Notes under the pieces: generated by a model | Databases searched by the model: none | What the model saw: only the letters and a program-made list of their open reading frames with translations | Told to the model about the DNA's origin: nothing | Assembly: GCA_902800025.1 (NCBI GenBank) | Contig: CADCDA010000001.1 | Location: 1-64,000, forward strand | Reading direction: 5' to 3' | DNA: 64,000 nt | From: an uncultured Erysipelotrichaceae bacterium | Lineage (GTDB): Bacteria; Bacillota_I; Bacilli_A; RFN20; CAG-826 | Translations under genes and position numbers: made by a program | Shown: piece after piece, positions 1-64,000 of the stretch | How the letters are laid out: each line of letters starts with the position of its first letter | How positions within the stretch are numbered: position 1 is the first letter of the stretch

Positions 1-1111
1 ATTTCTCCTTTTTGAGCAAAAACAAAAACTCGTTTGTATATATATTTCGTTCTCTTAGATTTCGAGAACCTCTAAAAGTGTTGTACTTAATTCTTCTTTC
101 TTTTACTTTGCCGAATTCAGAAAGCATATCTTTCATCTCGTCAAAAGAAATAAAGCCTTCATTGTTATAAGATATCAGCGCATATTTCGTATCAAGCTTA
201 GTTATTAGATCTCGCATCCCATCTAACGCCGTTTGTTTTTTGTTATAAATAGAATGATTCCAATCGTCTGGTATACCAGATACCTTGCTCATTTTTCCAT
301 CGATTCTATTCTTAACAATAATGTTCAACATGAAATAATTGGAACCGTATGGATGTTGATTATATGGCGGGTCAAGATAAACGAGATCAATACCTTTAAG
401 CTTCCCTGCCAATCGGTTAGCATCTTCTTGATATACTTCATATTCAGTTTCAAAGTTGCTTAAAACAGGGTCGTCAATTTTGACCTCGCCTTTAATTCTT
501 ACTAAAGCATTTTCAGCCTTTCCGCCAAACTTACCTATTCCTGTATCACAATCTTTGTAGAAGCCTTTAAAAACTCCACAAGTATTCACATGTATGGACG
601 CTTCAGTCAACAATAAAGCCAAAAAATACTTCTTATAATTTTCAGGCACTACTTCGTCGATGTAATATCTAAAGCTATCAATATATGTGGCATTTTCATT
701 TGTATAAAAGGCTCTATCTTCTGCAGTAATCTTTTTGTCGTTTTTAGGAGAATAGTTTTTTCTTATAATCCCTTTTATTGGTTTTTCTGAAATTCTGCGA
801 TTAATCTCCAAAAGATACTTATTAAATAATTCGCTGCTGAATTCGCTTTTGTTAGATAAAAAGCACTCATTAATCACTTTTGAATATGCCTCTAAATCGT
901 TTGCTATGATTTTTGAGCTGTGTTGTTTTAAAAAACGTGCGACAATACCACTTCCTGAAAACAGATCAAGACACACTAATTTATCTCTCGACAATTCTTT
1001 GCACACAAAAGCAACATCTAAATCAATTTCTTTTAGAAGTTCTCTCTTATTACCAATATAAGTAATAATTTGTTTTGATAAATAATCCCTAGATTCTTCC
1101 TTACCCATCAT
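1..1111 (-). CDS. D12-class DNA N6-adenine methyltransferase, C-terminus beyond window edge
   Basis: Read on the minus strand, an open frame runs from an ATG at 1111 off the left edge (about 370 codons visible, no stop). It carries the hallmarks of a D12/Dam-type (PF02086) adenine methylase: an N-terminal ITYIGNKRELL segment (residues 16-26, motif X-like), the SAM-binding LDLFSGSG (48-55), the catalytic DPPY (247-250) and a late ISYNNEG segment. It should transfer a methyl group from SAM to adenine in a specific DNA site. A second ATG follows directly (1108). The gene diverges from an XRE regulator across three palindromes, an arrangement typical of regulated restriction-modification loci. 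No restriction enzyme is visible; it could lie off the left edge. A solitary methylase is the alternative. Confidence 0.88.
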   Translation of the reverse strand, partial: MMGKEESRDYLSKQIITYIGNKRELLKEIDLDVAFVCKELSRDKLVCLDLFSGSGIVARFLKQHSSKIIANDLEAYSKVINECFLSNKSEFSSELFNKYLLEINRRISEKPIKGIIRKNYSPKNDKKITAEDRAFYTNENATYIDSFRYYIDEVVPENYKKYFLALLLTEASIHVNTCGVFKGFYKDCDTGIGKFGGKAENALVRIKGEVKIDDPVLSNFETEYEVYQEDANRLAGKLKGIDLVYLDPPYNQHPYGSNYFMLNIIVKNRIDGKMSKVSGIPDDWNHSIYNKKQTALDGMRDLITKLDTKYALISYNNEGFISFDEMKDMLSEFGKVKERRIKYNTFRGSRNLRERNIYTNEFLFLLKKEK

Positions 1112-1145
1112 CCCATAGGCAAGAAAACCTTTTGTTAAGCAGATA

Positions 1146-1229
1146 AAATCAAAGGTTTCCTTGATTTATCTACTATTCTACAAAGTTTTCCTTGATTTTA
1201 CTACTGACGAAATCAAGGTTTCTTTGATT
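1146..1229. promoter_or_regulatory. three operator-like palindromes between methylase and XRE gene
   Basis: Three related inverted repeats lie in the divergent promoter region: ATCAAAGG-TTT-CCTTGAT (1148-1165), a degenerate ACAAAGTTTTCCTTGAT (about 1180-1196) and ATCAAGG-TTT-CTTTGAT (1211-1228). Their right arms start at 1159, 1190 and 1222, so they are 31-32 bp apart, close to three helical turns. The likely binder is the adjacent XRE protein. Confidence 0.7.
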
Positions 1230-1251
1230 ATTTTCCTAGAGGGAAAGGAAA

Positions 1252-1533
1252 ATGAGGCTAAGAGAACTAAGAAACAAAAGTGGTTTGACACAGAATGAAA
1301 TAGCTAATAAATTAGGTGTTTCTGGCCAAACGATATTAAATTGGGAAAACGGTATTTATGAACCGAAAATCAACCAGCTTATTCAATTAGCAGATTTATT
1401 TGGTGTAACCGTTGATTACTTAATTGAACGTAAAAACAACGATAAAAAAGCTGATGACATATGCAGAGAGTTGGAAAGAATCCCTAAAGAAGATTTCATC
1501 AACTTTATAAAAGAAGAAATTAAAAGACTTTAA
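1252..1533 (+). CDS. XRE-family (Cro/CI-type) transcriptional regulator, possible R-M controller
   Basis: A 93-residue protein whose first 65 residues form a HTH_3 domain (LRELRNKSGLTQNEIANKLG, then recognition helix SGQTILNWENG, then LADLFGVTVDYLIERK). The last 28 residues are a short charged tail. The start is supported by a purine-rich Shine-Dalgarno (GGGAAAGGAAA) just upstream. It is divergent from the adenine methyltransferase, and three palindromes fill the gap. By analogy with C (controller) proteins of restriction-modification systems, it may regulate itself and the methylase. That role is inferred from position, not from a C-protein signature. A rho-independent terminator follows. 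Confidence 0.85.
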   Translation: MRLRELRNKSGLTQNEIANKLGVSGQTILNWENGIYEPKINQLIQLADLFGVTVDYLIERKNNDKKADDICRELERIPKEDFINFIKEEIKRL

Positions 1534-1534
1534 T

Positions 1535-1711
1535 CTATTTTTGAATTATTTGAGAGCCATAATCGCAGGCTCTCTTTTTCATCCTGATCTTATAAACGGA
1601 TTCCGATGGTTCATCATAAGAGAAATTCTCTAAAATTTTTGAGATCTCATCCCTTTGGATATAACTAAGCAACGGTATTTTGGAGAATGTTGTGGTGAAT
1701 GGATTTTGCAT
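1535..1711 (-). pseudogene. truncated P-loop ATPase, N-terminal 45 residues only
   Basis: A 58-codon minus-strand frame starts at ATG 1711 behind a good Shine-Dalgarno (GAGGAAATCGT). Its N-terminus QNPFTTTFSKIPLLSYIQR and the following SYDEPSESVYKIR match the conserved start of a family of stand-alone AAA/archaeal-type ATPases (NPFT..FG..P..yI.R ... D.PS..VY.ITG.RGSGKT). Homology stops just where the Walker A loop should begin. The last 14 codons are read through the terminator of the neighbouring gene. The frame is therefore a deletion remnant that keeps the original start, ribosome site and upstream repeats. Family assignment comes from remembered consensus and is not database-checked. Confidence 0.65.
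1552..1579 (+). terminator. rho-independent terminator after XRE gene
   Basis: GAGAGCC (1552-1558) pairs with GGCTCTC (1568-1574) around a 9-nt loop, followed by five T. It lies 18 nt after the regulator stop codon. Confidence 0.85.
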
Positions 1712-1754
1712 ACGATTTCCTCAGCTAGGATTTGCCTTTTTCTCTTGTGCTTTT

Positions 1755-1816
1755 TTTACACTTTTTATCGCGCTTTACAACTCTTTACACTTTTTATATT
1801 CTTTTACACTTTTTAT
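1755..1816 (-). repeat. three perfect 14-bp direct repeats upstream of the ATPase remnant
   Basis: ATAAAAAGTGTAAA (minus strand) occurs perfectly at 1755-1768, 1784-1797 and 1803-1816, with a partial copy (TTGTAAAG) near 1773-1780. Steps are 19, 10 and 19 bp when the partial copy is counted. The array sits 44-105 bp upstream of the ATPase-remnant start codon. It probably marks a binding site belonging to the original, intact gene. Confidence 0.7.
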
Positions 1817-1911
1817 CTTAGACAGCAAGAAAGAATGTAATAAGGATCCCTATAATCATAGGGTCCAAATACACCTGCTTCGTCAACAAAAACACTTAAT
1901 TCTTTCATAAA

Positions 1912-1977
1912 GATAATAAAAAGGGCGTCCTGCCCTTAAATGGTGAACCCAGTCCTTTCGGACAGCTCACTATTATA
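1912..1977 (-). ncRNA. candidate small structured RNA ending in a terminator
   Basis: On the minus strand a TATAAT box (1972-1977) precedes a stem capped by a GAAA tetraloop (GTCC-GAAA-GGAC, 1952-1963) inside a longer imperfect GTGA/TCAC pairing. A strong terminator follows (AAGGGC-AGGAC-GCCCTT then T-run, 1937-1918). No open reading frame of note lies in it. It may be a short RNA or only the 3' end of an unannotated transcript. The -10 box is very close to the hairpin, so the transcript start is uncertain. Confidence 0.35.
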
Positions 1978-2184
1978 TTATCATAAACCAAATTGAATTC
2001 GAGAAAATTCTCCTAATCACCATTATCTCCATTATCTCGGAAAAACATGTAGAGAAGATATTCGAATAATACCATATTTAAATCTATTTGTTGTTTAAAA
2101 TTTTTACCTTTTGTCATCGCTAGAAAGAACTTCTTATTTCATTTACTAAAAATGGGGCTGATAGCTCTGCGATATACTTTCATG

Positions 2185-3219
2185 TTAAATGCCAATCACT
2201 TCTTTTATATAATCTAGAGTCTGTTCTTCTTTTTTAACATAGAAAATTAATAATGCATAAGATGCTTCGCTAAAACATATCTTATCTTCTCTTTTTTCTA
2301 GAATTTGCATTTTTTCTAATTTCTCATAATCTTTTAAAAACTCTTTTTCTTCTATATTAAAATCTTTTAATTTCTTCAAAAAAGTTTCATACGACCGATC
2401 GTATGTATCAACAAGAGCGAATAGATATGATTTTGTATTTCTTGGTAAAGATTCGGTAATTGATATTATTGGCATATCTTTATAGTAAGCACATTTATGC
2501 TGCAGCAAAGACATTGTTAGAGTATTGCAATATGTGATAAGCATCTCATAGAAAAGAAAACATTCAAAAAATCCATGCTGACGATAATAATTAATCAAAC
2601 CTTTTATTGTTTGAAATTGATATTTTTTAAAAAACAATTCCTTGCCTATTAAGGCGTATAAATAAGGAAATTCATCAAATAGTGATTTGAATCCTTTATC
2701 TTTTTTAGCAAGATTATCTAAATATAAAATAGCAAACCTTAAAGCGACACTAGAATTTTCTGGGCAATTTTTAACAAAATCTCTTAATTCATTTATTTTA
2801 TTTTGCCCAATATAATAAGCCACTAGATGGAATCTTTCTCCTAAATTATCACCCTGATTCAATTCCATCATTTCCTTAATTATTTGATAAGCCTCTTCGA
2901 CTTTTTTATTTCTTTCATATCTTTCTAATAAGTCCATCAAAATAAACATATATGGTCTAGTGTCGTGGTCATAATATAGGTCTTCGATATCATTACAATT
3001 ATCCCTGATAATTTGCCAAGCATCTTCTTTTAATTTTAAAAGTGCGTCAAGTTGTTGCTTTTCTGGAAGCAAATCCACTAAACGATGCATAGAATCAATA
3101 TCAGTTGGATTTATTTCAAGAATTTCATTTAGAAAACGCCTTTTTTCACTTTTAGTTGTGGCTGAATCATATTTATCATATAGATTTTCTAATTTTTCTA
3201 GTCTTGCATCATTAAACAT
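2185..3219 (-). CDS. TPR-like repeat protein, unknown function
   Basis: About 344 residues of almost purely helical, charged sequence with no signal peptide or TM segment. Helix pairs such as EILEINPTDIDSMHRLVDLL, YMFILMDLLERYERNKKVEEA and MMELNQGDNLGERFHLVAYY resemble degenerate TPR units, including the N..DN.G.R.....Y pattern of ST7-like TPR proteins. Start choice: ATG 3219 has a GAGG eight bases upstream. An in-frame ATG at 3303 would add 28 residues but has no visible ribosome site. The function is probably protein-protein interaction in the cytoplasm; no partner is suggested by neighbours. Two terminator-like hairpins lie on its 5' side. Confidence 0.75.
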   Translation of the reverse strand: MFNDARLEKLENLYDKYDSATTKSEKRRFLNEILEINPTDIDSMHRLVDLLPEKQQLDALLKLKEDAWQIIRDNCNDIEDLYYDHDTRPYMFILMDLLERYERNKKVEEAYQIIKEMMELNQGDNLGERFHLVAYYIGQNKINELRDFVKNCPENSSVALRFAILYLDNLAKKDKGFKSLFDEFPYLYALIGKELFFKKYQFQTIKGLINYYRQHGFFECFLFYEMLITYCNTLTMSLLQHKCAYYKDMPIISITESLPRNTKSYLFALVDTYDRSYETFLKKLKDFNIEEKEFLKDYEKLEKMQILEKREDKICFSEASYALLIFYVKKEEQTLDYIKEVIGI

Positions 3220-3429
3220 GTCAAATACCTCTTTATTAAATTCTATAAATTTTGGTGGTACTAAACCACAAAAATACTTATAGGAATAAAAATCCCTAAC
3301 CATTAGCGGATTCGTAGTTGCATTGCTGGTTACGCAGCGCGAAATTTTAAAAGGTATTTTTGATGAGTTTTTTACATGAAAAAATAAGCCTCAAAATTTT
3401 ATCGTCATTAAGTTTTACCCATTAATGAT

Positions 3430-3460
3430 AAAAAAGACATCCCGATACCATCAGAATGTC
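3430..3460 (-). terminator. minus-strand rho-independent terminator
   Basis: On the minus strand GACAT...TGAT-GGT-ATCG...ATGTC is followed by six T (arms 3456-3460 and 3436-3440). It lies downstream of a second terminator, so it may end a small transcript between 3461 and 3562. Confidence 0.65.
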
Positions 3461-3562
3461 GCATTTAGTTCTTTGGGATTGTACTACGTTTTTAAGACAA
3501 ATTGAAAGCTCTATTTTTTGTTGAAACTTGAACTTTTCGTTGAAATATTTGATTCAACCGAT

Positions 3563-3593
3563 TTAAAAACCGACTAAGCATTAGCCTAATCGG
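3563..3593 (-). terminator. terminator of the 3670-4950 lipoprotein gene
   Basis: Arms CCGATTAGGC (3593-3584) and GCTTAGTCGG (3579-3570) with loop TAAT and a T-run on the minus strand, about 77 nt after the lipoprotein stop codon. Confidence 0.7.
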
Positions 3594-3669
3594 TCTTAGT
3601 TTTTGACATTTTTTATTAGAGTGAACTAATATAATGCGTGGCAATTCAGCGCGATTGCCTTTATTAGCT

Positions 3670-4950
3670 TTATTGCTTAGAAAGTTCGATTGTTCCAAAC
3701 ATCAAAACATCTTTTTCTGCATTGTATGTAAAGGAGATTTTGTCACCAACTTCATATGGAGAAGGATATTCACCAAAGCTTTCAACTCCAGTTACAATAA
3801 ATGAAAGCTCTTTTGTTTCATCATCATAAGAAAAGCTACTAAAATAATATTCGCAATCAATATCATAATTAGAAAAATTATTAGCGCCAAAGCTAAGAGT
3901 ATAGTTAAAGCTATCATCACGCCAGTACGTTCCATAAAAATAGGTCTTATCGGTTCCTAAAGCTGGAATGATTACAGATTCTGCATCTATTTCGTTTTTG
4001 CCTTCTTCATCAGAAAAATATTTTCCGCAGACATCGCAAGTCCAATATTCAATGTTGCCGTCTTCAAGGCGAGTTGCCTCTTTTCCTTCGTGATGAGTTA
4101 ATGTGTGATGAGCTGGAATGCGAACGTCTTCTTGATTAATAGGGTGTGTGCAAGCTTCATCTGAGAAATATTGGAAGCATTCTGTGCATACCCAATATTC
4201 GATGTTGCCAGGTACATAACAAGTTGCGGCCTTTGCACTGTTATGAGTTAAAGTATGAGCGTGAGCTGGAATGATCCAACCATCTTTTTTGAGTTCGTCT
4301 TTTCCTTCCTCATCGGAGAAGAATTTGCCACATCTTTCGCAGCTCCAATAAGCACAATTACCGGCCTCGGTGCATGTTTCGGCATGAGATTCATGAGCGG
4401 TTAAATCATGGCCGGTAGCAGGCAAAGTCACTTCATGTGATTGGGCTTCAAAAGCTTCGTTTTCAAAAGCAACATCATAAACGCCCGTTCCTTCTTCATC
4501 GCAGGTGGGAGAAAGGGTTACTGTATAAGCCGAAGAGGCAGTTTCACTTTCGATGTGATTTGAATTGTTTTTACACACTCTAGTTGCAGTACATGAAGAA
4601 TAATCATCAGCCCATGTATAAGTGATTGCACCCCATTCGTGACCAGTTTGCTCTAATGTAATGTCGAAGTGGGTAGTTCCAAAGACCTCGTTATCAAATG
4701 TAACAGTATATCTACCTGATCCATTTTCTTCACATTTAGCTTCTTTAGTGACAGCGTAAACGGAATTTTTTGTTTCTGTTTCTTTATGACTTTCATCACC
4801 TTTACAGACTCTTTCAGCGGTACAGCTTGTGTGGTCAGTAGACCATGTGTAAATCACTTCTCCCCATTCATGAGTGTGTTTACTTCCACAACCCGCTAAA
4901 AGACCAATAGCCATAAGAGCAGACGTCATTAAGACTAATTTCTTTTTCAT
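3670..4950 (-). CDS. repeat lipoprotein with H..H/CxxC modules
   Basis: A 426-residue exported lipoprotein: signal peptide MKKKLVLMTSALMAIGLLAGC with lipobox LAGC (Cys21). Two approximately 80-residue N-terminal repeats (HEWGE/A.TYTW..D..SCTA.RVCK, then EE.G.G.Y.V.F.NE.F) are followed by three approximately 50-residue repeats with the pattern LT.H..K.AT....GN.EYW.C..C.KYFSDE. The CxxC and His pairs suggest metal or disulfide stabilisation. Such modules occur in surface proteins of gut Bacillota. A 90-residue beta-rich C-terminus has no recognised motif. It is divergent from the broken tetR gene, whose operator-like palindrome lies between them. AAGGAAA precedes the start. Function unknown; binding or adhesion is a guess. 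Confidence 0.85.
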   Translation of the reverse strand: MKKKLVLMTSALMAIGLLAGCGSKHTHEWGEVIYTWSTDHTSCTAERVCKGDESHKETETKNSVYAVTKEAKCEENGSGRYTVTFDNEVFGTTHFDITLEQTGHEWGAITYTWADDYSSCTATRVCKNNSNHIESETASSAYTVTLSPTCDEEGTGVYDVAFENEAFEAQSHEVTLPATGHDLTAHESHAETCTEAGNCAYWSCERCGKFFSDEEGKDELKKDGWIIPAHAHTLTHNSAKAATCYVPGNIEYWVCTECFQYFSDEACTHPINQEDVRIPAHHTLTHHEGKEATRLEDGNIEYWTCDVCGKYFSDEEGKNEIDAESVIIPALGTDKTYFYGTYWRDDSFNYTLSFGANNFSNYDIDCEYYFSSFSYDDETKELSFIVTGVESFGEYPSPYEVGDKISFTYNAEKDVLMFGTIELSKQ

Positions 4951-5041
4951 TTACAAATTTCCTTTCTTGTTATGTATATGATTACACATAAAAGAAATAA
5001 TATATTTACTTTCTATTTTCAAGCAAAACAAGCCTTAACTA

Positions 5042-5062
5042 TACTTTCGAATATTCAAAGTA
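5042..5062. promoter_or_regulatory. TetR-type operator candidate
   Basis: TACTTT and AAAGTA form 6-bp inverted arms around a 9-bp centre containing GAATATT. The site lies between the divergent lipoprotein (start 4950) and tetR (start 5108) and overlaps the likely promoter area (GATATATAATAAG near 5070). Confidence 0.5.
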
Positions 5063-5107
5063 AAGTTATTGATATATAATAAGTAAAAAATAAGGACAAA
5101 TATAGAT

Positions 5108-5730
5108 ATGAGAGACACTGATAAAACTAAAAAAGAATTTGAGAAATCATTATTCAAACTATTATCGAAAAAGAACTATCATGATATCACTGTTAATGAG
5201 ATATGTTCTTTAGCTAATAAAACAAAGATGACCTTCTATCATTACTACTATTATCGAAAAAGAACTATCATGATATCACTGTTAATGAGATATGTTCTTT
5301 AGCTAATAAAACAAAGATGACCTTCTATCATTACTTTAAGGATAAAGATAATTTATTAGCGTTAGCTTCAATTAATTTAATCAACGAAGAATATAACGAA
5401 GCATACAGAAAAATCTTAAGAAAAGAAACCGATCAGGAAGAAATTGAATACCAATCGATATTGGTTACCTATGATTGGGTTGCAAAGCATTATAAACAAA
5501 TCCAAAACCTCATCCATAAAGGTGATACTTTTCCGATGGAGATATTTAAAAATGCTTTATCTAATAACTATAGTAAATATATAACTGAGACGATTAAATC
5601 TGTTGATTATGATGTTCCTAGTGATTATTTATCGATATTTTTCTTTGAAGGATTATATGGTTCGTGCCTATATTACGCTGATTGCCGTTTCTGGGCCAAG
5701 CTTATCATATCCGCCACAAAGGAAAACTAA
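5108..5730 (+). pseudogene. TetR/AcrR-family regulator broken by an 89-bp tandem duplication
   Basis: Frame 1 (5108-5302) encodes a TetR-type HTH (DITVNEICSLANKTKMTFYHY) and then runs into out-of-frame sequence. The same HTH end (MTFYHYFKDKDNL) restarts at 5317 and continues through a typical helical ligand-binding half to 5730. Removing one copy of the duplication restores a single 177-residue protein, a normal length for the family. The two copies are identical, so the lesion is recent or reversible. As it stands, translation from 5108 yields a 64-residue truncated DNA-binding piece. The likely target is its own gene and the divergent lipoprotein. The ribosome site AAGGA lies 11 nt before ATG 5108. 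Confidence 0.9.
5158..5335 (+). repeat. perfect 89-bp tandem duplication inside tetR
   Basis: The block beginning ACTATTATCGAAAAAGAA at 5158 is repeated without mismatch from 5247 (offset 89). The repeat ends with ATCATTACT. Because 89 is not a multiple of three, the duplication frameshifts the gene. Confidence 0.95.
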
Positions 5731-6024
5731 GTTGCAATCATAAGCAAGCATGCCTATTGCCTTTCGAAATATCTTAAACGCAATTGAAACATATTCATTT
5801 ACCAAGTAATTTCTTATACTGCCGCGCTTTATTATTGTCGTCAGCAAAAAAGCGAAAAATTGTATCAATAAGCGTGCATCATAGGTAGTTCAAGTCCCGT
5901 CAACAATCTAAAAATTTGCATCAAAGGTGTAGCAATTGAGGGTTTTGATACATATTCTTCAGTTATCGCTTATCTACCACTATCTTTGAAAACCATCTAA
6001 AAACATTAAAAATGGGTAAAAATG

Positions 6025-6058
6025 AAAAAAAAAGACCTGATAATGAGTATCAAGTCTG
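6025..6058 (-). terminator. minus-strand terminator
   Basis: AGACTTGATA (6058-6049) pairs with TATCAGGTCT (6043-6034) with one mismatch, followed on the minus strand by nine T. Confidence 0.75.
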
Positions 6059-6078
6059 TTCATATCGTTTGTACCGGT

Positions 6079-6146
6079 GGGACGAAGTGAACACTCATTT
6101 GCTTGTTTGCGACTGAGTGAATACATTACCTGCGACTAAGTGAACA
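6079..6146 (+). repeat. three direct repeats, insertion-sequence-end-like
   Basis: GGGACGAAGTGAACA (6079-6093), GCGACTGAGTGAATA (6109-6123) and GCGACTAAGTGAACA (6132-6146) are clearly related, with steps of 30 and 23 bp. Multiple short subterminal repeats of this kind are found at IS21-family ends. No IstA/IstB gene is present. TACCGGT flanks the array on both sides (6072 and 6156). Confidence 0.5.
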
Positions 6147-6247
6147 TACACTTTTTACCGGTTTTTTACAGGTAACGACATGATTTTAACAGAAATATAC
6201 TGATTTTTACAGTTTTTCGCAATTAAGCTTTGCAGCTAACGTTTATA

Positions 6248-6865
6248 TTATTCCTCGTGTAGCCAAAATGATGAATGGGTATCAATTTCAACAAAATAAT
6301 TATAACTTATCATTTTTCCATGATAAGACAAATCATATGTGTCTTCAACGCTTACAACAATACAATGCGGAGATTCCATATATTTATCACCATCATCATT
6401 CTCTTTAAAATCTCCATTACTAAAAACAAAAGTCCATGTATTGACAAGTTCACGGGATTGAACTGAACAATAGCTGTTATTGCAAAATTCGCTAAGTTTG
6501 TCAGCTTCTTTTAATTTATAGGCAAATTGTCTCGCTATCGGAGCATTATATTTTGCTTGTCCATCAACCGCATAGAGATGTTTGAAGGACTTTTCTTTAA
6601 GATAGTGATAAACATCAGCAGCAAAAAACGATGCATAATCACTACTTATATAAGGTGAAACATCTACGTAAACAGATGCATTAATGTTTCCGTGTTCTTT
6701 TCTATAGACAAGAGGATCGCCATGAACCTCAGGAATATCCTCAATTCCTTCTTTTTTCAAAAACTCCTTATCAAAAAACTCGCCCTCGACATAGATGCTA
6801 TTTTGAGCACATGAAGAAAGCATGGCTGTTATTAATAATGGAATGAATAAATATCTACTTTTCAT
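6248..6865 (-). CDS. putative lipoprotein, unknown function
   Basis: About 205 residues beginning MKSRYLFIPLLITAMLSSC, a clear lipoprotein signal peptide with lipobox LSSC (Cys19). The ATG at 6865 is preferred because GGTGA lies five bases upstream; an in-frame ATG at 6877 would add four residues. The mature part is acidic and aromatic-rich with no family motif I recognise. It contains CNNSYC, possibly a disulfide, and a beta-rich C-terminal half. It is encoded 76 bp beyond the membrane-anchored XRE regulator stop on the same strand, so the two could be co-transcribed after a weak break. Confidence 0.75.
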   Translation of the reverse strand: MKSRYLFIPLLITAMLSSCAQNSIYVEGEFFDKEFLKKEGIEDIPEVHGDPLVYRKEHGNINASVYVDVSPYISSDYASFFAADVYHYLKEKSFKHLYAVDGQAKYNAPIARQFAYKLKEADKLSEFCNNSYCSVQSRELVNTWTFVFSNGDFKENDDGDKYMESPHCIVVSVEDTYDLSYHGKMISYNYFVEIDTHSSFWLHEE

Positions 6866-6953
6866 CACTTTCACCATTACTGTTAATTATTAATCCCTTT
6901 TCTATATCCCATAACAAAGTTATTGTCATTGAACCTTAAGTGATACACTTTAA

Positions 6954-8279
6954 TTAATCAAACAAATTTGAGAAATCTTGAGCAGATACCACTTTATACA
7001 TCTTGCTATTGTATGAGAATCTATTTGATGCAAAAACCTCAATATCAGCAATATAACCAGTTATTTCGTAAGGGGCTTCAAGTGTTTCATCATAAGTTTC
7101 TTCATTTGGCCATTCAACAAATTCTAAATTATATAAGTAAGAAATAGGATATCTAGATAGAGTAGACTTTTTAACCGCTTCGATATTGTTTCCATATTGA
7201 TTAATCATATAACGATGCTCTGTATATTGAAGGGGCTCAGCAAATACTTTTTCTATCAAATATCTCGTGCCAGACACAGCTGTATTGAGACTTTTTCCTG
7301 TGATTGAAATACTTTTGCTTGTTATGTTGTTAAAGTTGTATTCTAAAACGCTAGTGCCTGCACCAGAAACTTGTAAATCTTTATTTGTTTTATAAATGTT
7401 GCTTTCTAAGAAATGATATGCAGTATCAATATCAGTTTCTCCACTAGAATAATAAATGTTTCTAAAATAATCAGGTCCTAAACTACTATTTGAATATTCA
7501 TATCTTAAGCTTTGAATATTTGATTTAGTAACTTCATTTATCCAAGGGCAAACGTTTTTTAAAGTAGATTTGTAATTATTCCAAGTACTATTGCTATTAT
7601 CAATAATGAAATTTAGATGATTTATATACGAATTGAAAGAATAGTTAAGGGTGTATGTGCCTTCTTTTTTAAATTCAATTCGATATCTTGGTTCTTCCCC
7701 ATATTGATTTCCGACATAATATGAATTTGAGAAAGAATGATCATGGTTAAAAATAGCGTGATCGCCAGTAAAAACAACATCTTTGCTTCCGCGATGAAGC
7801 GGGTAAATACCAATGTCAAAATCCAAGAAAGTATTTGCGTAATAATATATTTCTTTTGTGCCTGGGTCCTTATAAGTGCTGACTATCTCAGTCGAATTGG
7901 TTATTGCGACATAGGCATCAACTCCAGTGATAATTGGTTCCCCGCCACCCGGATTATTATCGCTTTTATTAAGACTAATTATTCCGAGAGTTATTCCAGT
8001 AGCGGTTCCACCTATAAGTAGAACTGCCAAAGCAATAATTCCAGCTTTTATTAAAAGCTTATTCTTTTTATTCTTTTTTATAATGTTATCGCTTCTAAGC
8101 TCATCAACTTCCACACCAAAATAAACCGCTAATGCCTTTAGGGTCTCTTCGCTTGGGTTGCCGTTACCGTTTTCATATTTTGCAATTGCAGATCTTGAAA
8201 TATGAACGGCTTCAGCTAATGCTTCTTGTGATAATCCATTTTCGTTTCTTAACTTTTTTAGTTTGTCTTTAAAATCCAT
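6954..8279 (-). CDS. membrane-anchored XRE-family regulator with extracytoplasmic domain
   Basis: A 441-residue protein. Residues 1-62 are a classic HTH_3 DNA-binding domain (LRNENGLSQEALAEAVHISR, SAIAKYENGNGNPSEETLKAL). A lysine-rich linker and one TM helix (about 73-98) follow. Then comes a long, Ser/Asn/Tyr-rich exported part (about 105-441) with no recognised fold. The topology places DNA binding inside and a possible sensor outside, like other one-component membrane-bound regulators. Three TTGTTACTT repeats in the 74-bp gap to the divergent transposase gene may be its operators. The signal sensed is unknown. Confidence 0.85.
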   Translation of the reverse strand: MDFKDKLKKLRNENGLSQEALAEAVHISRSAIAKYENGNGNPSEETLKALAVYFGVEVDELRSDNIIKKNKKNKLLIKAGIIALAVLLIGGTATGITLGIISLNKSDNNPGGGEPIITGVDAYVAITNSTEIVSTYKDPGTKEIYYYANTFLDFDIGIYPLHRGSKDVVFTGDHAIFNHDHSFSNSYYVGNQYGEEPRYRIEFKKEGTYTLNYSFNSYINHLNFIIDNSNSTWNNYKSTLKNVCPWINEVTKSNIQSLRYEYSNSSLGPDYFRNIYYSSGETDIDTAYHFLESNIYKTNKDLQVSGAGTSVLEYNFNNITSKSISITGKSLNTAVSGTRYLIEKVFAEPLQYTEHRYMINQYGNNIEAVKKSTLSRYPISYLYNLEFVEWPNEETYDETLEAPYEITGYIADIEVFASNRFSYNSKMYKVVSAQDFSNLFD

Positions 8280-8321
8280 AAATCAGCTCATATATATTTT
8301 AACTTTTTTTCATAGAAATGT

Positions 8322-8362
8322 TTGTTACTTATTGTTACTTTTATTGATTATCGTTGTTACTT
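8322..8362. repeat. three TTGTTACTT direct repeats in divergent promoter
   Basis: Identical 9-mers occur at 8322-8330, 8332-8340 and 8354-8362, with steps of 10 and 22 bp, so all lie on roughly one face of the helix. They lie between the XRE gene start (8279) and the transposase start (8384). They could be operators for the XRE protein or subterminal repeats of the insertion element. Confidence 0.6.
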
Positions 8363-8383
8363 TGTTTTAAGGTGGAAGAAAAA

Positions 8384-9376
8384 ATGATTAGAAAGTCACA
8401 ATTAACAGAAGAAAACAAGAAATTAAAAAGAAAACTATTTATTTGGGAAAACATAAATATAAGTATCAATTCCTCAGTTAAAGAAAAAGAAATCGCTGCG
8501 GAAAAGTTTCTAAATGAACATCCTGATTACAATCTTTATGAAGTAAGTGACACTATTAAGATTAATAAGGGCACTTTATATCATCACTTATATACAAGAG
8601 CAAAGAAACCTTGGTATGTTCAACGTGTTGAAGATTTGACTCAAGAAGTGATCAATGTGTTTGAAGAATCCAACCGCGTATACGGAGCTAACAAGATTGT
8701 TTTAGCGTTAAAGAAAAAGGGAATTATTGCAGATAAAAAAACAGTCCTTAAAATAATGAGAACTAATAATTTAGTTAAAGAAAATGTTATTAAAAGAAAA
8801 ACGCCAAAAGTCGATAAAGAAAAAAGAAATTATTACCGAAATCTATTAAAACAACAGTTTAATGCAGACGCTCCAAACAAAGTTTGGACAAGCGATTTAT
8901 TAGAATTCAAAATAAGAGGAGTCTCTTTTTATTTATGTGCAATTATGGACCTCTTTTCAAGAATGATAGTCGCATGGAGGATATCATCTAATCGAAACGG
9001 CAGTTTGGTGATTTTGACATTCAAAGACGCATTTGAAAAACGAAATGAACCACTAGATTTAATATTTCACACGGACCAAGGATCAGAATTTAAAACAAAT
9101 GAATTTATGGAAATGTTAGAAGTGTTAGGCGTTAAGCAGTCATTCTCTTATAAAGGAGTACCAAATGATAACGCCCCCATTGAAGGCTTCTTTTCTAGAC
9201 TAAGAAGTGAGGAACTCAATAAGCATATTGAGCACTATGAAAATTCAAGAATAGCAAAAGAATATTTAGAAAGGTATTTTAATTTTTATAATTTTGGAAG
9301 GGTTCACACTTATAATGGTGGCTTAAGCCCATCAGAAAAAGAAGATGAATGGTATAAAAATAACGGCCATTTTTGA
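8384..9376 (+). CDS. IS3-family transposase (OrfB type) without OrfA
   Basis: 330 residues from ATG 8384, which has GGTGG nearby upstream. The N-terminal third is an HTH_21-like helical region (NRVYGANKIVLALKKKG). The catalytic rve core has the three acidic positions in WTSDLLEF, FHTDQGSEF and the IEGFFSRLRSEEL glutamate, followed by a typical NFYNFGRVHTYNGGLSPSE end. No OrfA or frameshift window precedes it; the upstream region instead holds the XRE promoter. It is a solo OrfB, either a remnant or a minimal derivative. No clear terminal inverted repeats were found. A terminator overlaps its stop codon, and an initiator tRNA follows on the other strand. Confidence 0.9.
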   Translation: MIRKSQLTEENKKLKRKLFIWENINISINSSVKEKEIAAEKFLNEHPDYNLYEVSDTIKINKGTLYHHLYTRAKKPWYVQRVEDLTQEVINVFEESNRVYGANKIVLALKKKGIIADKKTVLKIMRTNNLVKENVIKRKTPKVDKEKRNYYRNLLKQQFNADAPNKVWTSDLLEFKIRGVSFYLCAIMDLFSRMIVAWRISSNRNGSLVILTFKDAFEKRNEPLDLIFHTDQGSEFKTNEFMEMLEVLGVKQSFSYKGVPNDNAPIEGFFSRLRSEELNKHIEHYENSRIAKEYLERYFNFYNFGRVHTYNGGLSPSEKEDEWYKNNGHF

Positions 9377-9388
9377 CCGTTATTTTTT
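9358..9388 (+). terminator. bidirectional terminator between transposase and tRNA
   Basis: AATAACGG (9359-9366) pairs with CCGTTATT (9377-9384) across a loop that includes the transposase TGA stop, followed by T-runs on both strands. It can also end the rpsU/tRNA transcript from the minus strand. Confidence 0.75.
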
Positions 9389-9441
9389 GCTTATATTAAG
9401 CAAATCCGAATTTTTGGTTCAGATTCGCCACCCTTGACGAA

Positions 9442-9517
9442 TGGTTGCGGAGGATGGATTTGAACGCATCGACTTCCAGGTTATGGGCCTGACGAGCTAC
9501 CACTGCTCTACTCCGCG
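9442..9517 (-). tRNA. initiator tRNA-Met (CAT), atypical T-arm
   Basis: The 76-nt cloverleaf has acceptor CGCGGAG/CTCCGCA with the C1:A72 mismatch diagnostic of initiator tRNA, loop CCCATAA with anticodon CAT, GG pairs at the loop-proximal end of the anticodon stem, and encoded CCA. Two oddities are visible. The T-stem reads GATGCG...CCATC, one base too many (extra G:C at about 9466 in plus-strand terms). The D-loop is only 7 nt. It could be a second-copy or degenerating tRNA, or the extra base could be a sequence error. Confidence 0.85.
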
Positions 9518-9561
9518 ATATCGCCCTGGTAGCTCTTAGGCTAACAGGATTGACGCATTAA

Positions 9562-9738
9562 TTATTTACGATTTTTGCGTCTTGCGTTTTCAGATTTGAG
9601 TTTTCTCTTTAAACCTGGTTTAAGGTAGAATTCTCTTTTCTTCGCTTCTTGGATCGTACCAGCTTTATTCACTTGGCGTTTAAAACGACGAAGTGCGTCA
9701 TCTAATGATTCATTTTCACGAACGACTACTTTTGGCAT
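9562..9738 (-). CDS. rpsU: 30S ribosomal protein S21
   Basis: 58 residues from the ATG at 9738, which has a perfect AAGGAGGTG upstream; the in-frame ATG at 9747 would overlap that site. The sequence [20 protein letters not shown] matches bS21, and the Arg/Lys-rich tail ([19 protein letters not shown]) is typical. The protein sits in the small subunit near the anti-Shine-Dalgarno and aids initiation. It stands alone with its own strong ribosome site, immediately upstream of the initiator tRNA on the same strand, which may be co-transcribed. Confidence 0.97.
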
Positions 9739-9832
9739 GATATTCACCTCCTTGCGATTTACGCTTTAACTATGTTACTAGCAAAGGAAGAATTAAGTCA
9801 ATACTTTTTTATAAAAAAGACCGCTTCAATAA

Positions 9833-9854
9833 GAAAAAGCACCATAAGGTGCCT
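9833..9854 (-). terminator. terminator of deoC
   Basis: GGCACC-TTAT-GGTGCT stem on the minus strand (9853-9838) followed by a T-run, about 20 nt after the deoC stop. Confidence 0.85.
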
Positions 9855-9874
9855 CTTCGTAGTTTCAAATAATA

Positions 9875-10510
9875 TTAGATAATTTTTGTTCCGTTAGAAG
9901 TTCCAATACGACTTGCGCCAGCTTCTACCATTGCAAGTAAGTCTTCGTGGGTTCTAACTCCACCACTAGCCTTGACTCCCATTTCTGGTCCAACAGTTTC
10001 TCTCATGAGCTTAACATCATGAGCGGTTGCTCCACCTGTAGAGAAGCCAGTAGATGTTTTAACAAAGTCTGCTCCTGCTTCTTTGGCTAAACGACAAACT
10101 CTAACTTTTTCTTCATCAGTTAATAAGCATGTTTCAATGATAACTTTAAGAACAAGTTTACCAGCAACTTCTTTAAGAAGTTTAATTTCTTCTTTAACAT
10201 AGTCATCGTGTCCTGCTTTTAGCATTCCAACATTGATGACCATATCGATTTCTTCAGCGCCTTGAGCAATGCAAAGTTCTGCTTCTTGGATTTTGGTTTT
10301 TGTTAAGTTCATGCCAAGAGGAAAGCCAATAACTGTGCAAACTTTAACGTCGCTTCCCTTTAAGCAACTTGCTGCTAAAGGTACATACGCTGGATTAACA
10401 CAAACAGACATGAAATCATATTGCTTTGCTTCTTCACAAAGTTTAACGATTTGTTCTGATGTTGCATCTTGCTTTAATAAAGTGTGGTCAATTAATTTAT
10501 TGTAAGACAT
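9875..10510 (-). CDS. deoC: deoxyribose-phosphate aldolase
   Basis: 211 residues, full length for the family. It splits 2-deoxyribose-5-phosphate into glyceraldehyde-3-phosphate and acetaldehyde in deoxynucleoside salvage. The Schiff-base lysine is in VKTSTGF (Lys151). The proton-relay residues are Asp89 (EEIDMVIN) and the lysine of VKASGGVRT. The TIM-barrel start IDHTLLK is intact. It is monocistronic here, with its own terminator. Adenosine deaminase and SurE elsewhere in the window also belong to nucleoside/nucleotide salvage, but no operon links them. Confidence 0.97.
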
Positions 10511-10540
10511 ATGAAATCTCCTTATAGAATCATTATATCA

Positions 10541-10564
10541 AAGAAAAAAGGTCATAACGACCTT
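10541..10564 (-). terminator. terminator of rpmF, overlapping its stop codon
   Basis: AAGGTC-GTTAT-GACCTT on the minus strand (10564-10548) followed by six T. The stem begins within the rpmF stop codon. Confidence 0.85.
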
Positions 10565-10829
10565 ATTTTTCTTCTTTTTTAGCGGCCTTTTTTGCAGGGG
10601 CTTTTTTAGCTGGTGCTTTCTTCTCTGCTTTTGGGGCTTCTTCTTTAACGAGTTTGCCGTCTAAGAATTGGGCTTTGCCAGCGTAATATCCACACTTTGG
10701 ACAAACGTGGTGAGATTTAATCATTTCACCGCAGTTTGGACAAGTGACTAATCCTTCAACACTGAGTTTGAAGTGAGTTCTTCTCATTCTTTTGCGGGTT
10801 TTACTAATTCTTCTTTGTGGGACTGCCAT
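10563..10829 (-). CDS. rpmF: 50S ribosomal protein L32 with Ala/Lys-rich tail
   Basis: 88 residues. The first 57 are bL32: [19 protein letters not shown] start and a zinc ribbon with Cys30, Cys33, Cys43 and Cys46. Residues 58-88 form a low-complexity tail ([19 protein letters not shown] end) absent from the standard approximately 57-60 residue protein. AGGAGG precedes the start, and a promoter with TTGATT and TATAAT lies upstream. The tail may be a disordered RNA-contacting extension; the core assignment is secure. Confidence 0.96.
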
Positions 10830-10858
10830 GATACATTTCCTCCTAAATGTCGCTGATA

Positions 10859-10888
10859 ATTATATTTCATTTAATGAAAATAAATCAA
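10859..10888 (-). promoter_or_regulatory. rpmF promoter
   Basis: On the minus strand, -35 TTGATT (10888-10883), an 18-bp spacer and -10 TATAAT (10864-10859), about 30 nt before the start codon. Confidence 0.6.
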
Positions 10889-10936
10889 TATTTTTTGGAC
10901 ATTTTCTCAAAAATCTAAATTTATATTGATTGTGCC

Positions 10937-12190
10937 TTATTTTTTATACTTAACTTTTACTATTTTTCCAACACTATTTTCAGAATTTGGTATTTTGACT
11001 TCTAAATAGTTAGAAGTATGTCCAATGTTGATATGATTCTTCTCATCATATTGCTCAATAAGGACTTCAACTTCTTTACCAACATAGTTGTCTGTGTATT
11101 TATCCCATAACTCATTAGATAGTTCAATAAGTCGTAACGCTCTTTCTTTCTTAATGCGTGGATCAATTTGATTTGGCATTTTACTAGCAACCGTTCCTTC
11201 TCTAGAAGAATATGGAAAAACATGAAGCATATTAAATCCGCATTTTTTGATGAACTCATAGGTTTCTAGAAATTCTTCTTCTGTCTCTCCTGGAAATCCA
11301 GTAATGACATCTGTCGTTAAAGCAACGTTTGGGCAAGCCTTTTTAATTAGTTCGATTTTAGACAAGAATTGCTCGCAGTTATATTTGCGGTTCATTCTTT
11401 TTAGAACTGTATCACTTCCAGATTGAAGCGGAATATGAAAATGATTAGCGAGATTATCTCTTTCGTTAATGAGCTTAATAAGGTTTTCATCTATTTCGCT
11501 TTCTTCAATAGAAGAAATTCTTAATCTATATAAGTCTTTAACATTAAGCAAGTCTTCCACTAGCGATGAGAAAGAATCGTTTTTTAAATCTTTGCCGTAT
11601 CCACCAACATGGATACCAGTTAAAACTATTTCTTGATAACCATTTTCCACTAAAGAAGTTGCTTCTTTAATGATTTGATTATGGTTTCTACTTCTCGCTT
11701 TTCCTCGACGATATGGAATTAAACAGTAACTACAGAAATTGTCACAACCATCTTCGATTTTAAGATACGCTCTTACGTTTTCGCTATGGTTAGTGATGCC
11801 TAGTTCTTCATATTGATATAACCTTGGATTTGCTTCCGTAATATCAATAACGCCACCACTATAGTTCTCGATTAATGTAACGAGTTTATCTCTATTTGAG
11901 GTTCCAGTTATGATGTTTGGTTTAATTTCTTTAGAAATAAATTCGTGTTGTCCTTGTGAATAGCAACCCATAACCACCACTAAAGCATTTGGGTAATTAT
12001 TTATTAGCTTACGAATATGCTGTCTTGATTTTTGATCTGCTGTTGCGGTTACTGAACAAGTATTAATAATCGCTACTGTTGGGTTTATTCTGTCTTCAAC
12101 ATATCCGAGTTCTTGAAGACGCATAGTTAAAGCACTTACTTCGTAAGAATTGACTTTGCATCCTAAAGAAATAGCGACATAGCTCTTCAT
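10937..12190 (-). CDS. mtaB: tRNA t6A37 methylthiotransferase
   Basis: 417 residues with the three-part architecture of the MtaB/YqeV methylthiotransferases. The N-terminal domain has Cys11, Cys45 and Cys76 for one [4Fe-4S] cluster. The radical-SAM domain has CDNFCSYC (Cys149, Cys153, Cys156) followed by the family's IPYRRGKARSR. A C-terminal TRAM-like segment is at about 360-417. It adds a methylthio group to t6A at position 37 of tRNAs that read ANN codons. It follows rsmE with a 1-nt gap on the same strand, so both RNA-modification genes are translated from one transcript with the zinc-ribbon membrane protein. Confidence 0.95.
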   Translation of the reverse strand: MKSYVAISLGCKVNSYEVSALTMRLQELGYVEDRINPTVAIINTCSVTATADQKSRQHIRKLINNYPNALVVVMGCYSQGQHEFISKEIKPNIITGTSNRDKLVTLIENYSGGVIDITEANPRLYQYEELGITNHSENVRAYLKIEDGCDNFCSYCLIPYRRGKARSRNHNQIIKEATSLVENGYQEIVLTGIHVGGYGKDLKNDSFSSLVEDLLNVKDLYRLRISSIEESEIDENLIKLINERDNLANHFHIPLQSGSDTVLKRMNRKYNCEQFLSKIELIKKACPNVALTTDVITGFPGETEEEFLETYEFIKKCGFNMLHVFPYSSREGTVASKMPNQIDPRIKKERALRLIELSNELWDKYTDNYVGKEVEVLIEQYDEKNHINIGHTSNYLEVKIPNSENSVGKIVKVKYKK

Positions 12191-12191
12191 A

Positions 12192-12905
12192 TTATTTTTC
12201 TAAATTAAACGCGATAACGCTTAGAGCGTAAACTGCTGCAGTTTCACATCTTAAGATTCTTTTCCCCAAAGAAATATTTTTAAATCCGAGTTTATTAAGC
12301 TCTGCGGCTTCACTTTCATCAAAACCACCTTCTGGTCCGATGATAACCGAAATCGATTTAGCGGACTTATCTAATAATTCATCAAAACTATTGGTCTTTC
12401 CTGCATTTAATTCATATGCGAAAAGATTTACATCACAAAGATGGTTTTTGATATCGCTAATGGATTTTACAAAGCTAATAGTAGGAATATATTCTCTATG
12501 ACATTGCTCTGCAGCTTCTTTAGCGATAGATATATATCTAGTTTCTTTTCTTAAAAAGTCTTCATGGGTGAATTTAACAACTGATCTTTTTCCTTGGAAT
12601 AAAACGATGTTTTTAACTCCTAGTTCAGTTGCTTTTTGAATGACAAATTCAATTTTGTCACTTTTAGCGAGTCCAAAAAACAAAGTAACATTTGTAGGAA
12701 GTTCGTTATTTCTAATAATAGGTTCTTGGATTTCAATCAATAATGGATTTAGATTTCTTATAACCGCTAGATAAGCATTATGGGTTTCGTCGACGATTTC
12801 TATTTCATCTCCCACTTTCGCCCTCATGACCTTTGTAAGATGAAAAACATCATCCTTATTCAAGATGACTTGTTTATTTATTAATGACGCAAAATATCTT
12901 TGCAT
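12192..12905 (-). CDS. rsmE: 16S rRNA (uracil1498-N3)-methyltransferase
   Basis: 237 residues, the usual size. The N-terminal PUA-like part begins MQRYFA and contains HLTKVMRAKVGDEIEIVD. The SPOUT knot is marked by VIIGPEGGFDESEA and LGKRILRCETAAVYAL, which bind SAM. It methylates U1498 in helix 44 of 16S rRNA. It lies one base after the preceding zinc-ribbon membrane gene and one base before mtaB, indicating tight translational coupling. Confidence 0.96.
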   Translation of the reverse strand: MQRYFASLINKQVILNKDDVFHLTKVMRAKVGDEIEIVDETHNAYLAVIRNLNPLLIEIQEPIIRNNELPTNVTLFFGLAKSDKIEFVIQKATELGVKNIVLFQGKRSVVKFTHEDFLRKETRYISIAKEAAEQCHREYIPTISFVKSISDIKNHLCDVNLFAYELNAGKTNSFDELLDKSAKSISVIIGPEGGFDESEAAELNKLGFKNISLGKRILRCETAAVYALSVIAFNLEK

Positions 12906-12906
12906 A

Positions 12907-13344
12907 TTAGCTTAAGAACACTCCACGTCCGTCTTTGAGGTTTGATTTACTGAAAAAACAAAATCCAATTAAAGCGTTGATAAAGAAGAATAATAGGATT
13001 GGCATTGCAATTGCTAAACCATTATCAATAGGAGTTAAGAAAATAAGACACACGATTGTGACGGCAAGTAAAGCCATATTGCATAGTGCGTAAACAATTC
13101 CAACACCTTTTTTATAAATATAAAAGAACGGAACACCAAACATTCCTAAGAACACGAAAAGAGCAAAGAAGGTACTTTTCTTTCTTGGGTGATAATCAAC
13201 GTTGAGGTTTTCTGCATCGATACGTGTAGTAATTTCTACAGTGTCGCTAGTAACCCCTTCAAATGGATTTTCCACTCCGCAGATTGGGCATCTATCTTTA
13301 TTGAATTTATCAATTCTTGTGTGACATCTTTTACATACTGGCAT
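12907..13344 (-). CDS. zinc-ribbon membrane protein
   Basis: 145 residues. An N-terminal zinc ribbon (Cys4, Cys7, Cys19, Cys22) is followed by an approximately 30-residue linker and three hydrophobic helices (about 59-78, 84-106, 111-133). It is the first gene of the rsmE-mtaB transcript. No enzymatic motif is present. The ribbon-plus-TM plan is common among uncharacterised small Bacillota membrane proteins. A role linked to RNA modification is not implied beyond gene order. Confidence 0.8.
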   Translation of the reverse strand: MPVCKRCHTRIDKFNKDRCPICGVENPFEGVTSDTVEITTRIDAENLNVDYHPRKKSTFFALFVFLGMFGVPFFYIYKKGVGIVYALCNMALLAVTIVCLIFLTPIDNGLAIAMPILLFFFINALIGFCFFSKSNLKDGRGVFLS

Positions 13345-13449
13345 AGTTTTTACCTATGCAATATTATTGCACATTTAAGTAGTCACTCAAAGAAATATAA
13401 AGATTATTTTTCAATATTTGATAAAATAAATGATTGAGGACGAAAAAAT

Positions 13450-14307
13450 ATGAAAAATCTAATGCTATCAAATGAAAAAACTATTCCTACATTAGCTTTT
13501 GGAACTTGGTTAATTCCTAATAAAGACGCTTCAAGATGTGTTGAAATCGCTTTACGTAACGGATATTCACACATCGATACCGCTCAAGCATACGGAAACG
13601 AAGAGGGCGTCGGAGAAGGCATTAGAGCTTCTGGGTTACCAAGAGAATCAGTTTATGTTACGACAAAAGTAATGGCGGAAATCAAATCCTATAAGAGAGC
13701 AAAAGCGTCAATTGATAAGTCGTTAAAAAAACTCGGGTTAGATTATGTTGACCTCATTCTTATCCACTGTCCACAGCCATGGATTCTTTACGGAAGTAAG
13801 AATAGATATTTCAAAGAAAACGTCCAAGTTTGGAAAGCTTTAGAAGAAGCATATAAAGACGGAAAAGCTAAGGCAATTGGAGTTTCCAATTTCAACAATG
13901 AAGATATGCAAAATATTTTAGATAATTGTGAGATTCCACCGATGGTTAATCAAATTCTTCTCCATATTGGAGAAGTTCCAGTTGATATTATCAAGTTCTG
14001 TAGTGAACACAATATCGTTATTGAGTCGTATTCTCCTATCGCTCACGGGAGAGCGTTAAAGAACGATGCTATTAAGAAAATGGCAGAAAAATATAATGTC
14101 AGCATCCCACAACTTTGCATTAAGTTCACTCTTCAATTAGGGACAGTGTCTATTCCAAAATCATCAAAAGAAGAGCATATCATTGCCAATACGAAATTAG
14201 ATTTCGAAATTTCTGAAGAAGATATGATTGAATTAATGAAGCTAAATGAAGTAGACTATGGTCCAGATGCCATGTGGCCTATATATAGAAAAAAGAATCG
14301 AGAATAA
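13450..14307 (+). CDS. aldo/keto reductase
   Basis: 285 residues. The AKR tetrad is complete: Asp43 (HIDTAQAYGN), Tyr48, Lys73 (TTKV) and His106 (LIHCPQP). The NADPH-site signature FTLQLGTVSIPKSS is near 240. It is a cytoplasmic TIM-barrel reductase of carbonyl substrates, resembling the AKR5 group of 2,5-diketogluconate reductase-like enzymes; the substrate cannot be told from sequence. GAGGA precedes the start. The next gene begins 3 nt after the stop, so the two are co-translated. Confidence 0.93.
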   Translation: MKNLMLSNEKTIPTLAFGTWLIPNKDASRCVEIALRNGYSHIDTAQAYGNEEGVGEGIRASGLPRESVYVTTKVMAEIKSYKRAKASIDKSLKKLGLDYVDLILIHCPQPWILYGSKNRYFKENVQVWKALEEAYKDGKAKAIGVSNFNNEDMQNILDNCEIPPMVNQILLHIGEVPVDIIKFCSEHNIVIESYSPIAHGRALKNDAIKKMAEKYNVSIPQLCIKFTLQLGTVSIPKSSKEEHIIANTKLDFEISEEDMIELMKLNEVDYGPDAMWPIYRKKNRE

Positions 14308-14310
14308 TAA

Positions 14311-14805
14311 ATGACAATTGAAAAGAAAAATAAACTTATATATTCAGGAGAATTAGTTTTCTTCGCTATCGCCTTTTTTGTGATTGGATTACTTGAATTA
14401 CTTAAAGTAATTGTCTTAAGTGATAGATTCCAATTAATCTTTAAGATTCTCACTTTAGTGGGTGCGACTTGGTTAGTAGCTGATTTCTTCTGGACATTAT
14501 TAGATAAAAAGAGAAGAGCGAATAATGACCTTCTTGATAAAATCATCATGCTCCCTCTTGCTATTTATTTATATGGATACGATATTGCAGGCTTTGTAGT
14601 CGCTAGACCATATGAATATTATCAAGTCGGTGTTCCTGTTGCGTTCTTCTATATTACTTGTTCTTATCTTTTCCAAGGTATTTACCACTATTACAGACCA
14701 ATTCCATTAATCGTTCAAGCGATTGAAGAAGAGACAAAAGATCAAGAGCAAAAAGCGATTGAGGCCGAAGTAATAAACGAAGAACATAAAGAAGGAGAAG
14801 AATAA
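14311..14805 (+). CDS. four-TM integral membrane protein, unknown function
   Basis: 164 residues with hydrophobic helices at about 13-32, 42-62, 77-97 and 105-125, and a glutamate-rich cytoplasmic tail (EEETKDQEQKAIEAEVINEE). No family motif is recognised. It is coupled to the upstream aldo/keto reductase with a 3-nt gap, and a strong terminator overlaps its stop codon, so the two form a bicistronic unit. Confidence 0.8.
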   Translation: MTIEKKNKLIYSGELVFFAIAFFVIGLLELLKVIVLSDRFQLIFKILTLVGATWLVADFFWTLLDKKRRANNDLLDKIIMLPLAIYLYGYDIAGFVVARPYEYYQVGVPVAFFYITCSYLFQGIYHYYRPIPLIVQAIEEETKDQEQKAIEAEVINEEHKEGEE

Positions 14806-14822
14806 AAATCTTCTCTTTTTTT
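14795..14822 (+). terminator. terminator of the AKR operon
   Basis: GAGAAGA (14795-14801) pairs with TCTTCTC (14809-14815), then seven T. The stem includes the end of the coding region. Confidence 0.85.
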
Positions 14823-14861
14823 AATTAATCTATTAATTAACATATTCCATATAATAAAAAG

Positions 14862-14913
14862 TTGAAAAATTTTTTTAAAAAATTGCGATTTTTTTCCTCT
14901 TATTAATATGAGG
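14862..14913 (+). repeat. conserved A/T-hairpin plus palindrome element, copy A
   Basis: TTGAAAAA (14862), an AAAAAAT-TGCG-ATTTTTT hairpin and the near-perfect palindrome CCTCTTATTAATATGAGG (14896-14913) recur with identical spacing at 49203-49254. In both places the element lies upstream of a plus-strand gene. Here that gene starts 59 bp downstream. The role is unknown; operator or mobile repeat are possible. Confidence 0.75.
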
Positions 14914-14928
14914 GGACTTTTTCCGAAT

Positions 14929-14966
14929 CGGAGGAAATTGACTCCTGCTATTATCAAAAGGAGGGG
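14929..14966 (+). promoter_or_regulatory. possible ribosome-site-masking hairpin
   Basis: ACTCCT (14941-14946) can pair either with the upstream GGAG (14930-14933) or with the AGGAG (14959-14963) that is the Shine-Dalgarno of the 14972 gene. The two pairings are mutually exclusive, the pattern of a translational switch. Stems are only 4-6 bp. Confidence 0.35.
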
Positions 14967-14971
14967 CAATC

Positions 14972-15838
14972 ATGGCACCAGTAAATCATGGTTATCGTAA
15001 AGAAGATGAAATGAAGACTTTTCTTAATAATAAAGTCGCAGGCACTCTCTCGCAAAATTTGCGCGAGCTTGTTATTAATCTATTTGGAGTCGTTGATCCA
15101 AATGGTGTGGTCTATTGCGAAGATGGTATTGACTTCACAAAACCAGACTTTGTACTTTCTTATCTTACTAAGAAACGGTATGTTTCTATGAAAAGCGGGA
15201 GAGCGGACATTTGTCACACTGAAATGGCCAATACTTTTATTCCTTTCTTAAGGTCTATCGGTGTTTCTGAGGAAACGTTAAGAACAATTCTTCTTCATCA
15301 TTATGGAGACGGGACAGTGAATGGTACTGGGAAGAAAAGATATGACAACCGACAAGTTTATGAATGGCTCAAAGACCGGATTAAAAAAGCTAATATAGAG
15401 CTAAATAATCTTGAGATTATTCATAGAGTATGTGACCGAGCGTTATTTCAAGGAGTCCGTGATGATGTCCCTCCAGCGGACGCGATTTATCACGGAGACT
15501 ACGAACACGGAAGTGTCGCTAGTCGAGTGCAAATCGAACTTTATCTTGACGATAAGAATTGGTTATATGCAGAAAACTTACATTGTGGTCCACTATTTAT
15601 AAGACCACACGCTCGATATGTTGATGTTGAAATTAAGAAAGAAATACAAAGGCAAAAGGTTGTCTTATACTGGCCAAATATGCCAAAAGATATCGCTTAT
15701 ATATCAAAACATTATAACGACTATATTCCTGAGAAATATATGGATATTGAGTGTGAGGATTCAAATGGAATATTAATGCAAAAGCCAAAGATTCCTAAAC
15801 GCGGTCTTTGGAGTTGGCTCAACAAGAAGAAATATTAG
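14972..15838 (+). CDS. conserved-looking protein of unknown function
   Basis: 288 residues, no signal peptide or TM segment, strong AGGAGG ribosome site. I recognise no family. The sequence is soluble and well structured in appearance, with many charged and aromatic residues and several His/Asp/Cys clusters (LLHHYGDGT, YHGDYEHGS, ENLHCGPLF, RPHARYVD) that could be catalytic or metal-binding. The C-terminus ends in a Trp-containing basic patch (RGLWSWLNKKKY). It is preceded by the two-copy palindromic element and a possible masking hairpin, suggesting tight regulation. It stands alone between an operon terminator and a tRNA cluster on the other strand. Confidence 0.75.
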   Translation: MAPVNHGYRKEDEMKTFLNNKVAGTLSQNLRELVINLFGVVDPNGVVYCEDGIDFTKPDFVLSYLTKKRYVSMKSGRADICHTEMANTFIPFLRSIGVSEETLRTILLHHYGDGTVNGTGKKRYDNRQVYEWLKDRIKKANIELNNLEIIHRVCDRALFQGVRDDVPPADAIYHGDYEHGSVASRVQIELYLDDKNWLYAENLHCGPLFIRPHARYVDVEIKKEIQRQKVVLYWPNMPKDIAYISKHYNDYIPEKYMDIECEDSNGILMQKPKIPKRGLWSWLNKKKY

Positions 15839-15857
15839 GTTAGAGTAGAAGGCCGCA

Positions 15858-15885
15858 TAAAAAAAGTAGTCTCATATGAGACTAC
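15858..15885 (-). terminator. terminator of the tRNA-Cys/Arg/Pro transcript
   Basis: A perfect 20-bp palindrome GTAGTCTCATATGAGACTAC (15866-15885) is followed on the minus strand by seven T, 16 nt after the tRNA-Pro 3' end. Confidence 0.88.
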
Positions 15886-15900
15886 ATAAATAGCAAATCC

Positions 15901-15977
15901 TGGTCGGGACGACAGGATTTGAACCTGCGGCCTTCTGCTCCCAAAGCAGACGCGATACCAAGCTACGCTACGTCCCG
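15901..15977 (-). tRNA. tRNA-Pro (TGG)
   Basis: 77 nt with CCA encoded. Acceptor CGGGACG/CGTCCCG, anticodon loop TTTGGGA (anticodon TGG) closed by TCTGC/GCAGA, T-arm GCAGG-TTCGAAT-CCTGT. Confidence 0.97.
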
Positions 15978-15982
15978 GACTC

Positions 15983-16060
15983 TGGCGCGCTAGATAAGAT
16001 TCGAACTCATGACCCCCACATTCGTAGTGTGATACTCTATCCAACTGAGCTACTAGCGCG
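15983..16060 (-). tRNA. tRNA-Arg (ACG)
   Basis: 78 nt with CCA encoded. Acceptor CGCGCTA/TAGCGCG, anticodon loop CTACGAA (anticodon ACG), T-loop TTCGAAT. The wobble A is normally deaminated to inosine by TadA. Confidence 0.96.
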
Positions 16061-16064
16061 TGGC

Positions 16065-16139
16065 TGGAGGTTCCAGACGGACTTGAACCATCGATTATTG
16101 AGTTGCAGTCAACTGCCTTACCAACTTGGCTATGGAACC
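16065..16139 (-). tRNA. tRNA-Cys (GCA)
   Basis: 75 nt with CCA encoded. Acceptor GGTTCCA/TGGAACC, anticodon loop CTGCAAC (GCA) closed by GTTGA/TCAAT, T-loop TTCAAGT. First of three tRNAs in tandem on the minus strand. Confidence 0.96.
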
Positions 16140-16194
16140 ATATCTGCAGCGATAAGTATTCTATCACTGCATATTTTTTCTTTCAATAAATTAT

Positions 16195-18075
16195 TTATTT
16201 ATTTTCTATTCTCTTTTTATGAATAGATTTTTTAAGACTGCTATTAACAACAAAGTAGATAACAATTCCAACAATTCCAGCGAGGATAATAGAGAATAAG
16301 ATTATCGCCCACACTGGAAGAGGATTACTCTTAAAGTTTTCCCACATCTTCATGACGTATTTGTTGTTTTCGCCATAATCTCTCATGACGGCGCATCTAA
16401 CGATTGTTGCTTCATCAGGATATTGGCAGAAGAATTGTCTACCAACTGAGATGTTTTGATGGACGTCTCCTTCTTGATGTGAATATGGAAGATAACAATC
16501 ACTATAGAAGATTGTATCTACTCCTTGTTCATAATCGCCAGCAGGATCAAGGGTGTTTTCAAAGAAATAAGATAAATCGACAGCTTCTAATTTATCAGGA
16601 TCACCATTTGGTAAAGCTGCGAGTTCATCAACGATAGAAAGGTCGCTGTATTTCTTTTGAACTTCATTAATATTACCTTCTCCATCTTCTTCTTCGATCA
16701 TGAGAGGTAATAAATCATCTATAGATGCTGGTTCTTCTTCCTCAGAATAATAGAGAAGTTCATCATCTCTAGAAGCATCATGAGTGCCGCTGATGAAATC
16801 AGGATAATCAATAGCGATGATTTCTTCACTTACTTCATTATATGAATAGACTTGGAATTCTTCATCGACATAGATTTCTTCTGTTCTGATGTCATACCAA
16901 TCGCGAACGAGCTCAAGAATCGAATCACCTGCAACAAAGGAAGTATATCCTGTGTAATTCATGTTTTGAGCAGCGTTAACTGGATCGGAGAGGAAATTAA
17001 GGAACATATGCGCTAGTTCGTATTGGTCATCACTACGAGCACAGTTTGGCATAACCCAAACATCCATCCAAAGATTGGATCCCAATTCTGGAACAGAATA
17101 ATATAACTCAACTTCTTCGCTAACTTGAGTTAAGTCTTCACCTTGGTCCATTGAATAAACAGCGTCACCACTCCAAGCGAAGTTCACGCCAATTTTCTTA
17201 GTGATGATATCTTGTTTACCACTATCGACTTCTAGACCAAAGACGTTTTCCTTAAGAGCGTCTAAAGACACTTTAACTTCGTTGACTGATTTTTCATCAC
17301 AACGGTTGAAGATTTCTGCGAATTTATTTCTATATTCTTCTAGAGTTAATGTTCCAGCATTATATTTATCTTGAATATCTTGGAATTCATCTCTATATGT
17401 ATATAAAACTCCTAAAGCGTATGTATCACGCATTGAGTTTTTAACAGAGATTGTTCCTTTATATTTTGGATTCCATAAAGCTTCAAGAGATTGCATGTCT
17501 TCAATAACTTCTTCCGGATCTAATCCATTAAATCCAGGATATGAAGGATTAAATAATATACCTAGTGTTCCCCACATATATCCAACTGCATAATCTGCTA
17601 AATAGACATCTGGGTTTTCAAATTGAGGCGCTTTAATCGCGTCTAAAGTGTTTTTCACACTCCCGCTTGCGTAATCCTCGTAATTAGGAATTTCACATCC
17701 ATTTTGATATAAAGGGACCGCCATCTTGCCAGAGACAATCTTTTGGGCCATATAATCGGAAACGTTCATTAAATCATATAGCGATTTTCCGGTTTGAAGT
17801 TCACTATAAAGTGTTTCGTTCGTGTCACTTGTATCGTAAATGACTTTGACCCCACTATAACCTTTCGCTTTAGCAAAGGCTTGAACTTCTTCGCTTTTTT
17901 CAAATTGAACAACCATATCTTCTGGATCACTTGGATCTTCTTGAAGATAGATATAGTCTTCACTATTGATAACTCTTAATAAAAGAACGTTATCACCACT
18001 GGAGCAGCTTGTTAGTCCACTAGAAGCGGCAAAGATAAGGGGTGCAATCGCAAACCATTTAAGTTTCTTATTCAT
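16195..18075 (-). CDS. potD: spermidine/putrescine-binding lipoprotein PotD, enlarged and C-terminally membrane-anchored
   Basis: 626 residues against about 350 for typical PotD. Signal peptide with lipobox LTSC (Cys24). A type-1 periplasmic polyamine-binding fold occupies roughly 30-400 (YDTSDTNETLYSELQTG, GILFNPSYPG, FAWSGDAVYSMDQG, ELGSNLWMDVWVMPN). An acidic, approximately 140-residue stretch (about 430-570) is rich in Asp/Glu. A C-terminal TM helix (about 594-616) and a basic tail end the protein. It captures polyamines for PotABC. The start overlaps the potC stop by one base (TAATG), so it is translationally coupled as the last gene of potABCD. Having both a lipid anchor and a TM anchor is unusual. 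Confidence 0.9.
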   Translation of the reverse strand: MNKKLKWFAIAPLIFAASSGLTSCSSGDNVLLLRVINSEDYIYLQEDPSDPEDMVVQFEKSEEVQAFAKAKGYSGVKVIYDTSDTNETLYSELQTGKSLYDLMNVSDYMAQKIVSGKMAVPLYQNGCEIPNYEDYASGSVKNTLDAIKAPQFENPDVYLADYAVGYMWGTLGILFNPSYPGFNGLDPEEVIEDMQSLEALWNPKYKGTISVKNSMRDTYALGVLYTYRDEFQDIQDKYNAGTLTLEEYRNKFAEIFNRCDEKSVNEVKVSLDALKENVFGLEVDSGKQDIITKKIGVNFAWSGDAVYSMDQGEDLTQVSEEVELYYSVPELGSNLWMDVWVMPNCARSDDQYELAHMFLNFLSDPVNAAQNMNYTGYTSFVAGDSILELVRDWYDIRTEEIYVDEEFQVYSYNEVSEEIIAIDYPDFISGTHDASRDDELLYYSEEEEPASIDDLLPLMIEEEDGEGNINEVQKKYSDLSIVDELAALPNGDPDKLEAVDLSYFFENTLDPAGDYEQGVDTIFYSDCYLPYSHQEGDVHQNISVGRQFFCQYPDEATIVRCAVMRDYGENNKYVMKMWENFKSNPLPVWAIILFSIILAGIVGIVIYFVVNSSLKKSIHKKRIENK

Positions 18076-18911
18076 TAGAATGCCCTCCTTACTCTTATTT
18101 TTTTAGCTTGTTGATTACGATAAATCGTAACACCAATAACAGCGAGAATAACGATAACAAATAAAACAGTTGTTAACGCTCTCATTTCTGGTGGAATTGG
18201 TCCTTTTTTAATTTTGGCTTGAACCAAAGTGGATAATGTTTCAATTTTCTTATCTCCAGAGAGTAAACCGCTACCACGAGTAAAGGCGGTAACAATGAAA
18301 TCATCTAAAGATAATGTGATTGATAATAAGAATCCAGATAAGACGCCTGGCATAATTTCAGGGACGACAACCTTGCCAAGAGCTTGACTTGGAGAAGCAC
18401 CTAAATCTAATGCGGCCTCATATAAACTTGGATCCATTTGTTGTAATTTTGGTTTAACAGAGGTGTAAACGAATGGAATTGATAAACAAACGTGACCAAT
18501 AAGTAATGTCCAGAAAGAGAACATATAAGTATTGATGATGTTACCAATAAAGACAAACATCACTGTTAAGGAGAAAGCGACGACGATTTCAGCATTAACA
18601 ACAGGGATTTGTGTCGCTAAATCAATCGCGTTTCTCATTCTTTTCTTAGAATAATACGCACCAACAGCGCCTAAAGAACCTAAAATGGTTGCCACTAACG
18701 ACGATGAAATAGCGATAATAACAGTATTTGCTAAAGCAGTCATAATCTCTGCGCTTTGGAATAAACGTGGGAATAAATTGAAAGAGAATCCAGTCCATTC
18801 ACCAACGTTTGTGGCTTCAGTAAATGAGAAAGCAATTAAAACGAGAACTGGCAAATACATTAAGATGAGGATAAGCCAGATATAGCATTGACCAAAGATT
18901 TTCTTTACCAT
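18075..18911 (-). CDS. potC: polyamine ABC transporter permease PotC
   Basis: 278 residues, six TM helices, with the binding-protein-dependent permease (BPD_transp_1) EAA loop near 175-195 (EAALDLGASPSQALGKVVVPEIMPGV). It forms the channel with PotB in the membrane. Its start overlaps the potB stop by 7 nt and its stop overlaps the potD start. The order potA-B-C-D matches the classical spermidine/putrescine operon, which distinguishes it from other permeases of the family. Confidence 0.95.
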   Translation of the reverse strand: MVKKIFGQCYIWLILILMYLPVLVLIAFSFTEATNVGEWTGFSFNLFPRLFQSAEIMTALANTVIIAISSSLVATILGSLGAVGAYYSKKRMRNAIDLATQIPVVNAEIVVAFSLTVMFVFIGNIINTYMFSFWTLLIGHVCLSIPFVYTSVKPKLQQMDPSLYEAALDLGASPSQALGKVVVPEIMPGVLSGFLLSITLSLDDFIVTAFTRGSGLLSGDKKIETLSTLVQAKIKKGPIPPEMRALTTVLFVIVILAVIGVTIYRNQQAKKIRVRRAF

Positions 18912-19750
18912 GATGTTCCAGCCTCCTTCTCATCGTCTTTACCGAATTTTTGGGAGATAAACATTGCTACTGCAATGAATAGCAACATAATTAACGCCAT
19001 GAAAGAACCATCGTTCCACGCTTTATTTGTAAATTCGAGTTCGATGTAATTACCAAATAATGTAATCTTGCCTTCTGATAAGACATCAGAGATGACATAG
19101 CTAGACATTGTTGGCATAAATGTCATTAAGCAAGCAGAAACAATACCTGGAACTGCTTGAGGAATAATATTTTTGAAGAACACTTGTGTTGGGTTTGCTC
19201 CTAAATCACGAGCGGCTTCAATTTGAGATTTATCAAGTTTTGTCATTGTTGTGTATAAAGGCAAAATAACAAATGGTAAATAGTTTTGAACCATACCGAT
19301 AATGGTTGCTAGATAAGGGTGAGTACCACCATTAATACCAAACCATGTTAATAAATCTCTTGTCGCACCGGTTCTTAAGACGAAGTTGATCCACATAGGA
19401 GCAACAAACAAAGTAACAAGAACCGCGTTTTTATTGACTTGTTTATCCGCTAAAAAGAAAGCGAGAGGGAAGCCAATCAACAAACAAATTAATGTTGTAA
19501 TAGTTGCGATAAATAATGAGACAAAGAGAACATTAATCTTACTCGGATCAGTAAAGAAATTAATGAATGGCTGTCCACTTAATACGATATGAGTGGTATT
19601 AGTGGCCGCATCATATACTTCATTTGTTATCGCATAAAAGACAATGATTAAGATAGGTGCAAAAATGAAGAGGATGAAGAAGACAATATATGGAATACAA
19701 AGATATTTTCTTTGTAAAGTGAAGAAACGCTTCACCTTATTGGACTTCAT
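18905..19750 (-). CDS. potB: polyamine ABC transporter permease PotB
   Basis: 281 residues, six TM helices. The EAA motif ([28 protein letters not shown]) couples it to the PotA ATPase. The N-terminal region [22 protein letters not shown] is typical of PotB-type permeases. The start lies 14 nt inside the end of potA, so translation is coupled. It pairs with PotC in the import of spermidine/putrescine. Confidence 0.95.
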
Positions 19751-21266
19751 ATTTATTTAAATCACCTTTCAAAGTTAAGCGAATCTTGCTTGGCTCAACG
19801 ATAACTGAAACAAGGTCTCCTTCATTCCAAGTATCATCAGTAGCAAGAATATAGTCTTCTTCTTCTGCGGTTCTGACTAAGACTGCATAGTGGTCACCTT
19901 TATAAATGGTTTCAACAACAGTGCCATTGACATTGCCTTTATCATGTCCATCAACAATTTGAACATCGGTAAAATCAATAGAGGCGATCACGTCCGCGTC
20001 ATCTAAGTCATATTTTTTGCCATCTGCACCGATGAGATATAAATCATCATCGACATGGCTACCTTTAAGTAATTGAGTAATATCAACATCGAACTCACCA
20101 TCCGCGATGATAAGTTTGTTATTCTTATCAATCCAAGCTTCTGGATAAACGTTCTCTGTAGAACTTCTTTTCATAATTTGAATATTTGCTGGTTCGACAT
20201 CGATATAGACTTCTGAATCTAATTCATAGTCTTTTGTGGATTGGGTAACGATTTCAGACTTGCCCATAATTAATACGTATTCATAATGAATACCTTTAAA
20301 TATTTTGGTAACGATTTTGCCTTTGAGTCTACTATCGTCACTCTTACCCTTAATGACAGTCATTTCAACGTCTTCTGGACGGACAACGACATCGACTTTT
20401 TCATTAAGTGGGAAATCATCGACACAATCAAAGACATGGTTTAAGAACTTAACTTTAAGTTTGCCTACCATTGTCGCGTTATAAATATTGCTTTCACCGA
20501 TAAAGTTAGCAACGAAAGCGTTAACTGGTTCGTTATAAATGTCGATTGGATTACCAACTTGTTGAATAACTCCATCTTTCATAACGACAATCGTGTCACT
20601 CATGGTCAAAGCTTCTTCTTGGTCGTGTGTAACATAAATAAAGGTAATGCCAATTTTCTTGTGCATATCCTTTAATTCGAGTTGCATCTCTTTTCTCATC
20701 TTGAGGTCTAATGCACCTAAAGGTTCATCTAAAAGAAGAATCTCTGGTTCGTTAACAATTGCTCTTGCGATTGCAACACGTTGTTGTTGTCCACCTGATA
20801 AAGTGGAAATATCACGGTTTTCAAGATCTTCTAAATCAATAATTTTAAGCGCACGCATGACTTTCTCGTCTATCTCTTCACGAGTATAATGACGATACTT
20901 AGTGACGGTTTCGCCTTTCTTATTAGTGACTTCATAAGGAATCTTCTTAAGTTTCAAACCGAAAGCAACGTTATCATAGACATCTAAATGTGGGAATAAC
21001 GCATAACGTTGGAAGACTGTGTTAATTGGTCTTTTGTGTGGAGGAATTCTAGTGATATCCTCACCATTTAATAAAATTTGTCCGCTGGTTGGAGTCTCAA
21101 AGCCTGCGATCATACGGAGCGTTGTGGTCTTTCCACAACCTGATGGTCCTAAGAATGTAACGAATTCACCCTTAGTAATGTCAAGGTTAAAATCATCGAC
21201 GACGGTATTGTTGCCAAATGATTTGGTCACACCTTGAAGTGAGATAATATAGTTTTTGTCTGCCAT
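19737..21266 (-). CDS. potA: polyamine ABC transporter ATPase PotA with extra C-terminal domain
   Basis: 509 residues, longer than the usual 360-380. The ABC domain has Walker [10 protein letters not shown], signature LSGGQQQ, Walker [13 protein letters not shown] and switch His (VTHDQEEA). A short insertion lies near 115-145 ([15 protein letters not shown]). A first TOBE domain lies at about 285-370. A second TOBE-like unit ([20 protein letters not shown]) occupies about 440-505. ATP hydrolysis drives uptake through PotBC. First gene of potABCD. The duplicated regulatory region may add substrate or ion sensing; that is inference. Confidence 0.95.
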
Positions 21267-21483
21267 AATGTATCCCTAACCTTTCAAAAAACGAGTGAGA
21301 ATATTTATTCAATATTTCGCGAAAAAATATATATGAAAAAATATCAAAAAACAAACAAAAATTTTTCTAACTTTTTCCAAATCGAGTTTTTGAAAGAGCA
21401 GTTTTCAACTTTTTTCTTGATACAGTCTAATTTTATTCAATTTGAAAAAAATCAAAAAAACATGAGAATTTTTATCGTATTTT

Positions 21484-21512
21484 TTGACTAAAAAACCGAC
21501 AGGAATTATACT
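21484..21512 (+). promoter_or_regulatory. sigma-70-type promoter of the 21537 lipoprotein gene
   Basis: TTGACT (21484-21489), 17-bp spacer, TATACT (21507-21512), 24 bp before the start codon. The remaining 264-bp gap to potA is A/T-rich without other recognised features. Confidence 0.8.
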
Positions 21513-21536
21513 TAATAAAAACGTGAGAGATTGCTG

Positions 21537-22598
21537 ATGAAAAAATCGTTATTATTTCTGCTAGTTCCTGCTCTCCTATTCAGCGTTACTGGATGTAATA
21601 AATCTAGTGCTTCTGGAAAGGTTTTTTTGGAATTTGGAAAAGTTCACACTTCTGAATCAGTTTTAGTGGACGAAATCGATTATGACACTCTTACAAGTTG
21701 GATTAATCATAACAACTCTTTCGCTCTTGCTGTATCAAATGAAGGATGCTCATGTTGGGAAGGGTTCCAGCCAATTCTTGCAGCCTTTAACTATAAATAT
21801 AATTTAGATATAAAGCAGATTCCTGTTAAAGAACTCAATGTTGAAGGAAGAGATAAATTTGGACTATACACAGTTGCAGTTGATTCACCATTCCTTGCTT
21901 TCTTCTCTAATGGAGTGCTAGTTAGACAAGCAATGTATGGAGGAAATAAAGAATATTCAAAAATTTTCACTGATAGAAGCGGAAAAGAATTAGAAAAATT
22001 CTTCTTTGAAAATGCATATCTTCCAAAAATGCTTTATGTCGAAAAAGACACGCTTGATGGTTATATCTCAGAAAATAAAGAATTCAATCTATATGTCGCT
22101 AGAACCGGATGTGGGGATTGCGCTACAGTTAATGAAACAATGTTAAGAGATTGGAATAAAACCACTGTATCAGTTGATGAACCTTTATATGTCTTTGATA
22201 TCGCTCCTTACTACCAAACAGAGGAATATCAAAGTATCAAAGATACTTATGGATTAAGTGAAGCCAATAATAAAGACTTTGGGTACTCAACTGGAATGGT
22301 CCCTACCTTCCAGCATCGTAAAGGATCTGAAGTTAAAGATATGGCGGTTATCCTTAATGATGGAGTATATGAAGATGGAAGAACAATGAAATCATATTAT
22401 ACATCCACAAGAGTAGGCAAAATGGCGTTCTTAAAAGACACTGGAAACGAATACGTCTATGAAGGAAAGAAATTAAGTAACGATCAAATTGATCAGGTCA
22501 CATATCAAGGTCAAACTTATGTGTTCATCAAAAAGGAAGCACATATTGAATTCCACACTCCAATATTAAATCGATTCTTAAATACTTATGTAAAATAA
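21537..22598 (+). CDS. lipoprotein with two thioredoxin-like segments
   Basis: 353 residues from ATG 21537 (an upstream in-frame TTG at 21531 is less likely). Signal peptide MKKSLLFLLVPALLFSVTGC, lipobox Cys20. Two segments look like thioredoxin folds: the first with SNEGCSCWEGFQPILAAFNYKYNLDIKQIPV, the second with VARTGCGDCATVNETMLRDWN. Each has a beta strand, a C-x-C or C-x-x-C at the helix start and an alpha helix. CGDC resembles redox-active thioredoxin-fold sites. The protein is probably tethered outside the membrane and involved in thiol exchange. No DsbD-type partner is nearby. It has its own promoter and terminator. Confidence 0.8.
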   Translation: MKKSLLFLLVPALLFSVTGCNKSSASGKVFLEFGKVHTSESVLVDEIDYDTLTSWINHNNSFALAVSNEGCSCWEGFQPILAAFNYKYNLDIKQIPVKELNVEGRDKFGLYTVAVDSPFLAFFSNGVLVRQAMYGGNKEYSKIFTDRSGKELEKFFFENAYLPKMLYVEKDTLDGYISENKEFNLYVARTGCGDCATVNETMLRDWNKTTVSVDEPLYVFDIAPYYQTEEYQSIKDTYGLSEANNKDFGYSTGMVPTFQHRKGSEVKDMAVILNDGVYEDGRTMKSYYTSTRVGKMAFLKDTGNEYVYEGKKLSNDQIDQVTYQGQTYVFIKKEAHIEFHTPILNRFLNTYVK

Positions 22599-22600
22599 AG

Positions 22601-22620
22601 CTGGCTATAAGCCAGTTTTA
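22601..22620. terminator. shared terminator between convergent genes
   Basis: CTGGC-TATAA-GCCAG followed by T-runs on both strands. It serves the plus-strand lipoprotein and the minus-strand adenosine deaminase. Confidence 0.85.
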
Positions 22621-23622
22621 TTGTTCGATAATTTTGTTATAGAAGTTATCTAGTTTTTTGTCCATCTCTGCAGTTAACTTGAATCTTAACTCTGGAGAGA
22701 TAAACGCTGCTTCTAACGAATTCATTAATAAGTGACGAACCTCAAACTTTGTGAGTTTGAATGTTTTAAATAAGTGACGATACTCTTTTAAGACATCTGT
22801 GTTACTCACTGTCATATTATCTGAATTAATAGTTACTAAAATTCCATAACGATAAAATTCTCTAAGCGGCATCGCTTCATAGTTAGGAATCGATGTCGTT
22901 TGCAAGTTACTTGTAGGACAAAATTCAAAAGCGATTCTATCTTCGGTTACTTTTCTGATATTTTCTCTAGTTAAGTCTAGGTGAACACCATGTCCAATAC
23001 GTTTTGCATGTAATAAATTAATAGCTCTCATGACTTCATCACTGCCACACGCTTCACCAGCGTGAATAATGATATTAGCCCCACCATCTTTAGCTTCATC
23101 AAATAATTCCTTATAGAAGTCACCAGTATGGAAAGCTTCTGGACCCGCTAAATCAAGGCAAACAACCTTTTGATCCTTGTACTTAATCGCTAATTTAACC
23201 GTTTCCCTATTTGTTTTATAGTCTGCTTGACGCATACAACATAAGATTAAATTCACATCAAAGTTCTCTTTTCCTTTAAGTGCGCTTTTTAATCCTGCTA
23301 GAGCAGAAATCACCGCGTCTTCTTGACTCATTCCCTTTTTTGTGTGTAGTTGAGGAGCAAAACGAATTTCTACATAAATATAGCCCATATCATAGAGTCT
23401 ATTAACCAGGCTTTTTGTCACATAGGCGATAGACATTTCATCTTGAAGCAATGATAAAGGTAGGTCAAATCTTTCAAGGTATTCTTCTAAACTCTTACAA
23501 TCATTTGGAACATAAACATTTTTAGGAAAATCACTCCCTAAATCAATATGATTACGCTCGGCTAAAAACTTAAAATCTTCTAATGATAATGAACCATCGA
23601 GGTGTAAATGTAAATCAATCAT
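22618..23622 (-). CDS. add: adenosine deaminase
   Basis: 334 residues from the ATG at 23622, which has GGAG six bases upstream; an in-frame TTG at 23634 is an alternative. Zinc ligands are in MIDLHLHLDGS (His4, His6) and in RIGHGVH; the catalytic Glu is in IIHAGEACG and the late Asp in TINSDN. It deaminates adenosine (and deoxyadenosine) to inosine in purine salvage. Monocistronic. deoC and SurE in the same window also act on nucleosides/nucleotides. Confidence 0.94.
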   Translation of the reverse strand: MIDLHLHLDGSLSLEDFKFLAERNHIDLGSDFPKNVYVPNDCKSLEEYLERFDLPLSLLQDEMSIAYVTKSLVNRLYDMGYIYVEIRFAPQLHTKKGMSQEDAVISALAGLKSALKGKENFDVNLILCCMRQADYKTNRETVKLAIKYKDQKVVCLDLAGPEAFHTGDFYKELFDEAKDGGANIIIHAGEACGSDEVMRAINLLHAKRIGHGVHLDLTRENIRKVTEDRIAFEFCPTSNLQTTSIPNYEAMPLREFYRYGILVTINSDNMTVSNTDVLKEYRHLFKTFKLTKFEVRHLLMNSLEAAFISPELRFKLTAEMDKKLDNFYNKIIEQ

Positions 23623-23712
23623 ATTTATCTCCAAAACAAGTATATCACAAAAATCTATTTTAAAATGATATCGTTTGAATTAAAATTTAAACGAAAGGAC
23701 TATAAATAAGTT

Positions 23713-24165
23713 ATGTGTAAGAAAGATCCAAATAAAAAAGGTTTCTTTGCCGAATTTAAAGAATTCATTACTCGTGGTAATGTCATCGACATGGCCGTTG
23801 GTGTTATCATCGGTGGTGCGTTCACCGCGATTGTTACCGCGTTAACATCTGGAATTCTTCAACCAGTCATCAACTATCTCATTGGCTTAATCATGGGTGA
23901 CGCAAGCTTAGAAGCATGCAGAACAATCCTTGGTACACCAGTTTATACAACCAATGATTTAGGCGAAAAGGTTGTTGATTGGGCAAAGACCAACTACATC
24001 GATTGGGGAACATTCATCTCCGCGATCATCAACTTCTTATTAGTCGCTCTCATTCTCTTCCTTATCATCAAGGCAATTAACAGAGTCCACCAAGCTGGAC
24101 AAGAAGCCAAAGCCAAATTAGAAGAGAAAGTCGAAGGCGAGAAAAAAGAAGAGAAAAAAGAATAA
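23713..24165 (+). CDS. mscL: large-conductance mechanosensitive channel
   Basis: 150 residues. The first TM helix and pore region FITRGNVIDMAVGVIIGGAFTAIV are characteristic of MscL, and a second TM helix lies at about 96-118 (FISAIINFLLVALILFLIIKAIN). The C-terminal bundle is lysine/glutamate-rich. The homopentamer opens under membrane tension to release solutes on osmotic downshock. It has its own terminator and is not part of an operon. Confidence 0.97.
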   Translation: MCKKDPNKKGFFAEFKEFITRGNVIDMAVGVIIGGAFTAIVTALTSGILQPVINYLIGLIMGDASLEACRTILGTPVYTTNDLGEKVVDWAKTNYIDWGTFISAIINFLLVALILFLIIKAINRVHQAGQEAKAKLEEKVEGEKKEEKKE

Positions 24166-24182
24166 TCTTTGATTATCAAATA

Positions 24183-24222
24183 AAAGGTACCCACCATTTA
24201 GGAAAGGGTACCTTTATTTTTG
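24183..24222 (+). terminator. terminator of mscL
   Basis: AAAGGTACCC (24183-24192) pairs with GGGTACCTTT (24206-24215), followed by a T-rich run. Confidence 0.9.
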
Positions 24223-24228
24223 TTTCAA

Positions 24229-25662
24229 TTAATCTTGGTAATACTTAATCGCATCTTTGATGGTCTTTTCTTTTGATTCGTGACCATACTTATCAACTTC
24301 CATCTTATCTCTCACTTCGTGAGTTAAGCAACATGGTCCGCCAATACATCCACCAATACAGCCCATGCCTTCAATAAAATTGAAATCAACATTACCACCT
24401 TTTGCTTTTATTAAAGCAAGACGACAATTTTCAATTCCATCTACCGCAATTGGTTTAGCTTCAAAAGTACTACCTTGTTCTTTTAATGCTTCTTTAACTG
24501 CATCAGTAAGTCCACCACTTCTTGCAAAGATTCTTCCATAATATGAAGCATTATCTAATGGTGATTCTTCTAAAGATTTCATATCAATATCTCGAGCGTC
24601 AATCATCGCTTGAAGTTCTTCAAATGTTAATGTTACATCAACATATTTAGATACTTTTTCGTCTTTGATTTCTTTCTTTTTAGAGATACATGGTCCAATG
24701 AACATAATCTTGCATTTATCATTATGCTCTTTGATCCATTTAGCGATGGTCGCCATAGGAGAGAGATTATGAGAAATCTTATCTTCTAATTCTGGATAAT
24801 ACTTTCTAATGAAAGAAACGAATGTTGGACAACAACTAGATGTTAAGAATCCTTTTTGCTCTAATTCTTGAGCTTCGCTATAACTGACCATATCAGCTCC
24901 TAAAGCGGCTTCGATCACGCTACGATATCCTAATTTTTGAATGGCGGTTACCACTTGTCCTAAAGTTGCACCTTTAAACTGCGAAGAAATAGAAGGAGCA
25001 ACAATCGCGTAGACTGGATACTTATTTGAGAAATCAGAGTCTTTTAAGATATCAATTGCATCTTTGATATAACTCTTATCCATAATCGCTCCAAATGGGC
25101 ATTGATAGACACACGCTCCACATTGAATACATTTATCATCGTTGATTTTTGCGGAATGATCCTCTTCATCCATGGAAATAGCTTTTACTTTACATGCTTG
25201 TTCACATGGTCTTAAGTAATTTTGAATCGCATTATATTGGCATGCTTTCGCACACATTCCACAGTTAATGCACTTTGTTTTATCAATAACTGCGGTTCTA
25301 TGAACTTCATCAAAAGTAATCGCATTTCTATGACACGCTTTTTGGCATCTATGAGCGATACATCCACGGCATCTATTTGTGACTTCATATCCTCCTAAAG
25401 GACATTCATCACAGGCGATTTTAATAACTTCAACAACGTTATCAATATTTTTATTGCCACCTAGGGCTAATTTCATTCTTTCTAAAACAATCGCTCTTTC
25501 TTTATAGATACAGCATCTCATTGTTGATTTTGGGCCCGGAGAAATTCTTTGAGGAATCTCGTTATATTCTTCTAAAAGAGTGTCATTAAATAAGGCTCTA
25601 CTCATTTCTTTGAGCACTTTATATTTCAATTCTTGTACACTCGTATCAAATCTTGTATCCAT
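24229..25662 (-). CDS. monomeric [FeFe] hydrogenase
   Basis: 477 residues. N-terminal Cys-rich region (CDECPLGGYEVTNRCRGC), then ferredoxin-like clusters CINCGMCAKAC and CIQCGACVYQCPFGA. The catalytic H-cluster domain shows L1 LTSSCCPTFVSFI, L2 MFIGPCISKKKE and L3 EGMGCIGGCIGGP. It produces or oxidises H2 with ferredoxin-type electron transfer, in the cytoplasm. The extra N-terminal cysteines and lack of NADH-binding partners suggest a group-B-like enzyme. It is the last gene of a four-gene set with a second, PAS-containing hydrogenase and a SpoIIE phosphatase. No maturases (HydE/F/G) are in the window. Confidence 0.93.
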   Translation of the reverse strand: MDTRFDTSVQELKYKVLKEMSRALFNDTLLEEYNEIPQRISPGPKSTMRCCIYKERAIVLERMKLALGGNKNIDNVVEVIKIACDECPLGGYEVTNRCRGCIAHRCQKACHRNAITFDEVHRTAVIDKTKCINCGMCAKACQYNAIQNYLRPCEQACKVKAISMDEEDHSAKINDDKCIQCGACVYQCPFGAIMDKSYIKDAIDILKDSDFSNKYPVYAIVAPSISSQFKGATLGQVVTAIQKLGYRSVIEAALGADMVSYSEAQELEQKGFLTSSCCPTFVSFIRKYYPELEDKISHNLSPMATIAKWIKEHNDKCKIMFIGPCISKKKEIKDEKVSKYVDVTLTFEELQAMIDARDIDMKSLEESPLDNASYYGRIFARSGGLTDAVKEALKEQGSTFEAKPIAVDGIENCRLALIKAKGGNVDFNFIEGMGCIGGCIGGPCCLTHEVRDKMEVDKYGHESKEKTIKDAIKYYQD

Positions 25663-25674
25663 ATTCTTTCTCCT

Positions 25675-26853
25675 TTAAAAATAGCTAACTCGAACGTTTT
25701 TACCCATTAATTTGAGCTTATTCGCTAAATCATCAATTAGATGCATCTTAGTCGCGAAATTAATACCGCTTTCTTCTCCTTGATGAGCAATATTCATCGC
25801 GCATCCAACAAAGAAATTGATGTCAGTCGCTAGTTCGAATAAATATTGAGCGATTGAGCTTGCTCCATCTTGCTTAAATAGCCAGGTTTTATATTCACTA
25901 TTATCTTTAAGATAATTGTTCGCATATTCTAAGACTTTATTAATCGTAATTATTCCTTCAGTAACGAGGTCCACTCCTTCAATATATGAAGTTGGAGGAA
26001 TCTCTTTATCGAAATTGTCATCATTAAGAACCATATTCTTTCCTAAATATCGAGCGGTAATCTTTCCTGTTGTTCCTCCAGAGACGATATGCACTCCTTC
26101 TTTAGCGAAGAATAAAGAAAGCATCTTATCATCATCTTCTTTATTAGTCGCTGGTCCGATTAATAAATTAACTTGTTCTCTTTCTCTAATACGTACGACC
26201 GCAACAGTCGTATCATCACCAGGTCTAAAGTTATATAGTTCGTTACACTGATTAGCGAGTTCAGTCGCTAAAGCCTTCGCAGAATATTCTTTTTGATAAA
26301 TAACACCCATATATTCTTTGATTTGAGGCATATCCCAACCGAAGTTTAATGTTTCACCTACTCCCGCGTATTTCACCCCGTCACTCATCAAAATAAATGT
26401 GTCATATAAAGATGCTTCATATTTCGCATGATAAATAGTTTTATTATCAATAACAGTGGATGAATAAGATAACTCCATCACCTTTCCATCATGAATAAGG
26501 AAAGGAGTTGGGTTATCAAAATTATAAATATCAACGTATTTGTTATCTTTGATTTTAATAATGGTAAAAGTTGAATATGCAACTTTTCTCACTTTACAAA
26601 CTGGTAACGTATTAGCGATACATCTAATGCATTCTTTAATCGAAATGTCGCCTGCAATCATCCCTGAAAGCATCTTACTAGTAAGAGTGGATAAAATATT
26701 GGCTTTAACACCACTACCTAAACCATCCGCCAAAACGAGAATCTTTGTCGATTCATCTTTAGAAGTGACTTCAATATGGTCACCACAAAGCTCTTCGCCG
26801 ACATGGTTAAAAGAAAGATATCCAATTTCCGTAATATATCGACTACTTGTCAT
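25675..26853 (-). CDS. SpoIIE-type (PP2C-like) serine phosphatase
   Basis: 392 residues. Residues 1-225 form a PPM/SpoIIE phosphatase core: VLADGLGSG (metal-binding Asp), YNFDNPTPFLIHDGK, FILMSDGVKYAG and RPGDDTTVAVVRI supply the expected acidic ligands. Residues 230-392 are a second domain (LLIGPATNKEDD, SGGTTGKITARYLG) with no family I recognise. The start overlaps the end of the sensory hydrogenase gene by 11 nt. Such phosphatases are known beside group-C [FeFe] hydrogenases and are thought to relay their signal. No anti-sigma or STAS partner is in the window. Confidence 0.9.
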   Translation of the reverse strand: MTSSRYITEIGYLSFNHVGEELCGDHIEVTSKDESTKILVLADGLGSGVKANILSTLTSKMLSGMIAGDISIKECIRCIANTLPVCKVRKVAYSTFTIIKIKDNKYVDIYNFDNPTPFLIHDGKVMELSYSSTVIDNKTIYHAKYEASLYDTFILMSDGVKYAGVGETLNFGWDMPQIKEYMGVIYQKEYSAKALATELANQCNELYNFRPGDDTTVAVVRIREREQVNLLIGPATNKEDDDKMLSLFFAKEGVHIVSGGTTGKITARYLGKNMVLNDDNFDKEIPPTSYIEGVDLVTEGIITINKVLEYANNYLKDNSEYKTWLFKQDGASSIAQYLFELATDINFFVGCAMNIAHQGEESGINFATKMHLIDDLANKLKLMGKNVRVSYF

Positions 26854-28522
26854 CTTTCAGTGTTTCCTTCAAAGTATTTAACGCCACTTTTGTTTCTGCG
26901 GTTGATTCTCCAAGTAAAGAAGCAATCTCTTGAACAGCGCGCATATTCTTTTCAACAACCTTATCAGTAATCTCTAATGACTTCTTTAATACTTCGTCAT
27001 GTCTTTGTTTCGCTAATTCTTCATCAGTGATATCTTTCATAATTGAAAGAAGGACATGGAACTTCCTATCATAGATAATCGTGTTTTCAACATACTTATC
27101 ATATTCGTTGATATAAAGTTTCTTGCAGTAAATAATCTTTCCTTCAAGAGCCTTGAAATAATCAGTTGGATCTAAGATTGTTGTTAAGTTTTTATGTATA
27201 ACATAACTCGCTTCTGGAACATTAATAATCTTACACATCGCTTTATTAAGTGATTGAATATTTAATCCTTCATCAAGGACCATAATTCCATTAGGAGTAT
27301 TACTGACGATATTGTCAGAGAACGATTCAGCTTTTTCCATTAAATATGGTAAGCACATATCGATATTAGCCTTGCCTTGAATAATCGCAATAGCCTTTTC
27401 TCGACAGGTGTTATAACCACAGCTACCACAGTTAAGAATCTTCTCTTTTTCTTGTTTACCCATTTCAATGAGTTTCTTATTAATTTCTTCTTCGCTAGGA
27501 ATTGCTTCACTGACACTTATTGAATAATAATTCTTTTCAATATCGTGATAGCCAATTGTTCCTTCGACAAAGTCTTTATCCCCACTAGCGGCATTAATAT
27601 CAAAATAGCTAGAAGCAACGCTCTTATCTTTGTTTGATAATGGTCCATTAACACAGCTTCCTTCACAGCTTGACATCTCAATAAAACATTTATGAATCTT
27701 ACCAGCAAGGATGTCTTCAATAACTCTTTTGGAGTTTTCAACTCCATCAATCGCTAAATATTGAAAATCTTTATTAGAGCATTCCATTGTTTTTAAGATT
27801 CCTTCACAAGTTGGGAAGAGTCTTGCTTTGCTCTCTTCTTTTCTCCAATCACTATCAACTTCTTTTAATGTGATAGCGCTATTATTTAACCATTCATCTA
27901 ATTCTTTAAATGTTAAGACTGCATCCACTAAACCTTTATTGACATCAGCCTCATCCTTTTTAGCAATACATGGTCCAATAAAAACAACCCTGGCGTCTTT
28001 ATCACGAGTTTTAATGTCTTTCGCATGAGCGAGCATTGGAGAAAGGACATTTGCTAAATATTTTTTCGCAGTTGGATAATGCTTTTGAATTAATAAATTG
28101 ATTGAGTGGCAACAAGAAGAGATGATAACATCTCTATCTTTTTCTTTAAGCATTTCATCATATGCTTTTTTAACAATTGTTGCTCCAATCGCTGTTTCTT
28201 CTAAAGCGTAAAATCCTAATCTTTTCAAAGCGGATTCTAATTCATCTAAAGATGTATATGAATAATAGCTAATAAAGCTAGGCGCTAAAGAAGCGTACAC
28301 TTTTTGTCCACTATTAATCATATTCTTAACGATATCAACATCGTTTCTTACAACTTTAACTTCTTGAGGACACACTAAATAGCAGCGTCCACATAAAATA
28401 CATGAGTCTTTAATAATTGAGGCTTTATTACCCGCAAAAGAAATCGACTTAATTGGACAATGTCGAATACATTTATAACAGTTTTTACAGTTTGTTGTTT
28501 TACTTTCTAAACAAAAATCCAT
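26843..28522 (-). CDS. sensory-type (group C-like) [FeFe] hydrogenase with PAS domain
   Basis: 559 residues. Two [4Fe-4S] motifs (CKNCYKCIRHCP, CILCGRCYLVCP) precede an H-cluster domain with modified motifs: L1 ISSCCHSIN, where TSCCP is altered and the Pro lost; L2 FIGPCIAKKDE; L3 EMSSCEGSCVNGP. Then comes a CGSCGYNTCREKA Fe-S (PF04060-like) segment at about 365-395, a PAS domain (about 405-500) and a C-terminal helix. These are features of HydS-type hydrogenases proposed to sense H2 or redox state. Gene order with a SpoIIE phosphatase and a catalytic hydrogenase supports a signalling role. AGGAG precedes the start. Confidence 0.92.
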   Translation of the reverse strand: MDFCLESKTTNCKNCYKCIRHCPIKSISFAGNKASIIKDSCILCGRCYLVCPQEVKVVRNDVDIVKNMINSGQKVYASLAPSFISYYSYTSLDELESALKRLGFYALEETAIGATIVKKAYDEMLKEKDRDVIISSCCHSINLLIQKHYPTAKKYLANVLSPMLAHAKDIKTRDKDARVVFIGPCIAKKDEADVNKGLVDAVLTFKELDEWLNNSAITLKEVDSDWRKEESKARLFPTCEGILKTMECSNKDFQYLAIDGVENSKRVIEDILAGKIHKCFIEMSSCEGSCVNGPLSNKDKSVASSYFDINAASGDKDFVEGTIGYHDIEKNYYSISVSEAIPSEEEINKKLIEMGKQEKEKILNCGSCGYNTCREKAIAIIQGKANIDMCLPYLMEKAESFSDNIVSNTPNGIMVLDEGLNIQSLNKAMCKIINVPEASYVIHKNLTTILDPTDYFKALEGKIIYCKKLYINEYDKYVENTIIYDRKFHVLLSIMKDITDEELAKQRHDEVLKKSLEITDKVVEKNMRAVQEIASLLGESTAETKVALNTLKETLKDDK

Positions 28523-28531
28523 AGTTATCTC

Positions 28532-28777
28532 CTAGAGTTTAGAAAGGATATGTGATTCAAATACTTGATCGAAGTTTTTCTCTGTCACACCAGTAATGAT
28601 TTCATCATCGACTTGAATAGAAACTCCAGCGACTCCACATTTGCCTAAGCAAAATGTTCCTTTTAATTGAATCTTGTCTTCGAGGTGCTCTTTAGCGATT
28701 CTGCTTTTAAATAATTCGATGACTTCATAACTTCCTTTTAAGTGGCAGGAAGAGCCAACACAAACTAAGACTGTCAT
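28532..28777 (-). CDS. small thioredoxin-like [2Fe-2S] ferredoxin (NuoE C-domain type)
   Basis: 81 residues from the ATG at 28777 (AGGAG upstream); a longer frame to 28804 lacks a ribosome site. The pattern CVGSSCHLKGS ... CLGKCGVAG gives the four cysteines of a thioredoxin-like [2Fe-2S] domain as in NuoE/HydA subunits. It probably passes electrons to the downstream hydrogenases. First gene of the four-gene hydrogenase/phosphatase operon, 9 nt before the sensory hydrogenase start. Confidence 0.9.
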   Translation of the reverse strand: MTVLVCVGSSCHLKGSYEVIELFKSRIAKEHLEDKIQLKGTFCLGKCGVAGVSIQVDDEIITGVTEKNFDQVFESHILSKL

Positions 28778-28875
28778 ATATTTTCTCCTAGATTTTGTTT
28801 TCAAAATCTCAACATAATTAGTCTACTAAAAAAATCTATACTTCAGCAAGGATTAAAAATTCTCCTTATTTTTAT

Positions 28876-28920
28876 AAAAAAATAGAGAGACATAAATCAC
28901 TGATTCTCTCTATATTTTTT
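28876..28920. terminator. bidirectional terminator
   Basis: TAGAGAGA (28883-28890) pairs with TCTCTCTA (28905-28912), with T-runs on both sides. It ends the tyrosine-phosphatase transcript before the hydrogenase operon begins. Confidence 0.8.
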
Positions 28921-28935
28921 CTAAACTAATGCCTT

Positions 28936-29376
28936 TTATTTTTCGACAATATTTTCATATATTGTCTTCACGTATTTCTTAATTAAAGAATACACTAGTT
29001 CAAATCTTTCCGTGTACCATGGATCTTCCACTTCTTTTTGATCATCAAAAATAGAAATAAGATGATACTTATTAGAAGGACCAAATAATCTTTCTAAATA
29101 ATATAAATTGTTTCTATCCATATAAAAGATATAATCTGCTCTATCAAATTCTTCTTTAGTAATCCTAGTTGCGTAGTGACGAGTAAACTTATCACCGTGA
29201 TTATATAAAACTCTTTTCATAGGAGGATAGATATCATTTCCAATCTCTTCTAAAGAAGTCGCTCTTGAATAGACGTGAATACTTTTCTTTTCTTCATCAG
29301 TTAATAAGTTATTTAAAAATACTTCCCCTAATGGAGATCGACATATATTCCCATGACAAATAAAGATGATTTCCAT
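28936..29376 (-). CDS. low-molecular-weight protein-tyrosine phosphatase
   Basis: 146 residues. The P-loop CHGNICRSP lies at the N-terminus (Cys7 nucleophile, Arg13), and the general acid Asp lies in VEDPWYT near residue 120, both as in LMW-PTPs. It dephosphorylates phosphotyrosine (or arsenate in related enzymes; the DPW context favours phosphatase). Monocistronic, between terminators. The partner kinase is not in the window. Confidence 0.93.
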   Translation of the reverse strand: MEIIFICHGNICRSPLGEVFLNNLLTDEEKKSIHVYSRATSLEEIGNDIYPPMKRVLYNHGDKFTRHYATRITKEEFDRADYIFYMDRNNLYYLERLFGPSNKYHLISIFDDQKEVEDPWYTERFELVYSLIKKYVKTIYENIVEK

Positions 29377-29388
29377 AAGACAAGTATA

Positions 29389-29411
29389 ACAAAAGAGACC
29401 ATAAGGTCTCT
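29389..29411 (-). terminator. terminator of fba
   Basis: AGAGACC-TTAT-GGTCTCT on the minus strand (29411-29394) followed by TTTTG, 22 nt after the fba stop. Confidence 0.8.
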
Positions 29412-29432
29412 ACTTGTTTTTTTGTTTTAAGA

Positions 29433-30407
29433 TTAGAGTCGATCGTTACTTCCAAGAACTTCGGTGATCTTATGTTTAACAATTTCTTTAACATAAGCAC
29501 GACCATCACCACAATATTGACGTGGGTCGAAGTGTTCTGGATGGTTATCGAAGTGTTCTCTAATTCCAGCAGTCATCGCTAAGCGGAGATCGCTATCGAT
29601 GTTAATCTTACAAACCGCCATTCTAGCAGCTTGTCTTAATTGTTCTTCTGGAACACCAACTGCGTCTTTTAAGGCTCCACCGTGAGCGTTAATGATATCG
29701 ACGTATTCTTGGTTAACAGAACTACTACCATGTAAAACAATTGGGAATCCTGGGAGTCTCTTACTGACTTCTTCTAAGATATCAAATCTAAGAGGTGGAG
29801 GTAAGAGTCTACCGGTCTTTGGATCTCTTGTACATTGTTCTGGTCTGAACTTATAAGCACCATGGCTTGTTCCAATAGCGATAGCTAAGCTATCGACACC
29901 AGTTCTACGAACGAATTCTTCGACTTGTTCTGGTCTGGTATAACTTTCAGCACCATGTTCAACTTTGACATCGTCTTCAATACCCGCTAAGGTACCGAGT
30001 TCTGCTTCAACTGTCACGTATGGGACGTGAGCGTGAGCGTATTCAACAACCTTACGTGTGATGGCGATATTTTCTTCAAATGGTTTACTTGAGCAGTCAA
30101 TCATAACTGAGGTAAATCCACCATCGATACAATCTTTACAAATTTCAAAATCCGCACCGTGGTCTAAGTGAAGGACGATTGGTAAGCCTGTGTCTTCGAC
30201 AGCAGCTTCAACCATCTTCTTTAAATAGATTGGTTTTGCGTATTTTCTGGCTCCAGCAGAAACTTGAAGAATAACTGGAGAATTGCATTCTTTTGCAGCT
30301 TCGGTAATCGCTTGAACGATTTCCATGCTATTGCAGTTAAAAGCCCCGATGGCGTATCCGCCTTTATAGGCTTTTTCAAACATTTCTTTTGAATTAACTA
30401 GTGGCAT
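29433..30407 (-). CDS. fba: class II fructose-bisphosphate aldolase
   Basis: 324 residues. Zinc and catalytic residues are present in LHLDHGADFE (Asp82, His83), AIGTSHGAYKF and VLHGSSSV, and the phosphate-binding KINIDSD near 270 is intact. It cleaves fructose-1,6-bisphosphate to DHAP and glyceraldehyde-3-phosphate in glycolysis. The longer-than-average loop (RDPKTGRLLPPPLRFD) and the PEHFDPRQY tail fit the 320-residue class IIB type. It has AAGGAAG upstream and its own terminator, so it is an independent glycolytic gene. Confidence 0.97.
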   Translation of the reverse strand: MPLVNSKEMFEKAYKGGYAIGAFNCNSMEIVQAITEAAKECNSPVILQVSAGARKYAKPIYLKKMVEAAVEDTGLPIVLHLDHGADFEICKDCIDGGFTSVMIDCSSKPFEENIAITRKVVEYAHAHVPYVTVEAELGTLAGIEDDVKVEHGAESYTRPEQVEEFVRRTGVDSLAIAIGTSHGAYKFRPEQCTRDPKTGRLLPPPLRFDILEEVSKRLPGFPIVLHGSSSVNQEYVDIINAHGGALKDAVGVPEEQLRQAARMAVCKINIDSDLRLAMTAGIREHFDNHPEHFDPRQYCGDGRAYVKEIVKHKITEVLGSNDRL

Positions 30408-30474
30408 ATATTCACTTCCTTTTTTCGATATGATTATACAATTATTTCTAAATTATTGTATAGCAATTTGATAA

Positions 30475-33400
30475 TTATCCTGTAATGAGTGGGATTAACG
30501 CTCCTAAAACATCCATGAGTTGAGAGACATTTAAATCACCAACTTTTTCTCCTCCGTGAGGAATAACAATAATAGTTGGGTGACCTGGATCCATTGGGTT
30601 TGGAATTGTAATCGATGTTTTAAGAACTGCATCTAAATCAAATGAGGCATCGATTAATCCCGCTGCCGCTAAGGTTCTTAGGTTGTCGTTTCTAATATGG
30701 TAATTCATGTTATCGACTAATTGACCCATATCATCGATTGAATAAGTGTAACCCTTCTTAAATAAGAAGTTTTTATAATAACTATTGAAGGTTTCACCTT
30801 CTTCAGTTAAAAGTAACCACATAGAAGCATCGATTTCTTTAACTTGGAAAGCTTTTGCGGTAATCGTATACATCGTACCAGATGATTCTTTCTCAAAAGT
30901 AATCTTGTGATCAGTATGTGCGCCTGTATATGTTGAACCCATGACTCTGATATAACAATCATCTAATGAAGTATCAAGAAGTGCCTCATTATAAGGATTT
31001 GAATAAGAATATAAATAATTAGTGAAATATTCTCTCGTACTTTTATTGAATGTAAACTCAATATCTGCGATTCCAAGTTCACCAATTACATCATCACCTA
31101 AGTCCTTACCTTTTGCGTTCTTTAAAGTTCCATCACTATTAATATCGTCATCTTTGAGTTCGATATTGATTTTGACTCCGTTACGGGTTTGTCCACTAGT
31201 CTTATAAACTGAATCACCTAAAACATCCACCAAGGATAAATGTTCAATCGCATAGACTAAGTTATCGTTACCATCACCAAAGACTGTCACATCAGCGAGT
31301 AATCCTAAAACTGTTGAATCAGAACCACTGACATCGATGAGATCACTTAACTTCATCGTACTGATTCTTGTAGAAATATCTTCTAATTTACATCCCTTAA
31401 GGGATTGTAAGACTTTTGGAGAACTATTATCGATAGTAATGACATCATCTAAGGTAATCGTAGATTTTAAAGCATCAAAGATACCAGAAGGATCATTGAT
31501 ATTGGTGTTTCTAGCACCGTATAAAGTATCTCTAGCTTTAGAACCTGCGATTGATCCAGGAGCGGCATTACCTGTATATTCATGCGCTTTTCCTAATTCG
31601 ACATATCCAGGAATATGAGTAACTGGATCTCCAGTGTCATAACCATAATAATCTTTATATTCTTCAGTGAGTCTAGCTCCTTCGAGCAAAACCCATTCAG
31701 AATTCTCTTTAACATAATACTTATCAGCAACCGTGTCATGATAAATGTCGCCTGGATAAAGAGTCATCACATCACCGATAACCATATTCTTTAATCCGTT
31801 TTCTAAAGTATTTAAGGTATAACCACCATTACATAAGGTAACTAATACTTGTGGTGAGCTTGGACTTAAAGTAAAGATATCACTCATCTTTAAATTGCCA
31901 AACTGAGCGCCAATACCGCTTAAAGGAGTATTTACTAAGGCTTCAGAATAAGCAATCTTATAAATCATTGCATTTGGATTAGTACCAACATCAATCGCAT
32001 CTTTTAAAGTTAAACTATTGATCGCGGTAGAAATATTTCCAATCGTCACTGTATCATCGCCGGTTCTTGCTAATAAAGTTTGTAAAACTTTGCTATCGCC
32101 AGCAGTAATTAAATCTTTAAGGGCTAAGCCATCAATTGTCGCTTGATCAGATAACTTACCAATAGTCGCGCCATCTGTACCATATTTAGTAACAACCGCG
32201 TTTAAAATCTTATTAGTCGCATAATCTGGGAAGACATCAACGATTCTAATCGTGTTAACATCTTTTTCACCAATTTGTTTTAAAGTATCATCTTTAAAGG
32301 ACTCTAAGATAGAACCAGGAGTAATATTAGAACCGAAGACTTCTCCTAATGTTAAATCCATAACATTGTCATTAACATTTAAATCTCCAATTGTGTAATT
32401 CTTAAATCTAGTCCAGCCATCAGTAGTCATGACATAGAAGTTAACTAAATTACCTTCTCCATCTACTTGAGCATAACCATCACCTGGATGTTCATTAACA
32501 GGTTCCCCTCTTGGGGTAGCTTCTGGATGGGTAGCTGGTGTTGGAGCGGCTGTATCAGTATAGACAACGGCTAAACCATCGACAACATATCCACCTGGAT
32601 CCTTAATATACTTTTTATATTCAGTATTTTTACCGGATAAAGTCTTTAAGATACCAGTTGCGCTTGGGAAAACACTTTTGATTTCAAGAGAATCAACAAA
32701 TCCCGCAGACGTTAAATCTTTAATCGTATTATTCGCGATTGATTTAATAAATTCAGAAGTTCCTGCCGCGGTTGTGTCAATGATTTGACCAATCTTTAAT
32801 TTATTGATGTTATCCATATTGGATAAATCATTAATAGTCCATGGATGATCTCCATCAGGAACATTTTCTGATAAGGCTTTTAATAATGGGTTACCATTAC
32901 GTTCTTCTTCTGAAAACATCAAACCAATTTGTAAGCTTTTGATATTCGCATCAGTAAAATTAGAAGTTGTCCAATCCGCCATCTGGGCTAAAAATGGACT
33001 ACCAGATGTATTGATAATATCTCCGATACGGATTTTTCCGATAATATCATCAAAGAATCCAGAACCAGAGCTCATGATATCTAAAATTGAATATGGATGT
33101 TCTTTATCAAAGATAATGTTTCCTTCTCCGTCTTTATCAGGGACTCCATCTTCATCTAAGTCCACGGTTGGATAAAGGAAATAAGACATCATCTTAGAAA
33201 CTTCAGATTCACTTTTCGCAGTTAATAAGCCGTGAAGTGTGATTCCACTTTCCAAAGCTTCAGGAATATAATCACCTAAACTTTGGGTTTTATCATATTC
33301 TTCTTCTGGACGAGTGCTACTAGAATCAACAGTAAAAGGTTTTCTAGATAACTCTGCCCAATCAAATTCATAACCTAAATTGTTTTTTAAGATTGGATTA

Positions 33401-33732
33401 AGTGTCACTTCCACTGCTTCTTGAACTTTAGGAGTAACTTTATTAATATCCCCTAATGTTTCAAATTTCGTACCAGAAAGTTTCATCACTGTTTGAAGTA
33501 AAGTTAAATCTTGATATTCATCGCCCAAAATAGTCGATGGGTCTTGTCCAGTCATCGCCACTAAATCTTTAAGTTTAATAACTGTACCAGTAATTGCGAT
33601 TCCTCCAACAATTACCCCAATACAGGCTAAAAAGCCACCAAAGAAAGTGAGTAAATATCTCCACCAATAATGTTTCTTTTTTTCATGACGTTGTTCGAGT
33701 TTCTTACCATTTTTGAGTGTTACTTCGCCCAT
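30475..33732 (-). CDS. 1085-residue membrane-anchored repeat protein, unknown
   Basis: A basic N-terminus (KKLEQRHEKKKHYWWRY) and one TM helix (about 25-50) are followed by a very long exterior part. It holds about ten degenerate units built on the core LxLxDLIxxxxSPxVLxxLxxxTxxxL, for example LALKDLITAGDSKVLQTLLAR, LKMSDIFTLSPSSPQVLVTL and MKLSDLIDVSGSDSTVLGLL. Proline/His-rich and Gly/Asp-rich inserts separate them. An approximately 150-residue beta-rich region lies near 880-1020. No enzyme motif. It sits 14 bp after surE on the same strand. No lipobox; the type II signal-anchor suggests a cell-surface scaffold. Confidence 0.8.
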   Translation of the reverse strand: MGEVTLKNGKKLEQRHEKKKHYWWRYLLTFFGGFLACIGVIVGGIAITGTVIKLKDLVAMTGQDPSTILGDEYQDLTLLQTVMKLSGTKFETLGDINKVTPKVQEAVEVTLNPILKNNLGYEFDWAELSRKPFTVDSSSTRPEEEYDKTQSLGDYIPEALESGITLHGLLTAKSESEVSKMMSYFLYPTVDLDEDGVPDKDGEGNIIFDKEHPYSILDIMSSGSGFFDDIIGKIRIGDIINTSGSPFLAQMADWTTSNFTDANIKSLQIGLMFSEEERNGNPLLKALSENVPDGDHPWTINDLSNMDNINKLKIGQIIDTTAAGTSEFIKSIANNTIKDLTSAGFVDSLEIKSVFPSATGILKTLSGKNTEYKKYIKDPGGYVVDGLAVVYTDTAAPTPATHPEATPRGEPVNEHPGDGYAQVDGEGNLVNFYVMTTDGWTRFKNYTIGDLNVNDNVMDLTLGEVFGSNITPGSILESFKDDTLKQIGEKDVNTIRIVDVFPDYATNKILNAVVTKYGTDGATIGKLSDQATIDGLALKDLITAGDSKVLQTLLARTGDDTVTIGNISTAINSLTLKDAIDVGTNPNAMIYKIAYSEALVNTPLSGIGAQFGNLKMSDIFTLSPSSPQVLVTLCNGGYTLNTLENGLKNMVIGDVMTLYPGDIYHDTVADKYYVKENSEWVLLEGARLTEEYKDYYGYDTGDPVTHIPGYVELGKAHEYTGNAAPGSIAGSKARDTLYGARNTNINDPSGIFDALKSTITLDDVITIDNSSPKVLQSLKGCKLEDISTRISTMKLSDLIDVSGSDSTVLGLLADVTVFGDGNDNLVYAIEHLSLVDVLGDSVYKTSGQTRNGVKINIELKDDDINSDGTLKNAKGKDLGDDVIGELGIADIEFTFNKSTREYFTNYLYSYSNPYNEALLDTSLDDCYIRVMGSTYTGAHTDHKITFEKESSGTMYTITAKAFQVKEIDASMWLLLTEEGETFNSYYKNFLFKKGYTYSIDDMGQLVDNMNYHIRNDNLRTLAAAGLIDASFDLDAVLKTSITIPNPMDPGHPTIIVIPHGGEKVGDLNVSQLMDVLGALIPLITG

Positions 33733-33746
33733 AATGAACGCCTCCC

Positions 33747-34430
33747 TTATCGATCAAATGCTTTATTAAGTCTAGTGATTGAGACGATATCATGATGTAC
33801 CGCATATACATCACTATCCTTATCTAAGCAGTCTTTATCATCAATATCTCTTAAAGCTTGATATTTGTTATCTTCAACTTTGAGATAATATGTCGCTTCT
33901 TTTTTCTTTCGGTAATAGATATGTGTTTCTTTTATCTCTTTAACGATGTTACCAACTGGGAAATTGACATTAATCGCTTTCTCTTTGTCTAACATATTAT
34001 GTCTATTAACATAATCGAATACTTCTAAGAAATACTTTTCCACAATATCGAAGTTATTGTTACAGCTTATCGCTATCGCTGGTATTTCATATGTTAGAGC
34101 CTGTAAAGTCGCTCCAATAGTCCCGCTATACATCGTGTCGTAAGAAACATTTAATCCATGGTTACACCCTGATATCACTAAATCAAATTTTGTATCTAAA
34201 CTTGATAAACCAAAGGCTACTGAGTCTGCAGGAGTTCCATCTATAGAAAATGTATGATCGTTGATCTTATTAACTTCTGAAGGACGATGAATAGTTATTG
34301 CAATACTTTTCGCGGATTGAGGCTTACTAGGAGCGACAATCACTACTTGATGGTCTTTAGATAACAATTTGTATAAAAGCTGTATCCCAAAAGAGGAATA
34401 ACCATCATCATTTGTTAATAATATCTTCAT
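33747..34430 (-). CDS. surE: 5'/3'-nucleotidase SurE
   Basis: 227 residues. Metal-binding Asp8/Asp9 are in MKILLTNDDGY, the conserved Ser is in PSKPQSAKSIAIT and Asn in GCNHGLN. The GTPADSVAFGL and SGTIGATLQAL segments complete the family pattern. It is a cytoplasmic nucleoside-monophosphate phosphatase of stationary-phase and salvage metabolism. The downstream repeat protein starts 14 bp later on the same strand; a functional link is not evident. Confidence 0.95.
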   Translation of the reverse strand: MKILLTNDDGYSSFGIQLLYKLLSKDHQVVIVAPSKPQSAKSIAITIHRPSEVNKINDHTFSIDGTPADSVAFGLSSLDTKFDLVISGCNHGLNVSYDTMYSGTIGATLQALTYEIPAIAISCNNNFDIVEKYFLEVFDYVNRHNMLDKEKAINVNFPVGNIVKEIKETHIYYRKKKEATYYLKVEDNKYQALRDIDDKDCLDKDSDVYAVHHDIVSITRLNKAFDR

Positions 34431-34486
34431 AAAGTAATTATCATATAAATTTAGTTAAATGTATATGAAATTATACGTCTAGATGA

Positions 34487-34515
34487 GAAAAAATCTCCTC
34501 GTAAAGAAGAGACTT
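34487..34515 (-). terminator. terminator of the SDR-metallophosphoesterase-membrane operon
   Basis: TCTCTTC (34512-34506) pairs with GAGGAGA (34500-34494) and is followed by six T on the minus strand. Confidence 0.7.
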
Positions 34516-34540
34516 TTCATAACTATTAATACTTAAATAC

Positions 34541-35428
34541 TTATTCCGCTTTCATTTTAATCGCTCTAATGAATAGAGGGATAATAACACCAGTATATGA
34601 TAAGAAATGAATAATAATTTCTACTGGCATTGACGACACTCTTTCTAGAGGCATCGCAAACGAAATAGCGCTTACCATATCAGTACGTAACATACCAATA
34701 ACGATAATTGCGACGAATAAAGCAACATTAGACGCTAATAAAGTAATAATAAAGATTTTTCTTTGTTTGATACTTTCTAAGTATCCAAGTAAATCTAAGA
34801 CCTTATAAACTCCAATCGCGATTGGCATTAATAAATAGATGAAGAATGGGAATGATAAGTATAAGTTTCTTAAATAGATGTAGATAGGAATCGCAAAGAA
34901 GTTACCTAATCTGTTATAAGCCATGGAGATAAATAAGAACCAGCCAATAGTCTTAAGAACATGTTTGAAATCCACTTTAAATTCTTCGGTGTCTTCCGGC
35001 ATCTTTTTGATACACACTGCTAGACCATAGATACACGCAGCGATCACTAAAATGTGAACGATCATAAAGATGATAAGGTATCCTGGGAATGGATATGGCT
35101 TAATTAATGATCCATATACTTGGAGTGCAGAAAGGATAACAGTTAATAAACCAATACCAGAAACCACTAAAGCGATAATTGTGTAAGTCTTTAATAATCT
35201 CTTTTTGGAATTTGGTCTAAGATACACTCTAACAATTCCTAAGAACGCCATTACTGTTAAAACAGAGAACATAAGTGATGGGAATGTCACTAAAAATGAT
35301 GAGTGTTTGGAGAATAAGACCGCATGGTTAAGAACATCGGCCATGAAATAGTTGGTTGATTGAACGGCAACTATAGAGGAGATAATTGTTAAAACAATTA
35401 AAGATAATAAAACTGTTCTTCTATTCAT
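34541..35428 (-). CDS. polytopic membrane protein, unknown function
   Basis: 295 residues, about eight hydrophobic helices, with a helical hairpin distribution like small transport or sensor proteins, but no recognised motif. GGAGG precedes the start. The gene begins one base after the metallophosphoesterase stop, so it is co-translated with that lipoprotein and the SDR gene upstream. The arrangement suggests a common envelope function. Confidence 0.8.
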   Translation of the reverse strand: MNRRTVLLSLIVLTIISSIVAVQSTNYFMADVLNHAVLFSKHSSFLVTFPSLMFSVLTVMAFLGIVRVYLRPNSKKRLLKTYTIIALVVSGIGLLTVILSALQVYGSLIKPYPFPGYLIIFMIVHILVIAACIYGLAVCIKKMPEDTEEFKVDFKHVLKTIGWFLFISMAYNRLGNFFAIPIYIYLRNLYLSFPFFIYLLMPIAIGVYKVLDLLGYLESIKQRKIFIITLLASNVALFVAIIVIGMLRTDMVSAISFAMPLERVSSMPVEIIIHFLSYTGVIIPLFIRAIKMKAE

Positions 35429-35429
35429 C

Positions 35430-36401
35430 TTATTCTACCTCCGCATAAGTATGGAACGAACGCTGAATATCAAATGTATGTTCGATATCATCGTGTAAAG
35501 TGATGACTTGATATCCTAACATATCTTCATCGTAATAAACTCTATCGGTTGATTTAACACCATAAGAGAACACCACTCCTTCATATTTAACTGCGAAGTC
35601 ATTAATGTGGTCATGTCCAAAGAACATTCCTTGTGTAGATCCTTTTTCTTTAATGACTTTGAAGAATCCTGAATTCTTATTTGGTGGACAGCTTGGTTCT
35701 CTTTTAACACCTTCGGTGTCAAGTTTTGTTCCCTTTTCCCAAGCATCATTAACTTCTGGAAGAGGGATATGATAAAACATTAAGGATTTCGCATCAGCAG
35801 GCGCACTATCAATGACAGAAGAATACCAATCGATTTGATCTTGGTGGAAATAGTCATAACCTTTGAAGCCACTGTAATCGTAACGATTACTGTCCATAAA
35901 GATTAATTGTTCATAGACTGTTCCACTATGAGTGATGTTGACATAGAAATTGCAGTTTCCTTGAACATCATCATCTTGAATATCTTTGAATAAACAATTC
36001 TTATATTTGGTATTAAGTTCACTAGTTAACCAATCGATATTGAAGTTACATTGTTCATCATGGTTACCAAAGACGACAGTCCATGGAGTGTCATGACCAT
36101 CTAAGAAGGTAAAGAACTTTTTCGCATTTGATTTAGAAGTAAATGAGAATAAGTCTCCAGTAATAACAATTAAATCAATATCGTTACCAGCGTCTTTAAT
36201 AAGATAATCTAAGAATTTGAATTGTACATCGAGATCATCTTTGTCCCCTAAGTGGGTATCAGTTAATTGTAAAATATTGAAATCACCAGTGTGCTCAATA
36301 GATTTTACAAGATATTCACCAACATTATGGTGAACATTAGTCGCACAGCTCGATAAACATAAAGCGAGCAAAGGAGCGACTGTTAAGAATCTTTTTTTCA
36401 T
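35430..36401 (-). CDS. metallophosphoesterase lipoprotein
   Basis: 323 residues. Signal peptide with lipobox LSSC (Cys19). The calcineurin-type phosphoesterase motifs appear in order: LTDTHLGD, VITGDLFS, VFGNHDE, MFYHIPL and FFGHDHIND, giving the two-metal site. It probably hydrolyses phosphate mono- or diesters outside the cell; related proteins are DUF-type metallophosphatases of the bacterial surface. AGGAGG lies upstream. Middle gene of a three-gene unit with an SDR enzyme upstream (10 nt) and a membrane protein downstream (1 nt). Confidence 0.92.
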   Translation of the reverse strand: MKKRFLTVAPLLALCLSSCATNVHHNVGEYLVKSIEHTGDFNILQLTDTHLGDKDDLDVQFKFLDYLIKDAGNDIDLIVITGDLFSFTSKSNAKKFFTFLDGHDTPWTVVFGNHDEQCNFNIDWLTSELNTKYKNCLFKDIQDDDVQGNCNFYVNITHSGTVYEQLIFMDSNRYDYSGFKGYDYFHQDQIDWYSSVIDSAPADAKSLMFYHIPLPEVNDAWEKGTKLDTEGVKREPSCPPNKNSGFFKVIKEKGSTQGMFFGHDHINDFAVKYEGVVFSYGVKSTDRVYYDEDMLGYQVITLHDDIEHTFDIQRSFHTYAEVE

Positions 36402-36411
36402 TAAGTTCCTC

Positions 36412-37188
36412 CTATTTTTCTTTTATTTGAGTTGCAGAGATATTTGTTACAAAATTACGCGAGAAAAATCTTGAGAAGAATAAGGAAACTTTGTTTCCAA
36501 ATCCAATCACATACATTCTCTTATTCTTATGGAACATCTTCATAGAAAGATCTGCAACTTTAGAAGCAGGCAAAGGTTTGATTTTATTAAATGTGTAATC
36601 ATTATGCGCTTTAGAAACAAATCCGCTAATGAATGGACCAGGACAAATAATAGTCATATGGACATTTGTTCCTTTTAATTCACGATGGATTCCTTCACTA
36701 ATATTATTAAGGAATGCTTTTGAAGCGTGATAAGTAGTCATATATGGTCCTGGATAAAATCCAGCAATAGAAGAAATATTTAATATATGACCTTCATCAT
36801 TCTTAATCATATCTTTAATATAAATATTCATAAGATATAATGGAGCGTTACAGTTTAATTCAATCATATTAACTTGTTTATCAGGATCCATATCTTTGAA
36901 GTCTGTACGATCTCCAAATCCCGCACAGTTGACGAGATTATTAATAAACATATGATGCGCATCTGTATATTCTTTAACTTTTTTAAAGTTAGTGTTATTA
37001 CTTAAATCTAATTGTAATATCTGTACATCAACTTTATACTCTTTTTCTATCCCCTCTTTAGCGGCTTCTAAATTAGTAATATTAGAAGACACAAGTAAAA
37101 GATTATTGCCTTCTTTAGCAAATCTTTTTGATAGTTCTAATCCTAAGCCTGAGGCTCCACCTGTAATAAGTGTATATTTATTATTCAT
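36412..37188 (-). CDS. short-chain dehydrogenase/reductase
   Basis: 258 residues. Rossmann motif TGGASGLGLE, NNLVNCAGFGD, catalytic Ser in NISSIAG and Tyr/Lys in YHASKAF. A C-terminal hydrophobic stretch with KMFHKNKRMYVIGFGNKVSL suggests membrane association, as in the DltE/YqjQ-type SDRs. NAD(P)-dependent oxidoreductase, substrate unknown. First gene of a unit with a metallophosphoesterase lipoprotein and a membrane protein. Confidence 0.92.
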   Translation of the reverse strand: MNNKYTLITGGASGLGLELSKRFAKEGNNLLLVSSNITNLEAAKEGIEKEYKVDVQILQLDLSNNTNFKKVKEYTDAHHMFINNLVNCAGFGDRTDFKDMDPDKQVNMIELNCNAPLYLMNIYIKDMIKNDEGHILNISSIAGFYPGPYMTTYHASKAFLNNISEGIHRELKGTNVHMTIICPGPFISGFVSKAHNDYTFNKIKPLPASKVADLSMKMFHKNKRMYVIGFGNKVSLFFSRFFSRNFVTNISATQIKEK

Positions 37189-37208
37189 AAATCATAATCA
37201 TTGTATCA

Positions 37209-37231
37209 CAAAAAAGGCTATTGTATAGCCT
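37209..37231 (-). terminator. second terminator downstream of the 37301 surface gene
   Basis: AGGCTAT-ACA-ATAGCCT followed by six T on the minus strand. It lies 25-45 nt beyond another terminator. Confidence 0.85.
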
Positions 37232-37252
37232 GTTATTCTTTGTTATGTCAAA

Positions 37253-37280
37253 AGAAAAACCAAGATGGTCAGTCTTGGTT
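37253..37280 (-). terminator. terminator of the 37301 surface gene
   Basis: AACCAAGA-CTGACCA-TCTTGGTT (37280-37258) followed by a T-rich run on the minus strand, 20 nt after the stop codon. Confidence 0.85.
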
Positions 37281-37300
37281 AATCTTTAGAATTTAATTGA

Positions 37301-39901
37301 TTATTTTTCTTTTCTTCTTCTAATCACAAAGCAACCAGCAATTGTTACTAAAGTGATAGATGAGATAACAACAATACTAATAGTTGTTGTAAAATTGCTA
37401 TTCTTTTCTGAAAGCATAGCTGGGGAACGAACCAAGCCAGAAACAGCAGTACGACCAGCAACTGTGTTTAAGAAATCTTGCAATGTTCCATGAGCAGATA
37501 AAATCCAATCATATCTTGCTAACATCTGTTGCAAAGAGTCGCCAGTATTTGCCAATCCAGTTTCAGGATTTCTTGCCGAAGCTGTCGCACCAGCAAATAA
37601 ATTCTTGTAGAAATCTTTTTCAGTGTCATTGGCCAACCCATTCAACTTTGTAGAAAAGGCTGTTGCTAATGTTGACCACGCACTTGCCAAAGCTTCAGAA
37701 TTCGTAGAACCATCCATTTTACAAATGTCTTTTAGACCTTCGTTAAAATCAGCAACAAATTCTAGTGCTGCTTTTTGAGCGTTATAATTTTTGTTTGCAT
37801 AATGCTTTGTAACATTGCCCGAATATGAAACACTAATTGACTTCAAATACAATGCTTTTGAGGATGTTTGAGTCCAAGAAATAACAATTTCTCCAGAGGC
37901 AGAACCAGTGAACGTATAATTGGTTGCTGTTGAAGTTAAAGAAATAGTATTGTTTCCATTGTTTTTGAAGTTTGTTCCTCCAACAGTAATTCCTGCTGTT
38001 CCAGCAATGCTGCTCGCGCCACTTGTATTAATTGTGATGGATGTAATTGTGCCTGGAATAGACGATGATGAAAGAGATAGAGATTTGGCTGGGTAATTAC
38101 CAGTGCCGAATTGTTGTCCCTTCGTGCTGTCATAATTAAAATTACTTGTTCCACTTACGGTCCAATTAACTGTTTCTAACTTTTGGTTAGCATCAGCTAA
38201 ATTCTTTGTTTGGTTATTTGCATCATAAACCTTTGCTCCAAAAGTATATGAATAAGGGCCTGTAATAGGAGTAACAATATCAACATCATTGATATTCTCA
38301 ATGATTGTTGGTTTTGCATAATTATTCGATTTTACATAATTGTGGTAAAGAATATAGATTTGTTTGCCGTTGTCTTCAAGTTCAAAAGTATATGGCAAAG
38401 AATTGATGTTTTTACTATCACCAATTCGTAAAGTATAACTGCCAAATTTAAGGCCACTATCAGTTTTACCACTATCCCATGTTGCAGAAACATTCCAAGT
38501 GTCGGTGATGTCTTTTGTTAATTGCTTGATACCAGCAATTCCTTGTAAAGTTGATGTATCAACACCAGACCAAGACATACTGGCAACACCATCCCATTGG
38601 GCGTAGAAAGTAACGTTTGAAGTAACAAGATATTGAGATTCGGCAGCTAACAAATCGCCTTCATTATTAGCTTTCCAACCAGCAAATTCTTTTCCGGAAG
38701 GAGCAGTAAATCCACATGATGGTAATTCGTAATATCCAAACACATTTGTGACATCAGTCATTGTTCCAGTACCATTATTTGCATTAAACGAAACAGTATA
38801 AGATGGATTTACAATCGATACGACTGTTGGGCTTGTGTAAATTTGACTGTTATATTTATCTAATTCACCTTGTCCAACAACAACACTTCCAACCGAAATA
38901 TCTGATAAATCAATTCCTTGTCCGGCTTCTGGTCCATAGAAACTAAATGTTGTTTCATCTAAGAAATACTCTGGATAATCTCCGCTTGTGTCAATAGAAG
39001 AAACCGTACCAGTAATATAATATGGTCCAGTTTGTTCTGCACCGGTTAGATTTTCATAAAATGCTATAGCTTCTCCGACTGTCAACGCATCATTTTCTGA
39101 TTCGCCAGAATGATTTGATAACACTTTAAAATCAATAGATGCAGAGCTTGCTCCTTCAGCAGACGCAGTAATTGTTGTTGTACCAACACCAGTTGCCGTT
39201 AAAACACCGGTTGATGGGTTGATTGTAGCAACATTTGGATCTGATGAAGAAAATGATATCTCGGCACTATTCGATGCCGTTGCTGTGATTGTTGTTTGAC
39301 TTCCAACAACCTTAAGCATATCAACGGTTGAAGTGATGCTGACAGATGGGCCACCATTGTCATATACAATAGTAATATTGGTTATTTGACAATTCTTATT
39401 GCTTGTTGATAATTGGAAATACCCTTTTCCAGTAACTGAATTTGTCCAAGTATCAGACAAAGACTGACCTTTGATTGTTGCGTTGTTTGTTGTAGTATAA
39501 GTACTTTGTTGTGTTGTGCCAAAATACACTCCAGCTTTTGCTGAGGTCGAGCAACCAGAAGAATAAGTAACTGTGACAGATTTTACAGTACCTAAGCTAG
39601 ATGTGTTGTAAAGATATCCGGCGTCTTTTACAAACATTAAATAAGAATTGCCTTTATATGTTCCAACATAAATTTGCTTTTCTTTGATTGATAAGCCTTC
39701 AACAGTATGAGAAGTTGCTTCAGTATTAACATCACCAGAAGAAGTTGGCAACGCAGGACTAAAAGTGGATTCGTGAGTAATTGTGATAGAACTATCAGCG
39801 CTTACTTTTTGAATATTGTCATTTCCAACCGCAACGCCCACTCCGACTGCCATTGCGAGTCCAACCATCGCAACGCCAATCTTTGTAAATAATTTGTTCA
39901 T
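37301..39901 (-). CDS. large surface protein with Ig-like, OB-fold-like and Flg_new-like repeats
   Basis: 866 residues. Signal peptide MNKLFTKIGVAMVGLAMAVG without lipobox, shared with two neighbouring genes. Segments in order: a beta-sandwich (40-185), a Big_2 Ig-like domain (ATITPSTGVLTATGVGTTTITA type, about 190-265), an OB-fold-like unit (LTVGEAIAFYENL...VVVGQGEL, about 280-370), an InlB B-repeat/Flg_new-like unit (YTVSFNANNGTGTMTDV...VTFYAQW), another beta-sandwich, then an approximately 120-residue helical region. A C-terminal TM helix and basic tail RRRKEK anchor it. No enzyme motif. It is likely an adhesin or polysaccharide-binding protein. Confidence 0.85.
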   Translation of the reverse strand: MNKLFTKIGVAMVGLAMAVGVGVAVGNDNIQKVSADSSITITHESTFSPALPTSSGDVNTEATSHTVEGLSIKEKQIYVGTYKGNSYLMFVKDAGYLYNTSSLGTVKSVTVTYSSGCSTSAKAGVYFGTTQQSTYTTTNNATIKGQSLSDTWTNSVTGKGYFQLSTSNKNCQITNITIVYDNGGPSVSITSTVDMLKVVGSQTTITATASNSAEISFSSSDPNVATINPSTGVLTATGVGTTTITASAEGASSASIDFKVLSNHSGESENDALTVGEAIAFYENLTGAEQTGPYYITGTVSSIDTSGDYPEYFLDETTFSFYGPEAGQGIDLSDISVGSVVVGQGELDKYNSQIYTSPTVVSIVNPSYTVSFNANNGTGTMTDVTNVFGYYELPSCGFTAPSGKEFAGWKANNEGDLLAAESQYLVTSNVTFYAQWDGVASMSWSGVDTSTLQGIAGIKQLTKDITDTWNVSATWDSGKTDSGLKFGSYTLRIGDSKNINSLPYTFELEDNGKQIYILYHNYVKSNNYAKPTIIENINDVDIVTPITGPYSYTFGAKVYDANNQTKNLADANQKLETVNWTVSGTSNFNYDSTKGQQFGTGNYPAKSLSLSSSSIPGTITSITINTSGASSIAGTAGITVGGTNFKNNGNNTISLTSTATNYTFTGSASGEIVISWTQTSSKALYLKSISVSYSGNVTKHYANKNYNAQKAALEFVADFNEGLKDICKMDGSTNSEALASAWSTLATAFSTKLNGLANDTEKDFYKNLFAGATASARNPETGLANTGDSLQQMLARYDWILSAHGTLQDFLNTVAGRTAVSGLVRSPAMLSEKNSNFTTTISIVVISSITLVTIAGCFVIRRRKEK

Positions 39902-40227
39902 ATAAATAAAAAATCCTTTCCTTTAACCCCCGCTCTCTAACGGTGGGTCTTATACGAACAATCAAGTAAATCAATAAAGATTTACATGACGTATACGTCT
40001 CTACTTACGATTTAAATAGAAACGCATGAAGATATGTTCGTTAAGGATGTTTCTCTATATAGAAGAATATGCATCGTCCTTCTAAATATTTCATCACTTA
40101 ACGGTGTTGATGATTTAAACATCTAATTTCAATATGTTGACCAGGCATATCTTTTCTTTAGAAAAAATCATCACTACAGGTCTTATAGTAAAATAAATAC
40201 ACCATAAAAACAACTAAAGAATTAATA
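39902..40227 (-). other. 326-nt intergenic leader of the 37301 surface gene
   Basis: No reading frame of note. On the minus strand it carries several small hairpins: GTAAATC-TTTATT-GATTTAC, TCATCA...TGATGA, and ACCC.CCG...CGG.GGGT directly upstream of the AAAGGAAAGG ribosome site. It also carries the palindrome GACGTATACGTC. It could be a regulatory 5' UTR. CATGACGTA (39985-39993) recurs upstream of the 48652 gene start (48725-48733). Confidence 0.4.
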
Positions 40228-40257
40228 TAAAAAAGTATTACTATAAAATAGTAATAC
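40228..40257 (-). terminator. terminator of the 40264 lipoprotein gene
   Basis: GTATTACTAT (40257-40248) pairs with ATAGTAATAC (40244-40235) around TTT, followed by a T-run on the minus strand. Confidence 0.85.
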
Positions 40258-40263
40258 AAATAT

Positions 40264-42609
40264 TTAGAATTGAATTGTTATGCAAGGTCTAACGGAATGG
40301 CTACCACCATCAACCGCGTATTCACTTAAGACGCCACCAGAATTTACGTTCCATACTGCATAGCTAAAATCACTAGACGGAGATCTTGTCCAATAAGATC
40401 CATTATATTTATACGATGCGCCTTTTGTGTTAGACCATGCACCTACTGCTCTAGCGTAGTCACTTGTAATAGCGGTCTTTGATTGCATAGCGTTAACTTC
40501 TTGGCAGGAAGGTAAGTAAATTTTGTCATTTGTATTATCGCAAACATACTTGTTGTTGCTGTCGCCTGTTGTCACGCCACTATTATCAACTTCTGTAACT
40601 AGTAAATTTGAATTTTCCATAAAGAAAGCGGTATTTAAAAATTCGCCATTTAGCCAGGTTCTTATATCGCTTTCTTTGTAATTGTTTGGATAAATTATGC
40701 TTCCATTTATGGTTCTATATGAATAATCTTTATAAAAATTATGTGCATCTAGCAATGAGTTTGCCACCAAAGTGTATTTGTTGTTTTCGTTAGATGTAAT
40801 AGTCCACTTAATTGTTTCGCATTTAAACCAGTATTCGTTTCCATTGGTGATAGAAACACCATCTGCGAACACATAGGATTCGTTGTTATAAACATTAGCT
40901 GTCGCTCTAGCGTAATACTCATCGTTATACATAACCCAACCTTTTGAATTGATTGGAGAAAGTTTTTCTAATTCAGTAACAACATTAGCTTCTTTGACAT
41001 GTGTTTGTGGATAGAAACCATATTCAACCGTCTTATTATCAGCAGAAATAACTGGATCGACACCAGGAATCTTTTCTTCTTTGCTTCTTGCTATATACTT
41101 TGCGGTATATGTAACATCTTCGGTTACAGGGGTGATATCAGGGTTCCAACCATTGAATGTATAGTTATAATCTTCGTCAGGTTCTCTGGTCGGAGTGTTA
41201 CCATCATATGAAGGCGTTGTTCCTTTAGGAACATTTCTATCAACTTCTAATTCTTGGTGATCATAGTTTTCCCACGTTACTGTATATGTTTCGCCTTCTT
41301 CTGCAAAGGTTGCAACATAATCAGTGTCTTTATATATTTTTGTTACTTCTGGATTCCAGCCAGTGAAAATATGACCATCTCTTTTTGGTGTTGCTCCATT
41401 ATATTCAGGTACACTTCCTTCTGGAACGTTTAAATCTGTTTCTAAAAGAGTCCTATCATAGTTATACCAGTTAACTGTATAGGTCTTTGCTTCACCATAA
41501 AATAGTTCAATTGAAGAAATATATAATACTTTTTTATTTGTTGTAGCAATCTTAATTGAAGAAGTTGGTTCCAATTCAACACCAAACGAAGTATATGATT
41601 GGTTTGTAACCGTTTCTTTATTGGCAATAGCCATATCAGAGCATGTGACTGTTTTAGTATTTTCTCCGTTTGCTGGGTCTCCAACACTAACAATGCAGGT
41701 ATTTGCAGACACCATTCCGGTGATTGTAACTAAGTTAATTGGTCTAGATAACTCTAATACGAGGTAACCATTAACGCTTGTTGTGCCAAACTTTAAAACA
41801 TCGCCAGTTAGCCAAGCGTTGTCACCGCTTCCACCATAGCCGCCACCATAAATATATTCAAAAGAACTGACCGAGTTGATGATGTTGGTTTTATCGCCAT
41901 CAACTGTGAAAGTTTCTTTAATTAAATCTGCTTCATCATTCTTGAATGCATATGATGTTTTTCTTGTTCCCATATCATAAGATATGTTGTATTTAATTGA
42001 TGTGTCTGTAACTGGTATGGTTTTATTAACCAAAGTTATATCGATGGTCACATTGTAGCTTGGCATAGTGAATGAGTATGTTCCGTCAACTGGAGTAATA
42101 GCAATATTGTCCGCTTTCACTTCAGATACTTCTTTGGTTTCGTTTGTAACTTCAATAGTGAAAGAAACCGATTCGTTTTCTACATAACTATCTTTTAAAC
42201 CAATAACTGTATAATCTTCGCTGCAGGTGTATGTAACTGTGTATGCTTCTGGCTCTGGTTCAGAAAAATTGACCGTTAAGTTAGCAAATACTTCGCTATT
42301 AGCGAGGCTCGTAATCTTAACTGTCCCAGTTCCCTCTACACCACCTGTGCTAATCGTTGTTCCATTAATGGAAAACAAGTTAGATTCAGTAGTAAAAGAA
42401 ACACTCTTATTTGTAGTGTCGCTCGGTTCAAAACTTAAAGTTATCAAATCGTTCAAATTTGAATTCGTATTTGCTAATAAATCTATGGAGTTAGGACTAA
42501 CACTAATTGATGTTGGTAAAACTTCTTTTGGAGTATCTCCAGAAGGCTGATTGGAGCCACATCCTACAAGTAAAAGGCCTAAAAGAGGAATAAAAAACAA
42601 CTTTCTCAT
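40264..42609 (-). CDS. large lipoprotein with InlB B-type repeats and a DUF6273-like C-terminus
   Basis: 781 residues. Lipobox LVGC (Cys17). An N-terminal Big-like domain (about 35-120) is followed by a MucBP-like beta unit (YTVTYTCSEDYTVIG). A beta-sandwich (225-370) ends LYISSIELFYGEA. Two InlB B-repeat/Flg_new-like units follow (YTVNWYNYDRTLLETDLNVP, YTVTWENYDHQELEVDRNVP). The C-terminal approximately 250 residues fit the DUF6273 type (GWVMYNDEYYARA, SDIRTWLNGEFLNTAFF, YWTRSPSSD, HSVRPCITI). The start codon is 4 nt after the 174-residue protein's stop, so the two are coupled. Function unknown; surface display. Confidence 0.85.
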   Translation of the reverse strand: MRKLFFIPLLGLLLVGCGSNQPSGDTPKEVLPTSISVSPNSIDLLANTNSNLNDLITLSFEPSDTTNKSVSFTTESNLFSINGTTISTGGVEGTGTVKITSLANSEVFANLTVNFSEPEPEAYTVTYTCSEDYTVIGLKDSYVENESVSFTIEVTNETKEVSEVKADNIAITPVDGTYSFTMPSYNVTIDITLVNKTIPVTDTSIKYNISYDMGTRKTSYAFKNDEADLIKETFTVDGDKTNIINSVSSFEYIYGGGYGGSGDNAWLTGDVLKFGTTSVNGYLVLELSRPINLVTITGMVSANTCIVSVGDPANGENTKTVTCSDMAIANKETVTNQSYTSFGVELEPTSSIKIATTNKKVLYISSIELFYGEAKTYTVNWYNYDRTLLETDLNVPEGSVPEYNGATPKRDGHIFTGWNPEVTKIYKDTDYVATFAEEGETYTVTWENYDHQELEVDRNVPKGTTPSYDGNTPTREPDEDYNYTFNGWNPDITPVTEDVTYTAKYIARSKEEKIPGVDPVISADNKTVEYGFYPQTHVKEANVVTELEKLSPINSKGWVMYNDEYYARATANVYNNESYVFADGVSITNGNEYWFKCETIKWTITSNENNKYTLVANSLLDAHNFYKDYSYRTINGSIIYPNNYKESDIRTWLNGEFLNTAFFMENSNLLVTEVDNSGVTTGDSNNKYVCDNTNDKIYLPSCQEVNAMQSKTAITSDYARAVGAWSNTKGASYKYNGSYWTRSPSSDFSYAVWNVNSGGVLSEYAVDGGSHSVRPCITIQF

Positions 42610-42613
42610 ATCT

Positions 42614-43138
42614 TTATTCCAAATTAATAATCAAGTCTTCCCAAGTTACACAAGCACGCATATTTTTTGCGATTGTAGAAACATTGGTGTTGTTGATTCT
42701 TCCTTGCTCAGCCACCACTTTTGCGTCTCTAATCTTATTTGGATCAGCGCCCATAGCTTCATAAATCCAAAGAAGTAGTTCTGGGCATTTTAAACCAACA
42801 TAAATTCTAGAATAAGCATCGCCGGTTTTATCAATTTCACCATATTCTAACCACGAAGTAAAAAAATGCCACTTTTGGTTAGGCGAATGCTGTGTCCTAT
42901 CTACCACTATTCCGCACTGCTTTGCGTAATCAATATATCCACCACTAGCTTGTTGATATCTTTCAATAAATTCATCACTAAGTGGGTAATGTTCTCTTTT
43001 GTCTTCTAAGTAATCTGCAAAGTCCTGAATCGTATAATTGCTTGTTGCTGCTTCTAGTGTAGTAAAAACATTATCGGTTTTAACGACAATTGTTCCAATT
43101 AATAATCCAATCGTCACTATTAAAGAAGCACGCTTCAT
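42614..43138 (-). CDS. small exported protein, unknown function
   Basis: 174 residues. An N-terminal hydrophobic segment (MKRASLIVTIGLLIGTIVV) acts as a signal peptide or anchor. The mature part is soluble and helical, with a distinctive FADYLEDKREHYPLSDEFIERY stretch and Trp/Tyr/Cys residues (QKWHFFTSWLEYGE, VGLKCPELLLWIYEAMGAD). Not recognised. The ribosome site (AAGGAAAG) lies inside the 3' arm of a strong hairpin following the preceding surface gene, so expression may be controlled by RNA structure. Coupled to the downstream DUF6273-like lipoprotein by a 4-nt gap. Confidence 0.75.
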   Translation of the reverse strand: MKRASLIVTIGLLIGTIVVKTDNVFTTLEAATSNYTIQDFADYLEDKREHYPLSDEFIERYQQASGGYIDYAKQCGIVVDRTQHSPNQKWHFFTSWLEYGEIDKTGDAYSRIYVGLKCPELLLWIYEAMGADPNKIRDAKVVAEQGRINNTNVSTIAKNMRACVTWEDLIINLE

Positions 43139-43144
43139 GACTCT

Positions 43145-43219
43145 TTCCTTCTTTATGGGTTCTAGTTTTTCTAAAGCCCATAAAGGAAGAACTAGAGATA
43201 TAAATCTCTAGTCAATCCT
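43145..43219 (-). promoter_or_regulatory. double-hairpin RNA element, copy 1
   Basis: Minus-strand order after the stop of 43226: hairpin A CTAGAGAT-TTAT-ATCTCTAG (43211-43192, perfect 8-bp stem), then hairpin B with arms TTCCTTTATGGG and CCCATAAAG-AA-GGAA (43188-43145). The second arm contains the ribosome site of the 43138 gene. The same arrangement and flanks (TAGGATTTGAC-, TTCCTTTATGGGC-like) recur at 46226-46151. Confidence 0.65.
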
Positions 43220-43225
43220 AATTTA

Positions 43226-45796
43226 TTATTTTTCTTTACGTCTTCTTAAAACAATAACTCCACCGATGGCAACAATGCCAATGATTGCAGAGATCACGAC
43301 AACAATAGCTGTTGATGTTATATTGCTAGAAATATAGTTAGGAAGAACAATTCTAGAATTCTTGTTGAATGTTCCTGCCGCTGGATCAAATGTTTCTCCA
43401 TTAGCTGCGGCCCATGCAATTAATCTAGCCTTAGCATCAGCATAATTAGCATCACTATTAAATAGTGATTTTTGTTCTGAATGTAATCTAGAGTATTCTT
43501 CTTTAGCTGCGGTATACCAGCCTTCAGTCTTACAAGAACCATCGTTTGTGGTGTGACTCATGTGCATATAATCAGCAACAAATTCATTAAGCATTTCTGT
43601 GTCTGATTTTGCTGAATAGTAAATGCCATATGCTTTGACACCTTTATCGACGCCTGTGATCTCAATGGTAAGAGTGGTCTTTCCAGCAACTTTGCCGCCA
43701 CGACCATATGAATTTGAAACCGCTACTACATCATATGTTTCTCTTAAAGCACCAGTTCCGATAGTTGTATCGTCAACTTTAATTGCAATAGTTCCTGTTG
43801 TGCCACCAAAACCACCTAATTTGATATAGCAATATTTAATTGTAACAACACTATCAATTGTTTTAGAGAATGTTATAGAAGAGGCAGGCTTGGCAGCAGT
43901 TCCGATTTGGGTGAATGTTGGGTTTTGGTTAAACGAGATTGTATCAGACGACTTGACTGTTGTAACTGTCCATCCACTACCTACGTCGGTAAAATTTTCA
44001 GCATTGATTTGAACACTGCCTTCGGCATTTCCAAATTTTACGCCTAACTCTGGCATTCCAATAACGTTGTAGCTAATTGCATTAGAAGTATGTCCACTGT
44101 ATGTTGCTGTTAAGCTCTTGCTATTTCCTGCTGTAGTTAAGTCCGCATTGAACTCAGCTTTTGCAGTAACATCAGTAGTTCTTTCTTGATTAATAATTGG
44201 GTTGCTTTCTGTATAATTAACAGTTAATCCATCTGGAACAAATGATGTTCCTTGATAATAATTATTATCATAATCAACTGCAGTTTCTAATTCTATGCTA
44301 ACAAATTCCCAATTTGATTCATGGTTATAAACATAACAATTGGCGGCAAATTCATAAATAGAATTATATTTAATTAAGTTTCCGTAAACAGTTATTTCAT
44401 CTCCAATTTCTGGGACTTCGTCTAGATTTGCATATGCTGCAGATTCTGGTCCTTTGTAACAGTTATAAGCCTCAATACGCGAACTATCATCACCAGCCGC
44501 ACCATCTACACTAATGAAGAATGATACTTTTCCACTAGTAATCTTTGCAGTAGTACTATATCCACCATTGAAATATCCACACACAATGCCTGTTGCGTAT
44601 ACACCATTAACATCTCCCGAAAAATTAATAGCAGCAATCGCTTCTGTGACAGAATATGGATTATGAACTGATCCTGATTTACCAACTAATCCAGTAGCAG
44701 TGACTGCTAATCCGGTTTCATTGTGAGTCAACTCGTCTGCAGCAAGAGCCCAAACGTAAACAGTACAGTTGTCGTTAAATGTAACTCTACCAGAAGAATT
44801 GATACTAGCTTTTCCGCTAATACTAGTTGTTGTTCCATAAACATTTGTTTCTGTAACATACCAAGTAACTACTTGACTTGGATTATTTGTTCCTGTAACA
44901 ACCGCATTGCAGTCGATGTAAGCAAGATCAAGATATGTGCCAGTTAATTCACCTTTTGAAAGATTAACACCTGTATATGTAGGCGCTACATTTTTAGTAA
45001 ATGTTAAAGAAGCAGCATCAGAATCAGAGTAAAATGTACCATCACCAACTGCTTTAATTTTAGCATAATAAGTTGTTCCATTTGCTAAACCAGAGACATC
45101 AAAGAATGCGTTTGCCCCAACTGAGTTATAACTTTCACCATTGTTAGAACTAAAAGAATAACTACTAGCATGTGCTACAGCATTCCATGTAACCTTTTGA
45201 GTGCTATTGTTATACTCGACTCCTGTAGGAGTTCCTAACTTCATAGGATTTGGTTCATATTCGATTGTTACTGTAGTAAGTTTATTTGTTCCACTACCAC
45301 CAGAAGCAATGCCAATATAGAAAAAGCGGTATTGATTAGAACTGCTTGTGGTCCAATGAATTTCGTTTGTTCCTGCCGTTGAAGAAGTTCCGCTTGATGG
45401 AAGAGATGGAGCAGAAGTTGTTCCCCAAGATATTTTGAATTTATCAGCGAGTGTCGTTGAAGTAGTGCTAATCATTACTTTAGTAATGTATCCTGGAATA
45501 ATTGATGTGTTATGGAAGGAGAAATTAGACCCCATCGAACTATTGACCTTATACTGACCGGTATTGCTGTATAGGTTTGTAACATTATAGTCAACTCCAC
45601 CATATGTAAAATCACCACTTTTATATCCTGATCCAGAAGCTAAGTTATTGATTTTGTTATCAGAAAGATCAAAACTAATTGTCTCTGTAGTGGCGTGAAC
45701 TCTGCTGACGCTATTGGTATTAATTGCGATTCCGACAGCAACAGCCATAGCAAAGCCAGCAAAGACAACACCAATCTTTGATATTAATCTGTTCAT
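43226..45796 (-). CDS. large surface protein with FnIII-like, OB-fold-like domains and C-terminal anchor module
   Basis: 856 residues. Signal peptide starting MNRLISKIGVVFAGFAMAV, same type as 37301 and 46235. Beta-sandwich (40-175) ending TTVTIEYEPN; fibronectin III-like unit (PTGVEYNNSTQKVTWNAVAH, NGTTYYAKIKAVGDG); Ig-like segment; OB-fold-like unit (PYSVTEAIAAINFSGDVN); an MBG-like beta segment; another beta-sandwich. A helical module (ADYMHMSHTTNDGSCKTEGW, ADAKARLIAWAAANGE), TM helix and RRRKEK tail end it. The helical module is shared with the 46235 and 50108 proteins. Probably a surface binding protein. Confidence 0.85.
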   Translation of the reverse strand: MNRLISKIGVVFAGFAMAVAVGIAINTNSVSRVHATTETISFDLSDNKINNLASGSGYKSGDFTYGGVDYNVTNLYSNTGQYKVNSSMGSNFSFHNTSIIPGYITKVMISTTSTTLADKFKISWGTTSAPSLPSSGTSSTAGTNEIHWTTSSSNQYRFFYIGIASGGSGTNKLTTVTIEYEPNPMKLGTPTGVEYNNSTQKVTWNAVAHASSYSFSSNNGESYNSVGANAFFDVSGLANGTTYYAKIKAVGDGTFYSDSDAASLTFTKNVAPTYTGVNLSKGELTGTYLDLAYIDCNAVVTGTNNPSQVVTWYVTETNVYGTTTSISGKASINSSGRVTFNDNCTVYVWALAADELTHNETGLAVTATGLVGKSGSVHNPYSVTEAIAAINFSGDVNGVYATGIVCGYFNGGYSTTAKITSGKVSFFISVDGAAGDDSSRIEAYNCYKGPESAAYANLDEVPEIGDEITVYGNLIKYNSIYEFAANCYVYNHESNWEFVSIELETAVDYDNNYYQGTSFVPDGLTVNYTESNPIINQERTTDVTAKAEFNADLTTAGNSKSLTATYSGHTSNAISYNVIGMPELGVKFGNAEGSVQINAENFTDVGSGWTVTTVKSSDTISFNQNPTFTQIGTAAKPASSITFSKTIDSVVTIKYCYIKLGGFGGTTGTIAIKVDDTTIGTGALRETYDVVAVSNSYGRGGKVAGKTTLTIEITGVDKGVKAYGIYYSAKSDTEMLNEFVADYMHMSHTTNDGSCKTEGWYTAAKEEYSRLHSEQKSLFNSDANYADAKARLIAWAAANGETFDPAAGTFNKNSRIVLPNYISSNITSTAIVVVISAIIGIVAIGGVIVLRRRKEK

Positions 45797-46150
45797 ATAA
45801 AATCCCCCTATATTTTTATATATATTTGATTAGATTAATGATGCTATAAACAATAATCCACAGTAGATATTTTTCTACGGAAAATATTAATTACTTTAAT
45901 GGTATAGCAGATAAGTATTTAATACAACCTTTCTTTTATTTTTGGCAAATAAAACCACTCCATTTCTGAAGTGGGGTGTATCTTTAGAGATCTTGGTCAA
46001 TCACTCTAGTAGATACGATTGGAAATATACAATCGTTAAACATAAGTATACGTCGGAAAGGTGACCTCAACTTATATTTATAGATATATATAGAACACTA
46101 CTGCCTACTCTAATAATTTCTCATTAGAGGATGCATATTAAGCAATATAT
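45797..46150 (-). other. intergenic region upstream of the 43226 gene
   Basis: 354 bp without a reading frame of note. It contains a minus-strand terminator (45947-45974), so the part nearest 45796 is the real leader (150 nt, very A/T-rich) and the rest is 3' UTR of the 46235 gene. TAGAACACTAC (46091-46101) also occurs upstream of the 48652 gene start (48803-48813). Confidence 0.45.
45947..45974 (-). terminator. minus-strand terminator between surface genes
   Basis: CCACT...AGTGG stem (CCACTTCAGAAATGGAGTGG read on the minus strand) followed by TTTTATTT. Confidence 0.6.
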
Positions 46151-46226
46151 GTCCTCCCTTATGAGTTCTTAAAGAAGAGCCCATAAAGGAAGAGACTAGG
46201 TGGTCAAGTCCTAGTCAAATCCTAAA
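46151..46226 (-). promoter_or_regulatory. double-hairpin RNA element, copy 2
   Basis: Minus-strand order after the stop of 46235: hairpin A GACTAGG...CCTAGTC (46216-46194), then hairpin B with arms TCCTTTATGGGCTCTT (46190-46175) and AAGAACTCATAAGGGAGGA (46170-46152). The second arm contains GGGAGG but no gene follows. Order, flanks and partial sequence match copy 1 at 43219-43145, with compensating differences in hairpin A (CTAGAGAT versus GACTAGG arms). Confidence 0.6.
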
Positions 46227-46234
46227 TTGTTTTA

Positions 46235-48652
46235 TTAGATGTTTTCTTTGCGTTTCTTTAATAAGAAGAATCCACCAATAGCGGTTAAGCTAACGAATGA
46301 AACAGCAACAATAATTAAGGTTGTTGATGATTCTGATTCAGATATAATTGCGAAATCAGAATTAATACGAGCGGCTCCTAATTTATTATTTCCATTAAGT
46401 GATTCACCATATCCTGTTGCCCAAGCTAATAATCTAGCCTTTGCATCAGAATACTTTGAATATGTAAGGAATAAATCTCTTTGACTATCGGATAATTCAT
46501 TAAATGCATCTCTAGCAGCTTCGTAATTTTCTGTACACCTAGCTTCGTTATATGTGTTGTCTCCAACATATTGATCCATCTTCATTTTAGTCGAAACAAA
46601 GTTATCAACCACTTCTTCGTCGGTTTCCACTGAGTAAAAACTAATTGTTACATAATCAATTCTCCAGTTACCAGCATCGTTGGTTGCTTCAAAAAGCAAA
46701 CCAAAATAGTAATTTTCGACAGAAGAAGAAAGGGTAAAATAATATTCGTTTGCTGTATCAATAGCAGCACCTTGTGTTCCAGAGCTTAATGGGGCTTTTG
46801 TCCAAGAGCTACCATTAGCCGAATAAATCAAATACACTTTTGTGCTAGAGTGGTTAGAACCGCCATCGATTGTATAGCTGACTCTACCTATTTTTTCTGA
46901 AATCGAATGCAAGGACGCAAAAGCAGAAGCAACCGCCGTTGTTTCGACTCCAGTATCCGCAGCGTACTTGGAATATGTATTACCTAAATTACAGCTAGAT
47001 CTATTGTTACTATTTGTTCCAACGGATCTACTGTATCCACCAAAAGTAACAATCCAGTCATCTTCTTCATCACCATCTTCGTCATAAGTATATGTAGCAT
47101 ATGCATTATCGTTAACTACAGTTGAGGATCCAATAGAGAATTCTTTAACGTAATTCTTTTTAGAAGAAACAATAGCTGCAGCACTCCAAGATCCTGCAAT
47201 TTTGCTTGAAGAATCTGTAACGGTAATTGATGTTTTCCCCATGACAATGTCATCAGATGTTGCAAGAGTGTAATCAGTACCCTTCACAAGAGTTTTTTCA
47301 TAATTCTTTCCGGAATCATAATACTGGTGAAGTGTCAACCCGCTTAAATCCCAAGATCCGCCTAATTCGGCCATCGCAGTTCCTGTTACCTCGGTGACAG
47401 AGATACTTCCTGAAATAGCAACTTTTTCAGTAGGAACAGTAACAAGAATATCGCCAGTTGACGCAGCATATGTTCCTGTAACGGCTTGGCCAGCCACTAA
47501 AGTATTCCAAACAATGTCGGAACCAGTAATTGTGTCTGGCGAAGGATTTTCTTTATCATAAACAGGAGTAAAGGTTAGTCCTTCTGGATCAAATACAAAA
47601 CCTGGGTATTGAGTTGGTTTTGCTGCTGTTCCTCCAACAGTTATGCTCTGCATAATTGGAGCAGAGCCATCAAAAACGCTTATTGTTAATGTTGCAGAAA
47701 CAGAAGTACCATCGTCTGGGGTAATTGTGATAACTTCATCGGTTCCTGAAGATAATTCTTTTCCTGTAACAGTAAATGATGCCTTAACAGGTGAACCACT
47801 CGCAGTAATTTTACCGTCTGTTAGACCACCAATTGTAACTAAATTGTCTCCTTCAGTTTTTGTGACAACTAATGCTTTATTATCAGCATTGTTTATTGTT
47901 GCGTAAATGGTGTGTGAGGAAGTGTCTGACGATGAAATCGATAATGTCGCTGCAGTAGATGTACCACCCAGCCCTGTTCCGGAAAGACTGATACCACTTA
48001 CCAAAGTAGCTGTTGAATAATTGATTGTAATTTGTGAGATATAAACAACAGATCTATTGCTTGTGCCCCCATTAACAACCATCGTAAAGGTTTTAACAGC
48101 ACTCGCGTATGTAAAAGTTAATTCATGAGAATTTGTGTCAGAAATAGTTTGCTCTTTTGTTGAATTGGTGGCTTCAGAAATAGTAATTTTTGATGAATTA
48201 CTTTTGTTGTAATCGGAAACACAGTTAATTACTACAGATGTAATAGCGAGATTTGAATTCCCTTTAACCGTAAATGTAAGTTCTCCATTAGCAGATCTTG
48301 TTCCACATTTAAGAGTGCTATTTTTGCCAGGGAATATTTTTTCAACACGAGAGACGCTATCAATGTTTGAATATCCATTCAAAAACCAATACTTTGTTCC
48401 GCTATTTGAATAGCTATAAGTTCCATACGTAGCAAAGTTAGATGTCGTTAAGGCGGTTGAAGCATCAGCAGTTGCAGAAGAACCGGTTCCATCTTTGTTT
48501 GGTTTTTGATCAAACGTTAAAACATATGAGCCAGTACTGGCTGCTTGCGCAGGTACAACACCCTTTTGGTTTATGCCAACAGCAACACCAACACCGATTG
48601 CCATCGCAATACCAACAAAAGCAACAGCAACCTTGTTAAATAATTTATTCAT
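46235..48652 (-). CDS. large surface protein with Ig-like domains and C-terminal anchor module
   Basis: 805 residues. Signal peptide of the shared type (MNKLFNKVAVAFVGIAMAIG). Beta-sandwich at about 40-215 ending ISQITINYSTA; two or three Ig-like repeats (LSGTGLGGTSTAATLSISSS, ITVGGTAAKPTQYPGFVFDP); a second beta-sandwich with NNRSSCNLGNTYSKYA; helical module (TKMKMDQYVGDNTYNEARC, DAKARLLAWATGYGE) like 43226; TM helix and KKRKENI tail. No catalytic motif. The gene follows a 600-bp intergenic leader region and precedes a double-hairpin element. Confidence 0.85.
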   Translation of the reverse strand: MNKLFNKVAVAFVGIAMAIGVGVAVGINQKGVVPAQAASTGSYVLTFDQKPNKDGTGSSATADASTALTTSNFATYGTYSYSNSGTKYWFLNGYSNIDSVSRVEKIFPGKNSTLKCGTRSANGELTFTVKGNSNLAITSVVINCVSDYNKSNSSKITISEATNSTKEQTISDTNSHELTFTYASAVKTFTMVVNGGTSNRSVVYISQITINYSTATLVSGISLSGTGLGGTSTAATLSISSSDTSSHTIYATINNADNKALVVTKTEGDNLVTIGGLTDGKITASGSPVKASFTVTGKELSSGTDEVITITPDDGTSVSATLTISVFDGSAPIMQSITVGGTAAKPTQYPGFVFDPEGLTFTPVYDKENPSPDTITGSDIVWNTLVAGQAVTGTYAASTGDILVTVPTEKVAISGSISVTEVTGTAMAELGGSWDLSGLTLHQYYDSGKNYEKTLVKGTDYTLATSDDIVMGKTSITVTDSSSKIAGSWSAAAIVSSKKNYVKEFSIGSSTVVNDNAYATYTYDEDGDEEDDWIVTFGGYSRSVGTNSNNRSSCNLGNTYSKYAADTGVETTAVASAFASLHSISEKIGRVSYTIDGGSNHSSTKVYLIYSANGSSWTKAPLSSGTQGAAIDTANEYYFTLSSSVENYYFGLLFEATNDAGNWRIDYVTISFYSVETDEEVVDNFVSTKMKMDQYVGDNTYNEARCTENYEAARDAFNELSDSQRDLFLTYSKYSDAKARLLAWATGYGESLNGNNKLGAARINSDFAIISESESSTTLIIVAVSFVSLTAIGGFFLLKKRKENI

Positions 48653-49200
48653 GATTTTTTCTCCTTTCGTAAATCTCCTTATCTATCAAAAAAAGAATCG
48701 ATAAGTGAGAGTATGAATAAATATCATGACGTAAGTTGGTTCCTTAAATAGTATTGGGTATCCTATGTCCTCCCAGCTAAATAAGAATCCAACAAGTTTT
48801 GTTAGAACACTACCGATTTCTAGTCCTTCAACGGACAAATGGTAATGCGACTAACGCTTACGATAAGGAGAATATCTAAGAGTCATGTGCACCGTGATTC
48901 TTTTTTGTTTCTTCTTTATCGGAAGCAAAGAGGAGATTATTATTCAAAACCCCTTGACCATTAGAGTTTCTCTAAAGAGTCCCTCTCTTACGTCCTTTAT
49001 TATATAAAGAAGAAGAAGAAGAAGCAAGCACTCACTAGAATAGAGTGCTAATACAATCTTTGATTGTATATTCCTACTTTTGCCTCTGCCACGAGGTCCA
49101 CCACAAGGCACATGGAAAGTGTCTTAAACGTCATTTATTTTCGAAAAAAGAATTATTTATTCTATAAATAAGAGTCAAAAATCTTTTATTTATTTTCAAA
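48653..49200 (-). other. long intergenic leader region of the 46235 gene
   Basis: About 550 bp without a reading frame of note. It holds motifs TATGTCCTCCC (48764-48774) and TAGAACACTAC (48803-48813), both also found near 46150 and 46095. It also holds CATGACGTA at 48725-48733, a GC-rich CCTC...GAGG hairpin near 49082-49095, a GAA repeat tract, and TTAGAG-TTT-CTCTAA near 48961-48975. A good ribosome site (AAAGGAG) precedes the start. It may be a structured regulatory 5' UTR. Confidence 0.4.
49007..49024. repeat. (AAG)6 trinucleotide tract
   Basis: Six uninterrupted AAG units lie about 355 bp upstream of the 46235-48652 start codon. Such tracts can change length by slippage; a phase-variation role is speculative. 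Confidence 0.75.
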
Positions 49201-49202
49201 AA

Positions 49203-49254
49203 TTGAAAAAAATTTTTAAAAAATATCGATTTTTTCCCTCTTATTAATATGAGG
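49203..49254 (+). repeat. conserved A/T-hairpin plus palindrome element, copy B
   Basis: Same architecture and spacing as 14862-14913: TTGAAAAA at 49203, AAAAAATATCGATTTTTT, then the palindrome CCTCTTATTAATATGAGG at 49237-49254 (34 bp from the TTGAAAAA start, as in copy A). It ends about 95 bp before the relB start. The 18-mer is identical in both copies. Confidence 0.75.
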
Positions 49255-49287
49255 AGGTTTTTATATTTGATTAATTGTTGAAACATA

Positions 49288-49332
49288 ATTGTAATGACAA
49301 CGTAATACAATGTATATATAATTGGAATTGTA
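49288..49332. promoter_or_regulatory. operator-like half-sites of the RelB-PIN operon
   Basis: ATTGTA (49288), TACAAT (49306) and ATTGTA (49327) form alternating inverted half-sites around a TATATAAT -10-like box (about 49314-49321). This is a natural place for autoregulation by the RelB/DinJ antitoxin. Confidence 0.45.
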
Positions 49333-49348
49333 AAGCGAGGTATCCATT

Positions 49349-49642
49349 ATGGCGGTGTTGCAAGTAAGAATTGACGACGAATTAAAAAGACAAGCTACTG
49401 AGATATATGATGAACTAGGATTAGATTTATCTACCGCGGTAAGAATGTTTTTAAAAAGATCTGTCTTAGTAAAAGGCATTCCTTTTGGCACCACTGTTGA
49501 TGAATCCACACTCAAAGCAATTATCGCTATTAATAGAATGCGTGATATTTCAGAAGCTAATGGCAATTCCAAAATGACATTAGAAGAGATCAACGATGAA
49601 ATCAAAAAGTCTCGTGACGAGAACAAAAAAAGAAAGAAATGA
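49349..49642 (+). CDS. RelB/DinJ-family antitoxin
   Basis: 97 residues. N-terminal ribbon-helix-helix (MAVLQVRIDDELKRQATEIYDELGLDLSTAVRMFL), a DinJ/RelB hallmark, followed by a charged C-terminus with KKSRDENKKRKK. It binds its own promoter and neutralises the downstream toxin. GAGGT lies upstream. The toxin start overlaps the stop by 4 nt (ATGA). Partner is a PIN-domain protein rather than RelE/YafQ. Confidence 0.93.
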   Translation: MAVLQVRIDDELKRQATEIYDELGLDLSTAVRMFLKRSVLVKGIPFGTTVDESTLKAIIAINRMRDISEANGNSKMTLEEINDEIKKSRDENKKRKK

Positions 49643-50064
49643 ACTATTATGCAGTAATTGACACCAACGTTATAGTGTCATCAATGTTGAAACGTGACTC
49701 GATTCCAGGGATGATACTAGACCTAATTATGAGTGGCACAATCACACCACTATTAAATGAAGAAATATTTGATGAATATTCACAAGTATTATTAAGAAAC
49801 AAATTTGGGTTTAACGAAAAAGAGGTCTCTCAAGCACTAAATGAATTAAAAGCAAAATCTATTTACTTAGATAGAGAACACACCATAGAACAATTCATCG
49901 ACGAAGACGATATTGTTTTCTATGAAATAGTTATGAGTGCCAGAAAACAAATGGATGCCTATTTGGTTACGGGCAACATAAAACATTTCCCTATAAAGAA
50001 CTTTGTAGTCACCCCTAGAGAAATGCTAGACATCATAAGCAAAAATCTATTGATTGATTTGTAA
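49639..50064 (+). CDS. PIN-domain toxin (COG1569-type)
   Basis: 141 residues. The acidic PIN-domain residues are in YYAVIDTNVIVSSML (Asp), the central EIFDEYSQVL (Glu) and YLVTGNIKHFP (late motif; the strictly conserved Asp is replaced by Asn). Such toxins cleave RNA with Mg2+. It overlaps the RelB/DinJ-type antitoxin by 4 nt. PIN toxins usually pair with VapB or AbrB-type antitoxins, though COG1569 members do occur with RHH antitoxins. A terminator follows. Confidence 0.88.
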   Translation: MNYYAVIDTNVIVSSMLKRDSIPGMILDLIMSGTITPLLNEEIFDEYSQVLLRNKFGFNEKEVSQALNELKAKSIYLDREHTIEQFIDEDDIVFYEIVMSARKQMDAYLVTGNIKHFPIKNFVVTPREMLDIISKNLLIDL

Positions 50065-50069
50065 AGAAC

Positions 50070-50100
50070 AAAAAAGAGCAAAATATTTGCTCTCTTTGCT
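50070..50100. terminator. bidirectional terminator between toxin and S8 protease genes
   Basis: GAGCAAA (50076-50082) pairs with TTTGCTC (50086-50092); T-rich on both sides (TTTTTTG on the minus strand). Confidence 0.8.
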
Positions 50101-50107
50101 TTATTCG

Positions 50108-53100
50108 TTATCTTCTCTTCTTCCTAATCAAGAAATAACCAGTAACTAAAGAAACACCTATCGCAGAAATAATCACCCAAATAAGTAATGAAGATGATTC
50201 ACCACTAATAGAGATATCTCTACTTATAGAGTTAGAGTCACTAATAACATAAGCATTTTCACTATAAGTAAGTGTTTTTCCTTCATGTCTAGCCCAAGCT
50301 TCTAATCTCTCTCTAGCAGTTCCAATAACATAAGTGTTACTACTCCAGAAAGTAGACTTTTCGTCATTACTCATAGAGTTAAGCTTCGCAATAGCCTTAT
50401 TGAGTTTATCATCAGTGCCTGTGCATTGGCCTTCTTTATCTTCATACATAATGTAATTAGCAACATTAACCGCTGTATCGTTACCCGCATAGGTAAATGT
50501 GATATTAGTGAGATATAACGCTCCTGAATCAGATTTAACACCAACGAACTCATATTCACCAGAAATAGTTAGTTCTGTAGAAGTTCCATACACAATGGTT
50601 CCTAACAATGTTCCTTGTTTTGAACTATTGTAGAGATCGTCAACAGAAGTATAGGCACTATGTTTTCCATAGATATTTAAGGTTCTTCCACTTTGAGTGC
50701 CACTATTCCATGTAACACTAACTTTAGAAAGGATTCCTCCACTTGCAGTAGTGAAAATACCAGAATCACTATTTTTGCTTCTTAATTGAATAGAATCCTT
50801 ATCTCCAGCAGTAACTCCTGCATAAACTGCATTAGAAGCAAGCTTCTTTCCTGACCAAGAGGTATAATCGGTTGTTCCATTACCCACCCCTGTAGTTGCT
50901 CTAGTTAATGTATCACTAGCGCCAGAAAGGTTTTGATACGCTGCTCTAGAAACATTAACGTTAAATGTATAGTTAGATCCACCATAGGAAAGTCTTAATT
51001 GTTTAGAACCAGTTGTTCCTCCACTAGGAGCGTCACTATATGTAAACATATAATTGCTATCAGTGAATGTATAATCAGTAACCGTTTCTTCTTTGCCACT
51101 AACATAATGGGCAACAACAGTTAAATCACTCTTAGAGATTGTTTCTCCTGGATGGAAAGTTTTACTACAAGTAACGTTCACACTATTAACTGCGTCAGCG
51201 ATAACTGTAACTGTACATGTACCTTTCTTAGTGGTGTCCACTGTTGAAGTTGCGGTAATTGTGGCACTTCCTACTGCTTTTCCTATAACTTCACCACTAC
51301 TAGATACTGTAGCAATATTTGTGTTAGAAGAACTCCATGTCACTGTTTGAGCAGGTGAATGACTTCCGTTAACTGTTGCACTTAAGTTACCGGTATATGT
51401 TGAATTGAGATCTAATTGTAAAGTAGATGGAGTAACTGTCACACTACTAACAGTAGGTGTCACAGGAGCACTCACATTCGCTTTATATAATTGAATCGCT
51501 TGTTGATCTGAATATGAGGCAGACTTGTAATATCTAAATCTTGTTTGACCGTCTGCAGAGTTGTATCTCAAATGAGATGTATTAGAAACAATATCAACAT
51601 TTCCACTAGAAATAGACATCGCGTTATATACAGGTTCTGTACTAGTGTTTAAAACATTGCTTCCAGAAGTACCATAAATATATTTATCACTACTAGAGAG
51701 GATTGCGTATCCTTCACTACTACATTCAATAGTGAAACTTGCTGCCTCTGTAGTCGCGTTATATGTAATCTTTTTGTTATTAATTGAAACACCTATTGTG
51801 TTACTAGAAACATCTAAAGAAGAAAGACCGCCATTAAAAGCGACATTACCGCTTTCATAAACAATTAAATATTGTCCATCAGTGATATCTGATGTACTTG
51901 TTACTTTTTCAAAATATGTTGGGGTTGTTGAAGGAGTAACAGTCACTGTTAAGGTATCAGTACCACTTCCATGCACCGCCACAACATCAATTGTGGTTGT
52001 ACCCGCACTAACACCAGTAATAAGTCCACTCTCATCATCGACAGTGGCAATCGCAGTGTTTTTACTTTCAAATAGGAATATCCTAGAAGCATCAACTGGT
52101 GAAGTTGTAATTGTTGACATTGAATCATATGTCTTACCAGCTTCTAAAGAAATAGATTTTGGACTAAATGTAATCGTATCTGCTGCGACAATATTAGCAA
52201 CGTTAACTGTTACGTCTGTAGTTGCAGTCTTTGCGTTCTTAGTGGCAGTGACAGTGATTGTTGCTGTTCCTGCTCCTTTTCCTTCAACAAGGCCACTATT
52301 AGAGACAGTAGCAACACTTGTGTTGTTTGAGGAATATGTAATTGTGCCGTTATATGTATCTAAATCGATTTGGTGTTTTTCACCAACAGAGATATTAAGT
52401 GAAGATTGAACGGTAGAAACAAATGGTTCATCAATCGCCATAAGTTTAGCAACATTAAGTCTTCCGTTAGTGATATTAGATGGACCGACATCAGATAAGT
52501 TTGAGTACCATCCACTGACAGGAACATATTTATTTGTGTAATAGCCAATACCATCCGCAGTACTTTGTAATTGACTTAAAAACTGATCAGGAGTGCCATT
52601 AGGATATTTTTCTTTCCACAAGCAGGCTGCACCTGCAACGATTGGAGAAGAGAATGATGTTCCTTGGGTATCATCATAAGTATGGGTAATATTTGAACTA
52701 CTAGAACCGCTTTGAGTTGCGGTATAAACATAGCCAGGGGCTAAAATATCAACATTGATTTCTCCAGTTTGAGAAGAACCAACATAGTTGGTGAACTCCG
52801 CTAAAGCGTTTGCGTTACCTTTGTTATCCCAATCTCCAAGAGCGCCAACGCCGATAACTTTGGTGTTACATGCTGGATATGATTTATGCCAAGTTGATTC
52901 ATTTCCTGCAGCCGCAACAACGATGATTCCAGCGTTATATGCTTGCTGACAAACATAGTTAAGATAAGTCGCGGTTGAAGAAGAACCGCTTTGGCTATCT
53001 CCCCAACCATCAGTAAATGATTCCGCGTATGCGCCTAACGACATGTTGATAACATCAACATTTTGACTTATTGCGTAACTAATTGCCGATTTAATTGCGG

Positions 53101-53725
53101 CAAATGACATATCAATTTTTAACGCTAAAATATCTGCTTCAGGAGCAATGCCAACACCACCGCCATTATTCATTGGCGCTGCAGCGGTTGTCGATGTATT
53201 TGTTCCGTGTGTTGCCCAAGCATACCCTTCAGAAGTTTGTTTCCAATCTTCAGCAATACATGTAGGATCAGATGAATATTGTCTATAGTATGCTGAACCA
53301 CCGCTTTCGTAGTAATATCTACTTGTAGATAAGATCGCGCTACTATTATCACTTCTTTTATATTCAGGATGGTTATAGTCAAAACCATCATCAATAATCG
53401 CTACAGTTGTGCCTTTTCCGGTGTAACTAGACCAAACACTTTCAATATCACCGATAAGGCCACTGCCTAATGATCTTGATTTTTGAGTGTTATATATGTT
53501 ATCGGAAGGTACTGTAAACTTATGTGCTTTGATAAGACCCGCTGGGTCATCAACATATGAATCAAAGTAAGCGTTCTCACTAGCGACATAGTCGCCTCTT
53601 TTGTATTCCTTATGGACTTTGATACCAACGTTAATCAAAGAACCAAAAAGAAGTACCCCCATTAAGGAGAATCCCATGACTTTGATAACGTTTCTTTTCA
53701 TAACTTCAAATATTGTATCAAACAT
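50108..53725 (-). CDS. surface S8 (subtilisin-like) serine protease with Big_2 and beta-sandwich domains
   Basis: 1205 residues. An N-terminal TM/signal segment (MKRNVIKVMGFSLMGVLLFG, best start at Met9) leads to an S8 domain at about 100-430 with the catalytic triad Asp112/113 (IIDDGFDYN), His173 (ATHGTNTST) and Ser357 (GTSFSSPIVAG). Three Big_2 Ig-like units, an approximately 140-residue beta domain (620-770) and a further beta-sandwich follow. A helical module like 43226 (EGQCTGTDDKLN, ARERLEAWARHEGK), a TM helix and KKRR tail end it. Probably secreted and cell-anchored, cleaving extracellular proteins. No pro-peptide family recognised. Confidence 0.9.
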   Translation of the reverse strand: MFDTIFEVMKRNVIKVMGFSLMGVLLFGSLINVGIKVHKEYKRGDYVASENAYFDSYVDDPAGLIKAHKFTVPSDNIYNTQKSRSLGSGLIGDIESVWSSYTGKGTTVAIIDDGFDYNHPEYKRSDNSSAILSTSRYYYESGGSAYYRQYSSDPTCIAEDWKQTSEGYAWATHGTNTSTTAAAPMNNGGGVGIAPEADILALKIDMSFAAIKSAISYAISQNVDVINMSLGAYAESFTDGWGDSQSGSSSTATYLNYVCQQAYNAGIIVVAAAGNESTWHKSYPACNTKVIGVGALGDWDNKGNANALAEFTNYVGSSQTGEINVDILAPGYVYTATQSGSSSSNITHTYDDTQGTSFSSPIVAGAACLWKEKYPNGTPDQFLSQLQSTADGIGYYTNKYVPVSGWYSNLSDVGPSNITNGRLNVAKLMAIDEPFVSTVQSSLNISVGEKHQIDLDTYNGTITYSSNNTSVATVSNSGLVEGKGAGTATITVTATKNAKTATTDVTVNVANIVAADTITFSPKSISLEAGKTYDSMSTITTSPVDASRIFLFESKNTAIATVDDESGLITGVSAGTTTIDVVAVHGSGTDTLTVTVTPSTTPTYFEKVTSTSDITDGQYLIVYESGNVAFNGGLSSLDVSSNTIGVSINNKKITYNATTEAASFTIECSSEGYAILSSSDKYIYGTSGSNVLNTSTEPVYNAMSISSGNVDIVSNTSHLRYNSADGQTRFRYYKSASYSDQQAIQLYKANVSAPVTPTVSSVTVTPSTLQLDLNSTYTGNLSATVNGSHSPAQTVTWSSSNTNIATVSSSGEVIGKAVGSATITATSTVDTTKKGTCTVTVIADAVNSVNVTCSKTFHPGETISKSDLTVVAHYVSGKEETVTDYTFTDSNYMFTYSDAPSGGTTGSKQLRLSYGGSNYTFNVNVSRAAYQNLSGASDTLTRATTGVGNGTTDYTSWSGKKLASNAVYAGVTAGDKDSIQLRSKNSDSGIFTTASGGILSKVSVTWNSGTQSGRTLNIYGKHSAYTSVDDLYNSSKQGTLLGTIVYGTSTELTISGEYEFVGVKSDSGALYLTNITFTYAGNDTAVNVANYIMYEDKEGQCTGTDDKLNKAIAKLNSMSNDEKSTFWSSNTYVIGTARERLEAWARHEGKTLTYSENAYVISDSNSISRDISISGESSSLLIWVIISAIGVSLVTGYFLIRKKRR

Positions 53726-53747
53726 TTTATGTTTTGGTAATTGAAAA

Positions 53748-53772
53748 GAAAAAAAGAGAACAAACTGTTCTC
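53748..53772 (-). terminator. terminator of the tfoX-like gene
   Basis: GAGAAC-AGTTT-GTTCTC on the minus strand (53772-53756) with a T-run, directly after the TfoX-N stop. Confidence 0.85.
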
Positions 53773-54063
53773 CTATTTTGTTAGATCTAGATAGACTTTA
53801 TCGACAATTTCTTTTATTTCATCAGGATCTTCTGAATCAATTAGTAACATTGGTTTCGCACTTGGATACGGTATTTGTTCCTTAAGACCGCTTTTAGAAA
53901 GGGATTCAACTTTCTTCACTAGGAACCTATTATCGTATATCCCTCCAAAGATCACGTTATTCTTATAAAGAATGAATTCTCCCATCATTTTCTTATAAGA
54001 AATATCATCAGTTTCTCTTAGAAGTTCTAATACATACTCAAGATAGTCTTTACTACTTGCCAT
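53773..54063 (-). CDS. TfoX/Sxy N-terminal domain protein
   Basis: 96 residues, all TfoX-N: SYKKMMGEFILYKNNVIFGGIYDN, FLVKKVESLS and PYPSAKPMLLID. No TfoX-C domain. TfoX/Sxy activates competence in proteobacteria, but stand-alone TfoX-N proteins in Bacillota have no established role. Own terminator; no competence genes nearby. Confidence 0.88.
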   Translation of the reverse strand: MASSKDYLEYVLELLRETDDISYKKMMGEFILYKNNVIFGGIYDNRFLVKKVESLSKSGLKEQIPYPSAKPMLLIDSEDPDEIKEIVDKVYLDLTK

Positions 54064-54174
54064 TATTTTCTTTTTTGTTTGTCAGGAATCATATCAACTT
54101 ATTAATAATATAACAGAAATAGGTAGATAGAAATACCGCTCAAAAAAGTTTTACAAAAGCTGTTTGCGTTCTAT

Positions 54175-54219
54175 ATATCATATTATAAATATCTTATAAT
54201 TACAAAATAATTATGATAT
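54175..54219. promoter_or_regulatory. inverted repeat upstream of the BrnT remnant
   Basis: ATATCATA (54175-54182) and TATGATAT (54212-54219) form 8-bp arms 29 bp apart, spanning TATAAA and TATAAT boxes. Possible autoregulation site of the original toxin-antitoxin pair. Confidence 0.4.
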
Positions 54220-54293
54220 CATTTGAGCGGGATGATAATAAAAATGTTATCAACAATACAATGAGGCAAATGATTTATGAGGAAAGAATATGA
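54213..54293 (+). pseudogene. collapsed BrnT-like toxin, 26 codons
   Basis: A 26-codon frame whose start (MISFERDDNKNVINN) resembles the BrnT N-terminus (F.WDe.KN..N..KH) and whose end (MIYEERI) resembles a BrnT C-terminus (...YEE). The middle, with the catalytic residues, is missing. It overlaps the antitoxin start as intact brnT genes do. Interpreted as an in-frame internal deletion that inactivated the RNase. Short length keeps confidence low. Confidence 0.5.
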
Positions 54294-54486
54294 TTTTTCA
54301 AAAGCAGTCAAAAATCCATACGCTAAGAAATTGAAGAAGCAAGTAACAATTAATTTGAGCGAAGAAGTGATTACATATTTTAAAGATCTGTCCAAAGAAA
54401 CTGGCATTTCTTATCAAAATCTCATAAATCTTTATTTACTCAATTGCGCTAAGGAACGTAAAAAACTAGTGTTTGACTGGAAATAA
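54277..54486 (+). CDS. BrnA-like antitoxin (orphan)
   Basis: 69 residues. MRKEYDFSKAVKNPYAKKLK matches the N-terminal extension typical of BrnA/CopG-like antitoxins, followed by a ribbon-helix-helix (QVTINLSEEVITYFKDLSKE, ISYQNLINLYLLNCA). It would bind a toxin and the promoter. Its toxin partner is reduced to the 26-codon remnant overlapping its start, so it acts alone, perhaps still as a DNA-binding repressor. Function is inferred from sequence pattern. Confidence 0.8.
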   Translation: MRKEYDFSKAVKNPYAKKLKKQVTINLSEEVITYFKDLSKETGISYQNLINLYLLNCAKERKKLVFDWK

Positions 54487-54617
54487 AAAAGAATTCCCAA
54501 CAGTCTCTATGAGAATTTCAAAAGGCATATATTTCGGCTCATATTTTATGGGTGTGTGACACTTTTGTGCGCTTATATATGTATACTTTAAAATGTACGA
54601 AAGTCGAGGACCAATAA

Positions 54618-57077
54618 ATGAAAAAATTTAAAGTTCTACTAATCCCAGTTTTATTTGGAATGTTATTAAGTGGCTGTACTCCTACTAGTAACCCTCAAGG
54701 TGGAGGAGGAAGCGGAGGAGAAGTCGCTAAGGATCCAGAATTAAACATTACCGAAAAAACAATTAAAGTCGATGATGAATTCGATTTAATTATAAATAAT
54801 GTTCCTGATGATGTTACTCCAATATGGAGCCAACAAGGAAACGCGATTACGTTTCAATTAACAAGCATGGTAAGAGCGACATCCGCAAAAGTCAAAGGTG
54901 TATCCGCAGGACAAGCAACACTCACCATTGTGGTGGGTGAAAAGACTTTAACTTGTAGAGTTACAGTTGAAAACAAAGTGGAACCTAAAAAATATGCGAC
55001 TATTTCTATAGAAGCTAATGAACATATGACCACTAGCTTAAAAGCTGGTAGTAACTATGAACTCAATCAAGCCATTGAATTCACCGTTAGTCCAATTAAT
55101 GAAGAATATAACGTTGCTTCAGTAAAGATGAATGACACCGAACTTACACCTGCAAATGGAAAATACACATTCACTCCTACTGAAGAAAAAGAATATAAAC
55201 TCAAAGTCACAACTGAAGAATTAACAAATAAAATCGTCTTCACATTTGAAAGTTTGAAAGAAGATACATATGTCGCTCAATTAACGAGAAAAGGCGTTAG
55301 AGTCAATGTCGATAACGCTGGTTATGGTTTTGATGAGATGTTTAAAAACGGTAACCTCGTTTATAACTCTGGAAAACATTTAGTCTTCTTATGTCAAGAA
55401 ACATCTTTTGGAGGAGTCAAAGTTTTAATTAGAAAAATTGAATTCTCCTTTGTTGATAATAAAAATAATCTCGAACTCGGTTCATCTCAAGATGATAAAA
55501 GTGAATATTCCGATGGAGTGTGGACCTCTAAAGCCACTGAAAGTGATGAAGGTGACACCACTATTGTTTTTAATACAACTGGAGATGTTATTATTTCTAA
55601 ACTCGTTATAACCACTACTCCATTTGTTCAAACAATGATTAAACCAATCTTCACTAACTTAGGTGACGGGGAAAAAGTATATTACTTTAATGGTCCTAAT
55701 TTTGAAGAATGGCAAAAGAAAGTATTAGTTACTTCAGACTTAGAGCTCGTAAATGGACAAGATTATTATTTATATGTCGAATGGAATCAATATCATAAAG
55801 ATTACTTTGATAATTTAGCTATGTTCTATAAAGAAACACCTTTACATGTGTCAACATTCTATCCAAGTGAAGAATCTGGTCTTCCTCAAAAAGAAATTGT
55901 GTGTTATATGTATCGACCAGCAAAAGAAGAAAGTAAAACTAACACTATTGAATTAGGATGGGCTCCAAAAGAAGCTAGTAAAGAAGTCGTTATTGATATC
56001 GATACCGCTAATAAATACGTCAAAGGATTTATGGAAACCGAACCAAATGCGTCGTTAGGTCTTGGTAACTTCTTATTTGGAAAAGAAGTAATACTCGATT
56101 TAAAGCCAAAGAAAGGTTACATCGATTTAAAAATGATCGTTAATGGAGTCACTATTTCTCCTGAAAACGACTCCGACAAATATAAATTCACCGCTCCATT
56201 TGCTAAACCAATCAGCATTTCCTTCGCCGCTAAAGAAGGAAGCGAAGATACAGATGGTAGAGAAGTTATCGCTTTAACTGGTGATAACAAAGATAAAGGG
56301 TGCTTAGTTGGTGACTTTAGAAACGATCAATTCTTCTTCATTTTCTTACCAGATGATAATCATCCAACCGCAACCCTAACTTCCATTTCCTTTAATGAAG
56401 CAGTCTTAGAAAAACACGTTGGTGAAGAAGAAAGAGAATACTATTTGTTAACTAAAGAACAGACTACACAATATAGAAACGCTAGTGATAAGTCAGCCTT
56501 ATTCTCAGTAACACTCACTGAAAACCCAACATATACATCTTCCTTATCATTTAATAAAGGTGCATTTAAAGTTGAAATCGCTGATAAAACACCAACGGAA
56601 ACTGATGAAGGCGTTAAATATGAAATCGCCGGAAAATCTAGTGTCACTGTTAAAATCACTCCAGAACAATATTTAGATATTCATTCTGTTGAAGTTAACG
56701 ATAAGAGATTAGCAAAAGAACAGTACACTCTTGATCCTACTGATGGTTCTGTTACTTATACCTTTACTGCTAACGCTTTAAATTATGATTTCTTAATCCA
56801 AACCAAACCACAAACTGTTCAATTAGAGTTAGATAATGAATCCACTTCTGGTTATAAGATTAAAGATTTACCAACTACACCATCAGAAGTTGGAAAACCT
56901 CTCACTCTTACTTTAATGCCATCCGATGATAGTCATTGGTTAGAAGGAAAGAAAATCACTGTTACTTATAACGGAGTAGAGCTTCCGGTCGATGAAAATA
57001 ACTTCACATTTGTTGTTACACCAGTTAAAGGTGTAAGTAAAATCAAAGTTATTGTCATAGATAAGCCAGCTGCATAA
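54618..57077 (+). CDS. large lipoprotein with Ig-like and beta-sandwich domains
   Basis: 819 residues. Lipobox LSGC (Cys20) and a Gly/Ser linker (NPQGGGGSGGE). Ig-like N-terminal domain (ITEKTIKVDDEFDLIINNVP, GVSAGQATLTIVVGEKTL), a beta unit (TISIEANEHMTTSLKAGSNY), a beta-sandwich at about 210-340 (ending VIISKLVITTT), then several approximately 90-residue beta units without recognised family (SLSFNKGAFKVEIADKTPTE, YKIKDLPTTPSEVGKPLTL). No TM helix at the C-terminus, so anchoring is by lipid. Own terminator. Substrate-binding role inferred from the domain style. Confidence 0.82.
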   Translation: MKKFKVLLIPVLFGMLLSGCTPTSNPQGGGGSGGEVAKDPELNITEKTIKVDDEFDLIINNVPDDVTPIWSQQGNAITFQLTSMVRATSAKVKGVSAGQATLTIVVGEKTLTCRVTVENKVEPKKYATISIEANEHMTTSLKAGSNYELNQAIEFTVSPINEEYNVASVKMNDTELTPANGKYTFTPTEEKEYKLKVTTEELTNKIVFTFESLKEDTYVAQLTRKGVRVNVDNAGYGFDEMFKNGNLVYNSGKHLVFLCQETSFGGVKVLIRKIEFSFVDNKNNLELGSSQDDKSEYSDGVWTSKATESDEGDTTIVFNTTGDVIISKLVITTTPFVQTMIKPIFTNLGDGEKVYYFNGPNFEEWQKKVLVTSDLELVNGQDYYLYVEWNQYHKDYFDNLAMFYKETPLHVSTFYPSEESGLPQKEIVCYMYRPAKEESKTNTIELGWAPKEASKEVVIDIDTANKYVKGFMETEPNASLGLGNFLFGKEVILDLKPKKGYIDLKMIVNGVTISPENDSDKYKFTAPFAKPISISFAAKEGSEDTDGREVIALTGDNKDKGCLVGDFRNDQFFFIFLPDDNHPTATLTSISFNEAVLEKHVGEEEREYYLLTKEQTTQYRNASDKSALFSVTLTENPTYTSSLSFNKGAFKVEIADKTPTETDEGVKYEIAGKSSVTVKITPEQYLDIHSVEVNDKRLAKEQYTLDPTDGSVTYTFTANALNYDFLIQTKPQTVQLELDNESTSGYKIKDLPTTPSEVGKPLTLTLMPSDDSHWLEGKKITVTYNGVELPVDENNFTFVVTPVKGVSKIKVIVIDKPAA

Positions 57078-57088
57078 ACAAAAAAAAT

Positions 57089-57121
57089 AACATCTAGGAA
57101 ATTCATCTTAGATGTTTTTTC
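57089..57121 (+). terminator. terminator of the 54618 lipoprotein gene
   Basis: ACATCTA (57090-57096) pairs with TAGATGT (57109-57115), then six T. Confidence 0.85.
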
Positions 57122-57133
57122 TTACTCAATTTA

Positions 57134-57970
57134 TTATTTTTTAATTAAATCTCTCATATGAGAGTTGATATCTTCTTTTTCGTAAAATACAGAAAGGATT
57201 TCTCCCGCGATTGAGATTGCCACTTCTTCAGGAGAATCTCCTCCAGTTTGTAAACCAATTGGGGAATAGAAATTAGATAAATCAATATCTTTTCCATAAG
57301 CTTCGTACGCTCGAGCTAAGTAGTCTCCAACTTTCTTTTTAGAACAAAGCATACCAAAGTATTTTGGTTTGATCTTCTTTTCTAATATTTTATCTAATAC
57401 ATTGTAATCATTTGTGTGGGATGGGGTGCAAACCACAATATATCGATTGTCAGGTAAACCGTTCTTTTCAATATAATCGGTAAATCCTTGATTTACTTTC
57501 ACATCCGCTGAATCGTCTAAAGCGTTAATCACATAATCTCTTTCATCGATAATTGTAATAAAGAAGCCTAATGGTTTAAGGACTCTCGCTAAAGCCGCCC
57601 CGCAGTGTCCTGCCCCAAAAATATAAACATATTGTTTAGGACCAACGAATTCATAAAATAGAGTGACTTTACCACCGCACGCCATCGGTAAAACAACACT
57701 GTCATCGACAACTTTGACTCCGCGATCATTAAGAATATATCTTTCGCTAAAAGATTTTCTAGATAATAATACTTCTTTACATTTTTCTCGCGCGTAATAT
57801 TCAATCGCTCCGCCTCCGACCGTACCAAAAGCGACGTTATTTTCAATTACTATCATCTTCTTACCGACATCAGCAGGACCCATTCCTTCTTTTTCGGTAA
57901 CAGTAACAATAACTGCGTCTACGCCTTTTTGTCTAAATTCTTGAAGTTTTTGATAAATATCTACGCTCAT
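57134..57970 (-). CDS. XdhC/CoxI-family protein
   Basis: 278 residues. An N-terminal XdhC domain (KEGMGPADVGKKMIVIENNVAFGTVGGGAIE) is followed by a Rossmann-like XdhC_C domain (VYIFGAGHCGAALARVLKPLGF, VVCTPSHTNDYNVLDKIL, PIGLQTGGDSPEEVAISIAGEIL). XdhC proteins bind and insert molybdenum cofactor into xanthine dehydrogenase-type enzymes. No molybdoenzyme or cofactor gene is visible, so the role here is open. A GC-rich inverted repeat lies 60-95 bp upstream. Confidence 0.92.
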   Translation of the reverse strand: MSVDIYQKLQEFRQKGVDAVIVTVTEKEGMGPADVGKKMIVIENNVAFGTVGGGAIEYYAREKCKEVLLSRKSFSERYILNDRGVKVVDDSVVLPMACGGKVTLFYEFVGPKQYVYIFGAGHCGAALARVLKPLGFFITIIDERDYVINALDDSADVKVNQGFTDYIEKNGLPDNRYIVVCTPSHTNDYNVLDKILEKKIKPKYFGMLCSKKKVGDYLARAYEAYGKDIDLSNFYSPIGLQTGGDSPEEVAISIAGEILSVFYEKEDINSHMRDLIKK

Positions 57971-58031
57971 AACACTAATAATTGTAAAGAAGTATCAATA
58001 AATAATGTAGTGAAAATTTTTTTATTATCGT

Positions 58032-58063
58032 GCGCGTCATTCAAGGTTAATGACTGCACGCGC
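58032..58063. repeat. GC-rich inverted repeat in the 57970/58138 divergent gap
   Basis: GCGCGTCATT (58032-58041) and AATGA (58049-58053) plus CGCGC (58059-58063) form a stem with a 5-nt bulge (CTGCA). The GC-rich arms stand out in this AT-rich DNA. No T-run follows, so it is not a normal terminator; operator or RNA structure are possible. Confidence 0.5.
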
Positions 58064-58137
58064 GAGGCTTTAAAATGTTCTTTTTTAATTTATTAAAATA
58101 TGTAGAATATGTGTTAGAAGAAACATAGGAGAAACAT

Positions 58138-58686
58138 ATGAAAAAAGTATTATTATTTGCATTATTACCACTTTTATTTGCTACTGGTTGTCAAAAAGAG
58201 CCAGGAGCCCCTCTACCAGGACCATCAGAGGGTTCTTATACTGTTAAGTTAACCGCTGATAATTCAACATTAACTACCGAAGATTCAACAAGTGCTATTC
58301 AAGTTGAAATCGCATCAAACGAAGATGAAAACGTTAAATACAAGTTTGAAATCACTGCCCCATGTTATTTAAACACAAAAAGTTCTGTTTCAAATCAAAT
58401 TGGAATGAAGCCAGGAGCGATGAATAAATCTGTCTCAACTTACACTGTTGAAAAAATAACAATCGATTTTTATGCTTCTAAAGGACAAAACTACCAAGTA
58501 TTCAACAATGTTGATAAAACTGGTGAACCTCAAGAAGCGCATGTCACTAATACGACTCCAACCGATCCAAATGATGGAGGAGCGGTATTTGATTTCAGTA
58601 TTAATTCCACCGGATGGTGTATCTACAATCACACAGAGTTTAATAAACCAAGTTTCTATTACATTTCTGTCGTGTTCAAAAAATAA
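58138..58686 (+). CDS. small lipoprotein, unknown function
   Basis: 182 residues. Lipobox ATGC (Cys18: FALLPLLFATGC). After a Pro/Gly linker (KEPGAPLPGPSEGSYTV) comes a single beta-rich domain of about 140 residues with two Cys (APCYLN, GWCIYN) that may form a disulfide. Ribosome site AGGAG. Next gene (membrane protein) begins 48 nt later on the same strand. Unrecognised. Confidence 0.78.
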   Translation: MKKVLLFALLPLLFATGCQKEPGAPLPGPSEGSYTVKLTADNSTLTTEDSTSAIQVEIASNEDENVKYKFEITAPCYLNTKSSVSNQIGMKPGAMNKSVSTYTVEKITIDFYASKGQNYQVFNNVDKTGEPQEAHVTNTTPTDPNDGGAVFDFSINSTGWCIYNHTEFNKPSFYYISVVFKK

Positions 58687-58734
58687 TTATGCAAATAATA
58701 TTATTTGTAATAAACTTTTACTGAGGTTATTAAT

Positions 58735-59397
58735 ATGGAAAGACGACAAAATATTTTAAAAACACTCTTTGCAGTCCTCCTTTTTGGTGGAGCGTGGGGA
58801 ATTATTGAAGCCACTATTGGTACTGTTTTACATTTACCAATCATTCATCGAACAATGTTTCTATCAAGCACCACTATTTTAGTGCCAATCGCCTATTTCT
58901 TAATGGGTGCTTGTTATAAAAGAAGCGGCAATATGAGATCTGTTTTATATATGGGGATTCTTGCTGCATCAATGAAAGCAATCAGCTGCGCGATCTTTAA
59001 GATGAGCTTTAATCCTTGCTTCTATATCTTGATGGAAGCTCTTTCAATGGGTATTGCTTTATTAGTTATCCGCCCAAAGAAAGTCATCTCTTTTGCGGGA
59101 CTAGGAACCTTTATTATCGCTAATACTCTTTATTTAGGTATTTCAACATTCCTAAGAATTAATGTTGCTAACGCTACTAGTACACAAGTTATGGAAAACA
59201 TTCAAAAATATATGTTCATGTATAACTGTGTTGCTATCCTTTATACATTTGCTCTTGGCGCTATTATCTATGGAGTAATGAAGTTAATCGAAGTTAAAGA
59301 ATGGAACTTCTCAAAAGTTAAAGAAGTTATTTATCACCCAGCGTTTGCAAGCTCCATCGCCGCTATCGCTATAGTGGTAACAATCGTTCTTCATTAA
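58735..59397 (+). CDS. polytopic membrane protein, unknown (ECF-S-like size)
   Basis: 220 residues with about six TM helices and small loops: helices at about 8-30, 40-58, 68-88, 94-112, 116-136 and 160-180, and a C-terminal helix near 200-218. The size and helix pattern resemble ECF-transporter S components, but no substrate motif is seen. It follows the small lipoprotein, so the two could form an envelope pair. A shared terminator follows. Confidence 0.75.
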   Translation: MERRQNILKTLFAVLLFGGAWGIIEATIGTVLHLPIIHRTMFLSSTTILVPIAYFLMGACYKRSGNMRSVLYMGILAASMKAISCAIFKMSFNPCFYILMEALSMGIALLVIRPKKVISFAGLGTFIIANTLYLGISTFLRINVANATSTQVMENIQKYMFMYNCVAILYTFALGAIIYGVMKLIEVKEWNFSKVKEVIYHPAFASSIAAIAIVVTIVLH

Positions 59398-59411
59398 TAA
59401 GTTGGATTATT

Positions 59412-59444
59412 AAAAATCGTCTCAATTAACGAGGCGATTTTTTA
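59412..59444. terminator. bidirectional terminator between convergent genes
   Basis: AAATCGTCTC (59414-59423) pairs with GAGGCGATTT (59431-59440), with T-runs on both strands. The minus-strand S41-like gene ends at 59445. Confidence 0.85.
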
Positions 59445-61325
59445 TTACTTTTGATAATGATTAACGATTAAGTTTCTTAATTTTTCAGTGTTATATAATT
59501 CACTATAATCACGAGCAAGACTAGTCGCAGGGAAATTTAATACTGAATCACAGACAGTCTTTCTAGCGACATCAACACTGACTTTATTTTTTGTCACGGT
59601 TTGAGATGGTGAAGATGAACGAACAAAGTTTCCAAATCCATCATATTGCATATAGACAGAGCAAGATCCTCCGCCACACTCTTCCCCGATTGTAAATAAT
59701 CCTTCATCGTGAAGATAAATAGGAGAAATACCACCGCAAGAAAAGCCATTTTTAGTCGTTAAGACAGAAATGTCTTTATCATTAAGTAGATCAAGCATTA
59801 AATCATCTTTTTCATCGAATTTCTTATCGAAATTGAAGTCAAAGTCATATGTGGTCACACTATAAGAATCACTCATCCTATTGTAGTTATAAAACTTATG
59901 ACTACCAGTTAATAGAGCAATCATAAAGAGCATTTCGTCGGTGCTTCCACCAGTGTTGCTTGCTAAATCGATAATAACGTGTTTAACTTCGTTATCTTTA
60001 CTAGCTTCATTAACTCCGTAATTAATTGCACCTACTGCTCCGCCTAAATTTTTACCAAAAGGAATCGTATCTCTTTGGCCGTTATAATATTTATCCCATT
60101 CATCACGTAATTCAATCTCACCCATAAACCCATCGATATGAATATAAGCAACATCTCCATCTTTTGTATATGCATCTGTTCCTTTTATCGCTCCATTAAG
60201 TTTATTTAATAACTCACTTCTTTTTTGTCTTACAGGAACTCTTTCTGCAAAGGATTTATCATAATTAGTGATTTCTTCATATCCTTTATTAAGTTCTTGT
60301 GTAACAAGTGATTCGGTTTCACTTTTTACAGTGCTAGTAAGCCAATTTGGATAAACATAGCTTCCTTTTCTTTCATCATAATAAAAAACTTGTAAAGGAG
60401 AATAACCACTATGACCACCATCTTGATGAAGGAGTCCTAATAGAGTAGAACCCGCTAAGAACTTAGTTAAGTTATTAGATTTTAAATATTCAGCAATTGT
60501 TCTTCCTAGTGGTCTTTCTTGTAATGCAGCGTCTAATCCTTTTGATAAATCATAATATAGTTCTAAAGCACTTCTTCCTGGTCGACCTAAGAAGATATCA
60601 AAATCTAAACATAGTTCGTTATAAACATAATCGGTGTATTCTTGATTAAAGCCTTTTGAATACATCGAATTATAATATTTCGCTCCAAAAGATTCGAGCT
60701 CTTCATTCTCAGTAACATTAAAGATAAATAAGTCTTTAGTGTTATATGCTCCTTGTAAGATATTTTCGTTAGAAAATAAGTCAGTAGCGAATCCAACAGG
60801 AACATACACTGCTTCTTTATCTCCATAGATTTTCATATGGTATTTAGAAAAATCAATTGTGGTTGGTTTGATATCTCCATCAAATTCTACGGACACTACT
60901 TTTGTAAATGGTAAACCATCATAACTAGCCGAAGAAACATCTCCGTATCCAGTGAGATTTGTGTTTTTAAAACACCAGAGATTATTTGATGCCATTTTGT
61001 TTTCATTAACATCAAATGTCGCTTTATAATCTCCAGCGACTGTAATCGTATAAACATCGCCTTTTTGCTCTATATCAAACCTATCTCTACCTGTATCATA
61101 TTTTCTTCCGCGATAAAGAAGTTGATGATAGTCTTTAATCGAGATATATGGTATAACATTTGATTCGTAGTAACGAATCTTACATTGCGTATTATTTTTA
61201 TTATTCGTGTAATAAACATTAATTGTTTCTTCTTTATAATTTGGAGTTTGTGATCCGCTAGAGGCTGTATTACAAGATGAAAGAATTAAAGGAATTAAGG
61301 CAACAAATAATAACTTAGTTTTCAT
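59445..61325 (-). CDS. S41-family protease-like lipoprotein
   Basis: 626 residues. Lipobox LSSC (Cys18). The C-terminal half carries S41 (CtpA/tail-specific protease) features: GDVAYIHIDGFMGE, VIIDLASNTGGSTDEMLFMIALLTG, then TTKNGFSCGGISP, where Ser-Cys-Gly sits where the catalytic Ser is expected. EECGGGSCSVYMQYDGFGNF follows. No obvious PDZ domain. The N-terminal half (about 30-350) has no recognised fold. Start supported by AGGAG. Likely an extracytoplasmic peptidase or a degenerate relative; the catalytic Lys is not obvious to me. Confidence 0.82.
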   Translation of the reverse strand: MKTKLLFVALIPLILSSCNTASSGSQTPNYKEETINVYYTNNKNNTQCKIRYYESNVIPYISIKDYHQLLYRGRKYDTGRDRFDIEQKGDVYTITVAGDYKATFDVNENKMASNNLWCFKNTNLTGYGDVSSASYDGLPFTKVVSVEFDGDIKPTTIDFSKYHMKIYGDKEAVYVPVGFATDLFSNENILQGAYNTKDLFIFNVTENEELESFGAKYYNSMYSKGFNQEYTDYVYNELCLDFDIFLGRPGRSALELYYDLSKGLDAALQERPLGRTIAEYLKSNNLTKFLAGSTLLGLLHQDGGHSGYSPLQVFYYDERKGSYVYPNWLTSTVKSETESLVTQELNKGYEEITNYDKSFAERVPVRQKRSELLNKLNGAIKGTDAYTKDGDVAYIHIDGFMGEIELRDEWDKYYNGQRDTIPFGKNLGGAVGAINYGVNEASKDNEVKHVIIDLASNTGGSTDEMLFMIALLTGSHKFYNYNRMSDSYSVTTYDFDFNFDKKFDEKDDLMLDLLNDKDISVLTTKNGFSCGGISPIYLHDEGLFTIGEECGGGSCSVYMQYDGFGNFVRSSSPSQTVTKNKVSVDVARKTVCDSVLNFPATSLARDYSELYNTEKLRNLIVNHYQK

Positions 61326-61348
61326 AGCTTTTATCTCCTCTTTTATAA

Positions 61349-62632
61349 TTAATTCCCCGCTTTAGGAGAGAAAGATAAATAATCTTTATTCTCGTCATAA
61401 ATATTTAAATAAATATTAACAGACATATTACTTTCAACTGATTTTGTATAAATCTGATATTTTTTATCTCTTAATCTAGCACCATAATTATCAGTAACGG
61501 TGAGTGAATCTCCCTCGATTAGTTCAACATCTGGAATAAGATATTTGCCACTACTTAAAGGTATAGCAGCGTATCTCATGCTAAGTCCGCTATAGTAACG
61601 CCCACTGATCGTGCCAGTTAAACAATAATCTGGATATTGAGAGGCACTAACATATACTTCACAAGTTGCAGTAAAGTCTCCATCTTCTGTCCTGGCGGTG
61701 ATCGTAGTACTACCAACTTTGCTATTAACACTAGCGACTACTCTGCCTGCAGAAGTCACTGTTGCAATACTTGTATCACTAGAAGTCCAATATACTTTTT
61801 TATTAGTCGCGTTACTTGGATAAACGGTTGGAGTAATAATAAACTCATTTCTCACTAATAGATATTTACCAGAATGGCTTAATGAAATACCAGTAACACT
61901 AATAGTGCTTGGCGTAGGAGTTGAACCACCGTCAACTCGACTGATATAAATATGTCCGCCATCAAAATAATCATAGTTGCAGTAAATATCATAAACACCG
62001 GTGTTAATAATCTTGATGTTATCATTAGTTGGTGCGGCGCTCACTAAACCAGATGGAGTGGATGTCTTAACAGCAGAATACCCATACCAAGTATCTCCAA
62101 ACATATGAACTTTAAAGATGTCTCCGGCGGTAAGACTCACACCTAAAAGCATATATTCAGTGGTTGAATATGGATTATTCACCATTGGTTTATCTGTCCA
62201 TTCGCTTTCTCCAGAAAACAAACCGTGAAGAACATAATTAGGAATGGTTATACGTTTATTAATTGTGACTTTACAGTCCGCGCTTTTATTTCCATCAACA
62301 GTTGTAACTGTGATCGTTGTATTTCCTACTCCTATTGGAGTAATTGTACCTTCATATACAGTAGCGACATTATTATCACTACTTGACCAAGTTACATTTT
62401 TATTAGTCGCGTTATCAGGTAATACAGTTGCGGTTAATGAGTAAGAAGAATCATCTTCATACATTTCTAAAGTAGTTTTATTCAAACTAACAGAAGTAAC
62501 TGCGATAGGGACTTCTGGGTCAGGTCCAGGACCAGGTTCAGGTGGATTATTTCCACTACTAGTGCCACAAGAAAAACAGCCGAATATAAATAGAGGTGTC
62601 AATAGACTTAAAAACATTTTTTTCATTTTCAT
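61349..62632 (-). CDS. Big_2-domain lipoprotein
   Basis: 427 residues. Signal peptide with a cysteine-rich lipobox region (IFGCFSCG; Cys19 or Cys22) and a Pro-rich linker (EPGPGPDPEVP). Two Big_2 Ig-like domains of standard form (LPDNATNKNVTWSSSDNNVA at about 70-95; VYPSNATNKKVYWTSSDTSIA at about 275-300) are separated by a domain with Trp/Tyr-rich strands (NYVLHGLFSGESEWTDKPMV), and a short C-terminal beta domain follows. Same domain style as the surface proteins upstream. It lies 23 nt before the S41-like gene on the same strand and may be co-transcribed with it. Function unknown. Confidence 0.85.
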   Translation of the reverse strand: MKMKKMFLSLLTPLFIFGCFSCGTSSGNNPPEPGPGPDPEVPIAVTSVSLNKTTLEMYEDDSSYSLTATVLPDNATNKNVTWSSSDNNVATVYEGTITPIGVGNTTITVTTVDGNKSADCKVTINKRITIPNYVLHGLFSGESEWTDKPMVNNPYSTTEYMLLGVSLTAGDIFKVHMFGDTWYGYSAVKTSTPSGLVSAAPTNDNIKIINTGVYDIYCNYDYFDGGHIYISRVDGGSTPTPSTISVTGISLSHSGKYLLVRNEFIITPTVYPSNATNKKVYWTSSDTSIATVTSAGRVVASVNSKVGSTTITARTEDGDFTATCEVYVSASQYPDYCLTGTISGRYYSGLSMRYAAIPLSSGKYLIPDVELIEGDSLTVTDNYGARLRDKKYQIYTKSVESNMSVNIYLNIYDENKDYLSFSPKAGN

Positions 62633-62677
62633 ACAACTATTATCTTATATTTTTTTGCGAAATAGTATGACAAAAGA

Positions 62678-62697
62678 AGCAAAAGCTTTGCTTTTTT
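62678..62697. terminator. small bidirectional hairpin between lipoprotein and transposase
   Basis: AGCAAA-AGC-TTTGCT with T-run on the plus strand and a T-rich stretch on the minus strand. Confidence 0.6.
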
Positions 62698-62721
62698 GAA
62701 AAATAGAGACTTTAGCTTCGA

Positions 62722-63933
62722 TTAATCTCTTTTAATGTTGTCAAAAACTTGATCAGTCGTCATCATCTTCCAAATGACTCGAATCAGTTTTCTAGTTGTG
62801 GCAATTATCGCGACATTTGTTACCTTTCCTTGTCTTAACTTTGAATAGTAATATTCTGAAAAAACTGGAGAATGAATTCTTAATTTTTGAACACTTAATG
62901 CAAGAGCGTATCTTAATATTGGTGATCCTCTTTTTCTGATATGACCCCTGTTGTTAATCGTTCCTGATTGATAAACTTTGACATCTAAGCCAGCAAACTT
63001 TATTAATTTTTCTGGACTAGAAAAACGATTAATGTCACCTATTTCGCCTATAATCATTGCAGCAAGATTAACTCCTATTCCAGGGATTGTTAAGATTGGA
63101 GAATTTAACTCTTCCATCAAGGGTTCTAATAACTCATTCAAATTATCGATCTCATCATCGATTATCCTTACTTGATCAACAAGATTTTTCACAATCTGCT
63201 CATCAACTTCCGTAGAATAACCAATTGAATTTTTAGCTAGTTCTCTAAGTTGATTAAATCTATTAAAACTAATTGCACCTTTCGACATTCTTCTTAGTGC
63301 TTCGCCTGTTTCAACTCGCATCTTAGCCATTTTGAAAGCGGATGGATAATTACTTAATAGCCATCTAATCGTTGGTGATTCAAATAGATTTCTACCCATG
63401 TTTTTTCTAGTTCCATCTTCGTTTTTCTTAAAGAAAGATACAAATTCGGGAAATATTTCATCTAAATATCTAAGTAGATGGTTATAGCATGTAGTTTTGT
63501 CTCCAAACAAGAAATATTTTGCTCTTGTGATTTTACGAATCTCTCCGATAAGGTAAGATATTTGTGGGGATGAAGTAAATGGATGAGTTGCTATGTATTT
63601 AGCAATTAACATCGCATCTAGATTATCCGTTTTAGCCAAGTTAACTGATTCACTGTCGCGAAACTTAGAAATCAGACTTGGGTTATAAATCTGGACTTGA
63701 TATCCATTAGAGATTAAGCATCTCACTAGACAATTCATATAATGTCCAGTGGCTTCCATCCCTATTTTTATTTGCTCTTTAAGGCCGAGCAGGCCTAATT
63801 CATTTAAGAGCGAATCAAACCCTTCCCGAGAATTAGAAATATCAAAACTTTTCTTTCTAACTTCTCCATTTTGATCGATGATAGCGACAGTGTGTTTAAA
63901 CTTACTAACATCGATTCCAACATAAAAGTCCAT
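62722..63933 (-). CDS. IS110-family transposase (DEDD recombinase)
   Basis: 403 residues. The RuvC-like DEDD domain has YVGIDVSKFKH (Asp), IGMEATGHY (Glu) and NLAKTDNLDAMLIAKY (Asp pair). The Transposase_20 domain has IPGIGVNLAAMIIGEIGDI and the downstream AGLDVKVYQSG, plus the serine-containing region near the C-terminus. IS110 elements carry a bridge RNA beside the gene; its likely place, upstream on the minus strand, is largely beyond the window edge (63934-64000). AAGGAAGG precedes the start. Full length for the family, so the element may be active. Confidence 0.95.
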   Translation of the reverse strand: MDFYVGIDVSKFKHTVAIIDQNGEVRKKSFDISNSREGFDSLLNELGLLGLKEQIKIGMEATGHYMNCLVRCLISNGYQVQIYNPSLISKFRDSESVNLAKTDNLDAMLIAKYIATHPFTSSPQISYLIGEIRKITRAKYFLFGDKTTCYNHLLRYLDEIFPEFVSFFKKNEDGTRKNMGRNLFESPTIRWLLSNYPSAFKMAKMRVETGEALRRMSKGAISFNRFNQLRELAKNSIGYSTEVDEQIVKNLVDQVRIIDDEIDNLNELLEPLMEELNSPILTIPGIGVNLAAMIIGEIGDINRFSSPEKLIKFAGLDVKVYQSGTINNRGHIRKRGSPILRYALALSVQKLRIHSPVFSEYYYSKLRQGKVTNVAIIATTRKLIRVIWKMMTTDQVFDNIKRD

Positions 63934-64000
63934 AAGACCTTCCTTTCTAGCCGTTTAGCTCATATCAACTTTTCTTTTCGAATCATCTGTTACTGGAACG

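Follow-up and report, generated by a model that had tools for sequence, protein, structure and literature searches.

Probable recent loss of a putative TetR-family repressor from a shared surface-protein module through an 89-bp tandem duplication and a 54-bp deletion

Spontaneous tandem duplications within a reading frame inactivate the pneumococcal genes cap3A, cap8E and tts (Waite 2001, 2003, as described in PMC4243769 and PMC4022640). As far as these two accounts go, the duplications in the capsule genes are reversible and switch the capsule. In a different setting, E. coli plasmids, direct repeats of a size similar to the one described below are deleted readily and independently of RecA (PMC7063769). 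The mutation that we describe here is thus of a known kind, seen anew in a regulator family about which little is known; it affects a tetR-like gene of an uncultured gut lineage. The gene lies in a 64-kb stretch of DNA, referred to as the window.

We found that the gene contains two adjoining 89-bp copies on the plus strand, at 5158..5246 and 5247..5335, which match at 89 of 89 positions. The array is exactly 2.0 units long, and the junction between the copies reads CATTACT|ACTATTATCG. The duplicated stretch corresponds to codons 17-47, which include the helix-turn-helix (HTH) codons, and since 89 = 3 × 29 + 2, the duplication shifts the reading frame. The original prediction had described identical 89-bp copies that span the HTH and shift the frame, and this was confirmed. 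The list of open reading frames gives a 5′ fragment of 64 aa (5108..5302, plus strand), consisting of the HTH and an out-of-frame tail, and a 3′ fragment of 137 aa (5317..5730, plus strand), which begins with an internal ATG of copy 2, at 5317, and by homology represents the ligand/dimer domain without the HTH. The 89-bp pair is the only exact repeat of at least 30 bp in the window and cannot have arisen by chance. Furthermore, the copy sequence is identical over all 89 bp to the single copy in an intact relative from a different genus (L023). The base adjoining the end of copy 2, at 5336 on the plus strand, carries an A-to-T change (Y47F) that is private with respect to close relatives, and the array contains no additional homologous bases. 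Judged by its sequence, the duplication junction is apparently blunt, or else the copies share no more than one base there. Classic microhomology slippage was considered and rejected, as the ancestral ACTAT pair predicts a period of 86 bp, against the 89 bp seen. The exact duplication junction had no matches in viral contigs, and a search of a plasmid collection also gave none.

The intact relatives of this gene encode proteins of about 195 aa, and all 23 of those in alignment A2 matched PF00440 (TetR_N) at E <= 0.01, with L023 scoring 30.1 bits against a cut-off of 24. The AlphaFold2 model of L023 (pLDDT 87) has nine helices in a TetR fold, and its best PDB matches are TetR-type regulators; the fold evidence comes from this intact protein, the window copy itself being broken. 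All scores against the NCBIfam equivalogs were far under the cut-offs, placing the family near no named equivalog. The relatives are public metagenome-assembled genomes labelled Erysipelotrichaceae, Bacillales or Bacilli, compared at one genome per species. Many are of ruminant origin, as indicated by rumen or reticulum record titles or by RUG names, and several are placed in the same genus as the window genome. The duplicated segment is present once in 29 of 29 other full-length relatives, as well as in an intact paralogue on contig C9 of the same genome, and the 89-bp duplication was not found in any relative compared. The full-length relatives in the genus or family are intact except for those in RUG13318 (L035) and RUG11432 (L034).

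Removal of one copy was predicted to restore a 177-residue regulator, and a frame of 177 aa does open. However, this falls short of the family length of about 195 aa owing to a second lesion that the original prediction had missed, an in-frame deletion of 54 bp at 5681..5682 (plus strand), which is seen in the window gene and in none of the relatives. The deletion removes family residues 163-180, including positions that are invariant or nearly so in the alignment of relatives. In the AlphaFold2 model of a relative these residues run from the end of helix 8 to the middle of helix 9, a region that in TetR proteins is usually part of the dimer interface. Because these conserved residues are gone, the single-copy form is probably not a working regulator, judging from the alignment and the model. 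The deletion would persist after loss of a copy, so that the frame would reopen without the normal gene being regained.

To date the break, we compared the window gene with its relatives outside the two lesions. Omega was 0.08-0.16, the same level as between intact relatives, where it averaged 0.11, and there were three private substitutions, one synonymous and two that change the protein (N3D and the above Y47F). The substitution analysis showed no point-mutation decay of the window gene. Because the rest of the gene is under normal purifying constraint, has only three private substitutions and has single-copy relatives, a recent break is well supported by these comparisons, in agreement with the recent loss of function that had been proposed.

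Upstream of the gene we found a palindrome, TACTTTCGAATATTCAAAGTA (5042..5062, without strand), of the form TACTTT-N9-AAAGTA. It lies 64-72 bp upstream of tetR and is exact in 28 of 31 relatives. In two others it has a single-base difference, and in the last it is interrupted by the end of a contig but complete on the neighbouring contig of the same genome. The window genome has four such sites, located upstream of the window tetR, of the C9 tetR and of two secreted-protein genes on contig C10. A reversed control pattern occurred twice in the same genome, as opposed to four times for the palindrome; the count alone is weak and it is the positions that carry weight. The palindrome is probably an operator common to tetR and to the divergent gene for a lipoprotein or surface protein (3670..4950, minus strand). 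This gene is the probable target of the regulator. At related loci the DNA for the signal peptide and that of the intergenic region are kept, and what differs is the remainder of the surface protein. The likeliest role of the regulator would be that of a local repressor of surface-protein genes. At the C9 paralogue the operator arms are the same as at the window tetR, and this paralogue may partly compensate for the loss.

Several observations concern the surroundings of the gene. Positions 2153-5019 are 97.5% identical to RUG266 (L029), which belongs to a different genus, whereas identity within tetR is about 89%, a pattern of a mosaic, horizontally shared surface-protein module. A recombination junction exactly at the duplication, which this drop in identity had suggested, was rejected, since the position-wise comparison with L029 places the change at about 5000-5100, before the array. 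On contig C10 (G000:C10:49785-50953; L184, L186), one secreted-protein gene behind the same palindrome is apparently frameshifted, and its tandem neighbour is intact. About 2.6 kb past tetR, at 8354-9376, lies a gene for a transposase-like protein with an integrase core domain (rve) and an HTH; another gene, at 6954-8279 on the minus strand, encodes a protein in which a Cro/C1-type HTH precedes a probable membrane segment and then a long C-terminal part.

Taking together the duplication, the frameshift and the deletion that we observed, the single-copy relatives and the conserved palindrome, we consider it probable that a putative local repressor has recently been lost from a horizontally shared module through the duplication and the 54-bp deletion. 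The intact TetR-family protein would repress both itself and the divergent lipoprotein gene through the palindrome at 5042-5062. The blunt duplication in the HTH-coding part splits the gene into a fragment with the HTH and a domain fragment without it, and the separate in-frame deletion removes the stretch from the end of helix 8 to midway through helix 9. The predicted consequence is derepression of the lipoprotein gene, possibly with partial cover from the intact C9 paralogue.

The same gene family is broken in other genomes. In RUG13318 (L035/L084) we found a different perfect tandem duplication, of 37 bp, which lies elsewhere in the gene and also shifts the frame (L035:65-686, CADAIJ010000001.1), and in RUG11432 (L034/L008) a tetR relative carries a 1-bp deletion near codon 20 (L034:5001-5584, CACXNV010000019.1). 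We scanned another 300 kb of the window genome, and then an additional 437 kb made up of 37 kb from the window genome and 400 kb from four relatives, and detected no perfect tandem duplication with a period of at least 10 bp. The 89-bp duplication is therefore unique across 364 kb of the window genome, of which the sampled stretches cover about a quarter, and the roughly 1.08 Mb sampled, of which tetR copies make up about 1.7%, contains no perfect duplications other than those of 89 and 37 bp. Only the 37-bp duplication counts as an independent event, the 89-bp one being the starting observation. These comparisons suggest that this regulator may be lost repeatedly, and the recurrence is suggestive, but no proof, of selection for its loss.

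The original prediction had also raised a reversible ON/OFF switch by recombination between the copies. In such a switch some cells would regain the frame, by recombination or by slippage, and surface-protein expression would vary from cell to cell. This is possible in that the repeat is perfect and tandem, and instability is expected of tandem repeats of 89 bp. Its probable target, a surface-protein gene, the second duplication in RUG13318 and the pneumococcal and plasmid precedents above also speak for it. However, the 54-bp lesion survives the loss of a copy, so excision yields no 195-aa family protein, which weakens the switch reading, and no second state was seen. Nor do the two duplications agree in position or length (89 versus 37 bp), which argues against a conserved switch element or hotspot, and the higher share of broken copies in the close subfamily (3 of 15, versus 0 of 16 in the distant one) was not significant (p = 0.10). 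We therefore regard a switch as unlikely. It is decidedly unlikely that the duplication is instead a short-read assembly artefact of a multi-copy, strain-variable gene family. The window genome is a draft of 26 contigs, the tetR family is multi-copy, with relatives' contigs breaking inside it, and an array without extra homologous bases, followed by a base that differs from close relatives, resembles a graph branch; a popped bubble, a minority allele or a mixture with single-copy molecules is possible. However, in 11 pairs of contig ends the shared or overlapping sequence is exactly 99 bp long. This is consistent with a de Bruijn assembly using an overlap of this length, and it excludes an untrimmed contig overlap as the source of an 89-bp unit. 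Furthermore, all 99-mers over the array are unique, as is every word across it at k >= 90, and therefore the contig path requires the junction to be supported. The 300 kb more of the same assembly, with no other perfect tandem duplication, also argues against an artefact.

The preferred reading, recent loss of the regulator, draws attention to a mobile surface-protein module that has a TetR regulator of its own and a putative operator that can be recognised. If the recurrence is true, it would suggest either that the regulator is selected against or that a slow switch operates through duplication. We consider it very unlikely that module regulators in rumen Erysipelotrichaceae-like bacteria are repeatedly silenced by short perfect tandem duplications, some of which revert, as a contingency system that governs surface-protein expression at the level of the regulator. 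Compared with known systems, the locus resembles TetR regulators with a divergent target and an autoregulatory operator in its TetR_N domain, its TetR fold and the palindrome in the divergent intergenic region, but its probable target is a surface lipoprotein rather than an efflux pump or an enzyme, and it has no close named equivalog. It resembles pneumococcal cap3A, cap8E and tts in that a tandem duplication within the reading frame inactivates the gene, whereas the pneumococcal duplications are reversible and affect capsule genes; here the gene encodes a regulator, reversion was not seen and a second deletion is present.
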